Assembly: GCA_028820505.1 (NCBI GenBank) | Contig: JAPPIT010000141.1 | Span: 1 to 60,913, forward strand | DNA length: 60,913 bases | Direction of reading: 5' to 3' | Origin: Defluviicoccus sp. | GTDB taxonomy: Bacteria; Pseudomonadota; Alphaproteobacteria; MPNO01 | Shown: positions 1-60,913 of the stretch, in pieces | Layout: each line of letters starts with the position of its first letter | Numbering within the stretch: the stretch's first letter is position 1 | Program-made: the position numbers and the translations under genes | The notes under the pieces: generated by a model | Databases searched by the model: none | What the model was told of the DNA's origin: nothing | Seen by the model: only the letters and a program-made list of their open reading frames with translations

Positions 1-104
1 CCCGGAACGGTAAATCCTCCCCGGGACGTTCCGCAAGAACATTGACCGGGATCGAGCCGGCATGGTGTGTTCCGTCCGGGAGCGGCCGCGGGGCGGGGAC
101 GGCG

Positions 105-1565
105 ATGCCGGTGGCAACCGAGATCTTCTTTCTCCGGGCGCGGGACCACGCCCGCCGCCCGCCCGTCGCGGTGACCGCCGACGCGACGCTCCGCGAGGTC
201 GTCGGCCGCATGGCGACCGAGAAGGCGTCCGCCGCGGTGGTCGTCGACGGCGGGCACAGGCCGGTCGGGATCGTCACCGAACGCGACATCGTCCGCCGCG
301 CGACCTTCGCCGCGCCGCCCGACCAGCCGGTCGGCGACCTCATGTCCTTCCCGGTCCGCTGCATCCGCGAGGACGAGCACCTGTTCATCGCCATCGCCAG
401 GATGCGGCGGCTCGGCCACCGTCACATGCCCGTGATCGACGGGGAGGGACGGCTCGCCGGCATCCTCGACCTGCACGACGCGATGGCCCGCGCGGCCGAG
501 GACATGGTCCTGGCGATCGACGACCTGACGCGCGACGACAGCGACGACGGGCTGCGCGAGATCAAGGCCGCGCAGGTCCGGGTCGCCGACACCCTGTTCG
601 ACGCCAACGTCGCCGTCGGCGACATCCAGGCGACGCTGAGCCACGTCAACAACGACATCTATGCCCGCCTGCTCGAGCGCAATCTGGCGGCGATGGCGGG
701 CGAGGGTATCGGCGCCGCGCCGGCGCCGTTCGCGATGATCGTCATGGGATCGGGCGGCCGCCACGAGAACTTCCTCGTTCCCGACCAGGATTACGGCTTC
801 GTCGTCGAGGGCGGGGCGCATGCCCTGGACGAAGACGCCGACCGCTGGTTCGCGGATCTCGCCCGGCACCTGTCGCGCGATCTCGACGCGGTGGGTATTC
901 CCTATTGCACGGGCGGCGTGATGGCGACCAATCCCAAATGGCGCCGGACGCTCGCCGGGTGGCGGGCGCAGGTCGACACCTGGTGCCGCCGGGCGCGGGT
1001 GGACCCGCTGCTCGACTTCGACATCTTTTTCGACTTCCGCCTCGGCTGGGGCGAGTCCGGGCTGGCAGCCGCGCTGCGGGAGCACGTCACCGAACGCACC
1101 GCCGGCAACGAAACGTTCCTGCGGGAAGTCTACAGCGCGGACCGGGACCACGGGACCGCGCTCAAATGGTTCGGACGCTTCGCCACCGAGAGCGCCGACC
1201 CAGCCCATCGCGGCAAGGTGAACCTGAAGCTGCACGGCATCCTGCCGCTGGTCGAGGCCGCCAGGCTGTTCGCGCTGCGCGACGGCGTGCCGGCGACCGC
1301 CACCCGGGATCGCCTCGCCGCGGCGCACGCCGCCGGGGTGCTTACCGATGACGAGCACGACGAGCTCGAAGGCGCCCGCAGTACGATCTGCCGGCTGCTG
1401 CTCGGCCGCCAGCTCGCGGATTTCCGGGCGGGCGCGCCGGTATCGAGTTTCGTCGATCCGAAAGGCCTCACGCCGCGGCGGAAACGCGACCTCCGCCAGG
1501 CGCTGCGCGCCATCGAGCGCCTGCGCGCCCGCATGCGCGTCGAGTTCGGCGGCGAGCCCCTCTGA
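105..1565 (+). CDS. CBS-domain / DUF294 nucleotidyltransferase-like protein
   Basis: About 486 residues. A pair of CBS domains (about residues 15-135) is followed by a DUF294-type nucleotidyltransferase domain carrying GSGGRHENFLVPDQD (about 214-228), the Gly-Ser and Asp-x-Asp signature of the GlnD/MNT fold, and then a C-terminal substrate-binding-like helical domain. Family members are putative signal-transduction nucleotidyltransferases. They are often found near a sodium/solute (acetate-type) symporter and a DnaQ-like exonuclease; the exonuclease is present here, converging with an 8-bp gap. The ATG at 105 was chosen because homology begins there; a TTG at 42 would add 21 unrelated residues. 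The substrate is unknown. The family call is firm, the function is not. Confidence 0.85.
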   Translation: MPVATEIFFLRARDHARRPPVAVTADATLREVVGRMATEKASAAVVVDGGHRPVGIVTERDIVRRATFAAPPDQPVGDLMSFPVRCIREDEHLFIAIARMRRLGHRHMPVIDGEGRLAGILDLHDAMARAAEDMVLAIDDLTRDDSDDGLREIKAAQVRVADTLFDANVAVGDIQATLSHVNNDIYARLLERNLAAMAGEGIGAAPAPFAMIVMGSGGRHENFLVPDQDYGFVVEGGAHALDEDADRWFADLARHLSRDLDAVGIPYCTGGVMATNPKWRRTLAGWRAQVDTWCRRARVDPLLDFDIFFDFRLGWGESGLAAALREHVTERTAGNETFLREVYSADRDHGTALKWFGRFATESADPAHRGKVNLKLHGILPLVEAARLFALRDGVPATATRDRLAAAHAAGVLTDDEHDELEGARSTICRLLLGRQLADFRAGAPVSSFVDPKGLTPRRKRDLRQALRAIERLRARMRVEFGGEPL

Positions 1566-1573
1566 TCCGCCGC

Positions 1574-2479
1574 TCAGAATTTGAGGTCGAGTCCCCGCTG
1601 GCGCCGGACCCGCGCCGAAGCGTCGAGCACCTGGCCCAGCGTGGCGACGCCGCGCGCTTCCAGCCTCGGCAGCAGCTTGCAGAACACCCGCGCGGTCGCG
1701 ATCGAGTCGCCGAGCGCGGTGTGCCGCCCCTCGACCTCGACACCCAGCCGCTCGGCGATCGCATCGAGGGAATGGTTCTGCGACACCGGGTCGACGAAGA
1801 CCGAGAGCAGCAGCGTATCCAGCACCACGTTGGCGAACGCGACGCCGGTCTCGGCCTCCTTCAGGCGCAGGAAGGTCAGGTCGAAATCGGCGTTGTGCGC
1901 GACCAGCACCGCATCGCCCGCATAGGCGTGGAACGCCGGCAGGACGTCGCCGACCGGCGCCTCTCCCGCGACCATCTCGTCGGTGATGCCGTGGAACCGG
2001 ATCGAGGCGCGCGGGATCGGCCGTCCCGGGTTCACCAGCCGGGAGAACGCGCCCGCCTCGTCGACCTCGCCGCGGCTGCAGCGCACCGCCGCGATCGAGA
2101 TGATCTCGTCGCCGTCCGACGGCCGCAGGCCCGTGGTCTCGGTATCGAACACGACGTAGCGCAGCTCCGCCAGCGTCCGCCCGTCCAGCTCGTCGGCGTG
2201 GGCCGGGTGCTCCAGGCTGCGCACGCCGCGGAACTCCGGCCGCGAGGGCAGGCTGCGGCGATCGTGCAGCCGGGCGAGGAGGATCCGGTCGGCAACCGCC
2301 CCGCACACCGCGACGACCATGGCGAGCACCGCCAGCGAGGCCCACGCGACAGCGATCGGCACGCCGGTCCCGCCACCCGCCAGAGCCTCCGGCCAGGCAA
2401 GCGAGACGAGTGCGAGGAGCAAGATCCCGGCGGTCCCGGCCACCGCCCACAGGACGCCGATGGCGCTCCGGATGCTCAT
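1574..2479 (-). CDS. membrane-anchored DnaQ-like 3'-5' exonuclease
   Basis: About 301 residues. Two hydrophobic segments (about residues 7-29 and 38-60) precede an epsilon-type DEDDh exonuclease domain. Motif Exo I reads FDTETTGL (about 111-118), and the C-terminal HTALGDSIATA (about 250-260) carries the His and Asp of Exo III. This is the stand-alone polymerase III epsilon-like exonuclease that commonly accompanies CBS/DUF294 proteins, not the replicative DnaQ. The start ATG at 2479 opens directly into the first membrane segment. The reading frame stays open upstream into thyA sequence, but that part is out of frame with ThyA and is not coding. It lies 47 bp after thyA on the same strand and could be co-transcribed with it. 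Confidence 0.82.
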   Translation of the reverse strand: MSIRSAIGVLWAVAGTAGILLLALVSLAWPEALAGGGTGVPIAVAWASLAVLAMVVAVCGAVADRILLARLHDRRSLPSRPEFRGVRSLEHPAHADELDGRTLAELRYVVFDTETTGLRPSDGDEIISIAAVRCSRGEVDEAGAFSRLVNPGRPIPRASIRFHGITDEMVAGEAPVGDVLPAFHAYAGDAVLVAHNADFDLTFLRLKEAETGVAFANVVLDTLLLSVFVDPVSQNHSLDAIAERLGVEVEGRHTALGDSIATARVFCKLLPRLEARGVATLGQVLDASARVRRQRGLDLKF

Positions 2480-2526
2480 CCCGTTCAAGAAACGCAACCG
2501 CTTCTCCCGGGCGGCGCGGCTATCGT

Positions 2527-3321
2527 CTAGACCGCGACCGGCGCCCTGATGTGCTCCTGCGGATGATAGTCCTCGATGGCGATGTCGTCGGCGGTGAAGG
2601 CGAAGAGGTCCCGCCGGTCCGGATTGAGCCGGAGCCGCGGCAGCCTGCCGGGGGTGCGCGCGAGCTGCTCGTCGGCCTGGTCGAGGTGATTCAGATAGAG
2701 ATGCGCGTCGCCGAACGTGTGCACGAACGCGCCCGGCTCCAGATCGCAGACATGGGCGACGAGATGGGTCAGGAGCGCGTAGCTCGCGATGTTGAACGGA
2801 ACGCCGAGGAAAATGTCGGCGCTGCGCTGGTAGAGCTGGCACGAAAGCCTGCCTTCGGCGACGTGGAACTGGAACAGGCAGTGGCACGGCGGCAGCGCCA
2901 TCGCGTCGAGCTCGCCCACGTTCCACGCGCTTACCACCAGGCGCCGGGAGTTGGGGTTGGTGCGGATCTCCTCGACCGCGCCGGCGAGCTGGTCGACCGT
3001 CGCGCCGTCCGGTCGCGGCCAGGACCGCCACTGGCGTCCGTAGACCGGCCCGAGATCGCCGTTATCGTCCGCCCACTCGTCCCAGATCCTGACCCCGTTC
3101 TCGTTGAGGTAGCGGATGTTGGTGTCGCCGGCGAGGAACCAGAGCAGCTCGTGGACGATCGAGGGGCGATGGAGGCGCTTGGTGGTCAGCAGCGGGAACC
3201 CGTCCGCGAGGTCGAAGCGCATCTGGTAGCCGAAGATACCCTTCGTTCCCGTGCCGGTGCGGTCGCCGCGCACGACGCCCCGGTCGCGGACGTAACGCAT
3301 CAGATCGAGATATTGCCGCAT
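2527..3321 (-). CDS. thyA: thymidylate synthase ThyA
   Basis: 264 residues, the same length as the E. coli enzyme. It converts dUMP and 5,10-methylenetetrahydrofolate to dTMP and dihydrofolate in the cytosol. Visible signatures are the N-terminal [14 protein letters not shown] phosphate-binding loop, the catalytic Cys within PPCHC (about residue 146), and the FNIASYALL and HTFGDAHLY segments. The ATG at 3321 follows a GGGAGG Shine-Dalgarno sequence on the minus strand. The open frame extends much further upstream, but that part is the complement of the tmRNA gene. It is divergent from ssrA, so the short gap should hold promoters for both. Confidence 0.97.
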
Positions 3322-3353
3322 CCAGCCTCCCGTATCCCGACCCCGCGTCCAGC

Positions 3354-3381
3354 TTGAATTGGAGGTGAAATGCACTATATT
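3354..3381 (+). promoter_or_regulatory. ssrA promoter
   Basis: A -35-like TTGAAT at 3354-3359 and a -10-like TATATT at 3376-3381 are separated by 16 bp. Transcription would begin near 3388, at the 5' side of the tmRNA acceptor piece. The spacing and position fit a housekeeping sigma-70 promoter for the permuted ssrA gene. Confidence 0.6.
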
Positions 3382-3384
3382 GCA

Positions 3385-3467
3385 ACTGCCGGTCAGCCGG
3401 CTATGGCGATAAACGGCCTGTGCAATAAGCGAAGCGGACCCGGGGGCAGTACCCGGCGCCTCCACCA
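3385..3467 (+). ncRNA. ssrA: tmRNA acceptor piece (permuted ssrA)
   Basis: The upstream half of a circularly permuted, two-piece alphaproteobacterial tmRNA. Its 3' end has a T-arm (CCGGG, loop GGCAGTA, CCCGG) followed by CGCCTCC and ACCA ending at 3467. The CGCCTCC segment pairs over seven positions, with one G-U, with the GGGGGCG that opens the coding piece at 3496, rebuilding the tRNA-like acceptor stem charged with alanine. Sequence 3468-3495 would be the excised linker. The 5' boundary is approximate. Confidence 0.88.
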
Positions 3468-3495
3468 AATCTTCCCGCCGCCGCGCGGGTTTCAT

Positions 3496-3661
3496 GGGGG
3501 CGAAACAGGATCGACGCGCGTGTAAAGACTTGCTTTTCGCCCGGCATGGTACCGCCGTTATCGGGCCTACACCAAAGATGCCAATGACAACGATTTGGCT
3601 CTCGCTGCCTAGCCTTGCTGGGTAAGCGCGGTTCGGGGGGCGCCGGGCAACAGAAGCCCCC
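3496..3661 (+). ncRNA. ssrA: tmRNA coding piece with tag reading frame
   Basis: The downstream half of the permuted tmRNA gene. It begins GGGGGCGAAACAGGATCGAC, the conserved 5' end of tmRNA. The tag frame runs 3580-3612: GCC AAT GAC AAC GAT TTG GCT CTC GCT GCC TAG, encoding [10 protein letters not shown]. With the charged alanine added, the tag on a rescued protein would be 11 residues ending in LAA, a ClpX degron. After the stop there is a stem made of GGGGGGC and GCCCCCC (about 3634-3661). The 3' boundary is estimated from that stem. Role: trans-translation rescue of stalled ribosomes with SmpB. Confidence 0.9.
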
Positions 3662-3694
3662 CACTTCCTGCCCGCGCGCCGCCGGATCGGGGTG

Positions 3695-4153
3695 ATGTCC
3701 AAGACCGAAGAATCGCTCGTCCCCTACCAGGACATGATGGAACGCGCGCTGCGCGGCGTGATGCGGGACGCGCTGGCGCTCGCCGGGGAGCAGGGTCTGC
3801 CGGGGAACCATCACTACTACATCTCTTTCCTTACGCAGCACGACGGTGTGACCGTCCCGGACAATCTCCGGGCGCGCTATCCCGACGAGATGACCATCGT
3901 TTTGCAGCACCAGTTCTGGGGGCTCGAGACCGAGGAGGACGGGTTTTCAGTCACCCTTTCCTTCGGCGGCAAGTCGGAGCGCCTCACCGTGCCGTTCGAG
4001 GCGGTGACCGCCTTCGTGGATCCGGCGGTCGATTTCGGGCTCCGGTTCGGGCCCGGGCCGGAGGAGGACACGGACGACGCGGCGGACGGCGCCGAGGACG
4101 CGGAAACCGACACCGCCAGCGTGGTTTCGCTCGACAGGTTCCGCAAGACTTGA
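3695..4153 (+). CDS. sspB: ClpXP adaptor SspB, alpha type
   Basis: 152 residues. It matches the alphaproteobacterial SspB family: an N-terminal segment [17 protein letters not shown], a beta-rich tag-binding core with [10 protein letters not shown] and HQFWGLE, an acidic linker (about 110-140), and a C-terminal [10 protein letters not shown] that resembles the ClpX-binding tail. It should dimerise, bind ssrA-tagged proteins and tether them to ClpXP. It starts about 30 bp after the tmRNA coding piece, which supports the assignment. The ATG at 3695 is preferred over an in-frame GTG one codon earlier. Possible read-through from ssrA is an inference. Confidence 0.9.
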
Positions 4154-4188
4154 CCCGGCGGCGCCTCGCGCCCGATCCCGACCGGGTC

Positions 4189-4197
4189 TGATATGCT
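4189..4197 (+). promoter_or_regulatory. possible extended -10 promoter for dapB
   Basis: TG-A-TATGCT at 4189-4197 forms an extended -10 element 35 bp before the dapB start. No good -35 is visible at 16-18 bp. The match is suggestive only. Confidence 0.35.
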
Positions 4198-4231
4198 GCC
4201 GCCCGGCTGAACGAAACGTCCGGGTGGAGCG

Positions 4232-5038
4232 ATGGCGGATTTGGAGATCGGCGTGATCGGGGCGGCCGGCCGCATGGGGGCGGCGGTGGTCCAGGAAATT
4301 TCCGAGACCGAGGGCTGCGTCCTCGTCGCGGCGGCGGACAATGCCGGGCACCCCGCGCTCGGCGAGGATGCCGGCACGCGCGCGGGCGTCGGTGCGCTCG
4401 GCATCGCCATCGGCGACGATGCGGCTGCGGTATTCGAGCGTTCCGGCGTCGTGATCGAGTTCTCGCTGCCCGACGCGACGGTGCGGCACGCGGCGATGGC
4501 CGGGGCGGCGGCCACGCCTCACGTCATCGGCACGACCGGTCTCGACGCCGCCCAGGAACGGGCGGTCAGGGACGCCGCCGGGCACGCGCCCATCGTCCTC
4601 GCGCCCAATATGAGCCTCGCCGTCAACATTCTGTTCGCGCTCACCCGGCAGGTCGCCGGGATCCTCGACGACCGCTTCGACATCGAAATCTTCGAGATGC
4701 ACCACAAGCACAAGGTCGACGCGCCGTCGGGCACGGCGCTCGGGCTCGGACGGGCCGCCGCCGAGGGCCGCGGGGTGTCGCTCGACGCGGTATCGCAGAT
4801 GGCGCGCCAGGGCCAGACCGGCGCGCGCAGGAAGGGCGATATCGGCTTCGCCGTGCTGCGCGGGGGCGACGTGGTCGGCGAGCATACCGTGACGTTCGCG
4901 GTCGAGGGCGAGCGCCTCGAACTCACCCACAAGGCGTCTTCGCGGCGCATCTTCTCGCGCGGCGCCGTGCACGCGGCACGCTGGGCACCCGGCCGGGCGC
5001 CCGGCCTCTACGGCATGGCCGACGTGCTCGGCCTCTGA
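4232..5038 (+). CDS. dapB: 4-hydroxy-tetrahydrodipicolinate reductase DapB
   Basis: 268 residues, typical length. It reduces 4-hydroxy-tetrahydrodipicolinate with NAD(P)H in the lysine and meso-diaminopimelate pathway. The N-terminal nucleotide-binding loop GAAGRMG (about residues 10-16) and the catalytic/substrate motif HHKHKVDAPSGTA (about 156-168) are intact. A second conserved region, GDIGFAVLRGGDVVGEHTV, is also present. A GTGGAG ribosome-binding site lies immediately upstream of the ATG. It converges on the AraC-MGMT gene with only 4 bp between the stops. Confidence 0.97.
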   Translation: MADLEIGVIGAAGRMGAAVVQEISETEGCVLVAAADNAGHPALGEDAGTRAGVGALGIAIGDDAAAVFERSGVVIEFSLPDATVRHAAMAGAAATPHVIGTTGLDAAQERAVRDAAGHAPIVLAPNMSLAVNILFALTRQVAGILDDRFDIEIFEMHHKHKVDAPSGTALGLGRAAAEGRGVSLDAVSQMARQGQTGARRKGDIGFAVLRGGDVVGEHTVTFAVEGERLELTHKASSRRIFSRGAVHAARWAPGRAPGLYGMADVLGL

Positions 5039-5042
5039 CCGG

Positions 5043-5903
5043 TCAGGCCGCCGCGCCCGCGCCCGCGCGTTCCCGCCGGGTGGCTTCCCAGGCGATCAGG
5101 GCCCGCTTGCGCGCGCTGCCCCAGCGATAGCCGGTCTCGAACCGGCCCGACGCCCGGATCGCGCGGTGGCACGGGATCAGGACCGCGATGGGGTTTGCGC
5201 CGACCGCCCGCCCGACCGCGCGGCTGGCGCGGGGATTGCCGACCACGCGGGCGATGCCGCCGTAGCTCACCAGCCGTCCGGCCGGGACCCGCAGGAGCGC
5301 TTCCCACACCTTGATCTGGAAATTGGTGCCCCGCGCCCAGAGGCGGATCGGCGGCTCTCCCGCCGTCATGCCGTGCGCCAGCGCCTCGCCCGCGATCCGC
5401 CATGTGCGAGCTCCGTCCTCGACCAGCCGGGCGTTGGGCCAGGCATCGGCGAGCACCCCCACCTGATCCTCTCCCTCCTGCTCGAAGGCGATGCGGCAGA
5501 CCCCGCGTTCGGTCGCGGCCACCAGAAACCGTCCGAACGGACCGTCATGCAGACCGTAGCGGATATCGAGACCGCGCCCCCCGGCGCCGACCTCGCCCGG
5601 CGTCGCCGCCTCCAGGGTCACGAACAGGTCGTGGAGCCGGCCCGGTCCCGACAGGCCGACATCGAGCGCGGCGTCGAGGACCGGGCTCGCATCCATCAGC
5701 GCCTCGCGCGCATGGTCCAGGGTGACGTAGCGCAGGAAGAGTTTCGGGCTTACCCCCGCCCACGCGGTGAACACGCGCTGCAGATGGAACGGACTCATGC
5801 CGATGCCGGCCGCGATCTCGTCGAGACCCGGCTGGTCGAGCCTGTTGTCCTCGATGAAGCGGATCGCCCGCTCGATCCTCGCGTAGTTCGAAGCGCTGTC
5901 CAT
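5043..5903 (-). CDS. AraC-type activator fused to O6-methylguanine-DNA methyltransferase (Ada-like, short form)
   Basis: 286 residues. An AraC/XylS helix-turn-helix domain (about residues 10-95, IAAGIGMSPFHLQRVF) is joined to a methyltransferase domain whose active site VLIPCHRAI places the acceptor Cys near residue 245. The zinc-containing N-terminal domain of classical Ada, which repairs methylphosphotriesters and switches the activator on, is absent. The protein should remove methyl groups from O6-methylguanine; whether it still regulates transcription is unknown. The start at 5903 is preferred over 5912 because a GGAAGGG ribosome-binding site sits 9 nt before it. Confidence 0.88.
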   Translation of the reverse strand: MDSASNYARIERAIRFIEDNRLDQPGLDEIAAGIGMSPFHLQRVFTAWAGVSPKLFLRYVTLDHAREALMDASPVLDAALDVGLSGPGRLHDLFVTLEAATPGEVGAGGRGLDIRYGLHDGPFGRFLVAATERGVCRIAFEQEGEDQVGVLADAWPNARLVEDGARTWRIAGEALAHGMTAGEPPIRLWARGTNFQIKVWEALLRVPAGRLVSYGGIARVVGNPRASRAVGRAVGANPIAVLIPCHRAIRASGRFETGYRWGSARKRALIAWEATRRERAGAGAAA

Positions 5904-5950
5904 CGGCCGCATCCCTTCCGTCGGTGTCGTGCCGCCGACGATAAGAGCGC

Positions 5951-6469
5951 CTAATTGGCCGGGCCACCCGGATCTTGCGCCGCCAGCGAGCCGGCCGGCG
6001 GTTGCCTGAGGCGTCCCAGCGCCGCGCCCAGCGCGCGCGCGACCTCCAGCCTTTCCTCCGGGGCGAGGAACGCGCCGACGACGAGGCGGCGGCCGTGCGA
6101 TGCGAGCGTGAGCTGGCTTTCGTGTTCCGGCGGATCGTCCATCTCGACGCGCAGCCAGTAGGGCTGAAAGCGCCATGACAGGTGCCGCTTGCCCGGCCCC
6201 ACGCGCTCGACGGTGAGCGCGTTCTCGGTCAGCCGCAGGGTCTCGTACATGCGTCCGCTGCGGTAGCTCGCCTTGAAGGCCACGTAGATCAGCAGCACGT
6301 CGAGCCCGAAAAATCCGAAGACCGGCCACGCGCCCACCAGCGCGAAGGCGAGCCCCGCGCCGAACGCCACCGCCGCGATCGCGCTCATCAGGACGACGAA
6401 GCCCCTCGGGCTCAGGCTGCGGTGCGGCTCGAGCGTCGCGGCGAAGATGGGGGTGGGCCCGGTCTCCAT
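5951..6469 (-). CDS. DUF2244 integral membrane protein
   Basis: 172 residues matching the DUF2244 family of uncharacterised alphaproteobacterial membrane proteins. Two hydrophobic helices (about residues 25-65) follow a short N-terminus containing PHRSLSPRGF. A soluble C-terminal domain carries the family-like segment HLSWRFQPYWLRVEM. It is divergent from nth, a neighbour it often has in alphaproteobacteria. No function is established. Confidence 0.8.
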   Translation of the reverse strand: METGPTPIFAATLEPHRSLSPRGFVVLMSAIAAVAFGAGLAFALVGAWPVFGFFGLDVLLIYVAFKASYRSGRMYETLRLTENALTVERVGPGKRHLSWRFQPYWLRVEMDDPPEHESQLTLASHGRRLVVGAFLAPEERLEVARALGAALGRLRQPPAGSLAAQDPGGPAN

Positions 6470-6531
6470 GCGCGAACCATAGGCCGCCGCCGGCCGCCGG
6501 CCAATACGATCTTGCGGGGGCGGTCACGCGT

Positions 6532-6559
6532 TTGACCCGGGCGGCGGCGGCGCTACTCT
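6532..6559 (+). promoter_or_regulatory. nth promoter, probably giving a leaderless mRNA
   Basis: TTGACC (6532-6537), a 16-bp spacer and TACTCT (6554-6559). The nth ATG begins at 6566, only 6 nt after the -10 element, where transcription itself would start. No Shine-Dalgarno sequence precedes that ATG. Confidence 0.6.
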
Positions 6560-6565
6560 CGCCCG

Positions 6566-7210
6566 ATGCCGCGCCCGATGCCGCTTGCCGATGTCGACGA
6601 GTTCTACCGCCGCCTGTCCGAGACGATGCCGGCGCCGAAGGGCGAGCTCGAATACCGGAACACCTATACCCTGCTCGTCGCCGTCGTCCTGTCCGCGCAG
6701 GCGACCGATGTCGGCGTGAACAAGGCGACGGGGCCGCTGTTCGCCGTCGCCGACACGCCGGAAAAGATGATCGGGCTCGGCGAGGCGAAGCTCCGCGACT
6801 ATATCCGCACGATCGGGCTCTACCGCAACAAGGCGAAAAACGTGATCGCGCTGTCGGAACGCCTCGTCGCCGACTTCGGCGGCAGGGTTCCCGAGGAACG
6901 CGAGGCCCTCGAAACCCTGCCCGGGGTTGGGCGGAAAACGGCCAACGTGGTTCTCAACATCGCCTTCGGGCAGCCCACGATCGCGGTCGACACCCATGTC
7001 TTCCGGGTCGGGAACCGGACCGCGCTCGCGCCCGGCAAGGACGTCCGTGCCGTGGAGGACGCGCTTGTCCGCCGGACCCCGGCGCGGTGGAAGCAGCACG
7101 CGCATCACTGGCTGATCCTGCACGGGCGCTATACATGCAAGGCGCGCCAGCCCGATTGCCCGTCCTGCGCGGTCGCCGATCTCTGCCGCTACCGGGCGAA
7201 AACCGTCTGA
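6566..7210 (+). CDS. nth: endonuclease III (DNA glycosylase/AP lyase)
   Basis: 214 residues. It removes oxidised pyrimidines in base excision repair. The helix-hairpin-helix LPGVGRKTANVVLN carries the catalytic Lys (about residue 120), followed by the catalytic Asp in AVDTHVFRVGNR. Four Cys near 191, 198, 201 and 207 (spacing 6-2-5) form the 4Fe-4S cluster loop. An alternative start at 6578 (MPLADVDEF) exists. Its stop lies 3 bp from the stop of the convergent lipoprotein gene. Confidence 0.97.
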   Translation: MPRPMPLADVDEFYRRLSETMPAPKGELEYRNTYTLLVAVVLSAQATDVGVNKATGPLFAVADTPEKMIGLGEAKLRDYIRTIGLYRNKAKNVIALSERLVADFGGRVPEEREALETLPGVGRKTANVVLNIAFGQPTIAVDTHVFRVGNRTALAPGKDVRAVEDALVRRTPARWKQHAHHWLILHGRYTCKARQPDCPSCAVADLCRYRAKTV

Positions 7211-7213
7211 GGC

Positions 7214-7717
7214 TCAGCCCTCCGGGGTCCGTCCGGCCTGCTTGGCGAGCGCGCTCAGACATGCCCGGGGCGAGGTCTGTTCGTCGCCCGGCGCCCAGGC
7301 TTCGACGTGGCGCACCCGCAGGGGCCCGCGCCCGTCCCCCTCCTCCGCGTACAGGAACAGCGCGACCGCGCATTTCTCGTGGCGATAGCGCCAGAGTTCC
7401 ATGGGATTTTCCCGGCGCACGAAATCGGGCTCGCCCAACAGGGCCTCGACCGCCTGCCCGTCCAGGTTCAGGACCCGGTCCGGACCGATATCGAGCGAAG
7501 CTACCGTCGCGGCCGGTTTCTCTTGCGGAGGCGCGGGCGAGGCGACTGCGGCCCCCGTGGGCTTGCCCTTGCCGTCTTCCGGGCCCGAAAGGGCGGGCAG
7601 CGGTTGTTCCTGCGGTATCCGGTCGGCGGCGACGTTCGCCAGCTGCGTGTCGATCCGGCAGCCGGTCAGGGCCGCCGCAACGGCGACCGCGACCGCGGTT
7701 CGAGCGAAAACGGGGAT
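7214..7717 (-). CDS. conserved lipoprotein lacking a standard start codon
   Basis: About 167 residues if read from an ATC codon at 7717. The frame begins right after the bactofilin stop (TAG ACC ATC) and encodes a textbook lipoprotein signal: PVFARTAVAVAVAAALTGC with the lipobox Cys at position 20. A Pro/Ala-rich linker follows, then a conserved-looking domain LLGEPDFVRRENPMELWRY, reminiscent of BamE/SmpA-type lipoproteins. No ATG, GTG or TTG occurs in frame upstream of the signal peptide. The first usual start would be a TTG at 7438, which would remove the signal and half the protein. Either ATC is used, or one base differs from a true ATG. The function is unknown. Confidence 0.6.
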   Translation of the reverse strand: MPVFARTAVAVAVAAALTGCRIDTQLANVAADRIPQEQPLPALSGPEDGKGKPTGAAVASPAPPQEKPAATVASLDIGPDRVLNLDGQAVEALLGEPDFVRRENPMELWRYRHEKCAVALFLYAEEGDGRGPLRVRHVEAWAPGDEQTSPRACLSALAKQAGRTPEG

Positions 7718-7720
7718 GGT

Positions 7721-8329
7721 CTAGCGGGCCGGCGACCCGGCTGCGAGCTCGGAATCCGTCTCGCCCGGATCGTCGTCCGACAGGGGTTGCACGTCGCCGA
7801 TCAGCGTTCCGCCGCGTTCGATCTCCAGCTGGCCGTAGGCGATTTTGCCCCGGACCCGTCCGGAGGCCCGCACCGTCAGGACGCTGTGCGCGGTCAGCAC
7901 GCCCTCGACCGTGCCGCTGATATCGGCGTTCTCGACATCCGCATTTCCCTTGAAGACGCCGGTCCTGGCAATTTCGAGTTCCCGGCAACCGTCCATTTCG
8001 GTCTCGACCGAACCCTCGACGATAAGCTTTTCGCAGGACTCTATCCGCCCGCTGAGGGCGATGCTGCGCCCCACCACCAGGCACTTGCCCTCGCTGTCGG
8101 CACCGGGGGCGATGCGGCGAACGGGCTCCGTCTGAGGAGCGGCGACGCGACGCGAGGGCCGTGTCCGCGCCGCGCGGGCGGGCATCGTCGGCGGGGCGGG
8201 AGGGGGCTCCCTGGACGGCACGTCGAGCGGCATGTCCGCGTCGGACCCCTCGGGCAGCCCGGCCTCGCCGGATCCGTCCTGCGCCTCGTTCTTCGCCCCT
8301 TCGGCGTCGTTTTTCTTGCGACCGAACAT
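7721..8329 (-). CDS. bactofilin family cytoskeletal protein
   Basis: 202 residues from the ATG at 8329. It starts MFGRKK, the usual bactofilin N-terminus, continues with a disordered Pro/Ala-rich segment (to about residue 70), and then the beta-helical polymer-forming domain (about 75-180; CLVVGRSIALSGRIESCEKL, then repeats such as GVFKGNADVENADISGTVEG). It ends in an acidic tail. Bactofilins polymerise without nucleotide at the inner membrane and position cell-wall or polarity factors. An AGGAAG site 8-9 nt upstream supports 8329 over upstream in-frame starts. The downstream lipoprotein is in the same frame and probably coupled. Confidence 0.9.
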   Translation of the reverse strand: MFGRKKNDAEGAKNEAQDGSGEAGLPEGSDADMPLDVPSREPPPAPPTMPARAARTRPSRRVAAPQTEPVRRIAPGADSEGKCLVVGRSIALSGRIESCEKLIVEGSVETEMDGCRELEIARTGVFKGNADVENADISGTVEGVLTAHSVLTVRASGRVRGKIAYGQLEIERGGTLIGDVQPLSDDDPGETDSELAAGSPAR

Positions 8330-8402
8330 ATCCAACACTTCCTGGTCCGCGTCCCACGACGAGCCCATGTCTCCAACTCCGGTTTCGGGCCGAACCGCGA
8401 TC

Positions 8403-9074
8403 TCAGGCCTCCACCTGGCGCCGTTCCAAGGCGTCGAACTCATGCACCATAAACGCAGTCGCGATTATGGGCATCAACCAATTGATCACGGGGATGCTGA
8501 ACAGGACCGTGATCAGAATCCCTCCGAAAAAAACGCGCCAGCGGGACCGCCCGCGCAACAGGCGCGCCGCGCGGGGCTCGATCCGGCGCAGCGCCACCAG
8601 CTCGAAATATTCCCGCCCCAATAGATAGCCGTTCAACCCGTAGAAAACAAAGACATTCAGGCCCGGGACCAGGTAAAGCGGCAGGACCAGGACGTTGAGG
8701 ATCGCGGCCACCAGGACGAGCCTGACGGTGGAGGCGAGGGAGGAGGCGACGGACTGCCCCGCCGCCGCCGGCTTGTCCGGATAGTGTCTGGCGTCCACCG
8801 CGTCGGCGATTTCCTCCAGAAAAAGCCCGACCACGACCGTGGCGACCAGCGGGAACGCCATGATTCCGACGACGATCGCGCCGGCGCCGGCAACCGCCTT
8901 GATCGTCCAGTCCAGCCACGCGATGCCGAACAGGGTGAGCGCGTCGAGCGCCCAGCCGAGCGAGATCGTCAGGAGGACGAACAGCCCCGCCGAGACCGCG
9001 ACGGTCTTGAGGGCGACCGCACGGAAGGCCGGATCGAAGGCCTGTCGGACGGCGAGGAGAAGGTTGCGGGGCAT
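8403..9074 (-). CDS. EI24/CysZ-like integral membrane protein
   Basis: 223 residues with about four or five hydrophobic helices and the EI24-family pattern: PAFRAVALKT near the N-terminus, then YLVPGLNVFVFYGLNGYLLG and a C-terminal FSIPVINWLMPIIATAFMVH. Related CysZ proteins move sulfate, but most alphaproteobacterial members are uncharacterised, so the substrate is not assigned. It lies 73 bp upstream of bactofilin on the same strand and is divergent from the PfkB kinase gene. Confidence 0.78.
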   Translation of the reverse strand: MPRNLLLAVRQAFDPAFRAVALKTVAVSAGLFVLLTISLGWALDALTLFGIAWLDWTIKAVAGAGAIVVGIMAFPLVATVVVGLFLEEIADAVDARHYPDKPAAAGQSVASSLASTVRLVLVAAILNVLVLPLYLVPGLNVFVFYGLNGYLLGREYFELVALRRIEPRAARLLRGRSRWRVFFGGILITVLFSIPVINWLMPIIATAFMVHEFDALERRQVEA

Positions 9075-9183
9075 CGATGCGGCTCGGACGGGATCTAGGG
9101 CTCCGCGCGGGCTCGCCCGGCCCGGCGCGGCGAGTATACTTCCGCCGCCCGAGAGCCGCGACCGCAGCATCCGGAGATGTCCC

Positions 9184-10176
9184 GTGACCGACGCTTCCGC
9201 GCCCTTCGACGTGGTCGGACTTGGCAACGCGATCGTCGATGTCGTGGTGCAGACCGACGACTCCACGCTGGACGCGCTCGGGCTGACGAAGGGCGCGACG
9301 ACGCTGATCGACTCGGACCGGGCCGCCGCGATCCGCCCGTACATGGAGGGCGGGATCGAGATGTCGGGCGGGTCGGCGGCCAACACCGTCGCGGGGCTCG
9401 CCTCGCTGGGCGGCAGGGGCGCCTTCCTCGGCAGGGTCGGCGGCGACGAATTGGGAAGGACGTTCCGCGACGCCATCACGGCGATCGGCGTCGAGTATCG
9501 TTCCCCGCCGGCGCCGGGCGGGCCGGAGACCGCGCGCTGCCTGGTCCTGGTCACGCCCGACGCCGAGCGGACCATGCTGACTTTCCTCGGCGTCTCGACC
9601 GCGTTCGGGCCCGATGACGTGGATCCCGGGCTGATCGAGAATGCCGCGATCGTCTATCTGGAGGGTTATCTGTTCGACGAGGAGCGGGCGAAGGCGGCGT
9701 TCGTCAGGGCGGCCGAGCTCGCCCATGCGGCGGGCCGAAGGGTCGCGCTGTCGCTGTCCGATCCGTTCTGCGTCGAGCGGCACCGCGCCGCGTTCCGCCA
9801 TCTCGTGCACGGTCATGTCGACATCCTGTTCGCCAACGAGGCGGAGATCGCGGGGCTCTACGAGGCCGGGGATTTCGACGAGGCGTGCCGGCGCGCCGCC
9901 GCCGACTGTCCCTTCGCGGCGTTGACCAGGGGCGCCGCCGGCTCGGTCATCGCGACCGGCGGCGAAATCGTCCGGGTCGGCGCAGCGCCGGTCGGGAAGG
10001 TGGTCGACACCACCGGAGCCGGCGATCTCTATGCCGCCGGCGTCCTGTTCGGACTCTCGCGCGGCTACGAGCCGGACCTCTGCGGGCGGATCGGCGCCAT
10101 CGCGGCCGCCGAAATCGTCGGCCATTACGGGGCGCGGCCGCAAGCGCGGCTTGCGGACCTGCTTCCGACCGCCTGA
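9184..10176 (+). CDS. PfkB-family sugar/nucleoside kinase, probable adenosine kinase
   Basis: 330 residues from a GTG start at 9184 with GGAG upstream. Ribokinase-family features are the N-terminal VVGLGNAIVDVVVQTD, the GGSAANTVAGLASLGG glycine motif (about residues 62-77) and the C-terminal anion-hole and catalytic base motif DTTGAGDLYAAGVL (about 276-289). Alphaproteobacterial proteins of this type are annotated as adenosine kinases (adenosine + ATP to AMP + ADP), but the sequence alone does not fix the substrate. A TATACT box at 9135-9140 may be part of the promoter; no clear -35 was seen. Confidence 0.88.
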   Translation: MTDASAPFDVVGLGNAIVDVVVQTDDSTLDALGLTKGATTLIDSDRAAAIRPYMEGGIEMSGGSAANTVAGLASLGGRGAFLGRVGGDELGRTFRDAITAIGVEYRSPPAPGGPETARCLVLVTPDAERTMLTFLGVSTAFGPDDVDPGLIENAAIVYLEGYLFDEERAKAAFVRAAELAHAAGRRVALSLSDPFCVERHRAAFRHLVHGHVDILFANEAEIAGLYEAGDFDEACRRAAADCPFAALTRGAAGSVIATGGEIVRVGAAPVGKVVDTTGAGDLYAAGVLFGLSRGYEPDLCGRIGAIAAAEIVGHYGARPQARLADLLPTA

Positions 10177-10209
10177 AGAGCGGCGGCTTTCCGGCTGGGC
10201 GCACCCGTC

Positions 10210-12030
10210 ATGGAACTCCGCAATATCGCCCTGATCGCGCATGTCGATCACGGCAAGACGACGCTCGTCGACTCCATGCTCCGCGCCGCCGGCGCGGTGC
10301 GCGCCAACCAGCGCATCGCCGACCGCGCGCTCGATTCCAACGACCAGGAGCGGGAACGCGGGATCACCATCCTCGCGAAATGCACCGCCGTCCTGTGGCG
10401 CGGGATAAAGATCAACATCGTCGATACCCCCGGGCACGCGGATTTCGGCGGAGAGGTCGAGCGTATCCTCTCGATGGTGGACGGCGCCCTGCTCCTCGTC
10501 GACGCCGCCGAGGGCCCGATGCCGCAGACCAAGTTCGTGCTCGCCAAGGCTCTCGAACGCGGCCTCGCCCCCATCGTCGTGGTCAACAAGGTGGACCGCC
10601 GCGATGGCAGGCCGCACGCGGTCGTCGATGCGGTGTTCGACCTGTTCGCGGCGCTTGGCGCGAACGAGGACCAGCTCGACTTCCCCACCCTCTACGCATC
10701 CGCCAGGGAGGGCTGGGCGGCGGACGAGCTCGACGCGCCGAGGGTCGGGATGGAGCCGCTGTTCCGCGCGATCGCCGCCAATGTGGGACCGCCCGAATGC
10801 GATCCCGACGGACCGTTCGCCATGCTCGCCAGCATCCTCGAATACGACGCCCATCTCGGGCGGGTCCTGACGGGCCGGATCGCGCGCGGCGCGGCCGAGG
10901 TCAACATGCCGGTGACGGCGCTCGACCGGGACGGCAGCGCGGTCGAGCACGCGCGGATGACCAAGCTGCTGACCTTCAACGGTCTCGCGCGCGAACCCGC
11001 CCGGCGGGTGCTGGCCGGCGACATCGTGGCGATCGCCGGGCTGAAGAACGCGACGGTCGCCGACACCGTGGCCGCGGCCGACGCGCCCGAAGCGCTCCCC
11101 GCCGCTCCGGTCGATCCGCCCACGCTCGCGATGCGGTTCGCGATCAACGACTCGCCCCTCGCCGGACGCGAAGGCGACAAGGTGACGTCCCGGATGCTGC
11201 GCGACCGGCTGTTCCGCGAGGCCGAGAGCAACGTCGCCATCGACCTGCGCACGATCGACGGCGAGGACGGCGTCGAGGTGCGCGGGCGCGGGGAATTGCA
11301 GCTCGGCGTGCTGATCGAAACCCTCCGGCGCGAAGGTTACGAGCTTTCGGTTTCCAGGCCGCGCGTGCTCTACCGCACCGACCCCGCGACCGGCGCGCGC
11401 CTCGAACCGCTCGAGGAGGTGATCGTCGATGTCGACGACGCCCATGTCGGCGTCGTCGTCGAGTCGCTCGGACGCCGGGGCGGCGAGATGTCCGACATGC
11501 GGCCCTCGGGGGGCGGAAAGACGCGGATCTCCTTCATCGCCCCCTCGCGGGGGTTGATCGGTTTCCTGGGCGTGCTGATGAACGATACTCGCGGCACCGG
11601 CGCGATGAGCCGCCTATTCCACGGCTACGGCCTGCATCGGGGTCCGCTGGAGGACCGGCGCCGGGGCGTGCTGATCTCCACCGGCGACGGCGAGGCGGTG
11701 GAATACGCGCTGCACAATCTGGAGGAGCGCGGGGTGCTCTTCGTCGAGCCGGGCGAGCGTGTCTATGGCGGCATGATCGTGGGCGAGCACAGCCGCGGCC
11801 AGGACCTCGAGGTCAACCCGCTCAAGACCAAGCAGCTCACCAACATCCGCGCCGCCGGAAAGGACGAGGGAATCCGCCTCACGCCAGCGCGTAGGCTGCG
11901 GCTGGAGGAGGCCATCTCCTATATTGCCGATGACGAGCTGGTCGAGGTGACGCCCAACAGCATCCGGTTGCGCAAGGCGCTGCTGGATGCGCACGCGCGC
12001 AGGCGGGCGCGGCGCAGGGCGGCCGGATGA
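10210..12030 (+). CDS. typA: translational GTPase TypA/BipA
   Basis: 606 residues. The G domain begins at the N-terminus with AHVDHGKT (10-17), the switch region with RGITI, DTPGH (about 76-80) and NKVD (about 127-130). EF-G-like domains III and V and the TypA-specific C-terminal domain follow ([20 protein letters not shown]). It binds the ribosome and affects assembly and stress adaptation. It overlaps the downstream transporter by four bases (ATGA), indicating translational coupling. Confidence 0.96.
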
Positions 12031-13355
12031 CCGGACCGTCCGCGCCGCGCCGCGCCCTGACGCAGGCCAAGAGCGCGCTATCGGTCTATCGCGACCGCCG
12101 CCTCGCGGCGATCTTCGGCCTCGGCGTGGCGAGCGGCCTGCCGTCGTCGCTGGTCTTCGCGACCCTGTCGATCTGGCTGCGCGAGGAGGGGCTGAGCAGG
12201 ACCGCGATCGGCCTGTTCGGCGCCGTGGCGACGCCGTATGCGATCAATTTCCTCTGGGCGCCCGTCCTCGACCACGCGCGGCTGCCCGTGCTCGGCGCTC
12301 TCGGGCGGCGGCGGTCGTGGATCGTCGCCGTCCAGGCGCTGCTCTGCCTCGCGATCGCCGCGATGGCGCTCGCCGATCCCACCGCGCAGACCGCGATGCT
12401 TGCCCTGGCGGCGTTCGTCGTGGCGGTGCTGTCGGCGACGCAGGATGTCGCGATCGACGCCTACAGGGTCGAGATCCTCGAACCCGAGACCTACGGCGCG
12501 GGGGCGGCGGTCGCGGTGCTCGGCTGGCATCTCGGCGCCTTCGCTTCCGGGGCCGGCGCGCTCTATGTCGCGCACGCCGTCTCCTGGCAGGCGGCCTATC
12601 TGGGGGCCGGCGTTCTGCTCGCGCTCCTGATGGCGGTTCCGCTGCTGGCTCCGGAACCGCGATCCGACGGCATCGCGCCGCGCGTGAAGAGGGCGGGCGA
12701 GTGGCTGCGCCGCGCGGTCGTCGCGCCCTTCGCCGAGTTTCTCGGACGCCTCGGCGGCCTCGCCGTCGTCGTCATCGGCTTCATCGTCTTCTACAAGTTC
12801 GGGGAGGCCATGCTCGGGCGCATGGCCGGCGTCTTCTATGTCGACCTCGCCTTCACCAAGGTCGAGATCGCCAACTACGCCAAGACCGTCGGCCTCGCCG
12901 CGACGCTGCTGGGCGTCGTTCTCGGCGGCATACTCTGCGCGCGGGTCCGGATCGTCACCGCGCTGTTCGCCGGCGGGATCGCGATGGCCTCGACCAATCT
13001 CCTGTTCGCGCTGCTGGCGTGGACGGGAAAGGACCATGGCCTGCTTGCCGCGGCCGTCTTCCTCGACAACCTCACGGCCGGACTCGCGACCAGCGCCTTC
13101 GTCGCGTTCCTGTCGGGCCTCTGCAACCGGGAGTTCACCGCGACCCAGTACGCGCTGCTCGCCTCGATCGGCAATTTCGCGCGCATCCAGCTCGGCGCCC
13201 TGTCCGGCTGGACGGTCGACCGCATGGACGGCGACTGGGCGGCTTTCTTCGTCCTCACGACGGTTGCCGTGCTGCCCGGCCTGGCCCTGCTGCTGATCGT
13301 GAGACGGCGGCTCCCGCCGCCCCCCGCTCAGCCGGGCGAAACCTCGAGTCCGTAA
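12027..13355 (+). CDS. AmpG-like MFS transporter (muropeptide permease family)
   Basis: 442 residues with about 12 hydrophobic helices. The first-loop and helix pattern (GLPSSLVFATLSIWLREEGLS, then FLWAPVLD) and the TQDVAIDAYRVEIL segment (about residues 146-159) are characteristic of AmpG permeases, which import anhydromuropeptides for cell-wall recycling. The substrate is inferred from the family. The start ATG overlaps the typA stop. The last 28 bp overlap the 3' end of convergent phoB, leaving no room for a terminator. Confidence 0.85.
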   Translation: MTGPSAPRRALTQAKSALSVYRDRRLAAIFGLGVASGLPSSLVFATLSIWLREEGLSRTAIGLFGAVATPYAINFLWAPVLDHARLPVLGALGRRRSWIVAVQALLCLAIAAMALADPTAQTAMLALAAFVVAVLSATQDVAIDAYRVEILEPETYGAGAAVAVLGWHLGAFASGAGALYVAHAVSWQAAYLGAGVLLALLMAVPLLAPEPRSDGIAPRVKRAGEWLRRAVVAPFAEFLGRLGGLAVVVIGFIVFYKFGEAMLGRMAGVFYVDLAFTKVEIANYAKTVGLAATLLGVVLGGILCARVRIVTALFAGGIAMASTNLLFALLAWTGKDHGLLAAAVFLDNLTAGLATSAFVAFLSGLCNREFTATQYALLASIGNFARIQLGALSGWTVDRMDGDWAAFFVLTTVAVLPGLALLLIVRRRLPPPPAQPGETSSP

Positions 13356-14020
13356 CCCGCCGAGCGGACGGTGCGGATGACGTCGGCCTGTCCCCCGTCG
13401 TTGAGTGCCTTGCGGAGCCGCCGGATGTGGACGTCGACCGTCCGCGTGTCGACATAGATGTCGTGGCCCCAGACCGCGTCGATCAGCTGATCGCGCGAGA
13501 ACACGCGGCCCGGATGCTCCAGGAGATGGCGCAGCAGCCGGTACTCGGTCGGGCCGAGCCGGACGCCGCGGCCGCCGCGCGTGACGCGGTGGGCGGCGAG
13601 GTCCATCTCGATGTCGCCGAAGGCGAGGCGCTCCCCGGCGAGCGCCGGCCGCACGCGGCGCAGCACGGCCCGGATGCGCGCGACGAGCTCGTCGGTGGAG
13701 AACGGCTTCGAGACATAGTCGTCGGCGCCCGTGTCGAGGCCGCGGATCCTGTCGGCTTCCTCGGCCCGCGCCGTCAGGATGATGATCGGGATGTTGCGCG
13801 TGGCCGGTTTCCGGCGCAGCTGGCGGCACACCTCGATGCCGCTCATGTGCGGCATCATCCAGTCCAGAAGGACGAGGTCCACCCGCCGCTCCGAGACGAT
13901 CGTCAACGCTTCTTCGCCGTCGGGAGCGGCGAGCACTTCGAGACCCGCGCGCTCGAGGTTGTAGCGCAGCAGCGTCAGCAGGTCGGTTTCGTCATCGACC
14001 AGCAGGATGACCGGTTTCAT
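13328..14020 (-). CDS. phoB: phosphate regulon response regulator PhoB
   Basis: 230 residues. The receiver domain has the phosphoacceptor Asp53 (DLVLLDWMMP), an acidic pair near residues 9-10 and the conserved Lys in DYVSKPFS. The C-terminal winged-helix OmpR-type domain (about 135-228) has RTVDVHIRRLRKAL and TVRSAGYGL. It activates PHO-box promoters when phosphorylated by PhoR. It is the last gene of the pstSCAB-phoU-phoB unit, 21 bp after phoU. Confidence 0.96.
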   Translation of the reverse strand: MKPVILLVDDETDLLTLLRYNLERAGLEVLAAPDGEEALTIVSERRVDLVLLDWMMPHMSGIEVCRQLRRKPATRNIPIIILTARAEEADRIRGLDTGADDYVSKPFSTDELVARIRAVLRRVRPALAGERLAFGDIEMDLAAHRVTRGGRGVRLGPTEYRLLRHLLEHPGRVFSRDQLIDAVWGHDIYVDTRTVDVHIRRLRKALNDGGQADVIRTVRSAGYGLEVSPG

Positions 14021-14041
14021 CGCGTCCCGTTCTCCCGCCGC

Positions 14042-14752
14042 TCAATTCGTGCCGCCGACCTCGTGATCGGCGGTCGTGCCGCGCGGCCGCTCGCCGCGCA
14101 TCCGCGTGCCCTCGACGAGATAGTGGATGATCTCCGCGATGTTGGTCACATGGTCGCCGACGCGCTCGATATGCTTGGCGATGAACAGCAGGTGGGTGCA
14201 CGGCGTGATGCTCCGGGGGTCCTCCATCATGTAGGTCAGAAGCTCGCGGAACAGGCTCGTATACATGTCGTCGACCTCGCGGTCGGACGCCCAGACCGCC
14301 ATCGCCTTGTCGACATTTCGCTCGACATAGGCATCCAGCACCTCCTTGATCATCTGCTGGACCTGGCGGCTCATCCGGGGGATGGCGTGCACCGGCCGCA
14401 CCGGCGCGACCTCGGAAAGCGCCAGCGAGCGCCGCGCGATGTTGGACGCGTAATCGGCGATGCGCTCGAGGTCGGAGGCGATCTTCAGCGCCGCGATGAC
14501 GTTCCTGAGATCGAGCGCCATCGGCTGGCGCAGCGCGATCAGCACCGTCGCCTTCTCGTCGATCTCGAAGTTCAGGTCGTCCACCCGCTCGTCGTCGGCG
14601 ACCACCGTCTCGGCGAGATCGGGATTGCGGCTGACGAGGGCTTCGGTGGCGCGCGCGAGCTGCGACTCGGTCAGACCGCCCATGCGCGCGATCATGTCGT
14701 TCAGCTCGCGGAGCTCCTCGTCGTAGGACCTGACGATGTGTTCGGCTTCCAT
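14042..14752 (-). CDS. phoU: phosphate signalling protein PhoU
   Basis: 236 residues with two PhoU helical-bundle domains; the metal-binding type motifs DLERIADYASNIARR (about 98-112) and IERVGDHVTNIAEII (about 200-214) are both present. PhoU connects the Pst transporter to PhoR and keeps the regulon off when phosphate is plentiful. It sits between pstB (34 bp upstream) and phoB. Confidence 0.96.
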   Translation of the reverse strand: MEAEHIVRSYDEELRELNDMIARMGGLTESQLARATEALVSRNPDLAETVVADDERVDDLNFEIDEKATVLIALRQPMALDLRNVIAALKIASDLERIADYASNIARRSLALSEVAPVRPVHAIPRMSRQVQQMIKEVLDAYVERNVDKAMAVWASDREVDDMYTSLFRELLTYMMEDPRSITPCTHLLFIAKHIERVGDHVTNIAEIIHYLVEGTRMRGERPRGTTADHEVGGTN

Positions 14753-14786
14753 GGCGAGTTCCTCGTTCGCCCGGCCGGCGGCGCGA

Positions 14787-15623
14787 CTAGCCGAAGCGGC
14801 CGGTGATGTAGCCCTGCGTGCGCTCGTCGCCGGGGTTGGTGAAAATCTGCTCCGTGCTGCCGACCTCCACCAGGTTGCCGAGATGGAAGAACGCGGTCTT
14901 CTGCGATACGCGCGCGGCCTGCTGCATCGAGTGGGTGACGATGACGATGGTGAAGTTCTCCCGCAGCTCGTCGATCAGCTCCTCGATCCGGGCGGTGGCG
15001 ATGGGATCGAGGGCGGAGCAAGGCTCGTCCATCAGGATCACCTCCGGGCTGATGGCGATCGCGCGGGCGATGCAGAGCCGCTGCTGCTGGCCGCCCGACA
15101 GGCCGGTGCCCGGCTCGTCGATGCGGTCCTTGACCTCCTCCAGAAGCCCCGCCCGGTCGAGGCTCGAATGCACGATGTCGTCGAGCTCCGCGCGGGTCCC
15201 GGCGATGCCGTGGATGCGGGGGCCGTAGGCGACATTGTCGTATATCGACTTGGGAAACGGGTTGGGCTTCTGGAACACCATGCCGACTCGCGCGCGCAGC
15301 AACACGACATCGAGGGCCGGGTCGTAGATATCCGCTCCGTCGAGAGTCATCCTGCCGACGACACGGCATCCCTCGATGACGTCGTTCATGCGGTTGAGGC
15401 AGCGGAGAAATGTCGACTTGCCGCAGCCGGACGGGCCGATAAGCGCCGTCACCCGGTTGGCCGGAATGTCGATGTCGACATTTCGGAGCGCTTGCTTGTC
15501 GCCATAGAAAACGCCGACTCCGGTCGCTTCGATCTTGGCCAGGGGAGCATTCCTCCGTTCCGGCTCGAAGTCCGGGTCGGGTGTCGGATCCGCGATCCCC
15601 GCCGCTGTCGTCGTTTCGTCCAC
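14787..15623 (-). CDS. pstB: phosphate ABC transporter ATPase PstB
   Basis: 278 residues. Walker A GPSGCGKS is at 63-70, the signature is LSGGQQQR (about 174-181) and Walker B is VILMDEP followed by CSALDP. A 30-residue polar N-terminal extension precedes the usual PstB start region ([17 protein letters not shown]). It energises phosphate import by the PstCA channel. It lies 22 bp after pstA. Confidence 0.97.
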
Positions 15624-15645
15624 TATCGTTCTCCCGCCGGCTGGC

Positions 15646-16968
15646 TTACCAGCGCCTTTCGAATTTCCGCCTCAGATAGATCGCGACCGCGTTCATGATG
15701 ACCAGGAAGCCCAGCAGCACCATGATCGCCGCGCTGGTCTTCTCGACGAAGCTCCTCTCCGGCATGTCACTCCAGAGATAGATCTGCACCGGAAGCACGG
15801 TGGCCGGGCTCAGCGGATCGGTCGGAATGTCGACGATGAAGGCGACCATGCCGATCATCAGGAGCGGCGCCGTCTCGCCCAGCGCCTGGGCCATGCCGAT
15901 GATGGTTCCGGTCAGGATGCCGGGCAGCGCCAGCGGCAGCACGTGATGGTTGATCACCTGCAGCCTGGACGCGCCGATGCCGAGCGCCGCCTCGCGGATC
16001 GACGGCGGCACCGCCTTGAGCGCCGCCCGGGTCGCGATGATTATGGTGGGCAGCGTCATCAGCGCCAGCACCATCCCGCCGGCGAGCGGCGCCGAGCGCG
16101 GCACCCCGAAGAAGTTGAGGATCACGGCGAGCCCCAGCAGCCCGAACACGATCGAGGGTACCGCGGCAAGGTTGTTGATGTTGACCTCGATCAGGTCGGT
16201 CCAGCGGTTCCTGGGCGCGAATTCCTCCAGATAGACCGCCGCCCCGACGCCGACCGGGAAGGACAGCAGCAGCGTCACCATCATGGCGAAGAACGAGCCC
16301 ATGATGGCGCCCCAGATGCCGGCGAGCTCCGGCTCGCGCGAGGCGCCCGCCGAGAAGAAGCGGGTGTTGAACCGGGTCTCCACCCTGCCGTCGGCGGCGA
16401 GCGAATCGATCCACGCCAGCTGCCTGTCCTCGATCGGGCGTTCCCGCTCGGGCCGGTCGCGGTCGATCTTGCCCTTGAGCAGCATGTCGACATCGTCGGA
16501 AGCGGTCAGCCAGACTTCCTTGCGCGAGCCCACGATCGAGGGGTCCGACAGCACCATGGCGTGCAGATCGTCTTCGGCGCCCCGGCTCAACAGCGCGTAT
16601 AGCGCCCGCCGGTCGCGCCGGTTCTTCACGTCGGCGAACCGGTCTCGCAGCGCGTTCTTGTAGAGCCCGCCGTAATTCCCCCGGGCCAGCGCCTCCGGCG
16701 TGTTCCCGCCCGTGGGGTCGAGCTGCTGCGCGTCGAAGGCGACGTCGAGCTTGATGTAGGTATGGACGAAGGCCTGGTAGCCCTGCGCGACGATGCTGAA
16801 CAGGAGCCAGGCGAGCGCGATCGTCGCGACTCCGATGGCGACGACGCCGCAGGCCTTGAACCGCCGTTCCGCCGCGTAGCGCCGGCGCAGACGGCGGTCG
16901 TCGAGCGCCGGCCGGTTCGGCGCCGGGTCCCGGTGTCTGCCGGACAGTGTCTCCCCGGCGTCAGTCAT
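15646..16968 (-). CDS. pstA: phosphate ABC transporter permease PstA, long form (DUF3333 N-terminus)
   Basis: 440 residues, longer than the roughly 300 of E. coli PstA. A DUF3333-type N-terminal region includes one membrane helix (about residues 37-60) and a large periplasmic segment of about 150 residues before the BPD transport domain with [20 protein letters not shown] and the EAA-like loop [19 protein letters not shown]. This extended form is usual in alphaproteobacteria. Its start overlaps the pstC stop by 8 bp. Confidence 0.95.
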
Positions 16969-18343
16969 ACTGCTCCCTGTACCTGCGCACCACGTGCAGG
17001 GCGACGACGTTCATCGCGAGCGTAAGGACGAACAGGACCAGCCCGAGCGCGAACGCCGCCAGGGTCTTGGCGCTGTCGAACTCCTGATCGCCGATCAGCA
17101 GGGTGACGATCTGCACCGTCACCGTCGTTACCGCCTCGAACGGGTTGGCGGTCAGGTTGGCGGCGAGACCGGCGGCCATCACCACGATCATCGTCTCGCC
17201 GATCGCCCGGCTGACGGCAAGCAGGCAGGCGGCGAAAATGCCGGGCAGCGCCGCCGGCAGGATCACGCGCTTGATCGTCTCCGACTTGGTCGCGCCCATC
17301 GCGAGCGATCCGTTGCGCAGCGCCTGGGGGACGGCGTTCATCACGTCGTCCGACAGCGACGAGATGAAGGGGATGATCATGATCCCCATGACCGTTCCCG
17401 CCGCGAGCGCGCTTTCGGAGGCGACGTCGAGGCCGACCGCCTCGCCCAGCCCGCGGAACAGCGGGGCCACCGTCAGCGCGGCGAAGAAGCCGTAGACCAC
17501 CGTCGGGATGCCGGCCAGGATCTCGAGGATCGGCTTGACCGCCGCGCGAACCCTGGGGTCGGCGTAGTCCGAGAGATAGATCGCGGACAGGAGCCCCACC
17601 GGAACCGCGATCAGCATCGCGATCGCGGTGATCAGCATGGTTCCGGCGAACAGCGGGATCGCGCCGAACACGCCCGTCGCGCCCACCTGGTCGGCCCGGA
17701 GCGCGGTCTGCGGGCTCCACTCGACGCCGAGGACGAAATCGAAGAAAGGGATTTTGCCGAAGAACCGGATCGATTCGAAGACCAGCGACAGCACGATCCC
17801 GACGGTCGTCAGGATCGCGATCGACGAGCATACGACGAGCAGGATATCGACCGTCCTCTCGACCCCGTTCCGCGCCCTGAGCGTCGGCGCGAGGCGGGTC
17901 CGGGCGAAGGCGAGGCCGGCGACCGCGAGCGCCAGCGCGACGACCGCGAGCGCGCCGTTGCCGGTGGCGTTCAGCCGGTTGAGATGGGCCGCCGCCGCGG
18001 CCACTTCCGGCGTCGCCCGGTCCGCGGAAAACGCGCCGTCCGCGACATTGCGGATGTCGTTGAGGAGAAGCGACATCCGGTCCGGGCCGAGATTGCGCAT
18101 CGCGTCGGGCAGCGCCGAGATCACGATGCTCTCGACGACGGTGGGCTGGATCGTCAGCCAGAGGGCGAAGATGCCCAGCGCCGGCAGGGCGCACCAGAGC
18201 GCCGCATAGGCGCCGTAATAACCCGGCCGGGAGTGCAGGGACCGGCTGCGCCCGCCGGCCATCGCGAAGGCCCGGCGGCGGCCGAAGTAGTAAGCGAAAA
18301 TCGATAGCGCGAGCAGGGCGACGATCAGCGATAGAGGAGACAT
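16961..18343 (-). CDS. pstC: phosphate ABC transporter permease PstC, long form
   Basis: 460 residues from the ATG at 18343. The N-terminus MSPLSLIVALLALSIFAYYF is a membrane helix ending in GRRRA, matching the extended PstC of alphaproteobacteria. The C-terminal two thirds is the permease domain with the EAA-type loop GSLAMGATKSETIKRVILP. The open frame continues to 18412, but that extension runs through an intrinsic terminator, so the start at 18343 is preferred. No strong ribosome-binding site is visible. Confidence 0.93.
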   Translation of the reverse strand: MSPLSLIVALLALSIFAYYFGRRRAFAMAGGRSRSLHSRPGYYGAYAALWCALPALGIFALWLTIQPTVVESIVISALPDAMRNLGPDRMSLLLNDIRNVADGAFSADRATPEVAAAAAHLNRLNATGNGALAVVALALAVAGLAFARTRLAPTLRARNGVERTVDILLVVCSSIAILTTVGIVLSLVFESIRFFGKIPFFDFVLGVEWSPQTALRADQVGATGVFGAIPLFAGTMLITAIAMLIAVPVGLLSAIYLSDYADPRVRAAVKPILEILAGIPTVVYGFFAALTVAPLFRGLGEAVGLDVASESALAAGTVMGIMIIPFISSLSDDVMNAVPQALRNGSLAMGATKSETIKRVILPAALPGIFAACLLAVSRAIGETMIVVMAAGLAANLTANPFEAVTTVTVQIVTLLIGDQEFDSAKTLAAFALGLVLFVLTLAMNVVALHVVRRYREQYD

Positions 18344-18381
18344 GATCGGATCGGTTGCTTTCGCGTGCCCGCGTTCGTCCC

Positions 18382-18422
18382 AAAAGGAAAACCGCCGGGC
18401 GATGTCGCGCACCGCCCGGCGG
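18382..18422 (-). terminator. intrinsic terminator between pstS and pstC
   Basis: Read on the minus strand, a perfect 10-bp stem CCGCCGGGCG / CGCCCGGCGG with an 11-nt loop is followed by TTTTCCTTTT. It begins 9 bp after the pstS stop. It should end most transcripts after pstS and let a fraction continue into pstCAB-phoU-phoB, giving excess binding protein. Confidence 0.85.
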
Positions 18423-18430
18423 ATACGCGA

Positions 18431-19471
18431 CTACATGGAGAGTTTCGCTCCGCTCATCGCGGCCTGCACGGTCTTCTTGCGGTCCGCGTCGGACAGCGGG
18501 ATCAGGCCCTTGTCGACGAGGTAGCCGTCCGGCCCCCACGCGCGCTCGGCGGTGAACTCCCCCACATACTCCTCGATGCCCGGGATGACGCCGACATGCG
18601 CCTGCTTGACGTAGAAATACATCGAGCGCGACACCGGATACTCGCCGCTCGAGACGGTCTCGAACTCGGGCGCGACGCCGTTGACCGCCGTGCCCTGGAT
18701 CCTGTCGGCGTTCGCATCGAGGAAGCTGAAGCCGAAGATGCCGTAGGCGTTCGGGTTGGCGACGAGCTTCTGGATGATCAGCACGTCGTTCTCGCCCGCC
18801 TCGATGAAGGCGCCGTCCTCGCGGATGCCGTGGCAGACCGCCTTGTAGCGCTTCTTGTCCGCCTTCCGCATTGCCTCGATCGCGGGGAACCGCTTGCAGC
18901 CGCCCTCCATGGCGAGCTCGACGAAGGCGTCCCGCGTGCCGGAGGTCGGCGGCGGTCCGAGGACCTCGATCTTGCGCCTGGGAAGCGACGGGTCGATGTC
19001 GCTCCACATCCTGTAGGGGTTGTCCTTGAGCGTCTCGCCCCTGGCGTCGGCCGGCACCGACTTGGCCAGCGCGAGGTAGAGCTGCTTCAGCGTGATGCCG
19101 GCCGGCTTGGCCTTCCTGGAGTTGGCCAGCACGATGCCGTCATAGCCGATCTTGACCTCGGTGATCGCCTTGATGCCGTTCCTGGCGCAACGGTCGACCT
19201 CGGACTTCTTGATCCGGCGCGAGGCGTTGGCGATGTCGGGATGCCGGACGCCGACGCCCGAGCAGAACAGCTTGAGGCCGCCGCCCGAGCCGGTGCTCTC
19301 GACGACCGGGGTCTTGAACTCGGTCGACTTGCCGAACCGCTCGGCGACCGCGGTCGAGAAGGGGAAGACCGTCGAGGAGCCGACGATCCGGATCTGATCG
19401 CGTGCCTGGGCGGCGGTCGCAACCCCGATCGAGGCCACCGCCGCGACAGCGAACACGATGTGCTTGTTCAT
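18431..19471 (-). CDS. pstS: periplasmic phosphate-binding protein PstS
   Basis: 346 residues with a cleavable Sec signal (MNKHIVFAVAAVASIGVATA, then AQA). The phosphate-binding loop GSSTVFPFS follows, and a second ligand motif STGSGGGLKLFCSG. The region GPPPTSGTRDAFVE (about 172-185) supplies the third loop. It captures phosphate in the periplasm for PstCAB. It is preceded by a PHO-box promoter and followed by a terminator, so it should be the most abundant product of the cluster. Confidence 0.96.
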   Translation of the reverse strand: MNKHIVFAVAAVASIGVATAAQARDQIRIVGSSTVFPFSTAVAERFGKSTEFKTPVVESTGSGGGLKLFCSGVGVRHPDIANASRRIKKSEVDRCARNGIKAITEVKIGYDGIVLANSRKAKPAGITLKQLYLALAKSVPADARGETLKDNPYRMWSDIDPSLPRRKIEVLGPPPTSGTRDAFVELAMEGGCKRFPAIEAMRKADKKRYKAVCHGIREDGAFIEAGENDVLIIQKLVANPNAYGIFGFSFLDANADRIQGTAVNGVAPEFETVSSGEYPVSRSMYFYVKQAHVGVIPGIEEYVGEFTAERAWGPDGYLVDKGLIPLSDADRKKTVQAAMSGAKLSM

Positions 19472-19584
19472 GATATCTCCGTCTCGGATTCGTGGGTGCC
19501 GGGGCAGCGCGAATCTTCGCTCGGCCCGTTGGCACGGACCCCGTCCACCCCGGACGCCGACGGCGATAAGGGCCCTGCCGGAGC

Positions 19585-19618
19585 CTTATACGAACCTTCC
19601 GTTACGATTTGATGACAG
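19585..19618 (-). promoter_or_regulatory. PHO-box promoter of pstS
   Basis: On the minus strand CTGTCAT (19618-19612), CAAA and TCGTAAC (19607-19601) form a PhoB-type direct repeat with 11-bp periodicity; the first half is a perfect consensus, the second is degenerate. A -10-like TATAAG (19590-19585) lies 10 bp downstream, the expected geometry when PhoB replaces the -35 contact. The box overlaps the last codons and stop of phoR. Confidence 0.7.
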
Positions 19619-21044
19619 CGGCGGCTTCGCCGGAGCCCGGGGACCGGTCCCGTTCGACCGGCGCGCGCGGCAGGCTGACGGTGAAGACGCTGCCGACGCC
19701 GAGCTCGCTCTCGATGACGAGCCCGCCCCGGTGACGGTTGGCGATGTGCTTGACGATCGCGAGCCCGAGGCCGGTGCCGCCCATCTCGCGCGAGCGCGCC
19801 GTATCCACCCGGTAGAACCGCTCCGTCAGCCGCTGGAGGTGTTCCGGCGGGATGCCCTCGCCCTCGTCCTTCACCGCGATCCGCACGGCGTCGATTCCCT
19901 GCGTCCGGTCCGCCGGGCTCGGCATCGTGCCGTCGCCGATGGCGATCCGGACCGTCGAGCCTTCCGCGCCGTATTTGATCGCGTTGTCGATCAGGTTCTG
20001 GAACAGCTGGGTCAGCTCGTCGCGGTCGCCGATGACCGACGGTTCGGTGATATCGCCGTCGATCGAAATGTCGATCCGGCGCGACTGCGCCGCGAATTGC
20101 AGGGAATCCACGACGGGCGGTATCACCGAAGACAGCGGGACCGTCGCCGATGGCGGCAAATGCTCGTTGAGCTCGATCCTGGAAAGCGACAGGAGATCGT
20201 TGACCAGCCGGCTCATCCGCTCCGCCTGGGCGTTCATCATCTCGAGGAAGCGGTCCGACGCCGCCATGTCCTGCCGGGCCGGGCCGCGCAGCGTCTCGAT
20301 GCACCCGAGCAGCACCGAGATCGGGGTTCTCAGCTCGTGGCTCGCGTTGGCGACGAAATCCGCCCGGGTCCGGCCGTGGCGCCGGATCGCCGTCACGTCG
20401 CTCACTGCGATCAGGGCGACCGTCCCGTCCGGCGCGGGTTCCGGCAGCGCGGCGATGCGCGCGGCCAGTTCCAGATCGGAGCCCGCGATCCGGAAGTCGG
20501 CTTCCTCCGGATTGCCGGTGGCGATGACCCGTTCCGCGGCTTCGAGCACGCCCGGATCGCGCACCGCGGCGACCAGGTCGGCGCCCACCGGATCGCCGTC
20601 CAGGATCGCCGTCGTGCCTTGCGAGGCGCGCACGATCCGCCGGTCCCCGTCGATCGCGATCACCGGGTCGGGCAGGTTGTCCAGCACGGTCTCCGCCGAA
20701 GCGCCGCGCGCCGCGAGGTCGCCCAGCTTCCGGTGCAGCGCCGCCGTCGAATCCGCGAACGCGGAGGCCAGCCTGCGGGACGCCAGCGGCGATTCGAGAT
20801 ACAGCCTTTCCGGCGCGCTGTTGGCGTCGATGCGGTTCAGCCGGCCGACGAACAGCGCGAGCCCGGACAGATGCCGCCGGACCGGCACCCAGAGCGCGGC
20901 CACCGCGACGACGCCCGCGAGGACTGCCGTGTCGAGCGCGATCTCGCCGATCAGCGCGAGGATCAGCAGCAACCCGACGAACGGCCCGGCGAGGACCGCG
21001 AGCGCCCAGCAGAGCGCGCGCCTGGGTACCTGGTGGCTGTCCAT
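19602..21044 (-). CDS. phoR: phosphate regulon sensor histidine kinase PhoR
   Basis: 480 residues. Two N-terminal hydrophobic helices (about 10-60) are followed by a PAS-like region (about 125-220, [15 protein letters not shown]), the HisKA box [16 protein letters not shown] with the phospho-acceptor His near 236, and the HATPase domain with [10 protein letters not shown] and [13 protein letters not shown]. It phosphorylates PhoB when phosphate is low. It lies upstream of pstS on the same strand and is divergent from mutS. Confidence 0.94.
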
Positions 21045-21163
21045 ATCCCCGCCCGGCCGGTCCGGCCCGTCCCCCCGGAGGTGGGCGCGATGCTAGCGAT
21101 TCCGGCGGGCGCCTCCAAGCCGCCCGTCTGGTTGGCCCGCGGCGAGCCGTGATAGGATTCCGG

Positions 21164-23824
21164 ATGCCCGAGACCCACCTGGCCGCGGTACCCGGGGAGA
21201 AAGACCCGCGCTCCGCCGCGACGCCCATGATGGCGCAATACCTCGCCGTCAAGGAGGCCAATCCGGGATGCCTCCTGTTCTACCGGATGGGCGATTTCTA
21301 CGAGCTGTTCTTCGAGGACGCGGTGGCGGCGGCCAAGGCGCTCGACATCACGCTGACCCGCCGCGGGCGCCACCGGGACGAGGACGTGCCGATGTGCGGG
21401 GTGCCGGTCCACGCCGCCGAGACCTATCTGGAACGCCTCATCCGCAAGGGTTTCCGGGTCGCCGTCTGCGAGCAGACGGAGGACCCCGCCCAGGCGCGGA
21501 AGCGCGGCGCCAGGTCCGTCGTCGCCCGCGAGGTCGTCAGGGTCGTGACGCCCGGGACGCTGACCGAGGATTCCCTGCTCGAAGCGCGCCGCCACAACTT
21601 CCTCGCCGCGCTCGCCGAAGCCGAGGGGATCCTCGGCTTCGCTTGGATCGACATCTCGACCGGCGCCTTCCAGGCCCAGCCGCTCGATCCCGGCATGGTC
21701 GGCGAGGCGATGGCGCGGGTCGATCCGGGCGAGCTGATCCTGCCCGACCGGCTTTGGGCGCGCACGGAAATCGGCGCCGCTTTGGAACGGTGGGGTGGGC
21801 TGCCCACCCCGCTGCCGGGCGCGCGTTTCGACAGCGTTTCGGGCAGGCGCCGCCTCGAATCCCATTACGGCGTGCGTTCCCTCGATGGCTTCGGCGCCTT
21901 CTCCCGCGCCGAGATGGCCGCCTGCGGCGCCGCCCTCGACTATGTCGCGCTGACCCAGCAGGGCCGCCTGCCGCGCATCGATCCGCCGCGCCGGCTGGGG
22001 CCGGGGACGGCGATGGAGATCGACGCCGCGACCAGGCGCAATCTGGAGATAACGCGGTCGCTTTCCGGCGAACGCGAGGGTTCGCTGCTCGCCGTCGTCG
22101 ACCTCACCGTTACCGGCGCGGGCGCCCGCGCGCTCGCCGAGCGTCTCGGCGCGCCCTCGACCGATTGCGAGACCATCGCCCGCCGTCTCGACGCGGTGGA
22201 GCACTTCGCCGCGGACGAAGCGCTGCGGTCGGGCTGCCGCGAAATCCTCGCCGCCTGTCCGGATCTGCAGCGCGCGACGACGCGCCTCGCGCTCGGCCGG
22301 GGCGGGCCGCGCGATCTGGCCGCGGTCGGCGAAGCGCTGTCGCGCGCCCGCGACCTGTCCGGGCGGATCGGCGGCGGGTCCGCGGCTTCCCCTGCGGAGG
22401 TGGAGAGCGGGGCGGCGGACCTTGTCGGACACGATGCGACGATCGCGGCCCTCGACGAGGCGCTGGGTCCCGACCTGCCGCTGCTCGCCCGTGACGGCGG
22501 CTTCGTGGCGGCCGGCTACGATGCGTCGCTCGACGAGCTCCGCGAGCTCCGCGACGGCAGCCGGCGGCTGATCGCCGACCTCCAGAAGCGCTATGTCGAC
22601 GAAACCGGCATCGCCTCGCTCAAGATCCGCCACAACAACGTGCTGGGTTATTTCGTCGAGGTGACGCCGACCCACGAAGCGGCGATCGCGGCGCAAGAGG
22701 ACTTCATTCATCGCCAGACGCTCGCCAGCGCGCGGCGCTACACCACGGTCGCGCTCGCCGGGCTCGAGGAGAAGCTCGCCACCGCCTCCGACAAGGCGCT
22801 GGCCCGGGAGCTCGCCATCTTCGAAGCGCTCTCCGACAGCGTGACCGCGTCCGCGGACGCGATCGCCCGGACCGCGACCGCGATCGCCGGGATCGACGTG
22901 ACCGCGGCGCTCGCCGAGCTCGCGGTCCGGCGCCGCTACGTCCGCCCGGCGGTCGACGACAGCCTGGATTTCGCGGTCGCCGGCGCGCGCCACCCGGTGG
23001 TCGAGTCGTTTCTCGAGCGCGATGCCGAGTCCGCCTTCGTCCCCAACGACTGCGACCTCGGACCGGACCGGCGCCTGTGGCTGGTGACAGGGCCCAACAT
23101 GGCGGGCAAGTCGACCTTCCTGCGCCAGAACGCGCTGATCGCCATCCTCGCGCAGATCGGCTCCTTCGTGCCGGCCGAGTCGGCGCGGATCGGCGTCGTC
23201 GACCGCCTGTTCTCCCGCGTCGGCGCGGCCGACGATCTCGCGCGCGGGCGCTCCACCTTCATGGTCGAGATGGTCGAGACCGCGGCGATCCTCAACCAGG
23301 CGGGACCGCGGGGGCTCGTCATCCTCGACGAGATCGGCCGCGGCACGGCCACCTTCGACGGGCTTTCCATCGCCTGGGCGACGCTCGAGCATCTGCACGA
23401 GGTCAACCGGGCGAGGGCCCTGTTCGCGACCCATTTCCACGAATTGACCGCCCTCAAGGGACGTCTGGAGGCGCTCAAATGCGTCACCATGCGGGTCAAG
23501 GAATGGCAGTCCGAGATCGTCTTCCTGCACGAGGTGGTCGCGGGCACGGCGAGCCAGTCCTACGGCATCCACGTGGCGCGGCTCGCCGGGCTGCCCGAAG
23601 GCGCCCTCTCGCGCGCCGAGGCCGTGTTGCAGACGCTCGAAAAGGGCGAGCAGTCGGGGTCGCTGGCGCGGCTCGCCGACGACCTGCCGCTGTTCTCCGC
23701 CGCCGTTCCGCCGCCGCCCGCCCCGCTCTCGGCGGTCGAGGAGGCGCTCGCGGCCGTCAACCCCGATGAGCTCACGCCCCGCGAAGCGCTCGACCTGCTC
23801 TACCGGATACGCTCGATGCTCTGA
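21164..23824 (+). CDS. mutS: DNA mismatch recognition protein MutS
   Basis: About 886 residues. The N-terminal mismatch-reading Phe-x-Glu is present in [12 protein letters not shown]. The connector, lever and clamp domains follow, then the ATPase with Walker [10 protein letters not shown] (about 643-651), [12 protein letters not shown], Walker [12 protein letters not shown] and ATHFHELT. The ATG at 21164 has TAGGA upstream; a GTG at 21149 is the alternative. It starts the mutS-glnD-murJ-trpS block. Confidence 0.97.
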
Positions 23825-23864
23825 CACGGGGCATCGGAAAGATACCGCCGGCATCCGAACGCGC

Positions 23865-23870
23865 TATAGT
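23865..23870 (+). promoter_or_regulatory. -10 element placing glnD transcription at its start codon
   Basis: TATAGT (5 of 6 to consensus) ends 6 nt before the glnD ATG at 23877, and no Shine-Dalgarno sequence is present between them. This would give a leaderless mRNA. The -35 region is weak. Confidence 0.4.
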
Positions 23871-23876
23871 CCGGCC

Positions 23877-26675
23877 ATGACACGGGTTTCGCGGCAACGG
23901 GCGATCGTCGACCGGGGCGCACTCAACGCCGAACTCGATGCGCTGCTCCGGAACGGCGCGGCGGCCGGCGCGCAGCGGCGCGACGCGCTCGCCGTCCTCA
24001 AGCGCGCCCTGGAGGACGGCAAGGCGGAGATCCGGCGCCGGTTCGATTCCGCGCCGGGCGGCGGCCCGTCCGCCCTCGGGGAACAGTCCTTTCTGATCGA
24101 CCAGACGATCCGCGCGATTTACGACCTCGCCGCCAACCGGGTGTATCGCGCGTCCAACCCGACCGCCGGCGAGCATCTTTGCATCGCGGCCGTCGGCGGC
24201 TACGGGCGCGGCGAGCTGGCCCCCTGTTCCGACGTCGATCTCCTGTTCGTGCTGCCCTTCAAGAGCACTCCGCGCAACGAGCAGGTCATCGAATACATCC
24301 TCTACATGCTGTGGGATCTCGGCCTCAAGGTCGGGCACGCGACCCGGTCGATCCAGGACTGCGTACGGCTTTCCCGGAAAGACCTGACGATCCGCACGTC
24401 GATCCTGGAGGCGCGTTACGTCTGGGGAGAGAAGCGGCTCTTCGACCAGCTGCGGACCCGGTTCCGCAAGGAGGTGGTGAAGGGGACGGAACGCGCCTTC
24501 GTCGAGGCCAAGCTCGCCGAACGCGACGAGCGCCACGACCGGATGGGCGGATCGCGCTACGTGCTGGAGCCCAACGTCAAGGACGGCAAGGGCGGCCTGC
24601 GCGACCTGCACACGCTGTTCTGGATCGCCAAGTATCTCTACCCGGTGCGCGAGGTCGCGGACCTGGTGGATCACGAGGTGCTGCGCGCGGGCGAGGCCGC
24701 CCGGTTCGACAAGGCGCACAGGTTCCTGTCGACGGTCCGCTGCCGGCTTCACTATCTGGCGGGGCGCGGCGACGACCGCCTGACCTTCGACCGGCAGCCC
24801 GAGATGGGCGAGCTGCTCGGCTACAAGGATCACGCCGGCGCGCGCGGCGTCGAGCGCTTCATGAAGCACTACTATCTGACGGCGAAGGAGGTCGGCGACC
24901 TGACCGGGATCTTCTGCGCCGCGCTCGAAATCGAGCAAAGCGGGCGCTCGCGCTTCGCCCTGCCGCGGTTCAGCCTGCTGCAGCGCGCGCCCGACGGGCT
25001 GGCGATCGAGAACGGCCGGCTCGCGCTCGCCCGCGGCGCAACGTTCGCCGACCGGCCGATCGACATCCTGCGTCTGTTCCATACCTCGCAGGACCGCGAA
25101 ATCGACATCCACCCGCGCGTATTGCGCGCGATGACCCGGAACCTGCGGCTGGTCGACGGGCTGCGCGACGACGCGGAAGCGAACCGGTTGTTCCTCGACA
25201 TGCTGACCTCGCCCAACGACCCCGAGCGGGTGCTGCGGCAGCTCAACGAGGCCGGCGTGTTCGGCCGCTTCATTCCGGATTTCGGCCGGGTCGTGGCCCA
25301 GATGCAGCATGACATGTATCACGTGTTCACCGTCGACGAGCACACGATCATGGCGATCGGCATCCTGCGCGGGATCGAGGACGGGGCGTTCGCCGAGGAA
25401 ATGCCGATCGCCACCGAAGTCGTGAAGACCGTGCAATCGCGCCGGGCCCTCTACATGGCCGTGCTGCTTCACGATATCGGCAAGGGGCGCGGCGGCGATC
25501 ACTCGGAAATCGGCGAGCAGGTGGCGCTGCGGCTCTGCCCGCGCGTCGGGCTGAGCCCCGAGGAGACCGAGACCGCGGCCTGGCTGGTGCGCTACCACCT
25601 CGCGATGAGCAACACCGCGTTCCGGCGCGACGTGAACGACCCCAAGACGGTCAGCGATTTCGTCGGCACGGTGAAGTCGCTGGAACGGCTGCGCCTGTTG
25701 CTGGTGCTGACGGTCGCCGATATTCGCGCGGTCGGCCCCGGCGTGTGGAACGCGTGGAAGGCGGCGCTGCTGCGCGACCTCTACTACGCGGCCGAAGAGG
25801 CGATCACCGGCGGCATGGCCGCGGCGGGGGGCGGACGCCGGATCGAGCAGGCCAAGGCCGCGCTCGCCTCCGCGCTCGAAGATTTCGAGCCGCGGGAGAT
25901 CGAGGCGCATCTCGAGAGCGGCTATCCCGCCTATTGGCTCTCGCATCCGACCGAGACCCATGCCCGCCACGCCCGGCTGGTGCGCGAATCCGGAGGGTCG
26001 GAGACGCCGCTCGGGATAGACATGCGCACCGACGGCTACCGGCAGGCGACCGAGGCGACCGTCTACGCGCCCGACCATCCGGGCCTGTTTTCCAACATCG
26101 CCGGCGCCATCGCGGTCTCCGGCGGCAATATCGTCGACGCGAAGATCTTCACCATGGCCGACGGCATGGCGCTCGACACGTTCTGGGTCCAGGGCCGCCG
26201 CGACGAGCCGATCGGCGGCCCGGACCGGCTCGCCCGGCTGCGGACGAACATCGAACAGGCGGTCACCGGGCGGATGCGGCCCATGCGCGAGATCGAGGAC
26301 ATGATCCGCAAGGAAGGCGAACGGCGCGACAGCGTGTTCACCGTCGAGCCGAGGGTGATCATCGACAACGCGGCGAGCGCGACCCACACGGTCGTCGAGG
26401 TCAACGGCCGCGACCGCCCCGGCCTGCTCTACGCGCTGACCCGCGCGCTGAGCGCGGAGGAGGTGCAGATCGGCAGCGCCCAGATCGCCACCTACGGCGA
26501 GTCCGCCGTGGACGTGTTCTATATCAAGGACCTGTTCGGGCTGAAGATCGAGCACGAGGCGAAGCTCGAAAGGATCCGCAAGGCGCTGCTCGAGGCGCTG
26601 TCGTCGATCGCCGCAGTCGCCGGAGAGACCGCCGGCCCGACCGGGCATGAGGCCGCCGCGCCGGCCGGACCGTGA
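23877..26675 (+). CDS. glnD: bifunctional PII uridylyltransferase / uridylyl-removing enzyme GlnD
   Basis: 932 residues. The nucleotidyltransferase motif GGYGRGELAPCSDVDLLF is at about 106-123. A GlnD helical domain follows, then an HD domain with HDIGKGRGGDH (about 533-543), and two C-terminal ACT domains (about 725-800, DHPGLFSNIAGAIA; about 840-910, DRPGLLYALTRALS). It modifies PII proteins according to glutamine level. All catalytic motifs are intact. The start at 23877 is the first ATG where GlnD similarity begins. Confidence 0.97.
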   Translation: MTRVSRQRAIVDRGALNAELDALLRNGAAAGAQRRDALAVLKRALEDGKAEIRRRFDSAPGGGPSALGEQSFLIDQTIRAIYDLAANRVYRASNPTAGEHLCIAAVGGYGRGELAPCSDVDLLFVLPFKSTPRNEQVIEYILYMLWDLGLKVGHATRSIQDCVRLSRKDLTIRTSILEARYVWGEKRLFDQLRTRFRKEVVKGTERAFVEAKLAERDERHDRMGGSRYVLEPNVKDGKGGLRDLHTLFWIAKYLYPVREVADLVDHEVLRAGEAARFDKAHRFLSTVRCRLHYLAGRGDDRLTFDRQPEMGELLGYKDHAGARGVERFMKHYYLTAKEVGDLTGIFCAALEIEQSGRSRFALPRFSLLQRAPDGLAIENGRLALARGATFADRPIDILRLFHTSQDREIDIHPRVLRAMTRNLRLVDGLRDDAEANRLFLDMLTSPNDPERVLRQLNEAGVFGRFIPDFGRVVAQMQHDMYHVFTVDEHTIMAIGILRGIEDGAFAEEMPIATEVVKTVQSRRALYMAVLLHDIGKGRGGDHSEIGEQVALRLCPRVGLSPEETETAAWLVRYHLAMSNTAFRRDVNDPKTVSDFVGTVKSLERLRLLLVLTVADIRAVGPGVWNAWKAALLRDLYYAAEEAITGGMAAAGGGRRIEQAKAALASALEDFEPREIEAHLESGYPAYWLSHPTETHARHARLVRESGGSETPLGIDMRTDGYRQATEATVYAPDHPGLFSNIAGAIAVSGGNIVDAKIFTMADGMALDTFWVQGRRDEPIGGPDRLARLRTNIEQAVTGRMRPMREIEDMIRKEGERRDSVFTVEPRVIIDNAASATHTVVEVNGRDRPGLLYALTRALSAEEVQIGSAQIATYGESAVDVFYIKDLFGLKIEHEAKLERIRKALLEALSSIAAVAGETAGPTGHEAAAPAGP

Positions 26676-26712
26676 ACCCGCGCCCGCCGCGCGCGGCCCG
26701 CCGGGACACCGC

Positions 26713-28263
26713 ATGAGACTCCTGAGCGCCATCGCCACCGTCGGCGGCTACACGATGGCGAGCCGCGCGCTCGGTTTCGTCCGCGACATCCTGATCGCCG
26801 CCCTGCTCGGCGCGGGGCCGGTGGCGGACGCGTTCTTCGTCGCCTTCAAGCTGCCCAACTTCTTCCGCAGGCTGTTCGCCGAGGGCGCCTTCTCCGCTGC
26901 CTTCGTGCCCCTCTTTACCCGTATCCTGACCGAGGACGGCGCCGACGCGGCGCGCCGGTTCAGCGAACGGGTGCTCTCGGTGCTCGCCGTCGTGCTGCTC
27001 GTCTTCTGCACGGCAATGCAGATCGCGATGCCCTGGGCGATGTATCTCTTCGCGCCCGGGTTCGCTTCCGACCCGGTCAAGTTCGACCTCGCCGTCGAGC
27101 TCGCCCGGATCGCCTTTCCCTACCTGCTCTTCATCTCGCTGGTCTCCCAGCTCGGCGGGGTGCTCAACGCGCTCGACCGGTTCGCCGCCGCCGCCGCCGC
27201 GCCGATCCTGCTCAATCTCAGCCTCATCCTGTGCCTGATCGGGCTTGCGCCGATGCTGGAGACGCCGGGCCATGCGCTCGCCTGGGGGGTGTTCGCGGCC
27301 GGCGTCATCCAGTTTCTCTGGCTGATCGAGGCCTGCCGCCGCGCGGGCATGGTCTTCCGTCTTCCCCGGCCGCGCCTCACCCCCGCCGTCAGGCGGCTCG
27401 CGGCCAAGATCCTGCCGGGCGCGATCGGCGCCGGGGTGCAGCAGATAAACCTGGTGATCGGGGTGATCCTCGCCTCGCTGCTCCCGACCGGGGCGGTCTC
27501 CTACCTCTACTACGCGGACCGGGTCTACCAGCTCCCCCTCGGCGTCATCGGCATCGCGGTCGGGACCGCGCTCCTGCCGCTGCTCTCGCGGCAGATCCGC
27601 GAGGGCGACGAGGCCGGCGGCCGCGAGAGCTTCAACCGGGCGCTCGAATTCTCGCTGCTGCTCACCCTGCCCGCGGCGGCGGCGCTCATGGCGATGCCGG
27701 GGCCCATCGTCGCCGTGCTCTTCGAGCGCGGCGCGTTCGATGCCGGCGCGACCGAGGCGACGGCCGCGGCGCTGGCCGCTTTCGCCGCGGGCCTCCCCGC
27801 TTTCGTTCTGGTCAAGGTGCTGGCGCCCGCCTTCTTCGCGCGCGAGGACGTGACGACGCCGGTCAAGATCGCCGGCGTTTCGGTCGCCGCCAATATCGCT
27901 CTCAGCATCGCCCTGCTCGGTCCCCTGCAGCATGTCGGGCTCGCTCTCGCGACGTCCGCCGCGTCGTGGCTCAACGCGTTTCTGCTTGCTTTCGTCCTGC
28001 GCCGGCGCGGACAGTTCGCCATCGACCGCCGCCTGCGGACGCGCTTCTTGCGCATCGTTCTCGCGACGGCCGCGATGACCGCGCTCCTGTTCGCGGGCAT
28101 CGAGGCCCTGGCTTCCCTGTTGGCCGGCACCCCGCTCGAGCGGGGGCTCGCGCTCGTCCTTCTCATCGTCGCCGGCAAGGCGGTTTATGCGGCCGCCGCG
28201 CTCGCCCTCGGCGCGGCGGAAATCGCCGAAATTCGCGGCGCTCTCGCCCGGCGAAAGGCTTGA
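26713..28263 (+). CDS. murJ: lipid II flippase MurJ (MviN)
   Basis: 516 residues, mostly hydrophobic, with about 14 membrane helices. The N-terminus [20 protein letters not shown] then [13 protein letters not shown], and the segment [20 protein letters not shown] are diagnostic of MurJ. It moves lipid II across the inner membrane for peptidoglycan synthesis. It begins 37 bp after glnD; an in-frame ATG at 26647 inside glnD is a less likely start. Confidence 0.96.
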
Positions 28264-28330
28264 CCGCTCCGGTGGATGGGGGGATAACCCCGCCCTTCCC
28301 GCCACATGCAGGTCTGGAGTTCCGGCCTTG

Positions 28331-29326
28331 ATGCGAATCTTTTCGGGCGTCCAGCCGAGCGGCAACCTGCATCTCGGAAACTATCTCGGCGCCATCCGCA
28401 ACTTCGTCCGCCTGCAGGACGGCAACGAGTGCATCTACTGCGTGGTCGACCTGCACGCGATAACGGTCTGGCAGGACCCGGCCGAGCTTGCCCGCAACAC
28501 CCGCGAATGCGCCGCGACGTTCATGGCCGCCGGCATCGACCCGGAACGCAGCATCATCTTCAACCAGAGCCGCGTTGCCGCCCATGCCAGGCTGGCCTGG
28601 GTCTTCAACTGCGTCGCGCGCCTCGGCTGGCTCAACAGGATGACCCAGTTCAAGGAAAAGGCCGGCAAGCAGCGCGAGAATGCGAGCGTCGGGCTCTACG
28701 TCTACCCCAGCCTGATGGCCGCCGACATCCTGGCCTACAAGGCGACCCACGTGCCGGTCGGGGAGGACCAGAAGCAGCATCTGGAGCTCACCCGCGACAT
28801 CGCGCAGAAGTTCAACCACGATTTCGGGACCGAGGTCTTCCCGCTGATCGAGCCGCTGATCTTCGGCGAGGCGACCCGCGTGATGAGCCTGCGCGACGGC
28901 ACTTCGAAGATGAGCAAGTCCGACGGCTCGGACGCTGCCCGCATCAACCTGACCGACGACGCGGACGCGATCGCGCGCAAGATCCGCCGCGCGCGGACCG
29001 ATCCCGAACCCTTGCCCGAGACGCCCGACGGTCTCGCCGGGCGCGCGGAGGCGGCGAATCTCGTGGGCATCTTCGCTGCGCTAGCCGACCGCACAGCCGC
29101 CGAGGTTCTCGACGAGTACGGCGGCCGCGGCTTCGCCGAATTCAAGCCGGCGCTCGCCGACCTCGCCGTCGAGGTCCTGTCGCCCGTCGCGGCCGAATTG
29201 CGGCGGCTGATGGACGACCCGGCCCATGTCGACTCGGTGCTCGCCTCCGGCGCGGAGCGGGCCGCCGCGATCGCCGATCCGGTTCTCGACGAGGTCCACC
29301 GGGCCGTCGGCCTCGCCGCACGGTGA
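28331..29326 (+). CDS. trpS: tryptophanyl-tRNA synthetase
   Basis: 331 residues, a class I synthetase. The HIGH-like motif is in [17 protein letters not shown] (about residues 6-22) and the KMSKS loop in [12 protein letters not shown] (about 191-202). The substrate-binding segment [20 protein letters not shown] is intact. It charges tRNA-Trp. It follows murJ by 67 bp on the same strand. Confidence 0.97.
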
Positions 29327-29349
29327 GCCTGGTGCGCTGAGGCCGGGCG

Positions 29350-30273
29350 ATGCAAATCTACCTGCCCATCGCGGAAGTCTCGGTCAACGTCGCGCTGCTT
29401 CTGGGGTTGGGCGGCGGCGTCGGCTTTCTCTCGGGGTTGTTCGGGGTGGGCGGCGGATTCCTGATGACGCCGCTGCTCATCTTCATCGGCATCCCGCCCG
29501 CGGTCGCCGTCGCGACCGAGGCCAACCAGGTCGTGGCCGCCTCGGTCTCCGGCGCGCTCGCCCATTGGCGGCGGCGTAACGTCGACGTCAAGATGGGGCT
29601 GGTGCTGCTCGCCGGCGGCTTCGTCGGGTCGAGCCTCGGCGTCTGGCTGTTCACCCTGCTGCGCGGGATCGGCCAGATCGATTTCGTGATCTCCGTCTCC
29701 TACGTGGTGTTTCTCGGGATCATCGGCGTGCTGATGGTGGTCGAGAGCGTGCGCGCCTGGCAGCGCCAGCGCAATCCGGCCGCGCCGCGGAAGAGACTTC
29801 ACCAGCATTACTGGGTGCACGGTTTGCCGCTGAAGATGCGGTTCCGCACCTCCAAGCTCTACATCAGCGCGCTTCTGCCGTTCTCGATCGGCCTGTTCGT
29901 CGGCGTGCTGGCCGCCATCATGGGCGTCGGCGGCGGGTTCGTGATGGTTCCGGCGATGATCTACCTGCTCGGAATGCCGACCTCGATCGTCGTCGGCACC
30001 TCGCTGTTCCAGATCGTGTTCGTCACCGCCAACGTCACCCTCCTGCAGGCGATCAACAACCAGACGGTCGACATCGTTCTCGCGCTCTTCCTTCTGATCG
30101 GCGGCGTCATCGGCGCCCAGATCGGCGCCCGGGTCTCGGGCAGGTTGCGCGGCGAGCAGCTGAGGATTCTGCTCGGCCTGATCGTCCTCGCCGTCTGCGT
30201 GCGCGTCGCGTGGGGGCTGGTCGCCACGCCGGAGGACATGTTCGCGCTCGGCGTGCCGGGAGGACGGGAATGA
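29350..30273 (+). CDS. TauE/SafE-family sulfite/organosulfonate exporter-like permease
   Basis: 307 residues with about eight helices. It shows the internal duplication typical of TauE/SafE: GLFGVGGGFLMTPLLIFIG near residues 29-47 and AAIMGVGGGFVMVPAMIYL near 188-206. Family members export small sulfur-containing or carboxylate anions; the substrate here is unknown. It overlaps the next gene by ATGA and so forms an operon with the TIGR02186 protein and the universal stress protein. Confidence 0.87.
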   Translation: MQIYLPIAEVSVNVALLLGLGGGVGFLSGLFGVGGGFLMTPLLIFIGIPPAVAVATEANQVVAASVSGALAHWRRRNVDVKMGLVLLAGGFVGSSLGVWLFTLLRGIGQIDFVISVSYVVFLGIIGVLMVVESVRAWQRQRNPAAPRKRLHQHYWVHGLPLKMRFRTSKLYISALLPFSIGLFVGVLAAIMGVGGGFVMVPAMIYLLGMPTSIVVGTSLFQIVFVTANVTLLQAINNQTVDIVLALFLLIGGVIGAQIGARVSGRLRGEQLRILLGLIVLAVCVRVAWGLVATPEDMFALGVPGGRE

Positions 30274-31019
30274 GGACGGCCCGCCGCTCCGTGTTGCTGC
30301 TCTCCGCCGCGCTGTTCGCGCTCGCGGCCTCGCCCGCCCGCCCGGCCGAGAAGCTGCTGGTCGATCTTTCCGACGACGAGATCGCGATCACCACCGGCTT
30401 CACCGGGACCGAGCTGCTGCTGTTCGGCACCAAGGAGCAGCGCGGCGATGTCGTGGTCGTGCTGCGCGGTCCGGATCGCGACGCCGTCGTGCGGCGGCGC
30501 GAGCGCGTCGCCGGCGTATGGGTCAACGGCGCGTCGGTGATATTTCGCGGCGTGCCCGCCTATTACCGCGTGGCTTCGAGTCGGCCTCTGGAGGACATCG
30601 CGCCGCCCGAAATCCTGTCCGCGAACGGCATAACCGCCGGCACGCTCGACCTCGCCGGCACGACCGACGTGCCGGCGGCGCGGAGGGTGTCGTTCCAGGA
30701 CGGGCTGATCCGGAACAAGACCCGACAGGGTCTTTACGGCTACGAGCCCCGCGGCGTCGCGATCCGGGGCGAGCGCCTGTTCCGGACCACGGCAACCTTC
30801 CCGGCGAACGTGCCGACCGGTCCCTACCGGGTGAGCGTCTATCTCTTCGACCGTGGTAGACTGGCGGCGCAAAGGGAGTCCACTCTGGTCGTCAGGAAAG
30901 TCGGGCTGGGCGCGGACATTTTCGCCTTCGCGCACCGGCAGGGGGCGTTGTACGGCGTTATCGCGATCGTGGTAGCGGTGTTCGCCGGATGGCTGGCCGG
31001 TGTCGTCTTCCGACGGTGA
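30270..31019 (+). CDS. TIGR02186-family membrane-anchored periplasmic protein
   Basis: 249 residues. A signal peptide (about 1-26, RRSVLLLSAALFALAASPAR) precedes a beta-rich periplasmic domain (LVDLSDDEIAITTGFTGTEL, then LFGTK), and a C-terminal membrane helix (about 226-246, LYGVIAIVVAVFAGWLAGVV) leaves only a few cytoplasmic residues. This matches TIGR02186, an uncharacterised alphaproteobacterial family repeatedly found beside TauE-type permeases. It may be a partner subunit of the exporter; that is inference from context. Confidence 0.82.
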   Translation: MRTARRSVLLLSAALFALAASPARPAEKLLVDLSDDEIAITTGFTGTELLLFGTKEQRGDVVVVLRGPDRDAVVRRRERVAGVWVNGASVIFRGVPAYYRVASSRPLEDIAPPEILSANGITAGTLDLAGTTDVPAARRVSFQDGLIRNKTRQGLYGYEPRGVAIRGERLFRTTATFPANVPTGPYRVSVYLFDRGRLAAQRESTLVVRKVGLGADIFAFAHRQGALYGVIAIVVAVFAGWLAGVVFRR

Positions 31020-31032
31020 CGGGAACGGGGGA

Positions 31033-31545
31033 ATGACCGACCAACGGGATGCGGGCGGCGGTTCCGCGGAAGCGGCGGCCGGACGGGAGCGGGTCTTCCT
31101 GTGCGTCGTCGATTCCAGCGAGGAGGTGCGGGTTGCGCTGCGCTTCGCGGCGCTCAGAGCCAAGCGCTCGGGCGGTCGTGTGGCGCTGCTCTACGTCATC
31201 GAACCTGGCGACTTCCAGCACTGGATGTCGGTGGCGGAAAAGATGCGCGAGGAGCGGAGGGAGGAGGCCGAGCAGGTGCTCCAGGAGCATGCGGCCCAGG
31301 TCGTCGCCATTACCGGCCGCACGCCGATTTTCCACGTCCGCGAAGGGGAGCCGAGGGATGCGATCGTTCAGCTGATCGAAGAGGAGCCGGCAATCTCCAT
31401 CCTGGTGCTCGGCGCCGGCACCGACAAGAAGGGCCCCGGACCGCTGGTGTCCTCGATCGCCGGCCGGTTTTCGGGCAAGTTTCCTGTCCCGATCACCGTC
31501 GTCCCGGGGACCCTGAGCGACGAACAGCTCGACGGGCTGGCCTGA
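31033..31545 (+). CDS. universal stress protein (UspA family)
   Basis: 170 residues with a single Usp domain. VFLCVVDSSEEVRVALRFAA opens the domain, and the C-terminal nucleotide loop LGAGTDKKGPGPLVSSIAG is followed by PVPITVVPG. The glycine-rich loop suggests ATP binding, but the spacing differs somewhat from the classical G-2x-G-9x-G(S/T) pattern. It starts 13 bp after the TIGR02186 gene behind GGGGGA, so it is the third gene of that operon. Confidence 0.88.
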   Translation: MTDQRDAGGGSAEAAAGRERVFLCVVDSSEEVRVALRFAALRAKRSGGRVALLYVIEPGDFQHWMSVAEKMREERREEAEQVLQEHAAQVVAITGRTPIFHVREGEPRDAIVQLIEEEPAISILVLGAGTDKKGPGPLVSSIAGRFSGKFPVPITVVPGTLSDEQLDGLA

Positions 31546-31554
31546 GAGACAGAG

Positions 31555-31563
31555 TTATCCACA
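31555..31563 (+). other. perfect DnaA-box sequence
   Basis: TTATCCACA, a perfect match to the high-affinity DnaA box, lies in the 77-bp gap between the universal stress protein and the glucosaminidase gene. A TTGACC (31571-31576) follows 7 bp later and could be the -35 of the downstream gene, in which case DnaA might act as a regulator. A single 9-mer can occur by chance. Confidence 0.4.
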
Positions 31564-31622
31564 GGCATCCTTGACCAATTCGGGTAAATCCCCACCTACT
31601 TCTCCCGAAATCGACTCCGCCA

Positions 31623-32672
31623 ATGCTGGAAAACCGGGCCGCCGAACGCGGTCGCTTGCCGAAGAGAGCAGGAGTGTTGGAAGCGTTGCAATTCCGGCGA
31701 ATTGCCGCCCGTGCGTCGATCGTCGGCGTGTCGGTCCTTGCGGCCGCGTCGCCGACATTCGCGGAGACCCGCAGCGGCGCCGGCGGCGAGAGCTACCGGT
31801 TGTCCAGTCTCGACCGGCCCGCCGCCTCTCCCGGGCGGACGACATCGTCGGCTTCCGGCACCACGGTCGAGGCGCTGGAAGCGCTGTTCGCGCATATCGG
31901 TTACCACCTCGACGGGGTCAGGAAGCGCGGGATCGTGCCGCGGCTTCTGGTTCGCGAGATGCCCGGCGACCTGCCCGCCCTGCTCGACGTCGAGCGGCGC
32001 AAGGCGATCTTCATCCGGATCGCGCTGCCCCTGATACTCGCGACCAACGAAGCGATCGCGCGCGACCGGGCGCGGATCGAGCGGCTTCGAACGGCGCGCG
32101 ACCGGAACCGGCCGCTTTCGGTCGAGGACGTCCGGTGGCTCTGGCAGATCTTCGTCGCCTACAAGGTGGCGCCGTTCGACTTCGACGAGCTGTTGCGCCG
32201 GGTCGACATCGTTCCGCCCTCGCTCGCGATTGCCCAGGCCGCCGAGGAGTCCGGCTGGGGAACCTCCCGCTTCGTCCGCCACGGAAACGCCCTCTTCGGC
32301 GAGCGGATATACCGGGGCACGAAGGGGATGGTGCCCAGCCGCATTGCGAAGGGCCACAGATTCCGGGTGCGGAGCTTCGGGCAGTTGTTCACCGCCGTGG
32401 TCGCTTACGCCTCCAACCTGAACACCCACCCCGCCTACCGAGCCTTCCGGGCCGCACGCAGCGCGATGCGGGCGGAAAAGGGCCGCTTCGATGCGCCCGC
32501 CCTGGCGGCCGGCCTCGAGGCCTATTCGGAGCGGAGGCAAGCCTATATTGCCACCCTGCGCGCGATTATCCGGACCAACGCGCTCACCGAGTTCGACCGC
32601 CTCCGGCTCGATTCGGGACGCCCCAGGTTTGCGGGGGCCCTAGCCGGCGATCCTGTCCGCGTTTCCAACTAG
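31623..32672 (+). CDS. Bax-like glucosaminidase-domain protein
   Basis: Up to 349 residues. The C-terminal half (about 185-325) is a GH73-type N-acetylglucosaminidase domain with PSLAIAQAAEESGWGTSRF, where the Glu near residue 207 is the expected catalytic acid, followed by GNALFGERIYRG and AYASNLNTHPAYRAFR as in Bax proteins. A signal-like stretch (IVGVSVLAAASPTFAET) lies about 30 residues in, so translation may really begin at a GTG or TTG between 31674 and 31686 behind an AGCAGGAG site. It probably cuts peptidoglycan glycan strands. Its TAG stop overlaps the opposing gene's TAG in a CTAG. Confidence 0.85.
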   Translation: MLENRAAERGRLPKRAGVLEALQFRRIAARASIVGVSVLAAASPTFAETRSGAGGESYRLSSLDRPAASPGRTTSSASGTTVEALEALFAHIGYHLDGVRKRGIVPRLLVREMPGDLPALLDVERRKAIFIRIALPLILATNEAIARDRARIERLRTARDRNRPLSVEDVRWLWQIFVAYKVAPFDFDELLRRVDIVPPSLAIAQAAEESGWGTSRFVRHGNALFGERIYRGTKGMVPSRIAKGHRFRVRSFGQLFTAVVAYASNLNTHPAYRAFRAARSAMRAEKGRFDAPALAAGLEAYSERRQAYIATLRAIIRTNALTEFDRLRLDSGRPRFAGALAGDPVRVSN

Positions 32673-33742
32673 GGACGCGGCACCAGGAACTGGGTGCCGT
32701 ACCAGCGCCAGCGGCCCTGTCTGGCCGGCATCGTGCAGTTGAGGCGCGGACGCCCGGCCGGGAAGGCCTTGTCGAACCTCAGCTCGACGCGCGCCCGGCC
32801 GATGCGCTCCATTCGCACCTTTCCCTGACCGGAGATGTAGCAGGTCAGCAGGTCGATATTGGGCAACGCCCGACCGGTGACCGTGAATCCCACGATGGGA
32901 GGATTGCGGCCCGACCCGAGAAAAATTTCGGACGGCGTGACGTCCACGACCTCCAGCGGCAGCGCGCCGGCGGCCAGCCGGAAACGTTCCGCGCCGCCAT
33001 GGACCTCGTTCATCGGGAAGCGCGGCAGGAAAAGGAACGAAGATCCGGGATGAAGGACGCCCGAATGCTGGCCGAACGCCGCTTCCAACCCGGCTTCCTC
33101 CACCGCCGCCCGCGCCGCCCGGGACATGGCTCCGTAGGGGTAGGCAAAGACTTGCGGCCGCTGCCCGAGCTCGGCTTCCAGGCGTTGCATCGCTCTTGCG
33201 ATGTCGCGGTCGTTGGCATCGCGCCCGAGGAGCGGCATCAACCGGTGCGACGCGGTCTGGGTTCCCACGGTCGCCCGGCCGCGGGCGATCTCGCGGATCT
33301 GCTCCCATGTCATGTAGCCGTCGCTGGAGCCGTCGCTGGCGTCGTCGATCGTGTCGGTAGCGATGAACAGCGTGAACGGAAGACCGGCCTCGCGCAGTCG
33401 CGGCCAGGCATCGGTATAGAAGGAGCGGAACCCGCCGTCGAAGGTAAGCCCGATCGTGCGGTCCGACAGGGCCCGCCCTGCCCTGAGCGCGGTCAGGATT
33501 TCGGGCACGGGTATGACGTTGAGGCCGCGTTCGACGATCACCTGGAGATGAGCGTCGAACTGTTCGAGACGGATGTTCGTGGAGGAGGCACTCGGTTCGC
33601 CGACGCGCTGGTACATGAGGACGACGGCGGAGGAGGCGCTCGCCGCAACCGGGCCCAGAACGAGGGGTAGCGCGGCGAGCGCGCCCAGTATCTGTCTTCG
33701 AAGACGATTTTGCTTGCCGACAGGCATCCGACCGGCCGCCAT
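32669..33742 (-). CDS. polysaccharide deacetylase-like protein with altered metal ligands
   Basis: 357 residues. A signal segment (about 15-38) precedes a NodB-type domain (about 40-240). The usual TFDDG motif is TFDGG here (Asp102-Gly103), so the second, metal-binding Asp is missing. The H(S/T)xxH motif reads QTASH (Gln162 to His166), so the first metal-binding His is Gln. A C-terminal domain (about 240-357) follows. Fold and overall pattern match carbohydrate esterase family 4, but the zinc site looks incomplete; it may be catalytically inactive or use another mechanism. An alternative start is the ATG at 33727. Confidence 0.82.
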   Translation of the reverse strand: MAAGRMPVGKQNRLRRQILGALAALPLVLGPVAASASSAVVLMYQRVGEPSASSTNIRLEQFDAHLQVIVERGLNVIPVPEILTALRAGRALSDRTIGLTFDGGFRSFYTDAWPRLREAGLPFTLFIATDTIDDASDGSSDGYMTWEQIREIARGRATVGTQTASHRLMPLLGRDANDRDIARAMQRLEAELGQRPQVFAYPYGAMSRAARAAVEEAGLEAAFGQHSGVLHPGSSFLFLPRFPMNEVHGGAERFRLAAGALPLEVVDVTPSEIFLGSGRNPPIVGFTVTGRALPNIDLLTCYISGQGKVRMERIGRARVELRFDKAFPAGRPRLNCTMPARQGRWRWYGTQFLVPRP

Positions 33743-33816
33743 CCAAGCCTCGACCGGTTCGGATGTTGCGCGCTCGCGGGCCGCCCGGCAAGGGCCGACC
33801 CGAACCGCGACCCGCC

Positions 33817-34368
33817 TCACATCATGGGTTCCGGCAGATCTCCGTCGCCCAGCAGCGGGTACGAGCGCGCCTCGAACAGCTGATAATGCCACCATTCGTT
33901 GCGGTAGAAATCCCATCCCGCGGCGGTCATCAAACCCAACAGGACGAACCGGTTGCGCTGGGCTCTCGCGTCGATGTCGGTGCAGCCGTGGTGGGACAAG
34001 GGCGTGAAGGCGTCGAACGCCGTACCCATGGGGAGCGCCATACCGTCCCCGTCGAGCAGGGTCAGGTCGAGCGCGACACCGCGCGAGTGCGGCGATCCCC
34101 TGCGCGGGTCGGCGAGGAATTCCGGGTCGGGCGTGTGTTCCCAAAGGGCCTGTTGGGCTTCCCGGGGACGGAATGCGTCGAAGATACATATCCCGAGCCC
34201 GATACCGCGCGCGAGATCGACCGTCCGACGAAGTGCCTCCGCGGCATCGCTGTGCAGGTAGCACGCCGCCCGCGCGTAAACCGGCCGTCCGGTGAAGTTG
34301 CGGTCGGTCGCATAGGCGATGTCGAGCGTGACGTCGAACGCCTCCGGCGTGATCTCTACCAGGGTCAT
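33817..34368 (-). CDS. ddpX: D-alanyl-D-alanine dipeptidase (VanX/DdpX family)
   Basis: 183 residues. The zinc-peptidase signatures are intact: SPHSRGVALD (about 91-100, SxHxxGxAxD) and NEWWH (about 155-159) supplying the catalytic Glu and third zinc ligand; FDAFRP carries the conserved Arg. It hydrolyses D-Ala-D-Ala, either for recycling wall-derived dipeptide as in E. coli DdpX or altering precursor pools. No Van cluster is nearby, so a resistance role is unlikely. No signal peptide is seen. Confidence 0.88.
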   Translation of the reverse strand: MTLVEITPEAFDVTLDIAYATDRNFTGRPVYARAACYLHSDAAEALRRTVDLARGIGLGICIFDAFRPREAQQALWEHTPDPEFLADPRRGSPHSRGVALDLTLLDGDGMALPMGTAFDAFTPLSHHGCTDIDARAQRNRFVLLGLMTAAGWDFYRNEWWHYQLFEARSYPLLGDGDLPEPMM

Positions 34369-34737
34369 GCGGCTGGCCCTCGCACTTGGACGGCGCCACA
34401 ATAGGCGCTCATGTAGATGACTCGAAGGGCGGTCGGGCGGCGCGGCGGCGCTTCCGGGCAGGGGTGCTCTCTCCGGGGGTTGCGCAGGTGCTTCAAGGCA
34501 TCGTGTCCGACGGTCGTTCCGGTCATGGCGTGACCGGTGTTAACCACAGTTGACAGTGCGGCGACCCGGTCTCGCCCGCGGGACGGCCGCGCCGGCTTTC
34601 CGAACCGGTCCCGCAGCAATCCCCGCCAACGCGTTGACGCGGTGGAGAGATCCGCCGGTCCCGCACCCCCCGAGCGGCGCGGACGGGAGAGCCGCCGCGT
34701 CCCCGGGGGACGCGAAAAATAGTCCCATATCGGACCA

Positions 34738-34755
34738 ATGTTTCACGTGAAACAT
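34738..34755. other. parS site 1 (ParB binding)
   Basis: ATGTTTCACGTGAAACAT, a perfect 18-bp palindrome that contains the full 16-bp parS consensus TGTTTCACGTGAAACA. ParB should load and spread here to organise and partition the chromosome origin region. It lies between genes, unlike many parS sites, which fall within coding sequence. Confidence 0.92.
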
Positions 34756-34774
34756 AGGTCAACCTTGCTGACCT
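34756..34774. repeat. inverted repeat between the two parS sites
   Basis: AGGTCA (34756-34761), 7 nt, TGACCT (34769-34774). Its centre, 34765, is also the exact midpoint between the two parS sites, making the whole 34738-34792 segment one large near-palindrome. Confidence 0.75.
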
Positions 34775-34792
34775 TTGTTTCACGTGAAACAT
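34775..34792. other. parS site 2 (ParB binding)
   Basis: TTGTTTCACGTGAAACAT; the inner 16 bp (34776-34791) are a perfect parS consensus identical to site 1. Centre-to-centre distance to site 1 is 37 bp, about 3.5 helical turns. Confidence 0.92.
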
Positions 34793-35016
34793 CAGCAGCC
34801 CCCGCCCGTCGAGTTATCTGCATAAGTCCCCCCACAATAGGGGTGCCCCGGACCGGGCTCAATCGGACCTGCGCGGGGCGGCGCGGGGCGGCGCCCGACG
34901 GAACGCGGATTTCCGGCTATGCCCGTCGGGCGGGCGCGGTATCCTGCAGCCGCGTCGTTTACCACTCCTTTATCGCCGCGATGCGTGCCGCAAGTCGAAC
35001 CCGCGGATCGAGATCG

Positions 35017-35718
35017 ATGCCGCTCCTCCTCGCGATAGACTGCGCCGGCCCCGCCTGTTCGGTCGCGCTGGCCGCGGCGGGAAAAATCGAGGCTTCGCGG
35101 TCCGTCCGCCTCGCCCGGGGTCACGCGGAAGTCCTGATGGCGACGATCGCCGACGCGCTCGCCGAATCCGGCGCGGACTATCGCGACATAGGCTGCTTCG
35201 CCGTGACCGTCGGTCCCGGCTCGTTCACCGGGATCCGCACCGCGATCGCCGCCGCCCGGGGCCTGGCGCTCGCACTCTCGAGACCGCTGGTCGGCGTGAC
35301 GACGCTGGAGGCGGTGGCGCGCGGGGCCCGTCGCGCCGCCGCCCGTGGCGATGCCGACTGCCTTGTTGCCCTTGATACGCGCCGCGCCGACTTATACGCT
35401 CAACGCTTCGCGCCCGACGGCGCGGCGCGAACCCTGCCGGTTGCGATGATGCCAGAACGACTCGTCTCCACCGTCGGCGCGGGGCCTCTGCTTCTTGCGG
35501 GCGATGCGGCGGCGTCTCTCGTTCCCCTCCTCGACGCGCGCGGCATCGCGTTCGACGGTCCGGCGGGCGAAGGCTTTGCCGATGCCGCCGACGTCGCCGG
35601 AATCGCGGCCGAGCGGTGGAATTCGCCGAATGCCGGGGATCTTCCGCCGGTCAGGCCGCTCTATCTGCGGCCTCCCGACGCGACCAAGCCGCCGGCCGGC
35701 GGGCGGCTTCGTCCGTGA
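35017..35718 (+). CDS. tsaB: tRNA threonylcarbamoyladenosine biosynthesis protein TsaB
   Basis: 233 residues. The actin-like ATPase fold begins LLLAIDCAGPACSVALA, and the conserved FAVTVGPGSFTGIRTAIAAA (about 60-79) is the TsaB signature. With TsaD and TsaE it forms the complex that makes t6A37 in ANN-decoding tRNAs. The open frame extends back through the parS sites, but family homology begins at the ATG at 35017. It overlaps rimI by four bases (GTGA). Confidence 0.94.
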   Translation: MPLLLAIDCAGPACSVALAAAGKIEASRSVRLARGHAEVLMATIADALAESGADYRDIGCFAVTVGPGSFTGIRTAIAAARGLALALSRPLVGVTTLEAVARGARRAAARGDADCLVALDTRRADLYAQRFAPDGAARTLPVAMMPERLVSTVGAGPLLLAGDAAASLVPLLDARGIAFDGPAGEGFADAADVAGIAAERWNSPNAGDLPPVRPLYLRPPDATKPPAGGRLRP

Positions 35719-36248
35719 GCGCGGCCGCGATCGAGCCCGTCGCGCCGCGCGACATCGAACGCGTGGCGGCGATCCACGAGGCCTGCTTCGACGATGCCTG
35801 GTCGGGCGACATGATCCGCCGGGTGCTCGGAACGGCCGGCGCATTCGGGCTGGTGGCGCGGGCAGGCGCCGATTTGTCCGTCGTGGCCTTCGCGCTCGCC
35901 CGGATCGCCGTCGACGAGTGCGAGCTTCTTTCGCTCGGCGTCGCCCCCGGCCGCCGCAGGCAGGGTATCGGCGCGGCGTTGCTGGATGCGGCGATGGAGC
36001 GGGCCGCGATCCTCCGCGTACGCCATTTCTTTCTCGAGGTCGGCGAGTTCAACGCGCCCGCCCGGCGACTTTACGAGAGTCGCGGGCTCAAGGTCGTCGG
36101 CAGGCGCGCCGGCTATTACGCGATCGAGGGCGGCGCCGCGATGGATGCGCTCACGATGCGCTGCGAGTCGGATTTCCTCGCCGCCGGGATCGCTCCCGAC
36201 GGCCGGCAGGGGACCTGCGAGCGCCGGGCTATGTCTTCGCGATCCTGA
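35715..36248 (+). CDS. rimI: ribosomal-protein-alanine N-acetyltransferase RimI-like (GNAT)
   Basis: 177 residues from the GTG at 35715, which overlaps the tsaB stop. The acetyl-CoA pyrophosphate loop is GVAPGRRRQGIGAALLDAA, and ELLSLGV and FFLEVGEFNAPARRLYESRG follow the RimI pattern. RimI acetylates the N-terminus of S18 in enterobacteria; tsaB-rimI adjacency supports the orthology. The last 20 bp overlap the convergent TusA-like gene. It has a C-terminal extension of about 20 residues that may be non-essential. Confidence 0.87.
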   Translation: MSAAAIEPVAPRDIERVAAIHEACFDDAWSGDMIRRVLGTAGAFGLVARAGADLSVVAFALARIAVDECELLSLGVAPGRRRQGIGAALLDAAMERAAILRVRHFFLEVGEFNAPARRLYESRGLKVVGRRAGYYAIEGGAAMDALTMRCESDFLAAGIAPDGRQGTCERRAMSSRS

Positions 36249-36498
36249 GGACCATGTCGCCGTCGCGCACGGTCTTGTCCGGCGCAAGGCTTCCCCGCGC
36301 CGGGTCGTCCCGCAGCGGGCGCATCGCGACCACAAGGTGGCCCAGCTCGGTCACCGACGCCGGCACGTTCTCGATCGGCTCGGCGCCGCGCAGGACGATG
36401 GTGGCCGTATCGCCCGACGCCATGCGCTCGATCAGCAGCCGCGTCCGCACGAAGGTCATCGGGCAGACATCCGCCGTGATGTCGAGAAAGTGTTCCAT
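36229..36498 (-). CDS. TusA/SirA-family sulfur-carrier-like protein
   Basis: 89 residues. DITADVCPMTFVRTRLLIER contains the family's Cys-Pro at residues 12-13, the persulfide-carrying Cys of TusA. The usual acidic/Gly residues preceding CP are replaced by Ala-Asp-Val. The role may be sulfur relay in tRNA thiolation or cofactor synthesis, or another; members outside the true TusA clade are poorly characterised. Confidence 0.82.
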   Translation of the reverse strand: MEHFLDITADVCPMTFVRTRLLIERMASGDTATIVLRGAEPIENVPASVTELGHLVVAMRPLRDDPARGSLAPDKTVRDGDMVLRIAKT

Positions 36499-36581
36499 AG
36501 CCGCGATACCCCGCGCCGGACCGGATTATACCACCTGTTTCTCCGCCCGAGGCGCTATGCGGGCGGAACCCGAAATCGACT

Positions 36582-36610
36582 TTGACTATCCCCCCTCGAC
36601 GACCTACCCT
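36582..36610 (+). promoter_or_regulatory. fur promoter
   Basis: TTGACT (36582-36587), 17 bp, TACCCT (36605-36610). Transcription would begin near 36617, leaving about 17 nt before the ATG at 36634, just enough for the GGAG ribosome-binding site. Confidence 0.6.
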
Positions 36611-36633
36611 TTGTTGCGATGGCGGAGCTCGGA

Positions 36634-37062
36634 ATGGAATCTCGAATCGAACAACTCTGCCGTGACAAGGGCATGAAAATGACCGAGCAGCGGCGCGCCA
36701 TCGCCCGCGTGCTGTCGGACTCGAACGATCATCCCGATGTCGAAGAGTTGCACCGCCGGGTCGTCGAAATCGACCCCCGGGTGAGCATTGCCACGGTCTA
36801 TCGCACGGTACGCCTGTTCGAGGAACAGCACATTCTCGAAAGGCTCGATTTCGGCGACGGCCGCGCCCGCTACGAAGAAGCCGAGGGACGGCACCATCAT
36901 CACCATCTGATCAATCTGGAAACCGGCGAAGTGATCGAGTTCGAGAACGAACAGCTCGAGAGGCTCAAGCGCAAGATCGCCCGCGACCTCGGATTCGATC
37001 TGGTGGGCGAGCGCCTGGAGCTCTACGGCGTACCCGCGGGCAGCGGGCCGAAGAGCAACTAG
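36634..37062 (+). CDS. fur: ferric uptake regulator Fur (Fur/Mur type)
   Basis: 142 residues. The N-terminal winged helix includes MTEQRRAIARVL and PRVSIATVYRTVRLFEE; the metal-binding region has five consecutive His (87-91) followed by LINLETGEVIEFENEQLE. It ends LGFDLVGERLELYGVP, the classic Fur C-terminus. In many alphaproteobacteria this protein senses Mn or Fe. The CxxC pairs of zinc-structured Fur proteins are absent. The ATG at 36634 is preferred over 36619 because GGAG lies 6 nt before it and the promoter fits. Confidence 0.93.
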   Translation: MESRIEQLCRDKGMKMTEQRRAIARVLSDSNDHPDVEELHRRVVEIDPRVSIATVYRTVRLFEEQHILERLDFGDGRARYEEAEGRHHHHHLINLETGEVIEFENEQLERLKRKIARDLGFDLVGERLELYGVPAGSGPKSN

Positions 37063-37088
37063 CCCGGAACATCGGAGCCGGACCGCGC

Positions 37089-37940
37089 ATGCGGCAAATC
37101 GAAACGGCCGGAAAGGCCGAACCGTCCGGCCTTCCGGAACGCAACGCGGAAAGCGGCGGCGACTTCCTGTCGCTGGTGCAGGGCGGGCTGGAGGCCCGAC
37201 TCGCGCGGACGGGCGAAGATATCGAAGCCGCCCAGTCCCTTCGGTATCGCGTGTTCTACGATGAAATGAAGGCACGGCCTTCCGCCGAGACGGCGGTGCT
37301 GCGGCGCGACGCGGATTCCTTCGATCCGGCATGCGACCATTTGCTGGTGATCGATCCGGACCGGCGTGACCTGCCCGGCGGCGTGGTCGGCACCTACCGT
37401 CTGCTCAGACGGTCCCGGGCGCGGGTGCATGGCCGTTTCTATTCGGCCGACGAATACGACATCTCGATATTCGAAGACTATCCCGGCGAATGCCTCGAGC
37501 TCGGGCGGTCCTGCGTGGAACGGGACTACCGCAACCGGCCTACCATGCAGCTCCTGTGGCGGGCGATCGCGGTCTACGTGTTTCACCACGATATCGCGGT
37601 GATGTTCGGCTGCGCAAGCCTTCCGGGCACCGATCCCGAAGCGCTCGGTCTGCCGCTTTCCTATCTCTACTACTACCATCTTGCGCCCCCGGCGCTGCGC
37701 CCTAGGGCGGTCGAAAACCGCTTCGTCGATATGCGCGTGATGCCGCGCGCGGCGGTCGATCCGCGCGCGGCGCTTGCCGCCATGCCGCCGTTGATCAAGG
37801 GCTATCTCCGGCTCGGGGGGTTTGTCGGGGACGGCGCGGTGGTCGATCACCAGTTCAACACCACCGACGTGTCGATCGTGGTGAAAACGGATCTGGTGAC
37901 CGACAAGTACCTGCGTCATTACGAGCGGGAACGGCGTTAG
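37089..37940 (+). CDS. olsB: L-ornithine N-alpha-acyltransferase OlsB
   Basis: 283 residues of the OlsB GNAT-like family: RLARTGEDIEAAQSLRYRVF near 37-56, then LELGRSCVERDYRN and the LPLSYLYYYHLAPPALRP region. It transfers a 3-hydroxyacyl chain from ACP to ornithine, giving lyso-ornithine lipid. It lies 26 bp after fur, and 3 bp before the acyltransferase that completes ornithine lipid. Confidence 0.88.
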   Translation: MRQIETAGKAEPSGLPERNAESGGDFLSLVQGGLEARLARTGEDIEAAQSLRYRVFYDEMKARPSAETAVLRRDADSFDPACDHLLVIDPDRRDLPGGVVGTYRLLRRSRARVHGRFYSADEYDISIFEDYPGECLELGRSCVERDYRNRPTMQLLWRAIAVYVFHHDIAVMFGCASLPGTDPEALGLPLSYLYYYHLAPPALRPRAVENRFVDMRVMPRAAVDPRAALAAMPPLIKGYLRLGGFVGDGAVVDHQFNTTDVSIVVKTDLVTDKYLRHYERERR

Positions 37941-37943
37941 ACG

Positions 37944-38777
37944 ATGTCCGGCATGGTCTCTCCGCTTCGCGCCGTCGCGAGAATCGTCGTCTATCTCGCG
38001 GTAACGTTGCCGCTGATGCCGGTACAGGCCCTGGCGCTCGCTCTCGGATGGCGGCTCGCGGTCAGCCTGCCGGTCTTTTACCACCGCCTGTGCTGCAGGA
38101 TTTTCGGTTTCGACGTGAAAGTTCGCGGCGTCCGCTCCGCCGCGCGGCCCACGCTCTTCATCGCCAACCACGCGTCCTATATCGACATTGTGATCCTCGC
38201 GTCGGTGATCCCCGGATCGTTCATCGCGAAGGCGGAGGTCGCCTCGTGGCCGCTTTTCGGCACTCTCGCCCGGCTGCAGCGCACGGTTTTCGTCGAACGC
38301 CGGGGCCGCGCCGCCCGCGCCCAGCGCGAAACCATCCGCGACCGGCTGGAGCAGCGCGGAAACCTGGTGCTGTTCGCCGAGGGCACCACTTCCGACGGTT
38401 TGCGGGTCATGCCTTTCAAGAGCGCGCTGTTCTCCGCCGCCAAGGCCGGGGACGCCGATGTGCCGGTGCCCATACAGCCCGTCTCGCTCGCCTATACGGG
38501 GCTCGACGGAATGCCGCTCGGACGCACGCTGAAGCCGTTCGTCGCCTGGTACGGCGACATGTCGATGGCATCGCACGCGTTCGCCCTGCTCGGGCTCGGA
38601 AAGATAACCATCGAAGTGCTGTTCCATCCCGTCGTCAGCTACGATGCCTTCGCCTCGCGAAGGGCGCTCTCGGACCACTGCCGGGCGGTCGTCGCCGCCG
38701 GGGTATCGACGGCCAATGCGGGCCGCGGCGGCGATTGGGAAGGCGCGAACGAGACCGCGCCGGTGCCGGTTTCTTGA
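37944..38777 (+). CDS. olsA: lyso-ornithine lipid O-acyltransferase OlsA / PlsC family
   Basis: 277 residues. An N-terminal membrane helix (about 10-35) precedes the acyltransferase motifs: NHASYIDIVIL (NHx4D), FVERRGRAA, FAEGTTSDG (EGT) and VPIQPVSL. PlsC-type enzymes acylate lyso-lipids at the inner membrane. Adjacency to olsB argues for the second step of ornithine lipid synthesis rather than phosphatidic acid formation, though both remain possible. Confidence 0.85.
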   Translation: MSGMVSPLRAVARIVVYLAVTLPLMPVQALALALGWRLAVSLPVFYHRLCCRIFGFDVKVRGVRSAARPTLFIANHASYIDIVILASVIPGSFIAKAEVASWPLFGTLARLQRTVFVERRGRAARAQRETIRDRLEQRGNLVLFAEGTTSDGLRVMPFKSALFSAAKAGDADVPVPIQPVSLAYTGLDGMPLGRTLKPFVAWYGDMSMASHAFALLGLGKITIEVLFHPVVSYDAFASRRALSDHCRAVVAAGVSTANAGRGGDWEGANETAPVPVS

Positions 38778-38801
38778 CTCGGCCGCGCCCCGTGCTAGCT
38801 T
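38774..38801 (+). promoter_or_regulatory. miaB promoter
   Basis: TTGACT (38774-38779), 16 bp, TAGCTT (38796-38801), a good alphaproteobacterial housekeeping promoter. It overlaps the olsA stop codon and lies about 40 bp before miaB, so it probably starts the miaB-phoH-ybeY-corC-lnt operon. Confidence 0.65.
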
Positions 38802-38840
38802 CCGGACCCCGCGGCGCGGCGCGGTATTAGGATTGCGTCA

Positions 38841-40235
38841 TTGGCAAAGCGGCTCTTCATCAAGAGTTATGGATGCCAGATGAACGTCTATGACGCCGGT
38901 CGGATGGCCGATGTCATGGCCGTGCACGGCTATGCGCGGACGGATTGCGCCGACGAAGCCCGGGTGACCGTCCTCAACACCTGCCACATCCGCGAGAAGG
39001 CGGCGGAGAAGCTGTTTTCCGACCTCGGCCGACTGCGCCGCCCCGCGCGGAACGGGGGAGAAAACGCCCCTATCGTCGTGGTGGCCGGCTGCGTCGCCCA
39101 GGCCGAGGGCGCGGAGATCATGCGCCGTGCGCCCTGGGTCGATGTCGTCGTCGGGCCGCAGACCTATCACCGTCTGCCCGAGCTCGTGCGCCGGGCCGAG
39201 GCCGGCGAGCGGGGACTGCTCGACATAGACTTTCCACTCGAATCCAAGTTCGATCGCCTTCCCGAGGAAGGCGCGGGCCAGGGGCCGGCGGCGTTCCTGA
39301 CGATCCAGGAGGGCTGCGACAAGTTCTGTTCGTTCTGCGTCGTCCCCTATACCCGGGGCGCAGAGCATTCGCGCCCCGCCGCTGCGGTCCTCGTCGAGGC
39401 CCGGCGGCTCATCGAGCGGGGCGCGCGCGAGATCACGCTCCTGGGGCAGAACGTGAACGCCTATCACGGCGAAGCGCCCGGAGGCGGAGCCGAATGGGGT
39501 CTCGGCCGGCTGATCCGCGCTCTCGCCGACCTGCCCGGCCTTGCGCGCATTCGCTACACCACTTCCCATCCGCGCGACATGGGCGGGGACCTGATCGCCG
39601 CCCATGGCGAGGTGCCGGCGCTGATGCCCTGTCTCCACCTGCCGGTCCAGTCGGGCTCCGACCGGGTGCTGGCCGCGATGGGGAGGCGCCACACGGCGGC
39701 GGACTATGTCGATCTGGTCGCGCGGTTGCGCGCGGCGCGGCCCGACCTCGCGCTCTCGTCCGATTTCATCGTCGGCCACCCCGGCGAGGATGAGACCGAT
39801 TTCGAGGCGACCATGGCGCTGGTCCGAACGGTCGGCTTCGCGCAAGCCTATTCGTTCAAGTACAGCCCGCGGCCGGGAACGCCGGCGTCGGCGGCCGAAG
39901 ACCAGGTCGGCGACGCGGCGAAGGCGGACCGGCTGGCGCGGCTGCAGGACCTCCTCAACGCCCAGCAGCGGGAATTCAACCGGCTGACGGTCGGGCGTAC
40001 GGTGCCGGTGCTGTTCGACAGGCGCGGGCGCAAGCCGCGTCAGCTGGCCGGCCGGACGCCCGCGATGCAGGCCGTTCACGTAACATGCGAGGATCCGGAT
40101 TCGCTCATGGGCGAGATCCGCGACGTAGTCGTGACCGAAGCGTACGCGAATTCGCTGCGGGGGGAACTCGCGGACGCGCCGCCGCCCTTCGCCGGCGCCC
40201 GGCGTGCCCCCCGGGCGGGACGGGCGGCCGCTTGA
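38841..40235 (+). CDS. miaB: tRNA-2-methylthio-N6-dimethylallyladenosine synthase MiaB
   Basis: 464 residues from a TTG start. The N-terminal methylthiotransferase domain has [11 protein letters not shown] and [10 protein letters not shown]; the radical-SAM cluster is [15 protein letters not shown] (Cys-x3-Cys-x2-Cys); a TRAM domain lies near 375-440. It adds the methylthio group to i6A37. AGGA upstream and the conserved [15 protein letters not shown]-terminus fix the TTG at 38841. It overlaps phoH by TTGA. Confidence 0.95.
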
Positions 40236-41239
40236 CCGCCGACCGATCCGATATCCGCCTCGCGGCGCAGCCGGAGCACATGCGCATAAGCTTCGACGAC
40301 AACGCATTGCTTCCGCTGCTCTATGGCGAGTTCGACCGAAATCTCGCCCGGGTGGAGCAGCAGCTCGCGGTGTCCCTGTCGTCGCGCGGCAACACCGTCG
40401 CGATCACGGGGCCGGCCGGACAGGCCCGCATCGCGCGCGATGCCCTCGCCGCGCTTTACAGCCGGCTGGAGCGGGGGCTCGGCGTCGATCAGGCCGAGGT
40501 GGATGCCGCGATCCGGCTGGCCGAAGGCGCCGCCAACGGTGCCGGCGGGTCCGCCGACGCGCCTGTAATCCACACCCCGCGCCGGCATATCACGGCGCGC
40601 TCTTCCGGACAGGCGCGCTACATGACCGCGCTCCGCGAAGCCGAGATGGTCTTCGGCATAGGACCCGCCGGCACCGGAAAGACCTATCTCGCCGTGGCCG
40701 AGGCGGTCGCGATGCTGAACGGCGGCGCCGTCGATCGGATCATCCTGTCGCGCCCCGCGGTGGAGGCGGGGGAACGGCTCGGCTTTCTTCCGGGCGACAT
40801 GCGCGAGAAAATCGACCCCTATCTGCGGCCGCTCTACGACGCGCTTTACGACATGATGCATTTCGATCAGGTGACCAAGCGGCTCGCCGCCGGCCAGATC
40901 GAGATCGCGCCGCTCGCCTTCATGCGCGGGCGCACCCTGTCGAACGCCTTCGTGATTCTCGACGAGGCCCAGAACACCACCCAGGTGCAGATGAAGATGT
41001 TTCTCACCCGGCTCGGCGAGAACGCGCGCATGGTGGTGACCGGCGACCTCAGCCAGATCGACCTCCCGCCCGGGATGACGTCGGGGCTCGCCCATGCGGT
41101 CGATACGGTCAGGCGGATCGAGGGCGTCCGCATCGTCGAGTTCGACGATTCCGATGTTGTCCGTCACGATCTGGTGGTCCGGATCGTGCAGGCCTATGAC
41201 GATCCCCGGGGGGGATCGGCACCGACGAAGGAAGATTAG
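40232..41239 (+). CDS. phoH: PhoH-like ATPase
   Basis: 335 residues from a TTG overlapping the miaB stop (an ATG at 40280 would give 319). An N-terminal KH-like region (about 15-100) precedes the ATPase with Walker A GPAGTGKT (about 145-152), [17 protein letters not shown], and Walker [21 protein letters not shown]. In this operon context it is the ybeY-linked PhoH, implicated in RNA processing rather than phosphate starvation. There is no PHO box upstream. Confidence 0.93.
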
Positions 41240-41245
41240 GGCCCA

Positions 41246-41758
41246 TTGAACGCGGAAACGGGCATTCAGATCCGATGCCGGAGCTGGACCGAAGCGCTGG
41301 AGGATGCGCCCCTCCTGTGCCGCCGCGCGGTCGACGCCGCTTGCCGGGTTGCCGCCGCGGATATGGCCGGCCGTTCCGTGGAAATCGGAATCGCGCTTGC
41401 CGACGACGCGGAGACGGCGCGGCTCAACGGTCGGTATCGCGGCCTCGGACGGCCCACCGACGTGCTGTCCTTCGCGAGCGGCGAAGCCGTGGGAGGCGGC
41501 GGGCGGCCCGAGCAACCGCCCGCGATGCTGGGCGACATCGTGATTGCCTTCGAGACCAGCGCCCGCGACGCCGCGCGCGCCGGCAAGCGTCTCGACCATC
41601 ATCTCCAGCATCTCGTGGTTCACGGATTGCTGCACCTCTTGGGCTATGATCACGAGACCGAGCGCGACGCAAACCGAATGGAAGCGCTGGAAGTGGAGAT
41701 ATTGAAGCGGCTCGGGATCGCCGATCCCTACGGCGACGCCGTCACGGCCGCCCTTTGA
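41246..41758 (+). CDS. ybeY: endoribonuclease YbeY (rRNA maturation)
   Basis: 170 residues from a TTG start. The zinc site HGLLHLLGYDHETERD (about 126-141; HGxLHLxGYDH) is intact and RPTDVLSFA precedes it. YbeY takes part in 16S rRNA 3'-end maturation and 70S quality control. It starts 6 bp after phoH and ends 4 bp before corC. Confidence 0.94.
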   Translation: MNAETGIQIRCRSWTEALEDAPLLCRRAVDAACRVAAADMAGRSVEIGIALADDAETARLNGRYRGLGRPTDVLSFASGEAVGGGGRPEQPPAMLGDIVIAFETSARDAARAGKRLDHHLQHLVVHGLLHLLGYDHETERDANRMEALEVEILKRLGIADPYGDAVTAAL

Positions 41759-41762
41759 GACG

Positions 41763-42668
41763 ATGAACGATCCCTCCGAGCCTCCGCAGCCCCGTGCCAA
41801 CGGGGCCAACCTGGATCGGTCGACCCACACCCGGGGGTTTCGCCCCTGGCTCAAACGCCTGTTCGGCCAGCGAAACGGCGGCGAGTCCCTGCGCGACACG
41901 ATCGAGGAGCTGATCGAGCAGGAAAATACGGAGAACAGCGAGGCGGGCGAGGAAATCGTCTTCCTTCGAAACGTTCTGCAGCTGCGCGATCTCGCGGCCA
42001 ACGACGTGATGGTTCCACGGGCCGATATCGTCGGCGTCGAGATCGACACCCCGCTCGACGAGTTGACGTCGCTGATGAGCGGCTCGGCCCATTCCCGGAT
42101 GCCGGTCTACCGGGAGACCCTCGACGACGCGGTCGGCATGGTCCACATCAAGGACGTGGTGGCCTGGCAAGGCTCGGACGAAGCCTTCACGATCGCCAAG
42201 ATTCTGCGGCGGATCCTGTTCGTCGCGCCCTCGATGCCCATCCTGGAGCTGCTGCTCCAGATGCGGGTCAGCCGTACCCATATGGCGCTCGTGGTCGACG
42301 AGTTCGGCGGCACCGACGGGCTGGTCACGATCGAGGACCTGGTCGAGGAAATCGTCGGCGAGATCCAGGACGAACACGACCCCGATGTGGCGCCCATGAT
42401 GGCCGACCGCGCGGACGGGTCGATCGAGGCCGACGCCCGCGTCGCTATCGCGGATTTCGAAGCCAGGATCGGCTCGTTGCTGACCCCCGCCGAACGGCAG
42501 GCCGATATCGATACCCTCGGTGGCTTGGTGTTCACCCTCGCCGGGCGCGTGCCCTCCCGCGGCGAGGTCGTTCGGCACCCTTCCGGCGCGGAGTTCGAGG
42601 TTCTCGATGCCGACCCGCGGCGCATCAAGCGGCTCAGGGTATGCCGACCGCCGGCGCCGACGGACTGA
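41763..42668 (+). CDS. corC: CorC/HlyC-type CBS-domain protein (soluble)
   Basis: 301 residues without membrane helices. A tandem CBS pair (about 80-200; LAANDVMVPRADIVGVE, MALVVDEFGGTDGLVT) and a CorC_HlyC transporter-associated domain (about 215-295; EARIGSLL, LGGLVFTLAGRVP, FEVLDADPRRIKRLRV) are present. The DUF21/CNNM membrane part is lacking, as expected of the form encoded between ybeY and lnt. It is linked to Mg/Co efflux or membrane integrity; exact role unclear. The 3' end overlaps lnt by 28 bp. Confidence 0.92.
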   Translation: MNDPSEPPQPRANGANLDRSTHTRGFRPWLKRLFGQRNGGESLRDTIEELIEQENTENSEAGEEIVFLRNVLQLRDLAANDVMVPRADIVGVEIDTPLDELTSLMSGSAHSRMPVYRETLDDAVGMVHIKDVVAWQGSDEAFTIAKILRRILFVAPSMPILELLLQMRVSRTHMALVVDEFGGTDGLVTIEDLVEEIVGEIQDEHDPDVAPMMADRADGSIEADARVAIADFEARIGSLLTPAERQADIDTLGGLVFTLAGRVPSRGEVVRHPSGAEFEVLDADPRRIKRLRVCRPPAPTD

Positions 42669-44236
42669 CCGAGACCCACCCCCGACGACCTCCGCGTTTG
42701 GCCCGCGTTGCGGCGGCGCTGGCGGCGCTGAGCGGGTGGCGGCGCTGGCTGGCCGCCTGGCTGCTCGGCCTCGGCTCGGTGCTGGCGATGCCTCCCGTCG
42801 GGTGGGTCCCGGTGCTCTTCGCCGCGCTCCCCGCGCTGATATGGCTGATCGACGGCACCCCCACCAGGCGGTCGGCATTCGCCGTCGGCTGGTGGTTCGG
42901 CCTCGGCCATTTCATGGCCGGCACCTACTGGATCTCGAACGCATTGCTGGTCGAGGCCGACCGCTACGCTTGGCTCATTCCCCCGACCCTGGTCGGCGTG
43001 TCGGCGTATCTCGCGATCTATCCGGCCCTGGCCTGCGCCTTCGCGCGCTGGATGCGCGCCGGATGGCCCCGCGTCGCGGCTCTGGCCGTCGGCTGGACCG
43101 CTCTCGAAATGGTCCGCGGGGTCGCCTTTACCGGCTTTCCGTGGAATCCCATCGGTTCGGTCTGGAGCGATATCCCCGAGATGCTGCAGCCGGCGGCGGC
43201 GGTCGGCGTCTTCGGTCTCGGTCTACTTACGGTCGCGCTCGCCGCGGCGCCCGCGCTGCTGGTCCGGGGCGCCCGCGCCCGGGTGGCGGTCGCCGTCGGG
43301 GTACCGCTCGTGCTGGCGGCTGTCTGGGGAGGCGGCGCGCTGCGCCTGCCGCACGCGGCCACCGACACCCATCCCGGGATCGGGCTCGGCATCGTCCAGC
43401 CCAATATCCCGCAGCACGAGAAGGTCCGGGTGCGGTTCAGGGCGCGCCACTTCACGAAACACCTTGCCATGACCGAGGCCGCCGCCGGGTCCGGGATAAC
43501 CCATTTCGTGTGGCCCGAGACCGCGATCGGATTCGCCCTCTCCCGGACGCCCGGCGCGGCCGAAGCCGTCGCGCGAGCGGTACCGGAAAACGGTCTGGTG
43601 ATCGCCGGCGCGCTCCGGTCCGGCCCGCCCGGCGAACGGCCGGCGCGCATCTGGAACAGCCTGGTCGCCATCGATGGCGAGGCGCGGGACGTCGCGGTCT
43701 ACGACAAGGCGCGCCTCGTGCCGTTCGGCGAATACGTGCCGCTGCGCTCGCTTCTCGCCTTCACCCAGGTGACCGGAGGGCGCTTCGACTTCAGCCGCGG
43801 TCCCGGTCCCAGGACGCTGAGCGTGGAGGGACTGCCGCCCTTCAGCCCGTTGATCTGCTATGAAATAATCTTTCCCGGCCGGGTGGTCGGGTCCGACCGG
43901 CGGCCGCAATGGATTCTCAACGTGACCAACGACGGGTGGTTCGGCGACAGCGCCGGTCCGCATCAGCATTTTGCGGCCGCGCGCATGCGGGCCGTCGAGG
44001 AAGGGCTGCCGGTCGTAAGGGCGGCGAATTCCGGGATATCGGCGGTGATCGACCCGTTCGGCCGGGTGGTCGGGCGACTCGGTCTCGGGCGCGCCGGGGT
44101 GCTGGAGGCGGCGCTCCCCGTTGCGCTCTCCGGGGGTACCGGGTTCTCTCGCTTCGGCCACGCGCCCCTGTCGGTATTTCTGGCTCTTGCGGCCGTGGTG
44201 CTGGCCACCGGCCGGCGGTGCGAGTCCTCGGCGTAG
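42641..44236 (+). CDS. lnt: apolipoprotein N-acyltransferase Lnt
   Basis: 531 residues. Six or seven N-terminal helices are followed by a nitrilase-like domain with the catalytic triad: Glu in VWPETAIGF (about 293), Lys in YDKARLVPFGEYVP (about 356) and Cys in LICYEIIFPG (about 406). A final C-terminal helix anchors it. It adds the third acyl chain to lipoproteins before Lol sorting. The first 28 bp lie within corC. Confidence 0.95.
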   Translation: MPTAGADGLTETHPRRPPRLARVAAALAALSGWRRWLAAWLLGLGSVLAMPPVGWVPVLFAALPALIWLIDGTPTRRSAFAVGWWFGLGHFMAGTYWISNALLVEADRYAWLIPPTLVGVSAYLAIYPALACAFARWMRAGWPRVAALAVGWTALEMVRGVAFTGFPWNPIGSVWSDIPEMLQPAAAVGVFGLGLLTVALAAAPALLVRGARARVAVAVGVPLVLAAVWGGGALRLPHAATDTHPGIGLGIVQPNIPQHEKVRVRFRARHFTKHLAMTEAAAGSGITHFVWPETAIGFALSRTPGAAEAVARAVPENGLVIAGALRSGPPGERPARIWNSLVAIDGEARDVAVYDKARLVPFGEYVPLRSLLAFTQVTGGRFDFSRGPGPRTLSVEGLPPFSPLICYEIIFPGRVVGSDRRPQWILNVTNDGWFGDSAGPHQHFAAARMRAVEEGLPVVRAANSGISAVIDPFGRVVGRLGLGRAGVLEAALPVALSGGTGFSRFGHAPLSVFLALAAVVLATGRRCESSA

Positions 44237-44454
44237 CGGGCCATGCGACGGCGATTTCGGTTCTCGACATGGACTCGTGATTGATGATTTAGTATAGAGC
44301 CCCTTCTTCATCGGATCGGTCGTTTGATCGTAAGGGAAGCCTTATTGGAACCAAGTGACCGTTGAACGTAGTTTTCCAGACATTGCCGCGAATATGATCT
44401 CGTCGTGTACGTTCGCGTTGCAGCGAACCGCAAAGAGAAGAATTGGATTTCAAA
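44237..44454. promoter_or_regulatory. AT-richer intergenic region with candidate promoter
   Basis: 218 bp between lnt and the XRE regulator, noticeably less GC-rich than the surroundings. TGGACT (44270-44275), 17 bp, TATAGA (44293-44298) is a reasonable promoter. It is followed by a possible hairpin in which CCCTT near 44301 can pair with AAGGG near 44333, with GATC repeats inside. A leader of about 150 nt would result. Confidence 0.45.
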
Positions 44455-44940
44455 ATGGCGGATTATCCTACAGGCGCTTCGGTTTCTCGGACGCGCGGCC
44501 GGCGCGGCCGGTCGAATTCCATCGACGTTCATGTGGGCGCCAGAGTCCGGATGCGCCGAACCCTGCTCGGCTTGAGTCAGGAAAAGCTCGGCGAGGCGCT
44601 GGGCCTTACCTTTCAGCAAGTGCAGAAGTACGAACGCGGCGCCAACCGGATCAGCGCGAGCCGTCTCTTCCAGATCGGGCGCGTGCTCGACGTCCCGGTC
44701 TCGTTCTTCTATGAGGAAATGCCCGATGAAGTCGCGCGGGAAGCTCCCCAGCCCGCGATGCCCGGCGTGGGCGAGACCCAGGATCGTTTCGAGCACGATC
44801 CGCTCGTCAAGCGGGAGACGCTGGAACTTGTCCGCGCCTACTATCGCATCGCCGATCCCCGAGTCCGGAAGCGGGCGTTCGATCTCATCAAGGCGATAGC
44901 CCGGGCCGAGACCGGCGAGGAAGCCGCGCTCGACGCCTAG
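44455..44940 (+). CDS. XRE-family helix-turn-helix regulator
   Basis: 161 residues. An HTH_3 domain (about residues 25-80; VGARVRMRRTLLGLSQEKLG, then FQQVQKYERGANRISASRL) is followed by a short C-terminal helical region. This is a common alphaproteobacterial regulator with a FFYEEM segment after the HTH domain. Target genes are unknown; its position 81 bp before metK may mean it controls methionine or SAM metabolism, an inference from proximity only. A TTG at 44443 would add four residues. Confidence 0.88.
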   Translation: MADYPTGASVSRTRGRRGRSNSIDVHVGARVRMRRTLLGLSQEKLGEALGLTFQQVQKYERGANRISASRLFQIGRVLDVPVSFFYEEMPDEVAREAPQPAMPGVGETQDRFEHDPLVKRETLELVRAYYRIADPRVRKRAFDLIKAIARAETGEEAALDA

Positions 44941-44955
44941 CCCGGACCGGTTGAC

Positions 44956-44985
44956 GGGGCGGGGTCGCCCCTGCGACAACGTCGC
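44956..44985 (+). promoter_or_regulatory. tandem hairpins in the metK leader
   Basis: GGGGC (44956-44960) pairs with GCCCC (44967-44971), then GCGAC (44973-44977) pairs with GTCGC (44981-44985) around a 3-nt loop. The two hairpins are separated by one base. The arrangement does not match a SAM riboswitch class I recognise. Confidence 0.4.
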
Positions 44986-45021
44986 GCGCAGAGCGACACA
45001 ATCGTAGCGGGGGGCGAAAGC

Positions 45022-46185
45022 GTGCCGAAACGGGATTTCGTATTCACCAGCGAGTCCGTGTCGGAGGGGCATCCCGACAAGGTCAGCGATCGCATTTCCG
45101 ATGCCGTGGTGGATGCATATCTCTCCGCCGATTCCGATTCGCGCGTCGCCTGCGAGACGCTCACGACGACCAACCGGATCGTCATCGCGGGCGAGGTGCG
45201 CGGACCCGTCGACCCGCAGGACATGGAGACCGTCGCCCGCGACGCGGTGCGCGACATCGGTTACGAGCAGGAAGGGTTCCATTGGGAGAACGCGGAGGTC
45301 GCGGTCTATCTCCACGCCCAGTCGACCGACATCGCCCAGGGCGTGGACGCCACGGGCAACAAGGACCAGGGCGCCGGCGATCAGGGCATCATGTTCGGTT
45401 TCGCCTGCGACGAGACGCCGTCGCTGATGCCCGCGCCGATTCATTACGCGCACGCGATCCTCCGGTCGATCGCGGAGGCGAGGCGAAACGGCGACGTCGA
45501 CGGCTTCGGCCCCGATTCCAAGAGCCAGCTCTCGTTGCTGTACCGGGACGGCCGGCCGGTGGGGGCGACCTCGGTGGTTGTCTCGACCCAGCACGACGAG
45601 GGTCTCGACCAGGACGCGGTGAGAGAGCTGGTCCGGCCCCACGTGCTCTCCATCCTGCCCGACGGCTGGATGTGTCCGGAGGACGAGTTCTACGTCAATC
45701 CGACCGGCCGGTTCGTGATCGGCGGCCCGGACGGCGACTGCGGCCTTACCGGGCGCAAGATCGTCGTCGACACCTATGGCGGCGCGGCGCCGCACGGCGG
45801 CGGCGCGTTTTCCGGCAAGGACCCCAGCAAGGTCGACCGCTCGGCGGCATACGCGGCGCGCTACGTGGCCAAGAACGTGGTCGCCGCGGGGCTCGCCGCG
45901 CGCTGCACGATCCAGGTCTCCTACGCCATCGGCGTGGCCAAGCCGCTCTCGGTCTATATCCACACGGAAGGAACCTCCACGATCGGCGAGGAAAAGATCG
46001 CCGGAGCGGTCCAGGAGGTCATGGACCTGTCGCCGCGCGGCATCCGGGAACGGCTCCGGCTCCTTCAGCCGATCTATGCCCGCACCGCGGCCTACGGCCA
46101 TTTCGGCCGCGACCCGGAGCCCGACGGCGGCTTTTCCTGGGAGAAGCTGGACCTCGTGGAGGACCTCCGCAGCGCGCTGACCTAG
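45022..46185 (+). CDS. metK: S-adenosylmethionine synthetase
   Basis: 387 residues from a GTG start with a GGGGGG purine-rich site upstream. Signatures are [33 protein letters not shown] and [19 protein letters not shown] (P-loop-like). It makes SAM from methionine and ATP. It is followed by trmB, a SAM user, 21 bp downstream. Confidence 0.97.
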
Positions 46186-46206
46186 GGACGGGCGCGCACC
46201 CCGTCG

Positions 46207-46914
46207 GTGGAAGAGGCGAAGCGCATCCTCTACGGGCGGCGTCGCGGGCGAAAGCTGCGCGGCGGCCAACGGGAACTGCTCGACGATGTCGTGCCCGGGC
46301 TGGACATCGCGCTCGACGATGCGCCGCGGCCCATCGCGCCGGACACCCTGTTCCCCCGCCCGGTACGCGAGGTCTGGCTCGAGGTCGGCTTCGGCGCGGG
46401 AGAGCACCTGCTGGCGCAAGCGGCGGTCAACCGCGATGTGGGATTTATCGGCTGCGAGCCCTACGTGACCGGCGTGGTCCGTATGGTGCGGGGACTCCTC
46501 GACGCCCGGCTCGACAATGTCCGGCTCTGGCGCGACGACGCGCGGCTCCTGCTCGACGGCCTCGCGGAGGCTTCCCTTTCCAGGGTCTTCGTGCTGTTCC
46601 CCGATCCCTGGCCCAAGACCCGGCATCACAAGCGGCGCTTCGTCTCGCGGCCGGTGCTGGAGCGTCTCGCCGCCGTCATGCGGGACGGCGCGGAGCTGAG
46701 GATCGCCACCGACGACGGCGGATACCTCGTCTGGATCCTCGAGCACCTCCAGAGGTCCGACGCCTTCCTGTGGACGGCCAGGACGCCGTCCGACTGGCGT
46801 TCCCGCCCCTCCGACTGGCCCGCCACGCGCTATGAGCTCAAGGCGCTGAAGGAGGGCAGGCGGTGCACTTATCTCCGCTATCGGCGAGTATCGCGCGAGG
46901 GACAAGGCGCTTGA
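46207..46914 (+). CDS. trmB: tRNA (guanine-N7)-methyltransferase TrmB
   Basis: 235 residues from a GTG start. The SAM-binding motif EVGFGAGEHLLAQA (about 60-73), the conserved VLFPDPWPKTRHHKRRFV (about 130-147) and the C-terminal TRYELKALKEGR are typical TrmB. It forms m7G46 in tRNA. The rimP promoter overlaps its last codon and stop. Confidence 0.94.
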   Translation: MEEAKRILYGRRRGRKLRGGQRELLDDVVPGLDIALDDAPRPIAPDTLFPRPVREVWLEVGFGAGEHLLAQAAVNRDVGFIGCEPYVTGVVRMVRGLLDARLDNVRLWRDDARLLLDGLAEASLSRVFVLFPDPWPKTRHHKRRFVSRPVLERLAAVMRDGAELRIATDDGGYLVWILEHLQRSDAFLWTARTPSDWRSRPSDWPATRYELKALKEGRRCTYLRYRRVSREGQGA

Positions 46915-46939
46915 AATAAAGGGGGCGAGGGCCTATCTT
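46911..46939 (+). promoter_or_regulatory. promoter of the rimP-nusA-infB operon
   Basis: TTGAAA (46911-46916), exactly 17 bp, TATCTT (46934-46939). Transcription would start near 46946. The -35 is inside the trmB stop region. Confidence 0.72.
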
Positions 46940-46972
46940 GCCGCCAACTGAAATTCGCGTCGCACAAGAAGA

Positions 46973-46999
46973 AAGTGGGCACGCCGCCCGCTTTTTTTT
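46973..46999 (+). terminator. leader terminator/attenuator before rimP
   Basis: AAGTGGGC (46973-46980), loop ACGCC, GCCCGCTT (46986-46993), an 8-bp stem with one G-U, followed by six more T residues (eight T in a row in all). It ends 33 bp before the rimP start and about 50 nt after the predicted transcription start. It could also terminate trmB transcripts. Confidence 0.85.
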
Positions 47000-47032
47000 G
47001 TCCGCGCCGCCGCGCGAGAGGAATGCATCGCT

Positions 47033-47524
47033 TTGGAGCCTGTCGGCGAGGTCGAACGGCTGGTGGGACCGTCCATCGAGGGGCTCGGCTATGAGCTCGT
47101 GCGGGTTCGTCTGACCGGCGGCGGCGCGCCGACGCTGCAGATCATGGCCGAGCGCAAGGACCGCCGCGAGATGAGCGTCGACGATTGCGCGGAGATCTCG
47201 CGTCTGATCTCGGCGGTGCTCGACGTCGACGATCCCATCCCCGGGTCCTACACGCTCGAAGTGTCCTCTCCCGGCCTCGACCGTCCGCTGGTCCGGGCCG
47301 GCGACTACGAGCGTTTCGCCGGCTGCGAGGTCCGGGTGGAGACGCGCACTCCGATCGACGGGCGCAAGCGGTTCCGGGGCCGTCTCGTCGGCCGGCGGGG
47401 GGAGCAGGTGGTGATCGCCATCGGGGATGTCGAGCACGCGATCCCCTTCGCGGAGGTGCTGCGGAGCAAGCTGATTCTGACCGACGCGCTTGTCGCGGAC
47501 GCAATGAAAGGACGGGGTAGGTAG
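47033..47524 (+). CDS. rimP: ribosome maturation factor RimP
   Basis: 163 residues from a TTG start with GAGAGGA about 10 nt upstream. The two-domain RimP pattern is clear: VERLVGPSIEGLGYELVRVR at the N-terminus, DCAEISRLISAVLDVDDPIP and YTLEVSSPGLDRPL in the middle, and an Sm-like C-terminal domain. It assists 30S assembly. First gene of the nusA operon. Confidence 0.95.
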   Translation: MEPVGEVERLVGPSIEGLGYELVRVRLTGGGAPTLQIMAERKDRREMSVDDCAEISRLISAVLDVDDPIPGSYTLEVSSPGLDRPLVRAGDYERFAGCEVRVETRTPIDGRKRFRGRLVGRRGEQVVIAIGDVEHAIPFAEVLRSKLILTDALVADAMKGRGR

Positions 47525-47529
47525 TCACG

Positions 47530-49149
47530 ATGGACATGGACGCCATACCGGTCGCCGGGATGGACAGGCTGGAGCTCCTGCAGGTCGCCGACGCCGTCGC
47601 GCGCGAGAAGTCGATCGAGCGCGACGAGGTGCTGGAGGCCATGGAGCAGGCCATCCAGAAAGCCGCCAGGTCGAAATACGGGCAGGAGCACGACGTGCGC
47701 GCCTATATCGACCGCAAGAGCGGCGACATCAAGCTGGCCCGCATCCTCGAGGTGGTCGAGGAGGTCGAGAACGAAGTCACCGAGCTGACGCTCGAACAGG
47801 CGCGCCGCAGAAAGCCGGACGCCGCGATCGGCGATTTCCTGGTCGACCCACTACCGCCGATCGATTTCAGCCGCATCGCCGCGCAGACCGCCAAACAGGT
47901 GATCGTCCAGCGGGTGCGCGATGCCGAACGCCAGCAGCAATACGAGGAATACAAGGATCGTGCCGGCGAGGTGGTCAACGGCATCGTCAAGCGGGTCGAG
48001 TTCGGCAATCTCACCGTCGACCTCGGCCGCGCCGAGGCGGTGCTGCGGCGCGACGAGATGATCCCCCGCGAGTCCTTCCGCGCCGGCGACCGGGTACGCG
48101 CCTATATCTACGATGTCAGGTCGGAGCCGCGTGGCCCGCAGATCTTTTTGACCCGTACCCGGCCCGAATTCATGGCCATGCTCTTCGCCCAGGAAGTGCC
48201 CGAGGTCTACGACAAGATCATCGAGATCAGGGCGGTCGCGCGCGACCCCGGCAGCCGCGCCAAGATCGCGGTGCTGTCCAACGATTCCAGCATCGATCCG
48301 GTCGGCGCCTGCGTCGGCATGCGGGGCAGCCGCGTCCAGGCCGTGGTCGGCGAGCTCCAGGGCGAGAAGATCGACATCATCCAGTGGAATCCCGATCCCG
48401 CGACCTTCATCGTCAACGCGCTGGCGCCGGCGGAGGTTGCAAAGGTGGTGCTCGACGAGGACCAGCGCCGCATCGAGGTCGTCGTTCCCGACGACCAGCT
48501 CAGCCTTGCCATCGGCAGACGGGGACAGAATGTCCGGCTGGCGTCCCATCTCACCCAGTGGGAGATCGCGATCCTCACCGAGGACGAGGAATCGGAACGC
48601 CGCCAGGAAGAGTTCCGGACCCGTTCCCAGATGTTCATGGACGCGCTCGACGTCGACGACGTGCTCGCCCACCTCATCGTTGCCGAGGGTTTCTCCACGG
48701 TCGAGGAGGTCGCGTTCGTGCCGATGACCGATCTGCTGTCGATCGAGGGCTTCGATCAGGAGCTCGCGGACGAGTTGCGCGACCGTGCAACGGCTTATCT
48801 CGCCGAGGAGGAGGCGCGGTTGACCGCCCGGCGCCGCGAGTTGGGGGTTTCCGACGACCTCGCCGCGATTTCCGGGCTGACGCCCGCCATGGCGGTGACC
48901 CTGGGCGAGGCCGACATCCGGTCGCTCGACGATTTCGGCGATCTGTCGACCGACGAGGTGATCGACCGGGAAGAAGGCGTGTTGCGCGAATACGATCTCA
49001 CCGAGGACGAGGCCAACAGGTTGATAATGGCGGCCCGCGCACACTGGTTCGATGACGAGGACCAGGGGAGCGAAGGGGGCGCGGCGGACGACGCGACGGC
49101 GGAAGGCGTTGGGGCAGAAGCTGCCGCGGCGCCCGAGCCGATGTCCTGA
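47530..49149 (+). CDS. nusA: transcription termination/antitermination factor NusA
   Basis: 539 residues. The N-terminal RNA-polymerase-binding domain (about 1-130), S1 domain (about 140-200, GIVKRVEFGNLTVDLGRAEA), two KH domains (about 205-350, CVGMRGSRVQAVVGEL and SLAIGRRGQNVRLAS), and two acidic C-terminal repeats (about 370-510) are all present, ending in an acidic/Ala-rich tail. It sets pausing, termination and antitermination. The ATG at 47530 follows the rimP stop by 5 bp. Confidence 0.97.
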   Translation: MDMDAIPVAGMDRLELLQVADAVAREKSIERDEVLEAMEQAIQKAARSKYGQEHDVRAYIDRKSGDIKLARILEVVEEVENEVTELTLEQARRRKPDAAIGDFLVDPLPPIDFSRIAAQTAKQVIVQRVRDAERQQQYEEYKDRAGEVVNGIVKRVEFGNLTVDLGRAEAVLRRDEMIPRESFRAGDRVRAYIYDVRSEPRGPQIFLTRTRPEFMAMLFAQEVPEVYDKIIEIRAVARDPGSRAKIAVLSNDSSIDPVGACVGMRGSRVQAVVGELQGEKIDIIQWNPDPATFIVNALAPAEVAKVVLDEDQRRIEVVVPDDQLSLAIGRRGQNVRLASHLTQWEIAILTEDEESERRQEEFRTRSQMFMDALDVDDVLAHLIVAEGFSTVEEVAFVPMTDLLSIEGFDQELADELRDRATAYLAEEEARLTARRRELGVSDDLAAISGLTPAMAVTLGEADIRSLDDFGDLSTDEVIDREEGVLREYDLTEDEANRLIMAARAHWFDDEDQGSEGGAADDATAEGVGAEAAAAPEPMS

Positions 49150-49174
49150 GCGTTGCGGTTCCGGAGATGGCACC

Positions 49175-49786
49175 GTGTCGGTCCACCGGAAACCTCAGGA
49201 TACCGCCGGCAACGCGAGGCGCTGCCTGGTAAGCCGTGAGACCCTGCCGCGCGAGCGCATGGTGCGGTTCGTGGTCGGACCGGACCGGGAAATCGTTCCC
49301 GACATCGCCGGCCGTCTGCCGGGACGCGGATTGTGGCTCCAATCGCGCCGGGATATAGTCGAGCGCGCCGCGGCGACGAATGCCTTCGCGAAGGCTGCCC
49401 GCCGCGACGTGACGGTGCCGGACAGGCTCGCCGACCAGGTGGAGCGTCTGCTCGCCGGGCGCTGCGTCGACCTTATCGGGTTCGCCCGCCGCGCCGGCGA
49501 CGCGCTCGCCGGCTTCGAGGCGGTTCGGCGGGCACTTCAGCGGGGCGGGGCGGCGCTCCTTCTGGTTGCCGCCGACGGATCGGCGCGGCAGCGCGACCGC
49601 TTGCCGGCGTCGCGGGTGCGTGACCGCGTCGTGGATGTGCTGGTCTCCGCCGAGCTCGGCGGCGCGTTCGGCCGGGACGCGGTGACCTATGCCGCGTTGA
49701 GCCCCGGCGGACTCGAAGGGCGGGTGTGGACCGAAGCCGCGCGTCTGGCAGGATTCCGGGCGGCGCAGAAGAGTTGGACGAGATGA
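49175..49786 (+). CDS. YlxR (DUF448) / L7Ae-like RNA-binding fusion protein
   Basis: 203 residues from a GTG at 49175 with GGAG upstream. An N-terminal YlxR domain (about 10-85; [35 protein letters not shown]) is fused to an L7Ae-like domain (about 100-195; [19 protein letters not shown]). In most Firmicutes these are two separate proteins; the fusion is usual in alphaproteobacteria. It probably binds RNA or helps the RNA-modifying machinery. It overlaps infB by ATGA. Confidence 0.88.
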
Positions 49787-52392
49787 CCGAGCAGAAAGAA
49801 CAAAAGCCCGCGAAGAAGAGGCTCAGCCTGTCGCGGCCGGGCCGGCTGGAACTCAAGAAGACGGTCGACGCCGGACAGGTCCGGCAGAGCTTCTCGCACG
49901 GCCGTACCAAGGCGGTCGCGGTCGAGGTGCGCCGCAAGCGGACTTTCGCCCAGTCCGCCGACGGCGACATGACCGAAGTCAAGCCCGTCCCCGCCGAAAT
50001 CGAGCCCGTGATGGCGGATGCCGCCCCGGAGGCGGTCGCGGCCGACACCGTCGTCGCGCCCGCCGAGGAAGGGCAGCGAACCCAGCCGCGCGAGCTGACC
50101 GAGCAGGAAAGAGCCGCGCGCGCCCGCGCCCTGGTCGGGCTGAAACAGACCGAGGCCGAGCAGCGCGCGGCCGACGAGGCGCGCAGGGCGCTCGAGAAGG
50201 CCGCGGAGGAAGAACGACGGCAGAGGGAAGAAGAGCGGGCGGAGCGCGAGCGCGTCGAGGCCGAGGCCCGCGCCCTGGAGGAGCAGAACGCGGCACAGGC
50301 GGCCTCGGAAACGGCAGCGGCACAGCCCGCCCCGACGAGCGATGCCGCCGAGACCAAGCCGGCGCAGACGCCCGCCGTCCGCACCCCGGCGAGAGATGCC
50401 GACGCGCAGGCGGAAGAGGGCGAGGCCGAAAGGCCGCGCGGGCGCAGATCGGGCCGGCCCGAGCCCCGCCGGCTCGCGCCCAAGCGCGGGGAACCGCGAC
50501 GGCGCTCCGGGCGCCTGACCATCGCGCAGGCGCTGGACGACGAGGAACGCCAGCGCAGCCTTGCTTCGCTCCGGCGGCTCCGCGAGCGCGAGAAGCGGGC
50601 CCAGCGGCGGTCCGACGAGCCCATCGCCAAGGTCGTGCGCGATGTCGTGATTCCGGAGACCATCACGGTTCAGGAGCTCGCGGGTCGGATGGCGCAGCGG
50701 GCCCCCGATGTCATCAAGACGCTGATGGGCATGGGCATCATGGCGACCATCAACCAGTCGCTCGACGCCGATACGGCGGAACTGGTGGTCGCCGAGTACG
50801 GCCACAACGTCAAGCGCGTCAGCGATGCCGATGTCGAGATCGGGATCAGGGGCGTGGACGATACCGAAGCCGAGCTCCAGCCGCGCCCGCCCGTGGTCAC
50901 GGTCATGGGACATGTCGATCACGGCAAGACGTCGCTGCTCGATGCGCTGCGCAAGACCAACGTGGTCGCCGGCGAGGCCGGCGGAATCACGCAGCACATA
51001 GGCGCATACCAGGTGACCCTGCCCGACGGGGACCAGAAGATCACCTTCATCGACACCCCGGGCCACGCGGCGTTCACCGCAATGCGCGCCCGGGGCGCCA
51101 ACGTCACCGATATCGTGATCCTTGTGGTCGCTGCGGATGACGGGGTGATGCCGCAGACCGTCGAAGCCATCGACCATGCCCGCGCCGCCGAAGTGCCCAT
51201 CATCGTCGCGGTGAACAAGATCGACCGGCCGAATGCCGACCCCGCGCGGGTGCGCAACGAGCTGTTGCAGCACGAGCTGGTGGTCGAGGAGTTCGGCGGC
51301 GAAGTGCTGTCCATCGACGTCTCCGCGGTCGAGGGCACCAATCTCGACAAGCTGCTCGAGACCGTCGTCCTCCAGGCCGAGGTCCTCGAGCTCAGGGCCA
51401 ATCCGGGACGCGCCGCTGACGGCGTGGTGATCGAGTCCAAGCTGGAGCGGGGCCGCGGCACGGTGGCGACGCTGCTGATCCAGCGGGGCACGCTCAAGAC
51501 CGGCGATATCGTGGTCGCGGGGAGCGAATGGGGACGGGTGCGGGCGATCGTCGACGACGGCGGCGCACAGGCCCGGTCGGCCGGACCGTCGATGCCGGTC
51601 GAGATCCTCGGACTCAACGGAACCCCCTCGGCGGGCGACGAGTTCAGCGTGGTCGAGAACGAAACGCGCGCGCGCGAGATCACCGAGTTCCGCATCCGCC
51701 GCGATCGCGACGCACGGGCCGCCAGGGCCACGCGCGGGACGGTGGAGCAGATGTTCTCCAACATCGGCCGCGAGGAGAAAAAGGAGTTCGCGCTGGTCAT
51801 CAAGGCCGACGTCCAGGGCTCGGTCGAGGCCATCCAGGCCAATGCGGAAAGCTTCTCCACCGACGAGGTCGGGGTCCGTGTGCTCCACGCCGGCGTCGGC
51901 GGAATCAACGAATCCGACGTGACGCTGGCATCGGCATCGGAGGCGGTCATCGTCGGCTTCAACGTCCGCGCCGGCCCGCAAGCGCGCCTGCTCGCCGACC
52001 AGGGCGGCGTCGAGATCCGTTACTACTCCGTAATCTACGACGTGCTCGACGACATCAAGGCGGTCCTGTCCGGCATGCTCGCGCCGGTCTCGCGCGAACA
52101 TTTCCTCGGGAACGCGGAGATCCTGCAGGTGTTCAACATCTCCAAGCTCGGACGCGTCGCGGGCTGCCGGGTGTCGGAAGGGCTGGTGCGCCGGGGATCG
52201 AGGGTTAGGCTGCTGCGCGACAACGTGGTGATCCACGAGGGCACGCTCTCCAGCCTGCGGCGGTTCAAGGACGAGGTGCGCGAGGTCCGCGAAGGGTTCG
52301 AATGCGGCATGGCGTTCGAGAACTACCAGGACCTCAAGGAGAGCGACGTCATCGAGTGCTTCGACGTCGAGGAGGTCGCCCGGACGCTCTAG
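49783..52392 (+). CDS. infB: translation initiation factor IF-2
   Basis: 869 residues. A long charged N-terminal region rich in Ala/Glu/Arg (about 90-250, probably coiled coil) precedes the IF2 N domain. The G domain has [14 protein letters not shown] (from about 376), [15 protein letters not shown] and NKIDRP, and domains II-IV carry [17 protein letters not shown]. It brings fMet-tRNA to the 30S subunit. The start overlaps the ylxR stop. Confidence 0.97.
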
Positions 52393-52422
52393 CCGGGCTC
52401 CCACCGGCAGCGGACGGGACCC

Positions 52423-52833
52423 ATGGCACGGCGGCGCAATCCGGCTCACGGGCCGTCGCAACGGCAACTCAGGGTGGGCGAGGCGGTGCGCCACGCGCTC
52501 AGCCGCCTGTTCGAGCGCGACGTCATCAAGGATCCCGAGCTCGCCGGCGTGTCGATCACCGTTTCCGAGGTGACGATGAGCCCGGATCTCAAGGTCGCCA
52601 CCGTCTACGTGCTTCCCCTGGGCGCGGACGAAGCGCGTCGCGGGCCGATCCTCGAGGCGCTCAACCGGGTCGGACCCGCGCTCCGGCGCATGCTGGGTCC
52701 GATGGTGGCGCTCAAATTCCTGCCCGAATTGCGGTTCGCCGCCGATACGCGTTTCGAGCGGGCGGAGCGTATCGAGGCGCTCCTGCAGGAGGCGCGCGCC
52801 GGCTCCGCCGGGAACGGCCGCGATGGCGCGTAG
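52423..52833 (+). CDS. rbfA: ribosome-binding factor A
   Basis: 136 residues; a KH-like fold with RVGEAVRHALSRLFERDVIK, VSITVSEVTMSPDLKVATVY and LKFLPELRFAADTRFERAERI. It acts late in 30S maturation on 16S rRNA. Its 3' end overlaps truB by 11 bp. Confidence 0.95.
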   Translation: MARRRNPAHGPSQRQLRVGEAVRHALSRLFERDVIKDPELAGVSITVSEVTMSPDLKVATVYVLPLGADEARRGPILEALNRVGPALRRMLGPMVALKFLPELRFAADTRFERAERIEALLQEARAGSAGNGRDGA

Positions 52834-53752
52834 GCGCAGGGGCAGGCCGATCCACGGCTGGATCGCGGTCGACAAGCCGAAAGGCATGTCATCCGCCCAC
52901 GCCGTCGCGCGCGTCCGCCGGATCGTCGACGCCGCCAAGGCCGGTCATGCCGGCACGCTGGATCCGCTGGCGACGGGGGTTCTTCCGGTCGCGCTCGGAG
53001 AAGCCACCAAGACCGCGTCGTGGGCGACGGCCGGCGACAAGACCTACCGGTTCATGCTGCGCTGGGGCGAACGCCGCGACACGGACGACGGGGAAGGCGC
53101 GGTCATCGAAACCGGCGATCTCCGACCCTCCGAGGCCGCGATACTTTCCGTCCTCGATCGATTCACCGGCGACATCGCCCAGCGCCCGCCCCGTTACTCG
53201 GCGGTCAAGCTGGACGGGCGGCGCTCCTACGACCTCGCCCGAGACGCGGTCGAGTTCGAGTTGCCGGAGCGCGTCGTGACCGTGCGGACGCTCGTCCTTC
53301 TCGACATGCCGGATGCCGACCGCGCGGTTTTCGAGACGCGCTGCGGCAAGGGCACCTACGTGCGCAGCCTCGCGCGCGACCTCGCCGAGGCGCTCGGCAC
53401 CGTCGGCCATGCCGAGGAGATCCGCCGCCTCGCCGTCGGTCCGTTCACGGAGGCGGATTCGATTCCGCTGGATATCCTCGAGACGCTGGTGCATAGTGCG
53501 CCCGCGCAGGACTACCTGCTGCCGATCGAGGCCGCGCTGGACGACATCCCGGCCGTGCCCGTTTCGGACTCGCAGGCTTCCTTGCTGAGACACGGCCAAC
53601 CTGTCCGCATTTCCGCTCGCGAGCGGGGCGTCATCGCGGCCGAGCGCGTCGCCGAAGGCGACACGGTGATTGCGATGGCCGACGGCGTGCTGGTCGCGCT
53701 CGCGCGCTTCGAGGACGGAGCGATCCGCCCGACGCGCGTCATCAACCCGTAA
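52823..53752 (+). CDS. truB: tRNA pseudouridine-55 synthase TruB
   Basis: 309 residues. The catalytic Asp is in [20 protein letters not shown] (about residue 46). [20 protein letters not shown] and [19 protein letters not shown] are conserved TruB segments, and a C-terminal PUA-like region ends the protein. It makes Psi55 in the T loop of tRNAs. Confidence 0.96.
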
Positions 53753-53765
53753 CCCGGAGTTCACG

Positions 53766-54035
53766 ATGTCGATCACTTCCGCTCGCAAGTCCGAGCTCAT
53801 CAACGAATACGCTACCAACCCGACCGATACCGGGTCGCCCGAGGTCCAGGTGGCGATCCTCTCGGAACGCATCCTCAACCTCACCGAGCATCTGAAGGAA
53901 CACAAGAAGGACTACCATTCGCGACGCGGCCTGCTGATGATGGTGGGACAGCGCCGCCGCCTGCTCGACTATCTGAAGCGCAAGGACCAGTCCCGCTATA
54001 CCACGCTTATCGGGCGTCTGGGGCTCAGGCGCTGA
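53766..54035 (+). CDS. rpsO: 30S ribosomal protein S15
   Basis: 89 residues, the standard length. [20 protein letters not shown], the [20 protein letters not shown] helix and [16 protein letters not shown] are all diagnostic. It binds 16S rRNA central domain early in assembly. A GC-rich hairpin (CCCCGG/CCGGGG, about 54038-54055) follows without a T run; it may slow decay or mark processing before pnp. Confidence 0.97.
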
Positions 54036-54188
54036 AACCCCGGGGCCGGCCGGGGGCGAAGCCCGTGACGGCCGCCGCTCCGGGACCGAGGCCGCCGGCG
54101 TCCGCGCCGGCACGCCGAACGATACCGAAATAACCACGTACGACAGGCGCGTCGCATGGGGCGGCGCGCCGTTTGGAAGGATGGAAGA

Positions 54189-56330
<2,142 letters not shown>

Positions 56331-56363
56331 GCCGGCCGTCAGGCGCGGCCGACACCCCAAATG

Positions 56364-56390
56364 CCCCCGGCCCGGCTCTCCGGCCGGGGG
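56364..56390 (+). terminator. stem-loop after pnp
   Basis: CCCCCGGCC (56364-56372) and GGCCGGGGG (56382-56390) form a perfect 9-bp stem with a 9-nt loop, 34 bp after the pnp stop. No T tract follows, so it may be a weak or Rho-assisted terminator or a 3'-end stabiliser. Confidence 0.5.
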
Positions 56391-56508
56391 GGGGTCCGGT
56401 GGCCGTCTGGGATTCGGTTCATATATAGGCTTAAATCGGTCGTTGCGCCGTCTTTCCGGCGGGACGCGGGTATCGAGCCCGCGCGCCCCGGCCTTGAGGA
56501 GACCGGAG

Positions 56509-57906
56509 CTGAGAGACCTTAGGCCCGTTGTGATCTCCGGCAAGGAGGTTCCGCCTCTCGTCGAGGGCGGCAAGGGCATTGCCGTCTCCAACGGGGAGAG
56601 CTGCGGCGCCTGGGCGTCGGCGGGCGGGGTCGGCACGTTCTCGGGCGTCAACGCCGACGCGTTCGACGCCGAAGGCGCGCTGATCCCGGTCCGCTACAGC
56701 GGCCGGACCCGGCGGGAGCGCCACGAGGAGCTCCTTGCCTACGCGATCCAGGGCGGCATCAGCCAGGCGCGGATCGCGCACGAGATGGCCGGCGGCCAGG
56801 GCCGCATCCACATGAACGTTCTGTGGGAGATGGCCGGCGCGGAGCGGGTGCTGCGCGGCGTGCTCACCGGGGCGAAGGGGCTGATCCACGGCGTGACCTG
56901 CGGTGCCGGCATGCCCTACCGGATCGCCCAGATCGCGGCCGAGCACAGGGTGCACTACTACCCCATCGTCTCTTCCGCGCGGGCGTTCCGTGCGCTCTGG
57001 AAGCGGGCCTATCACAAGTTTTCCGAGTGGCTGGGCGGCGTGGTCTACGAGGACCCGTGGCGCGCCGGCGGGCATAACGGGCTGTCGAACAGCGAGGACC
57101 CGAACGAACCGCAGGAGCCCCTTCCCCGGGTCAGCGAGCTGCGCGAGACCATGTCGCAGATGGGGCTCGCGGAGACCCCGATCTTCATGGCCGGCGGGGT
57201 CTGGTACCTGCGCGAATGGGGCGACTGGCTGGACAACCCGGAGGTCGGCCCGATCGCCTTTCAGTTCGGCACCCGCCCCCTGCTCACCCAGGAGAGCCCG
57301 ATCTCGCCGCAATGGAAGCGGCGGTTGCTCGAACTCAGCGAAGGCGACGTTTCACTCAACAAGTTCAGCCCGACCGGGTTCTATTCCTCGGCGGTGTTCA
57401 ACGCCTTCCTCGACGAGCTGAAGGAACGCTCGGAGCGTCAGATCACGTTCTCCGCCGAGCCGATGGGCGCGTTGGATTCCGAGCTCCGCGTCGGCCCGCG
57501 CGCACGGCGCATCTTCGTCACCGCGGACGACAAGGCCCGCGCCGAAGGCTGGATGAGGGAGGGTCATACCGAGGGGCTGCGCACGCCGGACTCGACCATC
57601 GTCTTTACGACGCCGGAAAAGGCGCGCGAGATCCGCACCGACCAGGCCAACTGCATGGGCTGCCTGTCGGCCTGCCATTTCTCCAACTGGTCGCAGAACG
57701 AGGCCGGCAGCACCGGTCGCAAGGCCGATCCCAGATCCTACTGCATCCAGAAGACGCTGCAGGACATCGCCCATGGCGGCCAGGTCGACGAGCAGCTCAT
57801 GTTCGCCGGGCACAACGCCTATCGGTTCCGCGACGACCCGTTCTACTCCAACGGTTTCGTCCCCACGGTCCGCCAGCTCATCGAGCGCCTGAAAACCGGG
57901 GATTGA
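56509..57906 (+). CDS. nitronate monooxygenase-like flavoprotein (2-nitropropane dioxygenase family)
   Basis: About 465 residues. ISGKEVPPLVEGGKGIAVSN at the N-terminus, GLIHGVTCGAGMPYRIAQIA and FMAGGVWYLREWGDWLDNP then GPIAFQFGTRPLLTQ match the FMN-binding TIM-barrel NMO/FabK-like family. A C-terminal segment has closely spaced Cys: CMGCLSACHFSNW. The start is uncertain: a CTG at 56509 has a perfect GAGGAG site with 7-nt spacing and coincides with where homology should begin; a GTG at 56530 and a TTG at 56443 are alternatives. The physiological substrate is unknown. Confidence 0.82.
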   Translation: MRDLRPVVISGKEVPPLVEGGKGIAVSNGESCGAWASAGGVGTFSGVNADAFDAEGALIPVRYSGRTRRERHEELLAYAIQGGISQARIAHEMAGGQGRIHMNVLWEMAGAERVLRGVLTGAKGLIHGVTCGAGMPYRIAQIAAEHRVHYYPIVSSARAFRALWKRAYHKFSEWLGGVVYEDPWRAGGHNGLSNSEDPNEPQEPLPRVSELRETMSQMGLAETPIFMAGGVWYLREWGDWLDNPEVGPIAFQFGTRPLLTQESPISPQWKRRLLELSEGDVSLNKFSPTGFYSSAVFNAFLDELKERSERQITFSAEPMGALDSELRVGPRARRIFVTADDKARAEGWMREGHTEGLRTPDSTIVFTTPEKAREIRTDQANCMGCLSACHFSNWSQNEAGSTGRKADPRSYCIQKTLQDIAHGGQVDEQLMFAGHNAYRFRDDPFYSNGFVPTVRQLIERLKTGD

Positions 57907-58035
57907 GGCCCGCGCCGCGGCCGACGCGCATTCGAGCCGTCCGAGCCCCGCCCGATACTTTTGACTTGTTCCAAACTACGGCCGTCATTATCATGGCGGA
58001 GGCGCAATGACGCGCCCCCTTTTCGAAATTTGGCG

Positions 58036-58452
58036 ATGCAACGACCCGACGCGCCGCTGATCCACTTGCTGAAGCGCCACGGCCTGCGCCCGACTCGCCA
58101 GCGCTTGGCGCTGGCGAGGCTGTTGTTTTCGGATACCAACCGCCATGTCAGCGCCGAGGCGCTCCACGAGGAGGCGCTGGGCGAAGGGGCGAGCGTTTCC
58201 CTGGCGACCGTGTACAACACCCTCAATCAGTTCACGGCCGTTGGCCTGCTGCGCGAGGTGGTGGTCGATCCGAACCGCTGTTACTTCGATACCAACACGA
58301 CCGATCACCATCACCTCTATTTCGAGGACAACGGTTGCCTCGAAGACTTGGAGCCCAGCGCGGTGCGGATCGGCAAGCTGCCCGACCCGCCTGCCGGAAC
58401 AGCGATAAGCCGCGTCGATCTCGTGATCCGGCTCTCCAGGCGGCCGGAGTGA
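58036..58452 (+). CDS. irr: Fur-family regulator, Irr type
   Basis: 138 residues. HTH segment LRPTRQRLALARLLF and SLATVYNTLNQFTAVGLLRE; the metal/haem region reads TDHHHLYFEDNGCLEDL, which fits Irr (HHH motif) rather than Fur. Irr responds to haem-iron status and in several alphaproteobacteria also influences peroxide defence. No N-terminal haem-regulatory Cys-Pro motif is seen. It lies 127 bp upstream of katG in the same direction, so PerR-like control of katG is an alternative reading. Confidence 0.8.
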   Translation: MQRPDAPLIHLLKRHGLRPTRQRLALARLLFSDTNRHVSAEALHEEALGEGASVSLATVYNTLNQFTAVGLLREVVVDPNRCYFDTNTTDHHHLYFEDNGCLEDLEPSAVRIGKLPDPPAGTAISRVDLVIRLSRRPE

Positions 58453-58564
58453 CCCGATGTCCGTTCGGCTGCCGGAGGAGGCATTGCGAAGCCGGCATCT
58501 GCGGCGGTCGACGCAAGTGCAGGATAAGCAGGGACGAAACCGAAGAGAGCGTAAAATCTCGTAA

Positions 58565-60769
<2,205 letters not shown>

Positions 60770-60805
60770 TCGGCGCGGAGAGGTCGTCCAGGGCTTTCAG
60801 GACGC

Positions 60806-60913
60806 GGGGGGGGGGGGGGGCCGCCGCCGCGGGCGCCCCCCCCCCCGCGCCCCGCCCCCCCCCCCCCCGGGGGGAAAAAGGGGGGGGGCCCCCCCCCCGG
60901 CGGGGGGGGGGGG
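60806..60913. other. homopolymer G/C runs, probable assembly or sequencing artefact
   Basis: From 60806 the sequence turns into runs of up to 15 G and 15 C with almost no other bases. This is unlike the rest of the window and typical of poly-G read ends at a contig edge. No feature should be built on it. Confidence 0.85.

Follow-up and report, generated by a model that had tools for sequence, protein, structure and literature searches.

The ddpX–tsaB locus and its paired parS sites

The stretch of DNA analysed here (the window; 60 913 nt) derives from a MAG of 5.49 Mb in 228 contigs, in a genus labelled Defluviicoccus. Within it, a gene for a ddpX-like D-Ala-D-Ala dipeptidase (33817–34401, minus strand; Pfam Peptidase_M15, with a likely ATG at 34368) and tsaB (35020–35718, plus strand; PF00814 domain) are divergent, with the element studied here located between two gene starts and not between gene ends. 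An earlier note on this DNA had claimed two perfect copies of TGTTTCACGTGAAACA with a centre-to-centre spacing of 37 bp, having a further inverted repeat centred at 34765 between them, all of which we could confirm. The two copies occupy 34739–34754 (parS2 in the orientation of the repeat family described below, near-invariant among the family copies) and 34776–34791 (parS1, beyond which end no family sequence continues). They are the only parS matches in the window at up to three mismatches, versus 0.04 expected, and their 37-bp pairing, corresponding to about 3.5 helical turns, is unique within the window. The central repeat, AGGTCA-N7-TGACCT (34756–34774), has conserved arms at 34756–34761 and 34769–34774 around a variable centre of 7 bp. 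It was also correct, as had been proposed, that the outer halves of the segment pair almost completely, since the 55-mer is a near-perfect palindrome; in folding calculations it forms one stem as single-stranded DNA (z = −12.3).

Adjoining parS2 is a terminator-like hairpin with a T-run (34715–34737, minus strand) that is present in most family copies, followed by the palindrome GCGTCCCCGGGGGACGC (34697–34713), which is the second conserved hairpin of the family, and by a less conserved body (34525–34696, minus strand) showing approximately 80–91% identity among ten long copies. The proposal of a bidirectional terminator between ddpX and tsaB had to be abandoned, because such a function would require convergent gene ends, whereas both genes are here transcribed away from the element; the terminator-like hairpin beside parS2 is nevertheless carried by family copies. 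It can also be mentioned that the parS sequence opens a spurious reading frame (34738–35718, translated as MFHVKH...VSRET...) running into tsaB, which would lead to mis-annotation of the tsaB start.

Insertion upstream of tsaB and a dispersed repeat family

The whole module lies within a 426-bp insertion (34406–34831) that is absent upstream of tsaB in relatives. This insertion is flanked on both sides by CCACAATAGG (34396–34405 and 34832–34841, plus strand), forming a target duplication of 10 bp, and has TIR-like ends, being CTCATGTAGATGACTCGAAGGGCGG at the left (34407–34432, plus strand) and CTTATGCAGATAACTCGACGGGCGG, read on the minus strand, at the right (34803–34829). The ends constitute 25-bp inverted repeats with 21 of 25 positions matching, and similar ends occur elsewhere. 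In four relatives (G001, G002, G003 and G004) the region upstream of tsaB was found without the insert, with G003 and G004 having a single CCACCATAGG where the window genome has CCACAATAGG twice, while in a fifth relative this region was disrupted. Based upon the empty site, the target duplication and the inverted-repeat ends, we conclude that the window copy is a recent, transposition-like insertion. Among the loci examined it was the only copy with the TIR-like motif on both sides, and most family copies had neither TIR nor clear target duplication, although the insert-end motif abuts parS also at three further loci of the window genome (contigs C46, C131 and C167) and at one G003 locus.

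Two side observations were made here. Upstream of tsaB in the genome G005 (L097), an apparent transposase gene is found in place of ddpX. Furthermore, the end of a multi-copy repeat, similar to GGGGCTTATATAGATAACTTGACGGGC, abuts parS at several loci where the contigs often end soon after, as seen at 34406–34432 and 34803–34829 of the window, at 4070–4100 of L023, at 6310–6340 of L038 and around position 3998 of L249; repeat ends of this type may prefer the neighbourhood of parS as insertion target.

The window arrangement recurs exactly at 17 further positions of its genome, which contains 52 perfect parS sites and 18 parS pairs at exactly 37 bp; the spacers of all 18 conform, with some variation, to TAGGTCAACANTGCTGACCTT as consensus or to the complement thereof. 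The genome thereby holds at least 18 near-identical and dispersed 'double parS' modules, and its parS sites are spread over about 36 loci on at least 27 contigs, not forming one compact cluster. Every one of the 18 genomic matches to GGTCA-N7-TGACCW adjoins a parS, no family body without parS was found in the genome, with each other body copy lying at a parS locus, and all parS groups were intergenic using a crude gene call. Neither the dispersed family nor the mobile-element-like insertion around the window copy had been noticed in the earlier note. Four congeners, with contigs labelled Defluviicoccus sp., all have 37-bp pairs (2, 12, 10 and 3, respectively) and carry 22–35 perfect parS each. 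The five congeneric genomes together thus span 22–52 perfect sites, versus 0–4 in 22 other genomes of the order, none of which contains a perfect 37-bp pair.

The usual order of the module is unique DNA, often with a stop codon, followed by CTAA, parS1, AAGGTCAGCATTGTTGACCTA, parS2, TTGTCCCGATATGGGACTATTTTT and the palindrome GTCCCCGGGGGAC, where TTGTCCCGATATGGGACTATTTTT is the terminator-like hairpin; in ten copies a body of about 170 bp extends beyond the GTCCCCGGGGGAC palindrome. A second subfamily has the degenerate site TCCATCGYRTGAAGAA replacing parS2 in the same 37-bp register. Copies were gathered by this register and retain it, with the hairpin lying at variable distance. The number of units also differs between genomes, with C13:43287 of the window genome (G000) having one parS against two at the corresponding locus of G003, and contig C63 of G004 likewise one against two in its G003 counterpart. 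Some single-parS loci have thus apparently arisen by loss of one 37-bp unit. The par locus, in turn, carries three parS, with the order on contig C112 being parS triplet, mnmG, rsmG with a parS at its start, parA and parB. The encoded ParB has the domains ParB_N, HTH_ParB and ParB_C, and the ParA and ParB genes are canonical as judged from sequence, for ParB by its domain content.

With regards to chromosomal position, the genes of the window are syntenic with a region about 50–130 kb from the par locus of the relative G143, and the window copy is therefore probably origin-proximal. Of the other parS loci, most are unmapped in the G143 frame, and those placed there are between 0 and about 570 kb away from the par locus. 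As a rough gauge of origin distance, 11 of 168 parS-locus genes fall within 200 kb of that par locus, versus 6 of 125 control genes (at 50% identity).

Conservation of the module and its occurrence in other taxa

Pairwise identity, averaged over 42 copies of the pair type (five genomes), reached 0.986 and 0.985 in the two parS sites, 0.83 and 0.92 in the arms, 0.65 in the centre and approximately 0.4–0.7 in the body. For orthologous copies we used 17 comparisons across three species, some of which share one copy of the window genome. The parS sites differed here at 2 of 544 positions, the repeat arms at 17 of 238 and the outer CTAA/TTAG at 19 of 136, compared with 41 of 119 for the 7-bp centre (Fisher p about 3e-31 for parS and about 4e-10 for arms, each versus the centre). 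The scarcity of differences relative to the centre shows parS and arms to be under selection, and gene conversion between copies could account for part of the conservation.

The arms are evidently constrained as sequence, in the manner of a protein site, and not as a stem, because arm changes remain uncompensated: alignment pair 21/33 was mismatched in 22 of 64 copies, with double-sided re-pairing in none. The cruciform suggested in the earlier note is disfavoured by these uncompensated substitutions, together with the finding that in the second subfamily only one parS is still perfect and its partner site has decayed, and selection for a cruciform or hairpin was rejected on the same grounds.

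Comparison of relatives showed that the 37-bp spacing and the arms are both kept in the five congeneric genomes and in another family, so that the outcome which the earlier note had named as refuting its idea, relatives with randomly spaced parS and lacking the central repeat, was not the one observed. In two genomes of this other alphaproteobacterial family, a composite of the same design occupies the interval from mnmG to rsmG, immediately ahead of parA-parB, and one of the two has no other parS-like site within 1.2 Mb around its composite. Searching 386 genomes of the class, we encountered parS with the repeat directly after it in one other genus only, and neither parS of the same-family genome G001 has the composite; an origin ancestral to all Alphaproteobacteria is consequently not supported. 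Its presence in the other family may reflect parallel origin, transfer or retention. A further module, on contig C34 of G347 (L281) and binned with another alphaproteobacterial family, was set aside as a probable mis-binning, since one of the neighbouring genes is similar to a gene from a parS locus of Defluviicoccus.

The composite of two parS with a central repeat at fixed spacing is real, but the spacing is not unusual in itself: 37-bp parS pairs with unrelated spacers exist also in Streptomyces, Clostridia, Bradyrhizobium and others, and such pairs in many phyla rule out that this distance is unique. In a sample of loci from unrelated phyla (L101–L180), biased in that it was selected for one 37-bp pair, tandem parS neighbours lay mainly 35–38, 41 and 45–47 bp apart, with modes separated by about one helical turn.

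Possible functions of the parS modules

The architecture of the module, its recurrence, the selection upon parS and arms, the insertion at tsaB and the canonical ParA and ParB genes can all be read from the genomes compared. We believe that these features are probably best explained by a composite ParB-loading centromere module, in the order of parS, a site for a dimeric protein and parS, that has been amplified genome-wide in the genus. What we infer from them is that ParB binds at these modules, that a partner occupies the arms and that many loci take part in segregation or in organising the chromosome. Most likely, ParB-CTP clamps would load at both parS sites of each module, on opposite faces of the helix, and the arms would be the target either of a dimeric protein that works alongside ParB or of ParB itself, through a second contact. 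Module and body would have spread by duplication, with the ddpX/tsaB copy arriving through the 426-bp insertion; most copies lie between genes, often directly after a stop codon and with the terminator-like hairpin beside the second parS, and copies gain or lose 37-bp units of parS plus repeat.

Should the modules instead be a selfish or passenger repeat, of MITE or REP type, that carries parS-like palindromes by chance, binding of ParB would bring the host no benefit, or the repeat would hijack ParB to maintain itself. This is the rival that fares best, though we find it unlikely. The window copy is indeed a mobile insertion with a target duplication, TIR-like ends abut parS at those three further loci and the number of pairs varies from 2 to 18 among species. 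As in REP/BIME and MITE elements, the units are short, non-coding, palindromic and intergenic, often following stop codons, and the window copy also resembles them in its TIR-like ends and target duplication. However, unlike such elements the family is conserved mainly in parS and arms and not at its termini, and most copies lack TIR or clear target duplication. Many loci are, moreover, orthologous in two or three species with near-unchanged parS next to diverging positions, and a composite stands at the par locus of a genome without other parS in 1.2 Mb. A mobile unit with sites for a resident ParB has a precedent in SGI1, which carries plasmid parS mimics for its own partition (PMC10954446), whereas the Defluviicoccus units are non-coding repeats, present in many copies, whose parS is of the chromosomal type.

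It is still less probable that the modules are ordinary tandem parS pairs with the inverted repeat as inherited filler devoid of function. The existence of 37-bp pairs with unrelated spacers in many phyla would agree with that explanation, but not the conservation of the arms relative to the 7-bp centre in orthologous copies, the restriction of the repeat pattern to parS loci or the recurrence of similar arms in another family. Finally, that the 55-bp near-palindrome should act structurally, as a cruciform, 3′-UTR hairpin or terminator, seems very improbable in spite of its strong predicted stem, of the frequent position of family copies behind stop codons and of their terminator-like hairpin, given the uncompensated arm changes, the subfamily with only one perfect parS, the divergent genes at ddpX/tsaB and the loci where one 37-bp unit has apparently been lost and just one parS is left.

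Sites of the parS type are normally few and near the replication origin. The Defluviicoccus sites have the identical 16-bp palindrome of chromosomal ParABS systems and a canonical parA-parB next to mnmG-rsmG, but differ in that the genomes have 22–52 perfect sites, many of them within a fixed composite module. Close parS spacing, including 37 bp, is shared with the tandem arrays of Myxococcus xanthus, Streptomyces and Clostridia, but the M. xanthus array is compact, its 22 parS forming a single cluster of 3 kb (PMC3899335), and the spacers found elsewhere have no relation to this one, while the Defluviicoccus pairs are dispersed and have a conserved inverted repeat. Known parS sets reach 20–23 sites and lie near the origin (reviewed in PMC7333895), and in Caulobacter extra parS outside the permissive zone of about 500 kb or the native cluster is harmful and lowers fitness (PMC5815017), which together make the genus unusual. 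Judging from that harm in Caulobacter, a ParB system would have to be tolerant to cope with dozens of dispersed sites. A comparative genomics paper on Defluviicoccus does not mention parS or ParB (PMC9041414).

Returning to the composite ParB-loading module, its stronger form, that the genus has made an interspersed repeat of a composite centromere, relies on dozens of loading points for ParB/SMC scattered along its chromosome and has a second protein that reads the repeat between the parS sites, is put forward tentatively, as we hold it to be possible but somewhat doubtful. Having as many as 52 perfect parS in conserved, dispersed modules, these bacteria provide a natural test of the constraints upon centromere number and position, and the conserved repeat held between paired parS suggests that ParB loading involves a partner, or a second contact, not recognised so far.
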